Virus record (IMG/VR): IMGVR_UViG_3300018914_000008
Location: 1-26,483 of that record
DNA from: a virus
Length of the DNA: 26,483 nucleotides
Strand: one strand, 5' to 3'
In this document: piece after piece, positions 1 through 26,483 of the stretch
How the letters are laid out: each line of letters opens with the position of its first letter
Numbering within the stretch: position 1 is the stretch's first letter
Program-made: the position numbers and the translations under genes
The notes under the pieces: model-generated
Database searches by the model: none
Seen by the model: only the letters and a program-made list of their open reading frames with translations
Told to the model about the DNA's origin: nothing

Positions 1-698
1 TCTTCAGCTACTTTGTTGTATTCGGTTATATGTGTAACTTCCCAGGAATCAAGTAAATCCCCTCTTTCCTCCATTTCACCTTTAATCTTTACTAATAATT
101 GGATGAGATCATTTGTATTCATTGCTACTTGTTGGACGTGCTTTACTCTTCTAAACATGCCAAACTCCGAACGCTTTAAATCACCCATGTATAACTCAAG
201 CTCAGAAGGGTCTTTGTATTGAATGAGTGTAGATATTATGGATCGTAACTGTGTAGACTTCCCACTTCCTGTTTCACCTGCAATTAGTAAATGTGGGTTT
301 TCTACCATGTCGTAAATCTCCCAGCCTTGGTGTGAGCGTCCTGCTACTATTGGAAGGTCTTTGTCTTGAATATATTGAGAAATTGTTTTGTAGTTATAGG
401 GAATTTCATCTGGGAGGGATGTTTTGAAGATTGTAAGAGTGAATTGTTTGTTATTCTGGACTAAATCAATGTTTTTTCCAAAAGCCTGATTAAATACAAA
501 AGCTTTTTTTATTTTCTCAGGATCTAAACCCATAGGAATTGAAAATGTGATTTTTGTTAGTTCTTCTAGTGGTTGAATTGCGTGGATTTTAGGAAAGATT
601 TTGACTTGGTTTTTGTAGTTTATATAAAGTTCTCCTGCTCGAAATGCACTAATTAATCTATTTTTTAGAGCTTTCTTTTCAAAATAATTTTTAAACAT
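1..698 (-). CDS. FtsK/SpoIIIE-like DNA translocase ATPase, partial (3' end outside window)
   Basis: The reading frame begins at an ATG at 698 and stays open to the window edge, giving about 232 residues of the N-terminal part. A clear Walker A motif, GETGSGKST, lies at residues 141-149, and the following segment (LRSIISTLIQYKDPSELELY, then a GDLKRSEFG stretch) is typical of FtsK/SpoIIIE-type DNA-pumping ATPases carried by phages, plasmids and ICEs. Such proteins usually move or segregate DNA; here a role in maintenance or transfer of the element is inference. Residues 1-120 have no obvious membrane segment, unlike chromosomal FtsK. The start overlaps the stop of the upstream small membrane protein by one base (TAATG), implying translational coupling, so the membrane protein may anchor the ATPase. 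The frame has no standard start near the left edge, being the 3' continuation. Confidence 0.85.
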   Translation of the reverse strand, partial: MFKNYFEKKALKNRLISAFRAGELYINYKNQVKIFPKIHAIQPLEELTKITFSIPMGLDPEKIKKAFVFNQAFGKNIDLVQNNKQFTLTIFKTSLPDEIPYNYKTISQYIQDKDLPIVAGRSHQGWEIYDMVENPHLLIAGETGSGKSTQLRSIISTLIQYKDPSELELYMGDLKRSEFGMFRRVKHVQQVAMNTNDLIQLLVKIKGEMEERGDLLDSWEVTHITEYNKVAE

Positions 699-1039
699 TA
701 GAATAGCCCCCTTAATGGGTTAAACTGCATGAATACAATCAAACTTCCAATTAATAATCCCACTATTACAATTTTCAAATACCTAGCCACCCTTTCGGCA
801 TTTTCATACGCTTCGTTTTGTACAAGATGTTCTTCTAGCTTTATGGCCGCATAAGCCCCACCACCAATTAACAAAATTACCCCATAAGCTCCCCAGATCA
901 CATGGACATCACCCGGTGAGAAAAACACAGCAGGAGCAATCCCCATTAAGTTAAAGGATTGCCTTAGCCTTTCCCTCTCCACCTCACCCCTCATAAAATC
1001 CTTCCATGGAATTACCGTCGTCTTCTCGCTCATTTTCAT
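698..1039 (-). CDS. Small two-helix membrane protein coupled to FtsK-like ATPase
   Basis: This encodes about 113 aa. The chosen start at 1039 (MKMSEKTT...) has a perfect AGGAGG nine bases upstream; a longer frame to 1087 exists but has only a weaker site. Residues about 46-65 and 87-108 are hydrophobic (VIWGAYGVILLIGGG and YLKIVIVGLLIGSLIVF), so two transmembrane helices with a short charged segment between them are likely. I do not recognise a named family. The gene lies directly upstream of the FtsK-like ATPase and overlaps it by one base, so a role as membrane partner of that ATPase is a reasonable inference. Its promoter region carries the CTACCTAGGTAG palindromes shared with the divergent HTH gene. 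Confidence 0.75.
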   Translation of the reverse strand: MKMSEKTTVIPWKDFMRGEVERERLRQSFNLMGIAPAVFFSPGDVHVIWGAYGVILLIGGGAYAAIKLEEHLVQNEAYENAERVARYLKIVIVGLLIGSLIVFMQFNPLRGLF

Positions 1040-1089
1040 TCGCTCCAATCCTCCTAAACAGATTTTTATCTCCTTTTCTATCAACACTT

Positions 1090-1145
1090 CTACCTATCAT
1101 TACCTAGGTAGTGCAACCTCGTTTGCTACCTAGGTAGCTACCTAG
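1090..1145. promoter_or_regulatory. Cluster of CTACCTAGGTAG palindromes, candidate operator
   Basis: The intergenic region between the divergent HTH gene and the membrane protein/FtsK genes holds a perfect 12-bp palindrome CTACCTAGGTAG at 1126-1137, a 10-bp copy TACCTAGGTA at 1101-1110 and half copies CTACCTA at 1090-1096 and CTACCTAG at 1138-1145. The two full copies are centred 26 bp apart. This arrangement is typical of cooperative binding by a dimeric repressor; the neighbouring HTH protein is the obvious candidate. No clear -35/-10 pair was seen on the minus strand; TTGCAC at 1111-1116 is a weak -35 candidate. Confidence 0.65.
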
Positions 1146-1258
1146 TTAAAGCTTATGATCTACTGGTTGTCCATGTTGCCTATTTTTTTCCGTTGTCTAA
1201 AAATCAGGAAAGTTGGACAAGACTTATAATAAATATCTTTTATGAAAGAAGGATCGTT

Positions 1259-1492
1259 ATGGGACTTTTTAATTGGGCAAATCTTGGGAAAGAACGAAGT
1301 GATTTCGGTCGATGGGCAGACAAAAAGGGATTGAGCCAAACAGATATAGTTAATATGACTGGAGTAGGTAAAACAATTGTTTCAAAACTTTGTAACGATG
1401 ATAGGTATGTACCCAAGTTTTCTACAATTGCAAAACTTAAAAGTGGATTCACTAGGAATGGTATAAATTTTGATGATCGTAAGTTTTGGTAA
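1259..1492 (+). CDS. Small helix-turn-helix regulator
   Basis: This encodes 77 aa, the only convincing plus-strand gene. The ATG at 1259 is preceded by AGAAGG with a suitable gap, and a good -10 (TATAAT, 1225-1230) lies upstream with only a poor -35. Residues about 25-50 (LSQTDIVNMTGVGKTIVSKL) form an XRE/Cro-like helix-turn-helix: the 'Q-x-D-x-V-x-x-x-T-G-V-G-K-x-x-V-S-K-L' pattern fits. Similar small HTH proteins starting MGLF and ending near W occur beside FtsK-like genes in Bacillus prophages (from memory, not searched). It is divergent from the membrane protein/FtsK pair and probably binds the palindromes between them. A longer frame from TTG 1193 has no ribosome binding site. Confidence 0.75.
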   Translation: MGLFNWANLGKERSDFGRWADKKGLSQTDIVNMTGVGKTIVSKLCNDDRYVPKFSTIAKLKSGFTRNGINFDDRKFW

Positions 1493-1540
1493 TAGTTTAA
1501 AATTGTCTTTAGTCAATACTTTATTTGGTATTTTAGCCAC

Positions 1541-1567
1541 AAAAAAGAAGGAATTTTTTATTCCTCC
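1541..1567 (-). terminator. Intrinsic terminator of the 3.1-1.6 kb operon
   Basis: On the minus strand AGGAAT-AAAAA-ATTCCT (1565-1549) forms a 6-bp hairpin followed by TCTTTTTTG. It lies about 60 nt beyond the stop of the HNR-like gene and is correctly oriented to end that operon. It also separates that operon from the convergent plus-strand HTH gene. Confidence 0.6.
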
Positions 1568-1627
1568 TGTTGCCTCGATTAATATATCAGGTCAGATCGC
1601 TGTTCTTTTAATGAAATTGAGGGTGGT

Positions 1628-2629
1628 TTATTTATTAATCTCATATTCACCTCTTTTAAATTTTTCTAACACTACTCTGGCACTAGTTTCGTTAAACCTT
1701 TTTAAAAAAGTAGTAATAGAAGTATTGTATTCTTCTCTTAAAATTTCTCTCAACTCAGTAACTTTTACTTCTCCATGTGCGTTTATAATTTCCTTTAAGA
1801 TCCTTATAAAATCTCTTCTTTCTAATTTTACTGTATAAGGTCTACCCTCTGGTAATCCAGCTAACCTACGTAAATTACGCATACTTCCAAAGCGAGTCAT
1901 AAATACAATAGGATTATAACAATCTTTAGCTTTCCTCATTTGTGCGTCTGTAGCAGGCATTCCCAACTTATTTGATAGTTTTTTGTACATTTCTATCAGT
2001 TCTTCATCTGTTTCTAATACTGTGACTTGGGTGATATTAGGTGGTTGGTGTCCCAATTCTCGTATGTATGAATTGTAAGTATGCCCTTTCCTTCTTAGAT
2101 AGGCTATAAAACCTTTCCCTAAAATTTCTATCATCTTAGTTGAAGGAGGAATACAATCGTGCTTATCTAATTCATTCTTAATAAGTTGTTCCCATTCTTC
2201 ATCTGGTCTATAACGAGGTTCTACGCCAATTTCTCTTAGCATCTCGCTCCATGACTTCCCTAACCTCTTCATAATAGTTTGATAACTTGGAAAGTTTATT
2301 CTTTTTTTATCAAAATCATGTTTTGTTTTGGGCTGTATGCGAAAATATTCTTTCTTAAAAAGTTTCAATAATTCTTCATTAGATAATTTTTTTATATCTA
2401 ATTTTCTTTTTTTCATTTTTATTTTTACTTCTTCACCGATCAATTCCCTTAGATCAACCCAGCCGAGATTAAAATGTTTGCGTATAGTGTCGATATTAGG
2501 AAAGTTCCTTCTTAATTTATTGAATACCTTTTCATCTTTTGAATTAATGCGCCTGTATTCTAACTCAAATTTGCGAATCATTTCATCTCTTGTCCAATTT
2601 AAGAAATCTTTATTCACATTACGAGCCAT
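1628..2629 (-). CDS. Tandem-repeat DNA-binding protein (HNR-like repeats, no nuclease domain)
   Basis: This encodes 333 aa, very basic. Five divergent units of 55-60 residues can be laid out from about residues 10, 78, 140, 204 and 266. Each begins with a helix such as TDEELIEMYKK or SNEELLKLFKKEY and ends with an aromatic/leucine motif such as FGSMRNLRRLAGL or LGKSWSEMLREIGV. This matches the 'homing endonuclease associated repeat' style (…FGSW…L…AG…), a DNA-binding repeat often attached to HNH nucleases, but no HNH, LAGLIDADG or GIY-YIG motif is present. Inference: a stand-alone sequence-specific DNA-binding protein, possibly a regulator. A good AAGGAG lies 8 nt before the ATG. It is the last gene of the small operon driven from the promoter at 3135-3163 and is followed by a terminator. 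Confidence 0.7.
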   Translation of the reverse strand: MARNVNKDFLNWTRDEMIRKFELEYRRINSKDEKVFNKLRRNFPNIDTIRKHFNLGWVDLRELIGEEVKIKMKKRKLDIKKLSNEELLKLFKKEYFRIQPKTKHDFDKKRINFPSYQTIMKRLGKSWSEMLREIGVEPRYRPDEEWEQLIKNELDKHDCIPPSTKMIEILGKGFIAYLRRKGHTYNSYIRELGHQPPNITQVTVLETDEELIEMYKKLSNKLGMPATDAQMRKAKDCYNPIVFMTRFGSMRNLRRLAGLPEGRPYTVKLERRDFIRILKEIINAHGEVKVTELREILREEYNTSITTFLKRFNETSARVVLEKFKRGEYEINK

Positions 2630-2656
2630 GTACTTATCTCCTTCGTTTACCTCGAA

Positions 2657-2848
2657 TCATTCTTTTGGATTGCCATACACTTTTCTCATGATAAAATCCG
2701 TCACTATCCACGTACCTTTAGATTTCCGAACATGTATAGTATCCTCATACTCTTTTAACTTACCTCTTTGGCATGAGGATCTAATAGTGCCAGGTTCTTT
2801 ACCCCACAACTCATCTGCTTCTCCAGCACTGTATGAGAGTGGGGGGAT
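2657..2848 (-). CDS. HTH-domain protein lacking a canonical start codon
   Basis: The frame encodes about 63 aa with clear protein character: SAGEADELWGKEPGTIRS is a helix-turn-helix of the type seen in small Firmicute phage proteins ('A-x-E-A-x-E-L-W-G'), and KSKGTWIVTDFIMRKVYG matches their C-terminal end. There is no ATG, GTG or TTG between the in-frame stop at 2864-2866 and the HTH. The only start-like position is ATC at 2846-2848, overlapping the stop of the 80-aa gene exactly where a TAATG junction would be expected. Either an ancestral ATG mutated to ATC and the gene is poorly expressed or dead, or it is reached by a -1 slip on the GGGGG run just before the upstream stop. It lies in the same operon as its neighbours. 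I am confident in the family type but not in its expression. Confidence 0.5.
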   Translation of the reverse strand: MPPLSYSAGEADELWGKEPGTIRSSCQRGKLKEYEDTIHVRKSKGTWIVTDFIMRKVYGNPKE

Positions 2849-3090
2849 TACTCCCCCACTACTTTACCTTTGATGTACTCTTCTACACTATTCCAAATGT
2901 TAATAAGTCCGTATTCTTCCAACTCTTCATTAGATAAAGTATCTTGTAAGAACTGCTCATACGAGTCTTTCCTTACACTTTCTAAATAAAAATCTAAATG
3001 ACTCTCAAAATCTCCAATCTCTAAAGCGTGAGTTGTTGAGTCTAGCTCGATTTCACCTAATTGTTTAACGATTTCCTCAAAAGTTCTCAT
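2848..3090 (-). CDS. Unknown acidic 80-aa protein, first gene of operator-controlled operon
   Basis: This encodes 80 aa, acidic and helical, with no cysteine and no membrane segment. I do not recognise the family. The ATG at 3090 follows an AAGGAG at good spacing. It is the first gene after the strong promoter at 3135-3163 and is followed without a gap by an HTH frame and then by the five-repeat DNA-binding protein. The stop codon lies inside a G/C-rich self-complementary stretch (GGGGGAG TAAT CCCCCC), which could affect translation of the next frame. Confidence 0.7.
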   Translation of the reverse strand: MRTFEEIVKQLGEIELDSTTHALEIGDFESHLDFYLESVRKDSYEQFLQDTLSNEELEEYGLINIWNSVEEYIKGKVVGE

Positions 3091-3109
3091 TTTATCTTTC
3101 TCCTTTTTT

Positions 3110-3163
3110 TCACGTATTCGTGATTTCTAGCTCTAGTATACATCACGAATACGTGATAGTCAA
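3110..3163 (-). promoter_or_regulatory. Strong sigma-A-type promoter with two inverted operators
   Basis: On the minus strand TTGACT (3163-3158) and TATACT (3140-3135) are separated by exactly 17 bp. The spacer is almost entirely the palindrome ATCACGAATACGTGAT (3142-3157). A second copy, TCACGTATTCGTGA (3110-3123), lies just downstream of the -10 in opposite orientation. Centres are 33 bp apart, about three helical turns, so two dimers could sit on one face. This is a typical repressor-controlled phage promoter. The regulator is unknown; the motif is neither a LexA box nor the CTACCTAGGTAG palindrome. Confidence 0.8.
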
Positions 3164-3285
3164 CACTTTTTATCAGTTCTTCTAAAATTCATGTTTTAAA
3201 TAGTGTTACAGGTATACTCTTTTTAGTTCTTCTTCGTCTTCTGATTGCTTCAAAGACAAGTTATGGTGTGGGAGATATTCAAGAA

Positions 3286-3313
3286 ATAAAAAAAAAGCCC
3301 CTACACAGGGGTT
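3286..3313 (-). terminator. Intrinsic terminator after YolD remnant and late operon
   Basis: On the minus strand AACCCCTGTGTAGGGGCT forms a 5-bp all-GC-rich stem (CCCCT/AGGGG, loop GTGT) followed directly by a run of nine T. It overlaps the end of the YolD-like remnant and is the first strong terminator downstream of the lysis and tail genes, so it probably ends both transcripts. Confidence 0.7.
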
Positions 3314-3459
3314 ACAGGTAAATATCTAAGATATCGTAAAATGATACCCATTCAAATTCATCTTCTTTTTGTTCGATTTTTACGCGCTTAAGCTGGTAAC
3401 ATCATCCGCATACTTTCCCAGCGCAAATTAGACCCCTGTGTTAGTTTGTTTTCCTTCAT
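3312..3459 (-). pseudogene. YolD-like protein remnant with internal deletion
   Basis: From the ATG at 3459, with a GGAGGTG ribosome binding site, the frame reads MKENKLTQGSNLRWESMR then MMLPA and stops at 3388. The 'SNLRWES.RMMLP' start is typical of YolD-like proteins, small partners of the UvrX/YqjW Y-family polymerases in Bacillus. Directly downstream, in a different frame, KRVKIEQKEDEFEWV followed by SFYDILDIYL matches the C-terminal end of the same family. About 50-60 middle codons are missing and the two halves are out of frame, so a full-length protein cannot be made. The upstream LexA box fits the SOS role of the family. A 23-aa peptide could still be translated. Confidence 0.65.
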
Positions 3460-3477
3460 TTCACACCTCCAAAATAG

Positions 3478-3497
3478 GAACAATTGTTCTTATTATA
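3478..3497 (-). promoter_or_regulatory. LexA (SOS) box next to a -10 element
   Basis: GAACAATTGTTC at 3478-3489 is a perfect 12-bp palindrome matching the Gram-positive LexA/DinR box core GAAC-N4-GTTC. On the minus strand it lies just after a TATAAT (3497-3492), with a weak -35 candidate TTAAAT 18 bp further upstream. It drives the YolD-like remnant, as expected for an SOS-inducible gene. LexA bound here would cover the transcription start. Confidence 0.75.
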
Positions 3498-3534
3498 TGT
3501 TATGGTGTTAGAGATATTTAAGGATGGATTTTAA

Positions 3535-3604
3535 TTATATTTCGTTAAGATAATGGTTGAATCCATATCCTCCAAACTGTCTTTCATATTGCGTTCTGAG
3601 TTGA
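3535..3604 (-). pseudogene. Detached C-terminal end of the preceding fibre/deacetylase gene
   Basis: Just beyond the TAG at 3605, in the +1 frame relative to the upstream gene, the sequence reads TYSQLRTQYERQFGG then YGFNHYLNEI and stops at 3535. This looks like a true protein C-terminus. It is best explained as the end of a once longer tail protein whose middle was deleted, leaving the two parts out of frame. Confidence 0.45.
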
Positions 3605-4240
3605 CTATAGGTTGTTCCCTCTTATACCTAACGCTTTCAAATGCGGATAAGCATTATTCTTAAAATTTGAGTATCCATGATCGTTCACAAATAATAGTCT
3701 TGCTTTATTAGGAATTATAGCGACTACTTTGCTTATATAGAAAACTGTAGCAGCACTAGTATAGAAATACACTCTATATGCAGTAAAGTTATCCCAGTTT
3801 CCAAATGTACCTTGATAGGCATAAAATCTCAGTATATTCCACCCATTACGCAATTCCGAAGAGGAAACACTTCTATTCCAGTTCCCTCCTTCAGCTCGCA
3901 TCATCATCATTTGAATTTGTGTGACCTTCGTTACATCTTCTATATAAACAACAAGATCAATTTCAGAAATACCTAAAATATTTTGAGTCGTGTAAAAATC
4001 CGCTCTATAATATGGTGTCCCCGAATTGGCTTTAATTTTTATAGAGTCTGGTGTATCCCTCCATCTTTTAGTGTAGTCAGTTTCTAGGGTACAGTTATTA
4101 CCTACTAAGTTTGCTGGTATTGATCTTAAATTAACTTGAGAATATGGCTTATTCGAAGGAAAAGAACGAAAGGAGTTTAATGCGATTCTTCCAGCTTCCC
4201 TATCCTGCATTATCATACCTCTTGCTACTAAATCGCCCAA
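3605..4240 (-). CDS. Truncated tail-associated protein with start of a polysaccharide-deacetylase-like domain
   Basis: This encodes up to 211 aa. The frame begins with TTG directly after the TAA of the upstream gene; an ATG 10 codons later with AAGAGGT upstream is an alternative. The bulk (residues about 30-165) is beta-rich with alternating polar and aromatic residues, like a carbohydrate-binding jelly-roll. The end, NKARLLFVNDHGYSNFKNNA then YPHLKALGI, resembles the first strand and helix of polysaccharide deacetylase domains (usual FDDG here VNDHG), after which the protein stops. Full-length relatives continue for 150 or more residues. Inference: a host-surface-binding or cell-wall-modifying fibre accessory protein truncated by an internal deletion. 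It is the last gene of the late operon. Confidence 0.6.
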   Translation of the reverse strand: MGDLVARGMIMQDREAGRIALNSFRSFPSNKPYSQVNLRSIPANLVGNNCTLETDYTKRWRDTPDSIKIKANSGTPYYRADFYTTQNILGISEIDLVVYIEDVTKVTQIQMMMMRAEGGNWNRSVSSSELRNGWNILRFYAYQGTFGNWDNFTAYRVYFYTSAATVFYISKVVAIIPNKARLLFVNDHGYSNFKNNAYPHLKALGIRGNNL

Positions 4241-4720
4241 TTACGCCACCGCCTTTCCTTTTATGGTGACACTACCTCCGCCTACAGCTGATATACGCGC
4301 CCTAAATGTATTCAATCCAGTCACTTCAAACGTCCATACTTCCCCGTTTCCCGTTGTCTGAGTTGCCATGGATAGATCAGATAGTTTAACACCCTGAATC
4401 GGGTAATAGGTGCCACTAGTGCTTGCGCCCTCAAATACAACCGTTCTGCTCGTACTAGTTCCGTTTATTTCTATCGTAAGAGTTTTATAAGCTCCCACTG
4501 TAAAAGGAGTGCCGTTTCCTGCTGTTGTGGCAGCATCTTGCAAAGTTACATCTATAGTCTTGGCTTGTTGATCTCCTAGAGTTGCGTTAATAGTACCCGA
4601 CACTACACTTACATTCATAGAACCATCTGGATTAATCCCATTCGCTTGATTGACTACCGTTCCATCATCTTTAATGATCCTTCCTGAACGCGGACTATAT
4701 AGATTGATAGGGTAACTCAT
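4241..4720 (-). CDS. Probable fibre or surface-binding structural protein (beta-sandwich)
   Basis: This encodes 159 aa from ATG 4720, chosen over ATG 4726 because AGGAGGG then lies 6 nt away instead of touching the start. The sequence is rich in Thr, Gly, Ser and Val with alternating strands (VSGTINATLG, KTLTIEINGTSTSRTVVFEG, VTGLNTFRARISAVGGGSVT), which suggests an Ig-like or beta-sandwich fold, as in phage fibre tips and head decoration proteins. It has no cysteines and no signal peptide. It lies between the endolysin and the truncated deacetylase-like gene, an accessory slot common for host-recognition proteins. I do not recognise a specific family. Confidence 0.65.
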   Translation of the reverse strand: MSYPINLYSPRSGRIIKDDGTVVNQANGINPDGSMNVSVVSGTINATLGDQQAKTIDVTLQDAATTAGNGTPFTVGAYKTLTIEINGTSTSRTVVFEGASTSGTYYPIQGVKLSDLSMATQTTGNGEVWTFEVTGLNTFRARISAVGGGSVTIKGKAVA

Positions 4721-4731
4721 GACCATCCCTC

Positions 4732-5352
4732 CTATTTCTTATCCTTGAGTGAATCTAATACTCCAATACGATCCAAAATAACAGCAAATTCTTGCCTAGT
4801 TAATGACTCTTTTGGGTTGCTACCATCGACAATTCCTTTAAGTTTTGCTTTTTGCCACGATTCTCTAGCCCAGCTAGAGACAGTTTGATCTACCTTTTGC
4901 ATTGGCAATTCCTCCTTTTTAAGTGATGGCGCTACTGGCTTTGCTCCTGATCTCAATTCCTCAATTGTTAACCCGAACGTAAGTTGAAAATGGGGATAGT
5001 CTTTAAACTTTGTCCAATCTCCACCCCACTCTAATCCAAGTGACTTTCCTAAAGCTCCCACCCTATGCCAATTTTTATCAATGGTCCAATTAACTCTGCC
5101 ATCTTTGTCATATATCGCAAAATCAAAAGCTAGCCCATAATTGTGATAAGAATAACCACCGCGAACATTTGTGACCACTTTACCTGGAGCCGTTCTCCCC
5201 TTGGCAAATAATTGATCTTGTTCTTCAATTGTTCTCAGCGCTTGAGTTATAAGGATGTTGATTCCTTCTTTTTTACATAAGTCGATCAATTGAAGACCCT
5301 TTTCTCTCAATATGGGATGAAGAGTATCTAGTCTTTCTGCATAGGTTTTCAC
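4732..5352 (-). CDS. Endolysin: M15-family L-Ala-D-Glu / D,D-peptidase with SLH-like C-terminus
   Basis: This encodes 206 aa. The catalytic domain (residues about 1-125) carries the M15 metallopeptidase signature S68-Y-H70-N-Y-G-L-A-F-D77 and the second zinc-ligand motif YPHF with H121, as in CwlK, Ply500 and VanY-type enzymes that cut cell-wall stem peptides. Residues about 158-198 (VSSWARESWQKAKLKGIVDG then a LTRQEFAVILDRIG motif) resemble a single S-layer-homology repeat, giving a wall-binding anchor. The start is GTG at 5352, overlapping the holin stop by one base (TAGTG), with GGGAG upstream. There is no signal peptide, so export depends on the holin. Confidence 0.85.
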   Translation of the reverse strand: MKTYAERLDTLHPILREKGLQLIDLCKKEGINILITQALRTIEEQDQLFAKGRTAPGKVVTNVRGGYSYHNYGLAFDFAIYDKDGRVNWTIDKNWHRVGALGKSLGLEWGGDWTKFKDYPHFQLTFGLTIEELRSGAKPVAPSLKKEELPMQKVDQTVSSWARESWQKAKLKGIVDGSNPKESLTRQEFAVILDRIGVLDSLKDKK

Positions 5353-5744
5353 TATCTCACTCCCTTGCTTTTAAATACTTCAGCCGCTTGTTTAAAGCCT
5401 GGAGGGATTTTAACTCCAAGGCGTCCTGCATTTTCAATAATGCTTATCGTTTCGTTGCTCAAATAAAAAAAGATGGCCGCATCTCTAAAAACATGCCCAT
5501 CTCCTAATTCTCTATCTATTAAATGTCCCATAGCTACAATTGCAAATATCCCCATTTTTCTTGCTATTCCAATAAAACCAATGCTACTAGAAATTTTTTT
5601 CTCCTTGTAAGCAGCCAGGACTCCTGAGACGTAATCTATTACAACAAATGTAAGCAACATACTAAGCAAAGTTGACCACCCTCCAAATAGATATGATACC
5701 GCGGCTCCTGTTACTGCTATAAAAAACTTTAATATATTTTCCAT
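5352..5744 (-). CDS. Phage holin (phage_holin_4 / toxin-secretion holin family)
   Basis: This encodes 130 aa from ATG 5744, preceded by GGAAGGTG; the frame extends further upstream but without a better site. Hydrophobic segments at residues about 5-25 and 28-45, then 60-80 and 95-110, fit the family that includes the Bacillus and Clostridium 'toxin secretion/phage lysis holin' proteins. VVIDYVSGVLAAYKEKKISS is a highly typical family segment, as is GIARKMGIFAIVAMGHLID. Holins permeabilise the membrane at a set time and release the endolysin encoded next. The stop overlaps the endolysin start. Confidence 0.9.
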   Translation of the reverse strand: MENILKFFIAVTGAAVSYLFGGWSTLLSMLLTFVVIDYVSGVLAAYKEKKISSSIGFIGIARKMGIFAIVAMGHLIDRELGDGHVFRDAAIFFYLSNETISIIENAGRLGVKIPPGFKQAAEVFKSKGVR

Positions 5745-5769
5745 CCTACACCTTCCCTGTTTTATTTTT

Positions 5770-5913
5770 TTATACCTCTTCTGGTAGTGGTTTACCGTTT
5801 GTTCCAAGTCCTAATTGATTTAACTCTTCTTCAACTGATGGCTGAAGGTTAGCAGGAACGGATTCAAATTTTCTTACACCCTTAATAATCAATGTTACAT
5901 ATACAGTTACCAT
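5770..5913 (-). CDS. CD1375-like small phage protein
   Basis: This encodes 47 aa starting MVTVYVTLIIKGVRKFESVP. The start at 5913 is fixed by AGGAGG 7 nt upstream; the longer frame to 6024 is an artefact overlapping xkdX. The pattern 'V-x-V-Y-x-x-L-I-I-x-G' followed by a short amphipathic helix is that of small proteins placed between the tail and holin genes in many Firmicute phages (CD1375-like). Function is unknown. The central segment PANLQPSVEEELNQLGLG resembles the end of XkdX encoded just upstream (EEVPENLRASVQALL), so the two may be related by duplication. Confidence 0.65.
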   Translation of the reverse strand: MVTVYVTLIIKGVRKFESVPANLQPSVEEELNQLGLGTNGKPLPEEV

Positions 5914-5950
5914 CGTTTCACCTCCTCTACCTAGTAGTAAAATTAGACAT

Positions 5951-5983
5951 AAAAAAAATCTACTCATTGTCCTGATCAAGTAG
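5951..5983 (-). terminator. Candidate internal terminator at the end of xkdX
   Basis: On the minus strand the last codons of xkdX form CTACTTG/TGAGTAG (two G-U pairs, 10-nt loop), followed by A and a run of eight T. The position, between structural and lysis genes, is a natural control point. The stem is weak, so this is a tentative call. Confidence 0.35.
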
Positions 5984-6070
5984 TGCTTGAACAGAAGCTC
6001 GTAGATTCTCTGGGACTTCTTCAATAGTCCTTAACCCTGCTTTTATTAATTTGTAATATACTGCTGCCAC
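5960..6070 (-). CDS. xkdX: XkdX family protein
   Basis: This encodes 36 aa from a GTG at 6070, with AGGAGG 6 nt upstream. The product begins AAVYYKLIKAGLRTIEEVP and ends ALLDQDNE, the classic XkdX layout (aromatic N-terminus, 'IKxGxxTIEDVPxxLRxxV'). XkdX is encoded after the fibre genes in PBSX and many Bacillus phages; its function is unknown. The start lies just beyond the stop of the preceding 132-aa gene (TAA at 6073-6075), whose last codons supply the ribosome binding site. Confidence 0.8.
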   Translation of the reverse strand: MAAVYYKLIKAGLRTIEEVPENLRASVQALLDQDNE

Positions 6071-6072
6071 GT

Positions 6073-6471
6073 TTAACCTCCTAATATTGTTTCATATAGT
6101 TCAGTGATAGCCAGTAAAGAAGTTAAGTTATCCTTTTCAGCTATAGCTAATTTCTGTTGGAGTTCCTCTATCTGTTCTGTTAAAGGCTTCTGAAACATGG
6201 GTTCTTGACCTTCTGATCCGTATGAAAATTCAAGTTTTCCAACACTATTCACTCTATAGCCATTAGCCTGAGCAAAATCATGTGAGAATTGACCAAATGC
6301 TAACTTTAATACTCCTACACTGTCTCTATTTAGCCCCTTAAGAGCTTCGTAGCGCTGAAAGTCCTCGGCTTCTGTAGTTTCTCTTACGTACCCTTGCATT
6401 TCTCCAGTGTCTACAATTACGTTACCTGTGGCTTTGTCATAATAAATTTTACGACCTATTTTTTTAATCAT
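6073..6471 (-). CDS. XkdW-position tail protein with C-terminal coiled coil
   Basis: This encodes 132 aa. The N-terminus (IKKIGRKIYYDKATGNVIVD then TGEMQGYV) is a beta-hairpin-rich start common in short proteins after fibre genes in Bacillus phages. The middle contains a repeated 'VGVLKLAFGQFSHDF' / 'VGKLEFSYG' strand pattern, and residues about 98-128 (LTEQIEELQQKLAIAEKDNL) form a coiled coil. It sits in the XkdW slot between the last fibre and xkdX, so a role in fibre attachment or folding is inference. GGGGG precedes the ATG at 6471 at a reasonable distance. Confidence 0.65.
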   Translation of the reverse strand: MIKKIGRKIYYDKATGNVIVDTGEMQGYVRETTEAEDFQRYEALKGLNRDSVGVLKLAFGQFSHDFAQANGYRVNSVGKLEFSYGSEGQEPMFQKPLTEQIEELQQKLAIAEKDNLTSLLAITELYETILGG

Positions 6472-6487
6472 GATTAGTGCCCCCTTT

Positions 6488-6988
6488 TTATTCTATGGCT
6501 ATCCAGGTATATTCTTGTGCAGCCCATTGTTGGGCGAAATTAAAGCCGTCGGGCTGGATAGAAGCGTTTGTATTCGCTAACACCCCTCCGTAGGTTCCAC
6601 TTTGGTTATAGTACCTAACTGCGTTCGTTGTAACCGCAGAAGAACCGTTATGATACGGTATATCTATAGTGGTAATTATGCCTACTTCTTGCCTTCTTGT
6701 ACTTGTTACATTTCCCGAAGCGTATAAAAATACTAATGATGGGGTAAATTGAAGCCCTGCTACTGTTCCTCTTCCTGCATTATCAGACGTAGCTGTACCG
6801 CTAGCTACTTTCTTACCTAGCTGTATGTTACCTACCTTCTGCACTAAGTCGTACATGGTTTCGTTCCCCGTCAAAGTAACGCCCTTCGCCTGTAGCTGGC
6901 TTACCAGTTCCGCGTACTGGTTCCCGCCTGTATGCTCTTTTATCTGCGCTATTATTTGATCTATCGTTGCGCCGTTTTGAAGTGTCAT
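6488..6988 (-). CDS. Tail fibre / receptor-binding protein, third of three related genes
   Basis: This encodes 166 aa. Residues about 25-55 contain the module LVSQLQAKGVTLTGNETMYD then LVQKVGNIQLGKK, also recognisable in the two upstream fibre genes (IAAKGVAAASGDSLQTLANK in the first). The rest is a glycine- and threonine-rich beta domain ending EYTWIAIE; the second fibre ends NWTWLAWE, so the C-terminal domains are paralogous. This fits a receptor-binding tip. The gene is about 70 aa shorter than its neighbour because the N-terminal linker module is shorter. AAAGGGG precedes the ATG. Confidence 0.7.
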   Translation of the reverse strand: MTLQNGATIDQIIAQIKEHTGGNQYAELVSQLQAKGVTLTGNETMYDLVQKVGNIQLGKKVASGTATSDNAGRGTVAGLQFTPSLVFLYASGNVTSTRRQEVGIITTIDIPYHNGSSAVTTNAVRYYNQSGTYGGVLANTNASIQPDGFNFAQQWAAQEYTWIAIE

Positions 6989-7004
6989 AAGCTAACCCCT
7001 TTCT

Positions 7005-7718
7005 TTATTCCCATGCTAGCCATGTCCAGTTTTTGTTAGATTGTACCGGCATGAGGAATCCAGTTTCATTACAGTAAGTTACGCGGTTATCCTGGAAGAT
7101 GTAGCCCGTAGCAGAACCGTTTGTACCGTTGTATCCTGTTATCCATCGACAATCGTTGTTACTTGATAAACCGTATGCACGCTGGTAAATACTAAAAGGG
7201 GCTTCTGAATATGCCGCAAACTGATTGTCTGCTAGTGTGGAAGAAGGCGGCGCATACGCTATTATACCTTTAGGCTTAAAGCCTAGCCCACTTACTGTAA
7301 TAAAGGGGACGGTATACGTGTTATTAGTAGACGTATAGAAGGTATTGGTAGAAGGCGCGGTAGCGACCCCTGTAGCAAATTTCTTCCCCTTCGGCATATT
7401 TAAAATAGCAGCTGCTATATCCCCCCAGGTATCCGTAACTTCTCTAGGAAAAGTAGGGTCAAAGGTTTTAAGTTTGTTTACTATGTCTGTTTTTATCGCA
7501 CCGTTATTAGTCTTTATGTCGTTTGCAATCCCTACCAGGGTATTACGCTTTTCTAGTAATCTAGCTTTCTGTACAAGGCTTTCCACGCTCTCCGTATTAT
7601 TTGCGCTTATTCCATGTTCATTTAGCACCCATACTAGCGCGTCTTTTTCATTTATACCTGTTAGTTCCTGCTGCTTAGCTATAATGTCACCTATTTTTGC
7701 GTTACTAGGTAAAGGCAT
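7005..7718 (-). CDS. Tail fibre / receptor-binding protein, second of three related genes
   Basis: This encodes 237 aa. The N-terminus LPSNAKIGDIIAKQQELTG resembles that of the third fibre gene (NGATIDQIIAQIKEHTG). Residues about 60-105 carry the helical module NDIKTNNGAIKTDIVNKLKT followed by FDPTFP and TWGDIAAAI, matching AEANNEAIKETMRQKLNAFD and GSVWNTL in the first fibre. The C-terminal ~120 residues are beta-rich, with many Tyr, Asn and Thr, and end NWTWLAWE. AGGAGG lies about 11 nt before the ATG. Role: side or central fibre with host-binding tip, by position after the baseplate genes and by composition. Confidence 0.72.
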   Translation of the reverse strand: MPLPSNAKIGDIIAKQQELTGINEKDALVWVLNEHGISANNTESVESLVQKARLLEKRNTLVGIANDIKTNNGAIKTDIVNKLKTFDPTFPREVTDTWGDIAAAILNMPKGKKFATGVATAPSTNTFYTSTNNTYTVPFITVSGLGFKPKGIIAYAPPSSTLADNQFAAYSEAPFSIYQRAYGLSSNNDCRWITGYNGTNGSATGYIFQDNRVTYCNETGFLMPVQSNKNWTWLAWE

Positions 7719-7737
7719 GTAGTAGACCTCCTCCTTT

Positions 7738-8439
7738 CTATGTTCCTTGTGTAACTGGCATTTCCGGCAAAGTTATTCCTATTCTTACATTTTGGGTATA
7801 TGCTTCTCCCCCGCTTGCCGTTCGGCAGTATATTTGTATGTCGTCGCCTGTATTTACTGTAATATCTTCGCTAAATGTTATAAACGTTGTACTGTTTCTC
7901 GTTCTTTCAGTACCTACGGCAATACCGTTTTTATATATTCTTGCAAAGCCTGTACCCCCTGAGGTTGCGAAGTCAAATAGCACTCTAATAGTTCCAGGGT
8001 ACTGTGCTATATACCCACCTCTGTTAATCACATAAGCAGTTTGATTTGTTGTTTGTCTAAGTGTTGAGTTTTGATATAGGTACGTGTCCCCTGCTTTAAG
8101 TGGATTAAATGGCTCGGTTTTTATCTGCCCTACCTTATTCGCTAAAGTCTGTAAGCTGTCACCACTAGCTGCAGCTACTCCTTTTGCCGCTATGTTTTGC
8201 GCTAATTTTGTTTTTGATGTTTGAAGTGTGTCAAAGGAATTGTACAGCGTATTCCATACGGAACCACTAGGAATAGCTAGAGATGAATCAAAAGCGTTTA
8301 GCTTTTGGCGCATGGTTTCCTTTATTGCCTCATTATTCGCTTCTGCTTCATTTGTTAATTGGATAAGGGCTTGCTTATCTGCTAAGCTAATACCTCCACC
8401 ACCTAGACCTCTCGCCTTATATGGATCTGCTCTAAGCAT
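7738..8439 (-). CDS. Tail fibre protein, first of three related genes
   Basis: This encodes 233 aa. A short N-terminus with a GLGGGG hinge is followed by a helical module (residues 20-65: LADKQALIQLTNEAEANNEA, then MRQKLNAF) and the segment NIAAKGVAAASGDSLQTLAN (residues about 82-102), after which a beta domain extends to the end (GTIRVLFDFATSGGTGFARI, NTGDDIQIYCRTASGG). These modules recur in the next two genes. GGGGGAG lies 9 nt before the ATG. The location after YmfQ and the tail-adaptor gene is the XkdV fibre slot. Confidence 0.7.
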   Translation of the reverse strand: MLRADPYKARGLGGGGISLADKQALIQLTNEAEANNEAIKETMRQKLNAFDSSLAIPSGSVWNTLYNSFDTLQTSKTKLAQNIAAKGVAAASGDSLQTLANKVGQIKTEPFNPLKAGDTYLYQNSTLRQTTNQTAYVINRGGYIAQYPGTIRVLFDFATSGGTGFARIYKNGIAVGTERTRNSTTFITFSEDITVNTGDDIQIYCRTASGGEAYTQNVRIGITLPEMPVTQGT

Positions 8440-8454
8440 AACTAAACTCCCCCT

Positions 8455-8823
8455 CTATGACGGAACCTTTTTGATAATTTTTCCTCTTGAATCATAAGTC
8501 AGTGTCCAAGTGATCGTGCGCTTTACTGTCACTCCATCATTTGAGTACTCTGTCCATGTATCTGTTAGATAGTTCCCATTTGACTTATTTGAAAGAGCCA
8601 TTTTTAGATAAAGGCTATTATCGCTTGGTCTTCTATAATTAACTACTCTATAAATCTCTAATTCTGAATCATAAGTAGATGTATCTACTTCTTCAATATA
8701 ATTACCTAGAGCTGAGTCTATTCTTTCCCAGTTTTCATTGAGCATTGTTTGAGTGTTGAAAGTAGTCGTTTCCTTGTTTTCTTGAGGTACAAGGTTTAAA
8801 CCTAAATTTTGAGTACTACTCAC
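8455..8823 (-). CDS. Baseplate/fibre adaptor-like tail protein
   Basis: This encodes 122 aa from GTG 8823, touching the TAA of the upstream ymfQ-like gene. The N-terminal segment LGLNLVPQENKETTTFNTQT then MLNENWERID is very typical of the N-terminus of phage fibre proteins that plug into the baseplate. The remainder is a small beta domain with YLTDTWTEYSNDGVTVKRTI and ends in lysines. Inference: a short fibre or adaptor carrying a baseplate-binding N-terminus, with the receptor-binding parts supplied by the next three genes. No cysteine or membrane segment is visible. Confidence 0.65.
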   Translation of the reverse strand: MSSTQNLGLNLVPQENKETTTFNTQTMLNENWERIDSALGNYIEEVDTSTYDSELEIYRVVNYRRPSDNSLYLKMALSNKSNGNYLTDTWTEYSNDGVTVKRTITWTLTYDSRGKIIKKVPS

Positions 8824-9354
8824 TTAATAAACACCTCCTGCAAATTTACTTAATGGGGTAGCTTCCAGCTCTGCTATGCTAATAGATTCTACATCCCTTA
8901 CAAATAGGTAAACGAACAAGTAGACCACTTCCCTAAATGCAGGCTTAATATCATCAAGTACTTGTTGTAAATCCGCAAGATTAGGTGGAATACCAAAAAG
9001 GCCATTGAATTTAATATTAATTCGCCCATCATAGGTAACTTCTACTTCTCCGTTTGTGTAAGCATCTGCTACTAATTTTATTAGAGAAGCATCCAGTTTC
9101 CCTGAACCCCTCCATTTAGATTTGACTACTGAGCGCCTTTCTTCCAGAGGTTTTTTGAGGTCCGTAGGAATGTTAAGTTCCTTCTCGTAAATGTTAAGTC
9201 CCCAGGTTGCCGTATCTACATTTAGCTGTTTCCGAACATCTTCAACGCTCAGATTGAATGACTGCAGTTGCTTATCTTCCGTATTAAACATGGCAATAAA
9301 CTCTTCATTTTTACGCAAAAACAAAGGGAGTTGGTTAATCATCTCTTTAGACAA
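8824..9354 (-). CDS. YmfQ/XkdU-like tail protein (DUF2313, baseplate wedge)
   Basis: This encodes 176 aa from TTG 9354, which has GGAGGGG 6 nt upstream; a GTG at 9390 is possible but lies far inside the preceding gene. The product starts LSKEMINQLPLFLRKNEEF and contains KELNIPTDLKKPLEERRSVV and KSKWRGSGKLDASLIKLVAD, the hallmarks of the YmfQ (XkdU) family, where a 'R-R-x-x-V-x-x-x-x-R/W-G' helix precedes an IP-like domain. These proteins connect the baseplate J protein to the fibres, like gp48/gpI. The gene overlaps the baseplate J gene by 8 nt. Confidence 0.82.
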   Translation of the reverse strand: MSKEMINQLPLFLRKNEEFIAMFNTEDKQLQSFNLSVEDVRKQLNVDTATWGLNIYEKELNIPTDLKKPLEERRSVVKSKWRGSGKLDASLIKLVADAYTNGEVEVTYDGRINIKFNGLFGIPPNLADLQQVLDDIKPAFREVVYLFVYLFVRDVESISIAELEATPLSKFAGGVY

Positions 9355-10414
9355 TGGTAACCCCTCCCAATACTGCAACTTCTTCCTCACCTATTTGAAT
9401 GTTAGAAGCCCCTCCATTGATTACTAAGTCTTCATAATCCATTATTCCTGGTGTTTGAAGGATTAGGCTACCAACCTTAGCGTAAGAGACATACTCTTCT
9501 ATAAAAGCTATTTCCTTAAGATAATTAATCAGAGTGCTTTCCACATTTTCTTGTCTTTGCTCATCTGTATAAGCAGGATCCTTCACAGCTGTAAAGGAGA
9601 TTTCAAGGGGTAGAGCTTGCGCACTTTCTATTAAGGTTATCCCTACAAATGCAGGAGCTACCCCATCACCCAGCCCTGTACCGCCCGGATCAATATAATT
9701 TTGAACGGCATCTACAAGCTCTTGGCTGGCAGGTTGTTTGTGAGAATCTATTATAACTATCTTGATAGTACTATTTCCTTGAAAGGTAGGAAACACTTTA
9801 GCGTCACCAACGCCAGGTACTTCTTTGGCCCAACTTTTATACTGATGTTTATTGCCGCTTGTCGCTGGTGTCCTTATACGTTCATAGAACCTCGCTAGTA
9901 GTTCTTTATCACTTTCAGCTTCAAATCCATCACGAGTCGGCTCAGGATTCGTCACAGAGGAGATTCCTGCTATTGTAATTGGGATAAATCGAATCTGCCC
10001 AGCTGGCACATTCCCTATAGGGCCCAATTGTCTACATCGAACCGCAACAAGACCACTATTCACTATTGTTGCAGGCTCAGTAGCTTCAAATTGTATACCT
10101 GACTCTGTTTCAAAGAGGTCACCAATCGTAATAGTCCCATTACCACTTACTAGCACGTGACCAATAGCATAAGTGCCTTTTCTTCTCCTTTGTCCAGTCC
10201 GCTGGTTTATTCTCTTTTCAAGAATATCTCCACTTAAGTTTTCAATGTCTAACTCACTAACTACCTTATTTAGGTTCTTATATGCTTCCTCTAGTTGATT
10301 TGCTGCAGGCTTTGTGGCGTCATAGATGAATGAACCTTCTCGTTTATCCAGCTCTTTAGGAATGTCAGAAAGCATCTGTTCATGGATTTTTTTTGATGTC
10401 TTATCTTCAAACAT
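9347..10414 (-). CDS. xkdT: Baseplate J/gp47-like protein
   Basis: This encodes 355 aa. The start MFEDKTSKKIHEQMLSDIPK, the segment KREGSFIYDATKPAANQLEE, FEAESDKELLARFYERIRTP, ATSGNKHQYKSWAKEVPGVG and DPGGTGLGDGVAPAFVGITL are all typical of the baseplate J family (XkdT; P2 gpJ). The protein forms the wedge of the contractile-tail baseplate. The start at 10414 follows AGGAGGTG and overlaps the DUF2634 gene by 8 nt. Length is normal for the Bacillus family members. Confidence 0.92.
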   Translation of the reverse strand: MFEDKTSKKIHEQMLSDIPKELDKREGSFIYDATKPAANQLEEAYKNLNKVVSELDIENLSGDILEKRINQRTGQRRRKGTYAIGHVLVSGNGTITIGDLFETESGIQFEATEPATIVNSGLVAVRCRQLGPIGNVPAGQIRFIPITIAGISSVTNPEPTRDGFEAESDKELLARFYERIRTPATSGNKHQYKSWAKEVPGVGDAKVFPTFQGNSTIKIVIIDSHKQPASQELVDAVQNYIDPGGTGLGDGVAPAFVGITLIESAQALPLEISFTAVKDPAYTDEQRQENVESTLINYLKEIAFIEEYVSYAKVGSLILQTPGIMDYEDLVINGGASNIQIGEEEVAVLGGVTIV

Positions 10415-10844
10415 TACGATTCACCTCCTGCTCAAATGAATCCCCATTGATCAGGTTTACTCTGAAATGAACAGTTAAGAGAGAGCTCTTCCTTTCAAAT
10501 TCCCATCCACTCAACGATTCAATATATGGATGTTTTGTGAGCTCTTCAGTCAGCTCCCTTTTCAATTCACTCTCTATGAATTCCTGAGGAAAATTGGAAC
10601 CGAATAAATCCTCAATACTTATACCAAAGTCGCTATCTTCATAAACCTTAAATCGAAATTTTTCTGTCCGAATAACTTTTTCAATCCAGACCTTGATAGC
10701 TTCTTTTCCCTCGACCTCGACTAGCTTTCCGTCTTTCTTAACGAATTGGCCAGTATTAAAATCAAATAAAAAAGACTTACCTAATGGGGGTAACTCTTCT
10801 TGACCTTCAATATCTATTTCTAATTCAGTAATTTGTGGCAGCAT
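10407..10844 (-). CDS. DUF2634 (XkdS-like) baseplate protein, gpW/gp25-like
   Basis: This encodes 145 aa. GKSFLFDFNTGQFVKKDGKL, EGKEAIKVWIEKVIRTEKFR and FKVYEDSDFGISIEDLFGS are diagnostic of the XkdS/DUF2634 family, structural counterparts of T4 gp25 and P2 gpW that initiate sheath assembly on the baseplate. The 'R-T-E-K-F-x-F-x-V-Y' segment corresponds to the conserved gp25 core. The start overlaps the stop of the DUF2577 gene (TAATG), and its 3' end overlaps baseplate J by 8 nt. Confidence 0.88.
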   Translation of the reverse strand: MLPQITELEIDIEGQEELPPLGKSFLFDFNTGQFVKKDGKLVEVEGKEAIKVWIEKVIRTEKFRFKVYEDSDFGISIEDLFGSNFPQEFIESELKRELTEELTKHPYIESLSGWEFERKSSLLTVHFRVNLINGDSFEQEVNRNV

Positions 10845-11104
10845 TACAATCTCACCGCCTTATCTATTAAATAATACGTTTGTTGATCCTGAGATGGCAT
10901 TAATATTACCTCATCTCTATTTACTAGAGTATTGTTTAGTAAAGCTGCAGCTATTATCAGATGTTCTTTTTCAAGTATGATTTCCTTACCTATAGCAATT
11001 TTTATATTTGGAGGAGGAGTAAGGACCATACCAGTAACCATGCCCATGAATGATGGATTTTCCCTTGCCTTAAATAGTTTTGCTAATTCTGTCACAGCAT
11101 CCAT
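10844..11104 (-). CDS. DUF2577 (XkdR-like) baseplate protein
   Basis: This encodes 86 aa. The central segment GMVLTPPPNIKIAIGKEIIL and the end DQQTYYLIDKAVRL match the DUF2577/XkdR family of small tail proteins between the hub and DUF2634. The fold is probably an OB-like barrel similar to phage spike adaptors; this is by family, not seen directly. It begins directly after the TAG of the hub gene, so reinitiation is likely. Family members are usually 90-130 aa, so this one is slightly short. Confidence 0.82.
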   Translation of the reverse strand: MDAVTELAKLFKARENPSFMGMVTGMVLTPPPNIKIAIGKEIILEKEHLIIAAALLNNTLVNRDEVILMPSQDQQTYYLIDKAVRL

Positions 11105-12079
11105 CTATATCATCCCCAATTCTAAATCCATTAAGTGTACACCATTAGATACAGTATGATTTACTCCATTAACTTTATATAAGCCCTTCATTCCAGTTAT
11201 GGGTTCCTCGATTTCTAGTATTCTACCTGCTCTGACACGATCGTCCCCAGGAGCCGGAACACTCCCACTTTCAAATACTTTACCTAATTCCTTTAATAGG
11301 TTTCGTGCCATATTTTTTGCCTTAGCTACATCTTTTTTATCTACTTGATGAACTTCTTGTAGGAGTCCATATGAGTTTATTAATTCATCATCACTAAGCG
11401 AGAAAATCAATTTATCCTCGTGGGTAATTTGAATCTTATTCTTCATTTCTTCAATGGAGCGTGTTCGGGATGGCTCACCTAAAGCCTGGACAATATTGGT
11501 CTCTCCAAGGTTAGAAGCAAGCTTAAATGTGCCTGAAACAATTAAATCAGACTGTTTTTCAATGTTAAGCTTCCCTTTGTTCATTTCCATTCTATACTTC
11601 TGGCCGAGATCGCTTTTTGCCTGCTCTAGTATATCCTTTATGATGTCGCTAATCGCATCATTTGGATAGATTTTATTAACGAGAGTTGGGATAGAAGTAA
11701 TATGCCCTATTGGTACTTTAAAGTCGGTTAACATTTTACGAATCGCTTGATCGGCCCTAATTTTATTAAACTGATAAATAGCTTTAGATTTGTTTAAATA
11801 ATAACTGTAGTCAAATGATGTATATTGAACAGAACTACGACCATTCTGATTCTCTGTAAAGATGACCCCTCGTGTAATTTCCTCTTTGTTTTTCAAGATC
11901 ACCAAATTACCCAATTCTACAGGATTCACAGGAAATAGCTTAGTGTCACTATGGGCAACCTCAAAGTCTAAAACAACACTTAACTCATCAACATGGCTTC
12001 TCCATGCAATATTCCCTACAATAGGTGTAATGTTTATCATTGATCGATTTTTTACTAACCAAAGTTCATGACTCATCAT
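11105..12079 (-). CDS. xkdQ: XkdQ-like baseplate hub protein (gp27/late control D type)
   Basis: This encodes 324 aa. The N-terminus ELWLVKNRSMINITPIVGNI, the middle NKIRADQAIRKMLTDFKVPI and the C-terminal segment GRILEIEEPITGMKGLYKVN are characteristic of XkdQ, a homologue of the T4 gp27/P2 gpD hub around which the tube and spike assemble. Two consecutive ATG codons at 12079 and 12076 both work; GAAGGTG lies upstream and overlaps the end of the xkdP-like gene (TAATG). Length equals the PBSX version. Confidence 0.87.
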   Translation of the reverse strand: MMSHELWLVKNRSMINITPIVGNIAWRSHVDELSVVLDFEVAHSDTKLFPVNPVELGNLVILKNKEEITRGVIFTENQNGRSSVQYTSFDYSYYLNKSKAIYQFNKIRADQAIRKMLTDFKVPIGHITSIPTLVNKIYPNDAISDIIKDILEQAKSDLGQKYRMEMNKGKLNIEKQSDLIVSGTFKLASNLGETNIVQALGEPSRTRSIEEMKNKIQITHEDKLIFSLSDDELINSYGLLQEVHQVDKKDVAKAKNMARNLLKELGKVFESGSVPAPGDDRVRAGRILEIEEPITGMKGLYKVNGVNHTVSNGVHLMDLELGMI

Positions 12080-12498
12080 TACACCTTCTTTTGTTGTAGC
12101 TTAATAAACCTAAATTCTTCGAGCTCCAGAGTATAGTTAATGTCTCCACTACCATCATGAACACCATAGGTAAAGGACTCTATGGCCATCGGCAAGTTAA
12201 TAGGTGTTCCTGTAATTATTAAGCGAATTGGGACTCTTTTAGCCTTCCAAGCTTCAAGCATGGTGACATATTCCCACCCTTTATACGTTCGATCCCTTAG
12301 AAAAGGATAGTCTTTAACAGGGAAAAACGACTGTAAGGATAAAGACTTTAATCCTTGTAGGCCGATAAGTTTTAAATCTCCCTGTGAGACTGAAGTAAAA
12401 ATCTCGTTATTTTGAGGACTTTTAATATCAAATGCCTCTGGTACAACCGGCAACTTTATCACACGTTCTCGATTATTAATGCTCAAATATATATCCAT
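12079..12498 (-). CDS. XkdP-like tail protein without LysM domain
   Basis: This encodes 139 aa. INNRERVIKLPVVPEAFDIK, LIGLQGLKSLSLQSFFPVKD and YPFLRDRTYKGWEYVTMLEA match the N-terminal half of XkdP. GSGDINYTLELEEFRFIKL corresponds to the end of that domain. PBSX XkdP is about 235 aa with a C-terminal LysM peptidoglycan-binding domain; here the protein stops right after the first domain. Such short forms occur in other phages (T4 gp53-like wedge component), so this may be a natural variant. It lies between tape measure and hub as in PBSX; the start has AGGTGA 4 nt upstream. Confidence 0.8.
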   Translation of the reverse strand: MDIYLSINNRERVIKLPVVPEAFDIKSPQNNEIFTSVSQGDLKLIGLQGLKSLSLQSFFPVKDYPFLRDRTYKGWEYVTMLEAWKAKRVPIRLIITGTPINLPMAIESFTYGVHDGSGDINYTLELEEFRFIKLQQKKV

Positions 12499-12506
12499 AG
12501 CATCAC

Positions 12507-14429
12507 CTACATGTTGGCTAATGCCATTTTTAATTGTGGTACCAATTCACCCAATATCTCTCTGGTTGACTTATTGACCCCATTAATATTAATAATGATT
12601 TGATTTCCATTCCCCATTTTCTCAATGATTCGTTCTGATTTATCAGCTGGGATGATGGTTTCTCCTCTTGATGTTTGGCGAATCTCTCCACCACGTTCAT
12701 GCATTAATGCCAAGCCTTGCGGTGCGTAACTTGTACCCATTGCGAATTCAGGAATTTTAGGGATATTGACACCAAATTCTTTTCCACCAAAGCCAGGAAC
12801 CCAATCAGGAATTTTGATTTGGATTTTGTTAAGTCCATCAATAAACTTATTTAATAATTTTACTCCTGGTACAAGAAACCCTTTGATTCCATTAAGCGCA
12901 CCACTAAACTTCTCAGAAAAGAATTCACCTACTCCACCAAAAGCGCCCTTAATCGTTTCCCAAAGTTCCATTGCTTTCACTTTGATTGTGTCCCAATTCT
13001 GATAAAGGGCTACTCCTGCAGCTATAGCTCCACCTATGATCAGGGCGAATTTAGCTAATGGACTCATATTCAGTACTACATTAAGTGCTCCTTGTGCCAA
13101 GGTTAAACCTTTTGTGACGGCAGTATAAACAGTGGTAGCAACTGTAGCTCCCAAAATGGTCCCTTTATATACTGCCAATGCTCCTGCAATTCCGTAAACG
13201 ACAGGTCCTATCTTTGACCAATTATGATTAACAAAATTATAAAGACCTACAGTTTTGTCTATAAGACTAGCTGTTAAATCAACAAGTTCTGGAAACCCCT
13301 CATTTTTAATCCAATCAATGGATGGTTTCGCACTTTCAAAAGCGCTTACCATGTAGCCTTTCAAGACCTTTGCTTTTTCTCCTAAATCAGCAATGACTTG
13401 TCTGACACCATCAAGAGTTGGCTTATTGTCGGCTGCTCGTTTCTTAATATTTTCAAATACACTAATCCCCCACTTCCACAAGGTTTTGAACCCTGAACCT
13501 ATGCCATCTACTCCCTGCTTCATTCGACTAAAAACAGGCGAAAGTTTTTGAGCACCTTTTTTCATCAGAGCAAATGCCCCAATGGCCATTTTTTGGATTT
13601 GAGGAATGTACTTAACAAACCACCCAGCAAAGCCAGCTTTAAGATATAGGACAGATTTCCCTACTTCTTCCTTCATATCTCCCCACATATTTGTCATGCT
13701 TTGTATCTTACCTTGGTCAGTTTGCAATATTGCCGCATTCACTCCACCAACATTCATTTTGAGTACTTCTGCTAATGTTGCGGCCTTTTCAGATTCTGTA
13801 CCATATTTAAGGATCTTTTCTTGAGCCTTTGTAAAGTTAATACCTGCTCGGCTCAATGCCCCTACTTGACCATTCATGACTTTTCCAATCATATTACCGA
13901 TAGTGACAGCATCCTGCTGTGTAGCATTTAACCCTTTTTGCTGGGCTAATAAATCGTTCATCCCAGGCATTAACGTCTTTAATGTATCTGCCTGAAGTTG
14001 ATATGTTGCTAACTGCTGGACACCTGAGAGTTGTACCTCATCACCAATAACACCCACATTCTGTAGTTCGCTTGCATATTGTTTAATACTATTGATATGA
14101 GCATCAGTCATCCCTTTGGTGTTCATCATTACTGCCTGTAACTTTGTTTCTGCATCAATTTGCGCTTGAGCAGCCGTTGTAGCTTCTCCTAAGAAGCCTT
14201 TAATTACTGTAAATCCAGCATAAGCGGCAACTAAGCCAGCCACGCCAGTAGCCATACTTTTAAAATTACTCACACTTTCGCTCGCAAATCTTTTCACTTG
14301 ATTTCCTGCATGCTTAGATTGTTTGCCTAATGTATTTAGGCCTTTACCTGCACCTTTGACTCCTGAACTAAAGTTCTTATCCTTCAAGGAAAGTATCGCC
14401 GTCAATCGCTTTTCTTTTTCTTTTGCCAT
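12507..14429 (-). CDS. Tail tape measure protein
   Basis: This encodes 640 aa from ATG 14429, which has AGAAGGTGA upstream; the frame runs 25 codons further without a site. The start AKEKEKRLTAILSLKDKNFS, then GAGKGLNTLGKQSKHAGNQV, is typical of Bacillus tape measure proteins. Residues about 70-110 are Ala-rich coiled coil, residues about 415-480 hold hydrophobic segments (IGPVVYGIAGALAVYKGTIL; LAKFALIIGGAIAAGVALYQ), and the C-terminus carries MHERGGEIRQTSRGETIIPA with IININGVNKSTREIL, the usual end. The length sets tail length: with about 0.15 nm per residue, a tail near 95 nm is inferred. No peptidase or lysozyme domain is visible. Confidence 0.92.
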   Translation of the reverse strand: MAKEKEKRLTAILSLKDKNFSSGVKGAGKGLNTLGKQSKHAGNQVKRFASESVSNFKSMATGVAGLVAAYAGFTVIKGFLGEATTAAQAQIDAETKLQAVMMNTKGMTDAHINSIKQYASELQNVGVIGDEVQLSGVQQLATYQLQADTLKTLMPGMNDLLAQQKGLNATQQDAVTIGNMIGKVMNGQVGALSRAGINFTKAQEKILKYGTESEKAATLAEVLKMNVGGVNAAILQTDQGKIQSMTNMWGDMKEEVGKSVLYLKAGFAGWFVKYIPQIQKMAIGAFALMKKGAQKLSPVFSRMKQGVDGIGSGFKTLWKWGISVFENIKKRAADNKPTLDGVRQVIADLGEKAKVLKGYMVSAFESAKPSIDWIKNEGFPELVDLTASLIDKTVGLYNFVNHNWSKIGPVVYGIAGALAVYKGTILGATVATTVYTAVTKGLTLAQGALNVVLNMSPLAKFALIIGGAIAAGVALYQNWDTIKVKAMELWETIKGAFGGVGEFFSEKFSGALNGIKGFLVPGVKLLNKFIDGLNKIQIKIPDWVPGFGGKEFGVNIPKIPEFAMGTSYAPQGLALMHERGGEIRQTSRGETIIPADKSERIIEKMGNGNQIIININGVNKSTREILGELVPQLKMALANM

Positions 14430-14454
14430 GATTCTCACCTTCTTTCCAAAGAGC

Positions 14455-14493
14455 AAATAAAAAAGAAGAAATGAATTAACTCCATCTCTTCTT
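14455..14493 (-). terminator. Terminator-like hairpin between tail chaperone and tape measure
   Basis: On the minus strand AAGAAGAGATGGA (14493-14481) pairs with TTCATTTCTTCTT (14475-14463) as a 13-bp stem with two G-U pairs and a GTTAA loop, followed by TTTTATTTG. The loop contains the stop codon of the frameshifted chaperone. It could reduce tape measure expression or require read-through. Confidence 0.5.
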
Positions 14494-15026
14494 CTCTTCC
14501 TCAAAAGCTACTTCCATACTGGCCATCATAAGCAGCTTAGTATCATATGGTACATTTAATAAATAGTCGGGCTTGAACCCTTTTTGTATATAGTGATGAA
14601 GAAAGGAAAAGTCTTCATCACTCTTAATTAGTTTTTTAGGTCTTTAACTAGTTTCACTCCATCTGTATAGCCAGCTAAATTCATACAGATTCCAGCTACT
14701 GAGGAAACTTCCCCTGGGTCCATTATTTTTTCTACAATATCAAGTGGTTCCACACACCCAAACTCTTCTTGTAGTTTTGGATCCTTCAAGTTTGGCTCAA
14801 CTACACTATGATAGACAAGGTATAAATCAGCTTTATCCTCTGAACTATCATCTTTAGACATCACTACTGATTCTACACATAGAGAGCGAGAAGGTTTTTT
14901 TACTAGAATTGTTGCATCCAAAGATGGTATGAAAACTTCTTCTACAATATTTTCCTTTTCTTTAAGTTGCTCTTTTCTTTCTAATAAAGCTTTCACCGTT
15001 AACCGTTTAATTTCTTGATTTGACAT
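14476..15026 (-). CDS. Tail assembly chaperone long form (gpGT-type, -1 frameshift)
   Basis: The slippery heptamer A-AAA-AAC sits at 14637-14631 in the reading frame of the short chaperone, immediately before its TAA. A -1 slip continues into an open frame of 51 codons beginning LIKSDEDFSFLHHYIQKGF and ending EEEKKRWS at the TAA 14476-14478. This yields a product of about 183 aa. The extension has clear coding character, with the 'HHYIQKGFKPDYLLNVPYD' pattern found in XkdN-type extensions. This is the standard gpG/gpGT arrangement of tailed phages: the short form binds the tape measure, and the rare long form recruits tube protein. Confidence 0.8.
14628..15026 (-). CDS. xkdN: Tail assembly chaperone short form (XkdN-like)
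   Basis: This encodes 132 aa from ATG 15026, supported by GGAGGG at fair distance. NQEIKRLTVKALLERKEQL and IVEKIMDPGEVSSVAGICMN then LAGYTDGVKLVKDL fit the XkdN / phage tail assembly chaperone family. The 'IxxIMxPGEVxxxxxxIxxLAGYxxGVxxV' segment is diagnostic. It is encoded between tube protein and tape measure, as expected. The product acts transiently in coating the tape measure before tube polymerisation. The short form ends at 14628 unless ribosomes slip on AAAAAAC just before the stop. Confidence 0.88.
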   Translation of the reverse strand: MSNQEIKRLTVKALLERKEQLKEKENIVEEVFIPSLDATILVKKPSRSLCVESVVMSKDDSSEDKADLYLVYHSVVEPNLKDPKLQEEFGCVEPLDIVEKIMDPGEVSSVAGICMNLAGYTDGVKLVKDLKN

Positions 15027-15054
15027 AAATTTAAACCCTCCAATATGACTCGAA

Positions 15055-15486
15055 TTAAGAAACAATTAGATCAGGAAAATCATAATCACTAAAGCCGAAT
15101 GGAATATCTTCTTCCAATTTTGTTTTTTGTTCAAATGCCATCAACATAACTTCATTGAACCAAACGTTATAAAGCACCACTCTTTCCGTTCCAAAAGCTT
15201 GTGGGTCAGCTAGCTTTGCTACTATCTTACTTCTAGGATCTTTCCCTGCTTTAATTGCTAGTGCAATTTTCTGCTGAGCTCTGGAGTACACTTTTTTGAC
15301 TTTCATAGTACCTTCACCAGTCCAGCCTAGCATTTTACTGTCTTTCGATACTTTACCTGCCATATTAACCTCATCTCGATCGATAGACAGCTTCGCCTCA
15401 AAGCTTTCTATATCAGCTAGCAATTCGCCATCCCACCACACCGATCCATAGGAACCATTTATTTGTCTAGTGCCGTCAACTTTCAT
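15055..15486 (-). CDS. xkdM: Tail tube protein (XkdM-like)
   Basis: This encodes 143 aa. TRQINGSYGSVWWDGELLAD, VNMAGKVSKDSKMLGWTGEG and TMKVKKVYSRAQQKIALAIK are typical of XkdM, the inner tube subunit of contractile tails. The final QKTKLEEDIPFGFSDYDFPD is a diagnostic end. Subunits stack as hexameric rings inside the sheath. AAAGGTGG precedes the ATG at 15486. A perfect terminator hairpin lies between this gene and the sheath gene upstream, so its expression probably depends on read-through or a separate start. Confidence 0.9.
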   Translation of the reverse strand: MKVDGTRQINGSYGSVWWDGELLADIESFEAKLSIDRDEVNMAGKVSKDSKMLGWTGEGTMKVKKVYSRAQQKIALAIKAGKDPRSKIVAKLADPQAFGTERVVLYNVWFNEVMLMAFEQKTKLEEDIPFGFSDYDFPDLIVS

Positions 15487-15506
15487 GCTTCTTCCACCTT
15501 TCTAGA

Positions 15507-15535
15507 TAAAATAAAAAGAGTAGATTTCTCTACTC
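15507..15535 (-). terminator. Intrinsic terminator between sheath and tube genes
   Basis: On the minus strand, directly after the sheath stop codon, GAGTAGA-GAAA-TCTACTC forms a perfect 7-bp stem with a stable GAAA tetraloop, followed by TTTTTATTTTAT. It is a textbook intrinsic terminator inside the late operon, about 20 nt before the tube gene's ribosome binding site. Confidence 0.75.
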
Positions 15536-16597
15536 CTACATTGTGACTACAAACTCTAAATCTTCCATCGAATCAAGGAACTTTACATTACCACCTAAAA
15601 ATACCTTACTTCTAAAGGATTTTTCTTTCACTTGCTGATCACTTAAATCAGTGACATCTACCCCAACAGATTTCCAAGCTAAGCGCTGAGCTTCAACATT
15701 AACATCTGCTTTGTTGTCATAGTGATTATCTAGAATTTCGCCTGCTATATCCTTTAAATAAGAATTCACATCGGAAATGAATAGCACCTGATTATCATAG
15801 TTGTTATTGTACTTACCTACATACTCATTCTCATAAGTAGATGTAATGTCTTCCTTGATTTGGTCCATTCCATCAATGATTTTGATCTTCTTCAACTCTT
15901 CAGACTTCTTCTCGTTAGTTACAGGGCCTATTAGAGTCTTAAGAGAATTAACACCTCTACCGATTTTAATTTTCTCCCCATCATTAATTAGAATGAGCTC
16001 CCCATTATCAATGGCAGCGTTAGGATCATCTACTTCTTTAATAGAATCAACCTCTGGGAGGACGTAATACGTAGACGAACGAGTGAAAGACAGGCCAGCC
16101 AATATACCGGCAATTCTACAAGTATACTCAGCAGTTGAATATGTTTTTTCTCCTACTTTGATTTCGTCAGCGGTAAAATTAATAACTCCCTCATAGTCGG
16201 CAGGTGTATTGGCTAAGACAGCCTTAAATGTTTTTCCGTGGTACTCACGCTGTTCCTCAATAAAGAGAGCGATATTGTTTGTTTCAGTAGCCTCTGGAAT
16301 GGCTAGGTAGTTCCATTTTTTAGACTTTACCCTTTTCAAGACATCGGCCAGTAACTCATCTGCTCCCTGAACCTCAATCATCACCTTTGTTGGTCTACCT
16401 AAGAATGTTTTCTCAATTAAGTCATAATTCTTTGGAGTCCAGTCTTCTTTATTTACTTCTGAAAAGAGATTATAGGTCGCACTTGTAAAAGTTGGAGTCT
16501 GGTCCTTTAAGATTAAAAGGACAATTCCTTTTTGACTTCTTGCTATAAAAGAAGAAGCCAGGCTCTTAAAAATAATTTCTATAGTTGGTAATCCCAT
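15536..16597 (-). CDS. xkdK: Tail sheath protein (XkdK-like)
   Basis: This encodes 353 aa. The N-terminal segment FKSLASSFIARSQKGIVLLI, the FNLFSEVNKEDWTPKNYDL-like region (here YNLFSEVNKEDW), VKSKKWNYLAIPEATETNNI and EYTCRIAGILAGLSFTRSST match the short XkdK sheath family. The C-terminus GGNVKFLDSMEDLEFVVTM is the conserved handshake strand end. The sheath contracts around the tube to drive injection. At about 350 aa it is the compact Bacillus-type sheath. AAAGGGTGA precedes the ATG. The stop abuts an intrinsic terminator. Confidence 0.93.
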   Translation of the reverse strand: MGLPTIEIIFKSLASSFIARSQKGIVLLILKDQTPTFTSATYNLFSEVNKEDWTPKNYDLIEKTFLGRPTKVMIEVQGADELLADVLKRVKSKKWNYLAIPEATETNNIALFIEEQREYHGKTFKAVLANTPADYEGVINFTADEIKVGEKTYSTAEYTCRIAGILAGLSFTRSSTYYVLPEVDSIKEVDDPNAAIDNGELILINDGEKIKIGRGVNSLKTLIGPVTNEKKSEELKKIKIIDGMDQIKEDITSTYENEYVGKYNNNYDNQVLFISDVNSYLKDIAGEILDNHYDNKADVNVEAQRLAWKSVGVDVTDLSDQQVKEKSFRSKVFLGGNVKFLDSMEDLEFVVTM

Positions 16598-16604
16598 ATA
16601 ATGC

Positions 16605-17036
16605 TCACCCTTTCTTTCTAAAATCTAGCTCCTGCATAGGCTCTCCTGGGTCTATCACATCTCTACGTACAGAGAAACTAAGATCAATGTCAAATTGAAC
16701 AACACCATCAACAATACTTGTGCTAGTGCCATCAATGATGATTGGTCTACCTTCAATAGGAAGTGTTAAACCAAAAATTTCTTCCAGTTTTTCTTGTATA
16801 TCAAGAGTTTCCAAAGAATATTCATGTCTACTCTTGGGAAAATAATAGATTCTTACTGTTAGCTCCCTTTCATAGCTATAGAGCCGAGTATCTTTGCTAA
16901 CACCATCTAACTCAACAAAAAAAGAAGGTCTTTTAAAACCTTCTTTTACATCATTGGATTGGATCTCAACAGTAGGAAATTCCCTTTCGATCAATTCGTT
17001 TACTGCTAAGATAATATTTTTCAAATTCATTGGCAT
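16605..17036 (-). CDS. Tail terminator / tail completion protein (XkdJ-position)
   Basis: This encodes 143 aa. The ATG at 17036 shares its A with the stop of the upstream gp10 gene (TGATG); a GTG one codon earlier is possible. NLKNIILAVNELIEREFPTV, EGFKRPSFFVELDGVSKDTR and ELTVRIYYFPKSRHEYSLET are typical of the phage tail terminator family in Bacillus myophages (DUF6838-like). Tail terminators cap the tube and connect it to the head. Position between gp10-like connector and sheath agrees. Confidence 0.8.
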   Translation of the reverse strand: MPMNLKNIILAVNELIEREFPTVEIQSNDVKEGFKRPSFFVELDGVSKDTRLYSYERELTVRIYYFPKSRHEYSLETLDIQEKLEEIFGLTLPIEGRPIIIDGTSTSIVDGVVQFDIDLSFSVRRDVIDPGEPMQELDFRKKG

Positions 17037-17446
17037 CACAGCCCTTTGTCTAATAACTCATCTAGCCACTCATCTAGCATGGCATCCATAGATTCTTCAG
17101 CAAACTGATCTATACTATTCTCCAAAACAAAAAGCCCCTTTTGAAACCCTATTTCTTTTCCACTCTTATCTACAATCCTATGACCGCGTTCTATTAAGTG
17201 ACCATGTGGACTGGTATTATGAATGGAGACAGTAAAGTCCCTACCTCTTTTATAGGCTTTTCCTCTTTTCCATGACTTATTATAATTTCCTGTACGCTTC
17301 TTGACAGCCTTTCGACCATTTTTAGCTGCTAAAGTCCTCGCCTTGGCACCCATTTTCCTAGTAATTTTTAGAGACTCTTTAGGAAACTCCTTGGTGGCCA
17401 TCTTAAGTAGCTTTTTCTCGAAAGGACCTAGCTGTTTTATCTCCAT
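17036..17446 (-). CDS. HK97 gp10-like head-tail connector protein
   Basis: This encodes 136 aa. Strongly basic in the middle: KITRKMGAKARTLAAKNGRK followed by KRTGNYNKSWKRGKAYK, the 'TGxYxxSW' motif that defines HK97 gp10 family neck proteins, then HNTSPHGHLIERGHRIVDKS with the conserved H-L-x-E-x-G-H pattern. It helps to seal the neck and attach the tail. The ATG at 17446 overlaps the stop of the adaptor gene (TGATG), with GAGGTG upstream. Confidence 0.88.
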   Translation of the reverse strand: MEIKQLGPFEKKLLKMATKEFPKESLKITRKMGAKARTLAAKNGRKAVKKRTGNYNKSWKRGKAYKRGRDFTVSIHNTSPHGHLIERGHRIVDKSGKEIGFQKGLFVLENSIDQFAEESMDAMLDEWLDELLDKGL

Positions 17447-17802
17447 CAACCAAGCACCTCTTCCACGAAGATTTCTAATGTCTCATTATTGAAATATGGA
17501 TTTAAAATGTACTTGATATCGAATCGCTTACCTCTGTATGTTATATAATCACTTTGCTCAATTTCACTTCCTGCAGCATATCTAACGATAATTTTATGGG
17601 TAACATTTGAAAGCAAAGTATCTGCCTGTTTTTTCTGTAGGCTTCCTGTCTGAGGTATAATCTCTGCCCACAGCTCCAGTTTCAACTTGTCAATGTAAGT
17701 TGTTTGATTGATCTCATTTTTAATTTTTGTTCTCCCATATACTGCAATCCAATTTCTTAAGTTGCCAGAATTAATTTTGGGTCTGTATTTAAAAGGTTGC
17801 AT
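17446..17802 (-). CDS. Head closure / head-tail adaptor protein (gp16/SPP1-like)
   Basis: This encodes 118 aa. NLRNWIAVYGRTKIKNEINQ, LKLELWAEIIPQTGSLQKKQ and HKIIVRYAAGSEIEQSDYIT match the phage head-tail adaptor family (SPP1 gp16/HK97 gp7 type) where a short beta-barrel head-closure protein starts 'LR' and contains 'WAxIxPxxG' and 'H-x-I-x-x-R'. It stops DNA leaking through the connector. TAATG overlap with the preceding gene indicates coupling. Confidence 0.82.
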   Translation of the reverse strand: MQPFKYRPKINSGNLRNWIAVYGRTKIKNEINQTTYIDKLKLELWAEIIPQTGSLQKKQADTLLSNVTHKIIVRYAAGSEIEQSDYITYRGKRFDIKYILNPYFNNETLEIFVEEVLG

Positions 17803-18092
17803 TAGGCCTCACCATCTAATGCAATTTCTTCAAGTGCCTTTTCTATACTTAAGCTATTAATAAGATTTAAGAAATTGGAATTAAAATACTCGAGAGCATC
17901 ATTATAAACATAACGTGAGCGCTCAAAGACCAGCTCCTTAAACGTTTCATCGGTTTCAATATCATAAGGTCCACAAATCCGTCTAAGAGCGGCATTAGAC
18001 GCAGAAAGGATGCGCCTTAAGTTATCATCTTCATGATCTCCTAAGTGCATCCTCTGCTTAAATTGCTCCAATATTTCATCCGTGATGTTCAT
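17802..18092 (-). CDS. Head-tail connector protein (gp6/gp15-like)
   Basis: This encodes 96 aa, mainly helical. EEILEQFKQRMHL-like start (DEILEQFKQRMHLGDHEDDN) followed by RILSASNAALRRICGPYDIE and VFERSRYVYNDALEYFNSNF matches the gp6-like connector family that forms a ring under the portal. The 'ERSRYVYNDA.E.F' helix is typical. Encoded after capsid and a 66-aa protein and before the head closure gene, as expected. GGAGTGATG precedes the ATG. Confidence 0.85.
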   Translation of the reverse strand: MNITDEILEQFKQRMHLGDHEDDNLRRILSASNAALRRICGPYDIETDETFKELVFERSRYVYNDALEYFNSNFLNLINSLSIEKALEEIALDGEA

Positions 18093-18097
18093 TTACA

Positions 18098-18298
18098 TCA
18101 CTCCTTATTACCTGTTTCAGAAAGAACTTGCTCTTGTTTCTTAATGAAAATACATTTGTGCTTGGGATGAGGTTTAGAGAGCTCTTCTATCCTCTTTTTT
18201 GAAGGTTTATAGTTTCCTTTAGGGTACTGATCTCCAACTTTATAAAGAGTATTGTTATTCTGTTGATCAATAAATTTGTTAATGACTATATAAGGCAT
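18098..18298 (-). CDS. Small phage protein between capsid and connector
   Basis: This encodes 66 aa. The segment TLYKVGDQYPKGNYKPSKKR then IEELSKPHPKHKCIFIKK is the recognisable core: a short beta-hairpin followed by a basic tail. Small proteins with 'Y.VGD.YP...Y.PS..RI.EL' occur at this position in many Firmicute phages; function is not established. Possibly a decoration or connector accessory protein. It lies 5 nt before the connector gene, in one operon. Confidence 0.75.
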   Translation of the reverse strand: MPYIVINKFIDQQNNNTLYKVGDQYPKGNYKPSKKRIEELSKPHPKHKCIFIKKQEQVLSETGNKE

Positions 18299-18311
18299 GT
18301 TTTACCACCCT

Positions 18312-19472
18312 CTAAGCTGTTGGAGTTGGTTGAGCAAAAGTAATATCTAAGTCATATAATAATGCTGTCTTATTATCTTTTGGTTTACCATTTGCGAACT
18401 GCTTAATCGTATAAAGCATGGCATCTTCGATGGCTAGTGTTTGATCAAATTTGTTCGTTTTATATCCACCAGCAACGGCCGCAAGATATTCGCCTTTTAC
18501 AAAGAATAAAGCTTTCTTTTCAGGAATCTCTTCTGACTCTACAAGCTTAATATTATACGGTAGCGCAGTTACCCATTGACCGTTAGACGTTTGGATCGTA
18601 TTACGAACTTGGACACTAATTACATCAACTGGATTTACGACCATCACTATTTTGTTTAATACCTTACGTGCCTTACCCTTAGCATCAGTTGCTAAATTTT
18701 TAATAACATCATGTAGCTCGCCAGCAACAACTTCTCCGTATTCTGAAGGAGCAAATGTTAATGTACCAGAAGAAGCCTTAGTAGTAACAGCCCCTGTTTC
18801 AGAGTCCACATTCTTCATCAGCCCGATCGGTTCGTTTTGTGCAGGACCACGACCGTTTACTAATCCATACTCTAGACCGACAGAGTAAGATTCCACTAAT
18901 AAGGTACGAACATAGCGTTCAACCCACTCTGGTCCAAGGTCCAGCATGTCTTTAGGAATTACGGCAAAGGCAGTAAGCTTCAATTGGCCAATCTGTTCTT
19001 CACTAAATGCTGCGCTTATTTGACCTTTAATGTCTCCGAATAATGCACCCCAAGCGTATGCTTTTGTAGGATCTGATTTAATAAATCGTGTAACAGCTCC
19101 AAGGTCCTGAATACCAATAACTTCTAGTAAGGGATGTTCGGCAACTAAATCCTCAAAGATGCGCTCCTGAGTGGTCACCGGAAGAATTGAATCCTCGTTA
19201 AATCCTCCAAATTCAATAACTTGGTTAAAAAACTTTCTTTCTTCTGAAGTTAAAACGTTTTGACCACGAGCAGCTAAGATTTGAGCATCCATATTTTGAG
19301 TTCTTACTTGACTTGTAATTTTTTCAGTTAAATCTTCTGCTAGGGCATCCTGCATTTCATTCCATGCTGTTGCAAGTTTTTCCTGGTCCCGTTCCTCATT
19401 TTTAACCAAATTCATATAGACTTCTTTCTTTGCTTCAAAGTTCTCCATTTTCCCTTTAAGTTTGATTGTCAT
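18312..19472 (-). CDS. Major capsid protein (HK97 fold)
   Basis: This encodes 386 aa. Residues 1-85 are charged and helical (ENFEAKKEVYMNLVKNEERD), consistent with a scaffold-like delta domain. The HK97-fold core follows: FFNQVIEFGGFNEDSILPVT, HPLLEVIGIQDLGAVTRFIK, EEQIGQLKLTAFAVIPKDML and VNGRGPAQNEPIGLMKNV, where 'NG.G..P.GL' is a diagnostic loop. The adjoining ClpP-like protease suggests that the N-terminal region is cleaved during maturation. AGGAGG lies 8 nt before the ATG. Most abundant virion protein by expectation. Confidence 0.92.
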   Translation of the reverse strand: MTIKLKGKMENFEAKKEVYMNLVKNEERDQEKLATAWNEMQDALAEDLTEKITSQVRTQNMDAQILAARGQNVLTSEERKFFNQVIEFGGFNEDSILPVTTQERIFEDLVAEHPLLEVIGIQDLGAVTRFIKSDPTKAYAWGALFGDIKGQISAAFSEEQIGQLKLTAFAVIPKDMLDLGPEWVERYVRTLLVESYSVGLEYGLVNGRGPAQNEPIGLMKNVDSETGAVTTKASSGTLTFAPSEYGEVVAGELHDVIKNLATDAKGKARKVLNKIVMVVNPVDVISVQVRNTIQTSNGQWVTALPYNIKLVESEEIPEKKALFFVKGEYLAAVAGGYKTNKFDQTLAIEDAMLYTIKQFANGKPKDNKTALLYDLDITFAQPTPTA

Positions 19473-19496
19473 TATCCATTCCTCCTGTTTTTTTAA

Positions 19497-20258
19497 TTAA
19501 AAAATGAACCCTTTACGTGCCTGTGTTTGTTTAGGCTGGGGTTCACTTTGGTCTGAATTATTGTTTTTCAACTTATTTGTGATTGTATTAATGATTTGTT
19601 CTATTTGCTCTGGGTCCAATTTTGCATTATTAATGGTCTTCACATTAGGAGAAGATGTTTCTTGAACTTTATCTGCAAAACCAATATCGATTGCCTCTTG
19701 TGCAGTAAACCAAGTCTCGTTATCAACCATTTGGCGAATTTCTTCACGGCTTACATTTGCTTTAGTCATGTATGCATCGATAATTCCTTCTTCAAGTTTT
19801 TCTAACATCTCAGCTACTTTTAGCATATCTACTTTAGTGCCCCAAACAATGGTACTAGCTTGATGTATCATGACCATAGCACCAACACCCATAATTAAAT
19901 CATCTGCTGCCATAGCAATAATTGAAGCAGCTGAACAAGCCCAACCATCTACATGAATTGTTATTTTGGCATTATGCTTTGACTTATGGTTCATTAGGCG
20001 GTTGTAAATGGCTATTCCGTCAAATGCGTCGCCTCCAGGACTGTTTAGATGTATAACTAAATCGTTAGAACCTGCCTGTGTTATAGCTTTATCGATATCA
20101 CTTGCTGATACTGAATCTTCCCACCATGAATCACCAATTATTCCATAGATCGTTATAGTAGATTTGGCATTATCCCCATCATGAACAACTGAAAAATTAT
20201 GTGGAATCTTTTTCAATTGCTCTTTAAACTGTTCATTTTTAAACTTAATAAACTTCAT
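19497..20258 (-). CDS. ClpP-like prohead maturation protease
   Basis: This encodes 253 aa. VIHLNSPGGDAFDGIAIYNR is the classic ClpP strand-turn; the nucleophile is S109 in GWACSAAS and the catalytic histidine H132 in MVMIHQAS. The C-terminal ~55 residues are Lys/Asn/Gln-rich and low in structure. The enzyme trims the capsid scaffold domain inside the prohead. Position between portal and capsid is standard. The ATG overlaps the portal stop (TAATG). Confidence 0.93.
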   Translation of the reverse strand: MKFIKFKNEQFKEQLKKIPHNFSVVHDGDNAKSTITIYGIIGDSWWEDSVSASDIDKAITQAGSNDLVIHLNSPGGDAFDGIAIYNRLMNHKSKHNAKITIHVDGWACSAASIIAMAADDLIMGVGAMVMIHQASTIVWGTKVDMLKVAEMLEKLEEGIIDAYMTKANVSREEIRQMVDNETWFTAQEAIDIGFADKVQETSSPNVKTINNAKLDPEQIEQIINTITNKLKNNNSDQSEPQPKQTQARKGFIF

Positions 20259-21397
20259 TATTTTTCCTCACCCCCTTCACCAGAATTTACTGACTGATAA
20301 TTCTTTGTGATGACATACTCATCCAAAGCAGGATTATCTGAACGTTGATACCCAACCTCGACCCTTATTTCGTTCCGGTTAAATGCCCCGGAAGAAATGA
20401 GTTTATCTATACTTTGAGCAATTTCAAATATACTGCTATATTGAATAAACTTTGCTTCTATACATGAACCGTTTAATACTTCTTGTTTAGTTAAAAGTTT
20501 TGCGTTTAATTCATCCTGGATCTTTTCCACTAAAGGATCCACACAAAACTTTACATAGGCTCGTATTGCAGTTTCATACTCTGCCAGTTCTCCATGTAAT
20601 AAGGCATTAGGAATACCAAGTATATCAGCCACATCATCAATTAAGGATCGTTTTAACTTAATGAGTTCATCAATCGATTTACCATTACTAGAACCATCTG
20701 AAACCTCGTTATATTCAAAACCTTTTAGTTTAGGGACAATAGCTACAAGGTTATTTCTAAAAGCATTAAATAACTTATCAATGAATTTTTGAAGTTTATT
20801 ATGGGTTTTTTCGTCTAGCGATTGTGATGATTCGACACTTACAGTTCCTCGAATTTGATTTGCAAGTTTGCTTGCCTGTAACATCCTGGTATATAAATCT
20901 GCATTATCATCGAACACCCCCTTCATGAAACTAGATAACTTTTCGTTATTGTAGGTGATATAAATAACCTCATCCATTTTATATGATCGTTGGAAAGTAA
21001 AATCCTTTACCGTTATATCTTTAAAAATATCTGGATACACTGCATATTCTACTCTTGTAAAACTATCAGCTATAAGCAAATCATTGTTGTCTGAAAGGAT
21101 AACTAACACTTCATTATCATTAATTAATTTAAAAATGAAGTCTTGCCAAAACTCACTAGATGATTGATTGCTGTTAGGCCTGATATTCAATAGATAGTGC
21201 CAATCGTTAAATTGCCTTATGCCATTTTTCATTATCCTGAAGTCTACTTGACTGATCGTTCTACCAATAAAATTAATACATGTTTCAAGTGCTATTTTTT
21301 TTAGATACACTCGATTTGAAGTTTCAGGCACAATGTCCAGATCAAACAGAGACTCAAGTTCACTATTGCGCCTTAAAATGTCACTAAGCCATCCCAT
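20258..21397 (-). CDS. Portal protein
   Basis: This encodes 379 aa. ALETCINFIGRTISQVDFRI, WHYLLNIRPNSNQSSSEFWQ and DVADILGIPNALLHGELAEY are typical of HK97-family portals, with 'L.NIRPN....SEFW' and 'DI.GIP..LL.G' diagnostic. It forms the dodecameric ring through which DNA enters and leaves the head. AGGAGGTGAAGC precedes the ATG at 21397. The final QSVNSGEGGEEK tail is unstructured. Confidence 0.92.
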   Translation of the reverse strand: MGWLSDILRRNSELESLFDLDIVPETSNRVYLKKIALETCINFIGRTISQVDFRIMKNGIRQFNDWHYLLNIRPNSNQSSSEFWQDFIFKLINDNEVLVILSDNNDLLIADSFTRVEYAVYPDIFKDITVKDFTFQRSYKMDEVIYITYNNEKLSSFMKGVFDDNADLYTRMLQASKLANQIRGTVSVESSQSLDEKTHNKLQKFIDKLFNAFRNNLVAIVPKLKGFEYNEVSDGSSNGKSIDELIKLKRSLIDDVADILGIPNALLHGELAEYETAIRAYVKFCVDPLVEKIQDELNAKLLTKQEVLNGSCIEAKFIQYSSIFEIAQSIDKLISSGAFNRNEIRVEVGYQRSDNPALDEYVITKNYQSVNSGEGGEEK

Positions 21398-21416
21398 TTA
21401 TTGCTTCACCTCCTCC

Positions 21417-23102
21417 CTAGAAATTTAAGGCATCTAACATGTCTAAGGAATCCTCTAAATCAATTTCGCTTATTTCATCGACACGATATAACCCATGAAC
21501 GAAACATTGAAAACCATCCGTTTTTCGGCGAATTGGATCCTTTTTTTGATATTCTTTATTCCCATCTTTTTTGGTTACAACTAATACGTTATTTGTGTAC
21601 CAGCGCATTAAAGGATTATCGCCAAAGATAAATTGTTGATTGGCAAATCCTGTTTCTACACGCGGAGCTAATAAGCTATGAATAGCCTTTGGATTACGGA
21701 TGACCTCTACCTCAAACCCTGCTTTTTCTAGTGGGTCCCTTAATATCTCCATTCGGAAATTATCGCCAACGATTTTTTTGATATTATAGTACTTACTCAT
21801 CTCAACAAACCAATCTACCACATGAGTAGGATTGATCGTGGCTTCATCTACAACAGTTAGAAGGCCTTCTTCTTCCCATTCACGAATCGGGGCGAATTTA
21901 GGCTTACCAGCCATTTCAGCATCATGCTTTTTAGAATAGCTATAGTACTTGTCGACAAATTCTTTACGAGCAAAAGAGTGAGTAATAAATGGATATTTGC
22001 CTTCATGCTTAAATAAAAGCCCAACTGCTGCAAAGTCTCGTATACTTGCAAAATCTAAACAACCTATACACTCTTTATCAAGTAAATTTGGCATTGGTTG
22101 ATTAGTCGCAAGGATTTCTTCCCACTTTGCAACAGATCGTTCCAGATCAGTAACAGGTAAATTCATACGTTTGGTCATGAATTCTTCTCGGTTGCTTGGA
22201 TCATCCTCTAAATCCGAATATTCTTCCATGATGGTGTCAAATAGCCCCTGAGCATATTCCCCTCTAGGTTCACTTAACATCGGATTTGCTTTTTCCCAGT
22301 TGGAAGGGTCCTCTACTTCCCCCTCATCATCCAGCTTGCAGATAAAGGGGAATAGTGCATTTACTCTGGCTTCCCCTGTTAGAACTTTCATTGCTTTTTC
22401 TTTTAATTTATCCAGGAACCCATCACGAACATAACCATCGGTGCCAATGTAAAATTCCCTTGGATTCGGCCTCTTACCAAGTCCTGAGATATGAACACGC
22501 ACATCCTTGTTAGATTCATATTGGTGAATTTCATCAAAAACTACTGCACCATCACGCAAGCCGTCTTTTGTTTCACCATTTGAAGTTCGAAACTTTAGAA
22601 CACTGCCTGTTTTCCTAGATACTGTCTGAGTGAGTGTGGTCTTAAATGCCTTTTGCAGTACTTCATGACGTTTAATTGTTTTGTGCACTTCATCAGGTGA
22701 CGTTTTGGCCTGTTCTTCACTGTTCGCAACGATCGAAATATTATAATCTTCGATGCCATGCAATTCACTAATTAGGAAATTTGTAACCACGGAAATCAAA
22801 CCGTTCTTACCACCACCGCGCCCAAACATCCATAAAAACTTTCGGTAAAAAACACGGTTGTTATTCTTAAAAAATAAAAAGACGAAAGCAATTAAGAACC
22901 GTTGAAATGGCCCCAAGGGGAAATACCACTTCTCACCGTAGTTAATACAGTTCTCGATCATTTCGTCATCAAAATATAGATCATCGCGACTCAAAACATA
23001 TTTCTTGATGTACTTAACTAACAACACTCGCTCTTTGTTAAATTTAACTTTTCCACTTTCGTACAGCCGGATGTATTCATCCACATACTTCTGTCGGATC
23101 AT
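21417..23102 (-). CDS. terL: Terminase large subunit
   Basis: This encodes 561 aa. The packaging ATPase carries a Walker A variant WMFGRGGGKNG at residues 91-101 and Walker B VVFDEIH at 187-193. The coupling region NSEEQAKTSPDEVHKTIK is clear. The nuclease domain begins at about residue 347 with GCLDFASIRDFAAVGLLF (D350 as first metal ligand). This is the HK97/P27-partner terminase type, usually with cos-type packaging; cos sites often lie near terS but none was identified. The ATG overlaps the terS stop by four bases (ATGA). Confidence 0.95.
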   Translation of the reverse strand: MIRQKYVDEYIRLYESGKVKFNKERVLLVKYIKKYVLSRDDLYFDDEMIENCINYGEKWYFPLGPFQRFLIAFVFLFFKNNNRVFYRKFLWMFGRGGGKNGLISVVTNFLISELHGIEDYNISIVANSEEQAKTSPDEVHKTIKRHEVLQKAFKTTLTQTVSRKTGSVLKFRTSNGETKDGLRDGAVVFDEIHQYESNKDVRVHISGLGKRPNPREFYIGTDGYVRDGFLDKLKEKAMKVLTGEARVNALFPFICKLDDEGEVEDPSNWEKANPMLSEPRGEYAQGLFDTIMEEYSDLEDDPSNREEFMTKRMNLPVTDLERSVAKWEEILATNQPMPNLLDKECIGCLDFASIRDFAAVGLLFKHEGKYPFITHSFARKEFVDKYYSYSKKHDAEMAGKPKFAPIREWEEEGLLTVVDEATINPTHVVDWFVEMSKYYNIKKIVGDNFRMEILRDPLEKAGFEVEVIRNPKAIHSLLAPRVETGFANQQFIFGDNPLMRWYTNNVLVVTKKDGNKEYQKKDPIRRKTDGFQCFVHGLYRVDEISEIDLEDSLDMLDALNF

Positions 23103-23407
23103 AGTAAATCACTTGCACTGTACCCTTCATTTTGAGGTTTGATTTTTACGGATTCGATGTCTTTCCAAAGAGCGATTAAAGATGCATTAATTTTATTTCT
23201 TTCACCAATTAGAGGGTGAGCTTTCGTGAATCGCTGGGCTCCATTTTCTGTTACGATTGATTCACCCTCATCATTAATAATTTTGTTGACTCGTCTGAAT
23301 GATTTTACCAGATCAATGTACCTTTCAACTTTTTCCACTTGCACTAAATCTTCTGTATCGATCCTGCTCATTAGTTGTTCTTTTAATTTTGTTATGCTTA
23401 CTGCCAT
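23099..23407 (-). CDS. terS: Terminase small subunit, P27 family
   Basis: This encodes 102 aa from ATG 23407, with GGGGGG(T)GGG upstream; a frame reaching 23491 overlaps the zinc-ribbon gene and lacks a better site. VSITKLKEQLMSRIDTEDLV, QVEKVERYIDLVKSFRRVNK and TENGAQRFTKAHPLIGERNK are the standard P27 small terminase pattern. The protein recognises phage DNA and regulates the large subunit. Length is slightly short for the family (about 100-160 aa). Confidence 0.9.
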   Translation of the reverse strand: MAVSITKLKEQLMSRIDTEDLVQVEKVERYIDLVKSFRRVNKIINDEGESIVTENGAQRFTKAHPLIGERNKINASLIALWKDIESVKIKPQNEGYSASDLL

Positions 23408-23480
23408 ATACCCACCCCCCTTACGTGAGAAATTCACGGAAAATCTCGACAGAACAGGCCGCCCACGGTCTCCTGATTTT

Positions 23481-23648
23481 TTAAACCCCACAAAACTTTT
23501 TACCCGGGGGGTCTATTTTATTTTTATAACTACTCATTATTGGACCGCCACACTTTGGGCACTTCATTCCATCACGTATCTTATGTGATGACTCTTTAAA
23601 GCCACATCCTTTATCCATGCAGTGGTGTTGCATAAGTTTATTCTTCAT
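23481..23648 (-). CDS. Small zinc-ribbon protein
   Basis: This encodes 55 aa from ATG 23648; an internal ATG five codons later is also possible. HHCMDKGCGFKESSHKIRDG followed by MKCPKCGGPI shows four cysteines in two pairs, C10-x4-C15 and C30-x2-C33, a typical zinc ribbon, with another Cys near the end (KKFCGV). It lies between the HNH nuclease and terS, in one transcription unit, and begins four nucleotides after the HNH gene ends. Function unknown; a DNA- or protein-binding accessory of packaging is only inference. The ribosome binding site is weak. Confidence 0.65.
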   Translation of the reverse strand: MKNKLMQHHCMDKGCGFKESSHKIRDGMKCPKCGGPIMSSYKNKIDPPGKKFCGV

Positions 23649-23651
23649 AAG

Positions 23652-23984
23652 CTACCATCTCTCATCATCCCATTTGATTACTTGTGGTGTAAATCTTCTA
23701 TCGTGAATTAAATTATGATGATGCAAGCACAATGTCTCAAGGTTATTTAAGTCCAATGCTAATTCAGGCCAGAACTCTATCTCTTTAATGTGGTGAACAT
23801 TCAGTTCAATAGACTTACGTTCACCTTCTACCTTTTTTGAATCTACATGAATCTTACCTAGTCGCTTACATTCCTGGCATTCATAGTTATCTCGTTCAAG
23901 AGCTCTTTGCCTCAGATTCTTCCACTCTGTTGAATTGTAGAATTGTTTCTTTTTCTTTTTGCTTTTATATTCGTTAAACTTCAT
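23652..23984 (-). CDS. HNH endonuclease next to terminase
   Basis: This encodes 110 aa. The HNH core includes RDNYECQECKRLGKI (C36, C39), LNVHHIKEI (H64-H65) and LNNLETLCLHHHNLIHDRR (N80/N81, C86, H88-H90), with the KWDDERW end usual for phage HNH proteins. These small nucleases sit beside terS/terL in HK97-like cos phages and are needed for DNA packaging there (established for HK97 gp74). GGAGAAG precedes the ATG. Length is standard. Confidence 0.92.
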   Translation of the reverse strand: MKFNEYKSKKKKKQFYNSTEWKNLRQRALERDNYECQECKRLGKIHVDSKKVEGERKSIELNVHHIKEIEFWPELALDLNNLETLCLHHHNLIHDRRFTPQVIKWDDERW

Positions 23985-24011
23985 ATTTACTTCTCCTCAA
24001 AGAAATAAAGT

Positions 24012-24182
24012 TTATTTCCTCCTAATCGCCCCTGTTGGACCTCTTTTGTAAGTATCCCTAAACTCGCCCATTAGTTCTCTATAATCTCTCTCAGTTAACT
24101 TCTCTTTCTTTCTTCTCTTCTTTTTCCTGATCTTGTTTAACTTCTCAATCGTATCTTTACCTAGCCGATCTTCTAACTTCAC
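24012..24182 (-). CDS. Small basic phage protein upstream of HNH
   Basis: This encodes 56 aa from GTG 24182 with AAGGATGTG upstream. The product begins KLEDRLGKDTIEKLNKIRKK, has a dense run of Lys/Arg and ends with ERDYRELMG then TYKRGPTGAIRRK. The pattern 'LSxxDxxELMG...TYKRG.GGAIRxK' is recurrent in small proteins near HNH/terminase genes in Bacillus phages (from memory). Function unknown; high charge suggests nucleic-acid binding. It is the first gene behind the late leader and terminator. Confidence 0.7.
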   Translation of the reverse strand: MKLEDRLGKDTIEKLNKIRKKKRRKKEKLTERDYRELMGEFRDTYKRGPTGAIRRK

Positions 24183-24210
24183 GTTAATCACATCCTTATT
24201 GCTTTAAATA

Positions 24211-24245
24211 CAAAAACAAAAAGACCACCCAAATGAGTGATCTTT
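24211..24245 (-). terminator. Strong terminator between late promoter and first late gene
   Basis: On the minus strand AAAGATCACTC-ATTT-GGGTGGTCTTT forms an 11-bp stem (two G-U pairs) with a 4-nt loop, followed by TTGTTTTTG. It faces the same way as the late genes and lies about 30 nt before the first of them, so late transcription must pass it. Confidence 0.75.
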
Positions 24246-24398
24246 AGCAGAGAAAGGTTATGAACTTCTCGAAAGGTATAATGTCCTTACGCCCTTCGAG
24301 TAGGACATAAAAGCCCTACCCAGAGTCTTATTTATTTGTCGAATCAGTAAGCGAACATATGAAGGAAAGCCGTTCCCCTCGGATCAAACTATGTTGAT
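24246..24398 (-). ncRNA. Structured late leader RNA with alternative hairpins
   Basis: No gene was found in this stretch. It would be transcribed from the promoter at about 24405. Minus-strand pairings seen by eye: GTAGGGC/GTCCTAC (24319-24313 with 24306-24300), CTCGAAGG/CCTTTCGAG (24300-24293 with 24276-24268, one bulge) and ATGTCC.TAC/GTAAGGACAT (24308-24300 with 24290-24281, one bulge). The third pairing excludes the first two, the layout of an attenuator or antiterminator. A short ATCAA/TTGAT hairpin lies near the 5' end. Whether it is a known RNA family cannot be told here. Confidence 0.45.
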
Positions 24399-24401
24399 AC
24401 T

Positions 24402-24449
24402 ACTATAATAACATGGTTTTCTACTAATACCCTGCCAAAAGTCTGCCAT
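24402..24449 (-). promoter_or_regulatory. Candidate late promoter with TGGCAG direct repeat
   Basis: On the minus strand an extended -10, TG-T-TATTAT (24405-24410 for TATTAT), lies downstream of two TGGCAG repeats spaced 11 bp (24448-24443 and 24437-24432). There is no good -35, as expected of an activator-dependent promoter. The repeat is a candidate site for the ArpU-like protein encoded just upstream; similar TGGCAG..TTTTGGCAGG sequences precede late genes in other Bacillus phages (from memory). Confidence 0.6.
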
Positions 24450-24458
24450 TCACTAACT

Positions 24459-24698
24459 TTATTCTGTCGATTCCTTATTTATTCCATACTCTTCATCCTG
24501 TTTTTCTTTGAATTTTACATATGATTCCACAATTACTTTTGGCAATAATGACAAGGAACAAAACTCGTCTATATCACGATATAATGCACATCCTTCATAG
24601 CCCTCTCCCCAATAGTCCACCATTGCCCAATAAGCAGGACAACTTCTACAACGTTTATAGCCAACATTTTCAATTGCCTCTTTAATTGCCTTTAACAT
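24459..24698 (-). CDS. Cys-rich small phage protein
   Basis: This encodes 79 aa from ATG 24698, which has AAGGTGA 7 nt upstream. KRCRSCPAYWAMVDYWGEG then YEGCALYRDIDEFCSL contains four Cys (CxxC and two more), fitting a metal-binding site. The C-terminus is helical and charged. I do not recognise a function. It overlaps the preceding Cys-containing frame by 17 nt, and both share a 'C-x2-C-P' pattern, so a duplication or related functions are possible. Directly downstream is the late promoter. Confidence 0.68.
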   Translation of the reverse strand: MLKAIKEAIENVGYKRCRSCPAYWAMVDYWGEGYEGCALYRDIDEFCSLSLLPKVIVESYVKFKEKQDEEYGINKESTE

Positions 24699-24870
24699 TT
24701 GAATCACCTTCCACAACTTCTTCTGCAACCTTATTTACCCTGTCTCGCCATCTGTTTAGTGCTTCTTGTCCTGCTCCCACAATTGAACAACGCTCAGACC
24801 TTATAGGGCATATATGACATTTTTTAGCGTAGTGCACGTTACATATCTCTATTGCTTTGTTGTTCAGTAT
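24682..24870 (-). CDS. Cys-rich small phage protein with non-ATG start
   Basis: The frame contains NNKAIEICNVHYAKKCHICP then IRSERCSIVG and GQEALNRWRDRVNKVAEEVV, with four Cys, three of them in a C-x2-C-P..C arrangement. This looks like a real phage gene. There is no ATG upstream before the in-frame stop; candidates are ATA 24870, about 7 nt after AAAGGGTGA, or CTG 24867. A GTG at codon 11 would cut the conserved N-terminus. It may start at a rare codon, be coupled to the ArpU gene that stops 24 nt before, or be damaged. Confidence 0.55.
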   Translation of the reverse strand: MLNNKAIEICNVHYAKKCHICPIRSERCSIVGAGQEALNRWRDRVNKVAEEVVEGDSNVKGN

Positions 24871-24893
24871 GGTGCTTCACCCTTTCTCTTTCG

Positions 24894-25322
24894 CTACTCA
24901 TAAACTTCTAACCTTAAAGCAATGGCCAAGTTATAAAATGCTTTAGCCTTTACCCTGTAATACGTTCTCTCAGACATGTTTAATTTCAAGTATACTTCTT
25001 TATCAAGTTTTCGATCTTTTCCCAAGTATAATTCCACTATGATTACTCTTTCATCGTTGTTTAGCCTGTTTACCGCTTTTTGTATCGTCTCAATGTACCT
25101 TTGTCTAAATTCTTCATTTGCTACGTTTGTCAATGCCGAATCCTCGGTAGAAGAATGAAATTGATTGGTATTACTAGGAGGAACAATGGAGAATGTTTGA
25201 GTGATCTTAGGCAGCTTTTCTTCCGGCTCAGATAGTAACAGCAATCTATATGTTTCCAAAGCTTCCTCTACCTTTTCTTTTGTGGCTTCTAGATTAATTT
25301 TTGGCAAGCTGAACAATTGCAA
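24894..25322 (-). CDS. ArpU-family late transcriptional regulator
   Basis: This encodes about 142 aa from TTG 25322, with GGAGG nine nt upstream; the frame extends to 25409 inside the previous gene, but family members begin near LQLFSLPKINLEATKEKVEE. The C-terminal half NRLNNDERVIIVELYLG and VYLKLNMSERTYYRVKAKAF is a sigma-70 region 4-like helix-turn-helix, as in ArpU and related phage late activators. Such proteins activate the packaging/structural operon. The TGGCAG repeat 400 bp downstream is its likely target. Confidence 0.85.
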   Translation of the reverse strand: MQLFSLPKINLEATKEKVEEALETYRLLLLSEPEEKLPKITQTFSIVPPSNTNQFHSSTEDSALTNVANEEFRQRYIETIQKAVNRLNNDERVIIVELYLGKDRKLDKEVYLKLNMSERTYYRVKAKAFYNLAIALRLEVYE

Positions 25323-25346
25323 ACCTCTCCACCTCCAATCAAGATC

Positions 25347-25364
25347 GGGGAGAAATATCTCCCC
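25347..25364 (-). other. Perfect GC-rich hairpin before the ArpU start
   Basis: GGGGAGA-TATT-TCTCCCC (minus strand, 7-bp perfect stem) lies between the stop of the upstream gene and the ArpU ribosome binding site. No T-run follows it, so it is not a simple terminator; it may protect mRNA or limit translation of the activator. Confidence 0.5.
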
Positions 25365-25368
25365 ATGT

Positions 25369-25998
25369 CTAGGCTGCGTTTCCTTCTTCATCCTCGCTAT
25401 TTTTTTCATCGTTTATCGAATTTAATTTTTCACTTTCACTCATTCTCCACTCATTCCATTTTTGTGCTAATGGCGCTACTCTTTTTCTATACTCTGTCAA
25501 TATATCTACGAATCGTCCAGATGATAAATTTAGATCTGAAGCTAATTTCAAATACGTTTCACCCTCCAAGAACCTCTGGATTATGTCTTGGAAATTAAAA
25601 GTCATATCGTCATAAGTTGGAGCTAGTCCACTTTGGATAAATTCATCTATTACTGCTCTTTCTATTTCTTCTTCCTCTTCAATCGTGGATTCTTTTGCTT
25701 TGGGTAGCCCTAAATCTGCTTCTAATTGTTCTTCTTCTTCCTGCTCAACTTCAGTCACAACTCCTCTGTAGTCAACCTTATAAGTTTTTATAGGTCTATT
25801 CGTATTACTGTTCAAGGTAATTTTATAGCTAATCATTTCTGAATCTAATGCTACTTCAACTCTTCTATCAATCATTTCTGATAGCCTGTCTAACTTTCCA
25901 TTCAATTCCTGCCCTTTTACCTCTAGAACAATTTCTTGTACTCCTCCTGGCTTTAAATTAACCTTCTTTATAATTGCTTTAAAATCGATATAACTCAT
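25369..25998 (-). CDS. Unknown acidic phage protein with HTH-like C-terminal part
   Basis: This encodes 209 aa, Glu-rich. The N-terminal part (SYIDFKAIIKKVNLKPGGVQ, LSEMIDRRVEVALDSEMISY) is beta-rich and resembles short phage DNA-metabolism proteins with a GG turn. The middle (about 84-112) is a run of Glu. Residues 133-165 (FQDIIQRFLEGETYLKLASD then LNLSSGRFVDIL) look like a helix-turn-helix, with the 'Y.KLA..LNLS.GR' pattern. No catalytic motif seen. It lies between RusA and the ArpU regulator, a position held by replication accessory genes. Function unknown. Confidence 0.65.
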   Translation of the reverse strand: MSYIDFKAIIKKVNLKPGGVQEIVLEVKGQELNGKLDRLSEMIDRRVEVALDSEMISYKITLNSNTNRPIKTYKVDYRGVVTEVEQEEEEQLEADLGLPKAKESTIEEEEEIERAVIDEFIQSGLAPTYDDMTFNFQDIIQRFLEGETYLKLASDLNLSSGRFVDILTEYRKRVAPLAQKWNEWRMSESEKLNSINDEKNSEDEEGNAA

Positions 25999-25999
25999 A

Positions 26000-26419
26000 T
26001 TAAGCTACCTCCATTTCATTTATTATTACTTCAATTCGTGGTTGTTCTGAATAAAATTTATTTACAACAAGACTTACTACCTGACTATCGTCCTTCCAGA
26101 TAATGTTTTTCAACGCGTCTTTAATGGCCTTTATGTAATTATCTACATCTGGCTTGGTTATTGGTCTTAGCGTTCCAGATTCAGCCAACGCGCTTTTTTT
26201 CTTGCTAAAACTCTTGGGTATTGGTCTATATATATCTACAGACATTTGTAATGGACCCTTGATTAATTCGCTAGGTGCATATTCTGAAGCAACAAATTTT
26301 ATATAATCTTTATAACTACTAGATTTTTTTGGATCGTACATTCTTATATGGCCATGTATAATAGTTGCTCTAGCTCTTGCCTGTGCTACTGGTTCACCGT
26401 AAACGGTAAATTGAATCAT
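26000..26419 (-). CDS. rusA: RusA-family Holliday junction resolvase
   Basis: This encodes 139 aa. FTVYGEPVAQARARATI at the start and TKPDVDNYIKAIKDALKNII then WKDDSQVV are the diagnostic RusA segments. The catalytic acidic residues correspond to D91, D93 and D111. RusA cuts four-way junctions, which helps to process recombination or packaging intermediates. A good AAAGGAGTGG ribosome binding site precedes the ATG. It sits at the end of the early module, as in many temperate phages. Confidence 0.92.
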   Translation of the reverse strand: MIQFTVYGEPVAQARARATIIHGHIRMYDPKKSSSYKDYIKFVASEYAPSELIKGPLQMSVDIYRPIPKSFSKKKSALAESGTLRPITKPDVDNYIKAIKDALKNIIWKDDSQVVSLVVNKFYSEQPRIEVIINEMEVA

Positions 26420-26433
26420 ATTACCACTCCTTT

Positions 26434-26483
26434 TTAATACTTCTTCCAGCCATGCTTATAAAGTCTACATAGAAGCTCAATAT
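26434..26483 (-). CDS. Unidentified gene, partial (3' end only)
   Basis: The frame open from the window edge ends in IELLCRLYKHGWKKY and a TAA 14 nt before the RusA start. It looks like the C-terminus of a small phage protein ending in a basic aromatic tail. Another frame is open over the same stretch and stops at 26421. Only 15-16 residues are visible, so this is a weak call. Confidence 0.35.
   Translation of the reverse strand, partial: IELLCRLYKHGWKKY

Follow-up and report, generated by a model that had tools for sequence, protein, structure and literature searches.

An ArpU-type late promoter followed by a putative intrinsic terminator: a candidate pR'-tR'-like control region in a Bacillaceae-type phage

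Introduction

How are the late genes of a phage expressed when an apparent terminator stands between them and their own promoter? This question is raised by a locus in an IMG/VR virus record (IMGVR_UViG_3300018914_000008, positions 1 to 26,483), which we analyzed as one stretch of 26,483 nt, hereafter called the window. An earlier note on this DNA had described a structured leader and a strong terminator ahead of the late operon and proposed an antitermination system, acting either through the leader as a cis-acting RNA or through a factor. Most of the features it described do exist, with one correction of strand, as all of them belong to the minus strand. The whole control region (24470-24211) lies between the gene of an ArpU-family regulator and the packaging module of what we consider a Bacillaceae-type phage.

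Results

Gene order around the control region

The genes flanking the control region are the following:
24894-25409, minus strand: ArpU-family late transcription regulator (Ltr superfamily) with a C-terminal sigma-R4-like HTH (TIGR01637, E 1.1e-36; phrog_248, E 1.2e-36; AlphaFold model with Foldseek matches to sigma region 4 domains)
24459-24728, minus strand: small ORF of 89 aa (p89) between arpU and the promoter
24012-24191, minus strand: first ORF of the late operon, a small Lys/Arg-rich (basic) protein starting at GTG 24191, or at GTG 24182 with better RBS spacing
23652-23984, minus strand: HNH endonuclease of the packaging module (PF01844)
23099-23491, minus strand: terminase small subunit, TerS (PF05119, phrog_2343)
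21417-23102, minus strand: terminase large subunit, TerL (PF20441/PF03354)

In the NCBIfam scan, the TIGR01637 match of the regulator lies above the family cutoff, and arpU is located downstream of RusA. A search for relatives of p89 found none. The earlier note had placed leader and terminator before the first structural gene; the terminator indeed precedes the late operon, and the first gene itself is the small basic ORF, followed by HNH, TerS, and TerL. This ORF (24191 or 24182) begins directly past the terminator, which is separated from its ribosome site by ~20 nt, too little to fit another promoter. No relatives of the 59-aa protein were found in the search made for them; partial relatives of the first late ORF occur at loci L142 and L163.

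Two observations on the late operon stand apart from this. The first gene past the terminator often encodes a small Lys/Arg-rich protein (window 24012-24191; L144, L163, L175, L137, and L140) with the common C-terminal pattern ..LMG....YKR..GAIRRK. In addition, a terminator-like hairpin with a U-rich tail (15536-15517, dG -9.7) lies inside the late operon of the window, directly 3' of the ORF at 16597-15536.

A late promoter with 11-bp repeats

Three elements make up the predicted late promoter:
24427-24470, minus strand: iteron array of four 11-bp units, TCGACAGAATA / AAGTTAGTGAA / TGGCAGACTTT / TGGCAGGGTAT, of a family found in relatives
24405-24413, minus strand: extended -10 element, TGT-TATTAT
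24398-24402, minus strand: TAGTA at -4 to +1 of the predicted start at 24398

The extended -10 with an upstream TGGCAG repeat reported in the earlier note was recovered at 24413-24405, with TGGCAG at 24448 and 24437. The last two of the four iteron units are clear and the first two degenerate. Transcription start sites, in the window as in relatives, were inferred from the -10. A hand-made promoter score was no better than on shuffles and was dropped; we used instead a PWM built from relatives alone, with the window left out. This matrix identified a single strong promoter in the window (24448-24395; 21.4 bits, runner-up -4.1), whereas its maximum on 200 Markov sequences was 8.1. A sigma-70 scan of the window missed the late promoter because it has no -35.

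Regulator homologues were gathered from phages, IMG/VR, and named genomes. A query with the single ArpU protein found nothing in viral/genome contigs, while the alignments A1 and A2 found homologues; the named genomes with homologues include Melghiribacillus, Pseudalkalibacillus, Heyndrickxia, Bacillus, Virgibacillus, and others (best identity 59-61%). Downstream of the regulator gene, relatives carry 3-5 repeats of 11 bp (TGGCACAATTT, TGACAGAAAAA, TGGCAGA...), the last of which starts 27 nt before TGnTATnAT, the same spacing as in the window. Presumably, these repeats are the recognition sites of the ArpU-family regulator encoded upstream. With a regulator of the ArpU/Ltr family encoded upstream of the packaging module and direct repeats immediately upstream of the -10 of the late promoter, the regulator and late promoter of the window belong with the late regulators of the Ltr superfamily (RinA, ArpU, LtrC, Alt). 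Accessory genes are often found between arpU and the late operon in relatives.

A profile over 98 distinct sites showed TA at -4/-3 in 99%, T at -1 in 79%, and A at +1 in 75%; the positions -4 to +1 belonged to the PWM, so that selection somewhat favours this conservation, which is also visible in an earlier matrix-free scan. Across the 98 promoters, the TA dinucleotide 3 nt past the -10 equals the -10 in conservation, and a second -10-like TATTA(T) occupies -4 to +2. TAGTA at 24398-24402 may be such a second -10-like (pause) element. One member of the collection, phage TS-12 (L093, MW302330.1), is labelled a Stenotrophomonas phage and has a B. cereus-type ArpU promoter and leader; its host label looks wrong.

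A terminator that recurs behind related promoters

One feature of the kind that marks Q- and AlpA-type control separates the late promoter from the genes it serves:
24211-24245, minus strand: predicted intrinsic terminator, an 11-bp stem (24245-24220) with a U-rich tail (24219-24211)

The 11-bp terminator with a T-rich tract claimed in the earlier note is thus present, with 11 pairs at 24245-24220, the tail TTGTTTTTGT, a dG of -12.5, and a pair probability of ~1 for most base pairs. It is the only such site near the late promoter.

We counted terminator-like hairpins with a U tract behind 98 distinct related promoters, excluding the window and including the named Bacillaceae genomes, in which the promoter-terminator pair was seen again. 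Such a hairpin started 0 to +60 from the inferred start in 55 of 98, compared to a mean of 4.0 and a maximum of 10 at random positions on the same loci (500 trials), 6.4 expected from the intergenic density, and 9 of 98 in an equal stretch upstream of the repeats. Within 300 nt downstream, the count rose to 81 of 98 (random 18.2; intergenic density 28.2; upstream stretch 17); coding sequence is commoner in the upstream stretch and reduces the number of terminators there, a bias that affects both comparisons with it. By the criterion used, 17 of the 98 promoters had no terminator within 300 nt. Under stricter settings (dG of -11 or lower, 6 or more T in 8), 31 were found vs 1.6. Fifty-five terminators pointed forward, toward the late transcript, and 9 in reverse. 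The distance from start to terminator peaks at +14 to +21, with a second group at +246 to +280, and in 77 of 78 cases the first ORF with an RBS ahead of it is located past the terminator. Many of the terminators are predicted to be strong (dG -15, long U tracts), and at 17 sites at least two follow one another within 400 nt. The hairpins vary in sequence but retain their position and the U-tract, a pattern to be expected under selection on terminator function and not on sequence.

Two further elements were noticed at these terminators. At L109:5464-5640 and L115:5464-5690, two serial terminators downstream of the late promoter enclose a similar structured stretch (AAACCGGGT...CCCGGTTT). Several Geobacillus-type phages (L172:5060-5140, L128:5530-5590, L091:3536-3600) carry a repeated element, TTTGACGAA...TGTAGGAA...CTCCTTTTGTCG, past the terminator.

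The leader RNA of the window

Promoter and terminator are separated by one further feature:
24246-24398, minus strand: untranslated leader with three adjacent predicted hairpins (24321-24298, 24297-24271, and 24270-24250)

Counted from the inferred start at 24398, the leader measures 152 nt, in agreement with the non-coding stretch of about 150 nt in the earlier note. The region 24458-24200 folds more stably than shuffles, modestly (z -2.3); the leader alone (24400-24246) is unremarkable (z -1.4; 14 of 200 shuffles equally good). Its best fold consists of the three adjacent hairpins, at -26.0 kcal/mol. The two mutually exclusive hairpin sets that had been proposed at 24268-24319 found no support: the forced alternative pairing ATGTCC/GGACAT reached -20.0 kcal/mol, ~6 kcal/mol worse, with a pair probability of ~4e-4. 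In the fold computation, pairing of leader segments with the terminator arms gave no appreciable competition. An attenuator with alternative hairpins was rejected on the basis of the fold energies.

An Rfam scan of the window yielded nothing at gathering level, be it rliG (RF02415) or another leader family, and only sub-threshold chance matches up to E 10. When searched by blastn against phages and all fetched loci, the leader matched fragments of the promoter core and the terminator stem only, and no homologous leader was found. The version of the earlier proposal in which the leader acts in cis like put therefore loses ground. No homologue of the leader turned up, the alternative fold carries almost no weight, and among relatives with an early terminator most leave just ~14-21 nt ahead of the hairpin, not enough for a put-type RNA. 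Since many relatives have less than 25 nt before the hairpin, and thus almost no leader, a transcribed RNA element or RNA switch cannot be general. We regard the three-hairpin leader of the window as an elaboration on the mechanism rather than its core.

Described phages with the same layout

We located the -10 elements of phi11, phi13, and TP901-1 by eye downstream of their regulator genes. The rinA-terS gap of Staphylococcus phi11 (RinA) contains a pair of TGGCAG repeats at an 11-bp spacing, TATTAT and then GATAG, and a terminator at ~+61. In Staphylococcus phi13 (Ltr), promoter P23 is followed by a predicted terminator at ~+28 to +52, and in Lactococcus TP901-1 the Alt promoter is followed by a ~445-nt leader with two predicted tRNAs, a terminator, and then terS. 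For phi13, regulator binding to the repeat region and activation of transcription have been demonstrated, and mutation of ltr or of P23 abolishes late gene expression (PMC13123087). Therefore, late transcription of phi13 must in effect pass the terminator, if this terminator is real. Recurrence in relatives and in described phages of the same layout strongly supports the core of the earlier inference, namely that a terminator between late promoter and late operon has to be passed by polymerase.

In Listeria phage A118, the known sRNA rliG (RF02415, E 1.8e-64) covers promoter and leader (L100:3388-3759, from the end of the arpU homologue gp66). The earlier statement that no example had been described in this phage type is thus partly wrong, as A118 makes rliG from the same slot, although the accounts of rliG available to us do not call it a late leader. 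Like the window, the locus has a late promoter, a leader, and a terminator downstream of the ArpU homologue; it differs in that rliG has no sequence or structural similarity to the window leader and is recorded as an sRNA. rliG is listed as up-regulated intracellularly, in macrophages (PMC3556495), and an A118-like phage in macrophages shows induced early genes and poorly expressed late genes (PMC4627465); coming from different studies, this pairing of high rliG with low late genes is suggestive only.

Other long leaders occupy the same slot. Phages of the B. cereus-group type carry a conserved non-coding leader of ~260 nt (ATTGTGAGAAGTGGCGGAAAAC...) between the ArpU-type promoter and the terminator (L016:1246-1511, L064:1476-1741, L075:486-751, L093:1974-2239, and ~27 more), for which RNAalifold gave 32 pairs, 9 with compensatory changes. 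The representatives scanned had no Rfam match, and we consider this leader a candidate new RNA family. Leaders of ~500 nt (L082:3003-3575, Streptococcus phage Javan447; L098:1520-2120; L094:2994-3500, Paenibacillus Pd_22F) contain T-arm-like segments (GGTTCGAATCC) or tRNA-like pieces, with no complete tRNA by ARAGORN and no Rfam match. The predicted tRNAs between late promoter and terminator are tRNA-Lys and tRNA-Ala in TP901-1 (L223:4135-4209 and 4289-4376) and tRNA-Asn in Brochothrix BL3 (L101:3943-4014).

The ArpU protein compared with known antiterminators

In lambdoid phages (pR'-tR'; lambda, 21, and 82), Q takes the same place in the gene order as ArpU in the window: the regulator gene lies directly upstream of the late operon, a regulator site is part of the late promoter, and a leader and an intrinsic terminator precede the late genes. 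The AlphaFold model of ArpU (mean pLDDT 82) comprises an N-terminal helix, a low-confidence loop (residues 60-86) that includes the highly conserved block TNxFHSSTE, and a sigma-R4-like C-terminal domain. In a Foldseek search against the PDB, the top matches of this model were sigma-R4 domains, and neither a Q nor an AlpA structure was among the best 50 matches listed. Going by the predicted model, ArpU resembles the published description of 21Q, which has sigma-R4-like helices, an N-terminal helix, a disordered loop, and a direct-repeat site (PMC6606751). However, Pfam and NCBIfam scans gave no sequence similarity of ArpU to Q. That ArpU is itself a Q protein was rejected for want of sequence similarity and of a Q among the top Foldseek matches; it may nevertheless work like Q.

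The promoters differ as well. ArpU iterons are 3-5 units at 11 bp and lie upstream of -27, and the candidate -10-like element of ArpU promoters (near-invariant TA at -4/-3, T at -1, A at +1) is at -4 to +2, upstream of the position used in Q systems, where it lies inside the transcribed region. AlpA of Pseudomonas aeruginosa enables polymerase to run past a terminator located 3' of its promoter (PMC9371919). By analogy, this promoter-bound protein with an intrinsic terminator placed downstream offers a parallel for possible antitermination by ArpU, although AlpA differs in sequence, binding element, and host, and acts on the lysis operon of a cell-death pathway.

Discussion

We interpret the control region as a pR'-tR'-like, terminator-guarded late operon with promoter-loaded antitermination and with ArpU as the most likely factor, a reading to which we assign a probability of roughly 0.55. 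ArpU would bind the 11-bp repeats and start transcription at ~24398, and the terminator at 24245-24220 would halt polymerase ahead of the late genes. If polymerase were made terminator-resistant at or near the promoter, the late genes would be expressed; if not, the product would be a short leader RNA only. Most likely, ArpU itself would stay with polymerase as a Q/AlpA-like factor. The sequence itself displays the promoter, the repeats, the terminator, the gene order, and the recurrence of the promoter-terminator pair; regulated read-through and the part played in it by ArpU are our proposal. Q acts by altering polymerase at the promoter (PMC6606751), and the arrangement of promoter and terminator becomes understandable if polymerase undergoes a change there, as for Q and AlpA. 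A factor loaded at the promoter fits better than a put-like cis-acting RNA. The points against antitermination include the 17 of 98 promoters with no terminator within 300 nt by our criterion and the position of the iterons, which are found upstream of -27, unlike the sites of Q and AlpA in the interval from -35 to -10. In addition, partial termination behind a promoter that is strong once activated could be enough.

The latter leads to what we rank as the main rival, a passive attenuator that would suppress basal late transcription almost completely in lysogens and during early infection, with an ArpU-activated promoter, a constant fraction of read-through, and no antitermination factor. It would explain the conserved position and orientation of the terminator and require no new activity; ArpU would simply activate, as the Ltr literature has it (PMC13123087). 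Accounts of RinA and Ltr available to us describe these proteins as activators of initiation and do not mention the promoter-proximal terminator. Our literature search found no paper linking ArpU with antitermination; the primary RinA/Ltr papers were outside its reach, and they may mention the terminator. We nevertheless hold a passive attenuator to be rather unlikely, given the strength of many terminators, the 17 sites with serial ones, and the very high late-gene expression needed; the sharp +14 to +21 spacing and the near-invariant TA at -4/-3 likewise suggest something tied to the promoter.

It is less probable still that the main product is a terminator-ended small regulatory RNA, with the late genes served by read-through or other promoters. 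The span of rliG in A118, its intracellular up-regulation (PMC3556495) while late genes of an A118-like phage are low (PMC4627465), and the long conserved leader RNAs in B. cereus-group phages, Streptococcus phages, and TP901-1 are in keeping with such a role. Against it, the terminated RNA of many relatives would be ~45-50 nt long with no conserved sequence, the window leader lacks a homologue, and phi13 late genes depend on a promoter upstream of the terminator.

Gram-positive conjugative elements have a bipartite antitermination system, conAn, in which a transcribed RNA element acts together with a small protein. It resembles the mechanism proposed here as antitermination in Gram-positive mobile elements and differs in not relying on a promoter-bound regulator. 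A put- or conAn-like leader RNA, or an RNA switch governing the terminator, would suit the adjoining stable hairpins 24321-24298 and 24297-24271, which have the general shape of a put-type RNA, and the z of -2.3 for the whole region; we consider it highly improbable, as the alternative fold is negligible, no pairing competes with the terminator, homologous leaders are missing, and relatives with a terminator at +14 to +21 have no room for it. That the terminator merely ends early or accessory-gene transcripts and stands behind the late promoter by chance scarcely deserves credence despite the accessory genes often found there, as placement upstream would serve this end without blocking the late genes, terminators are found in 81 of 98 cases downstream vs 17 of 98 in the 300 nt upstream (with the coding bias noted above), and their distance is locked to the promoter.

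Returning to promoter-loaded antitermination, the regulators ArpU, RinA, LtrC, and Alt of Firmicutes phages could, as a more tentative extension, represent a third, independently evolved class of promoter-loaded antiterminators, in which a sigma-R4-like protein would activate the late promoter and, via its conserved flexible loop, carry polymerase past a terminator tens of nt downstream. The usual explanation of late-gene control in temperate Firmicutes phages invokes nothing beyond activation of transcription. That a terminator immediately follows the late promoter in most relatives and in phi11, phi13, and TP901-1 implies that the lytic genes are locked a second time, and predicts an action on elongation by the late regulators or a partner of theirs. 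rliG and further small RNAs of phages could then be late leader RNAs, like lambda 6S RNA, and such a lock may bear on the 'active lysogeny' of Listeria, with its induced early genes and silent late genes.
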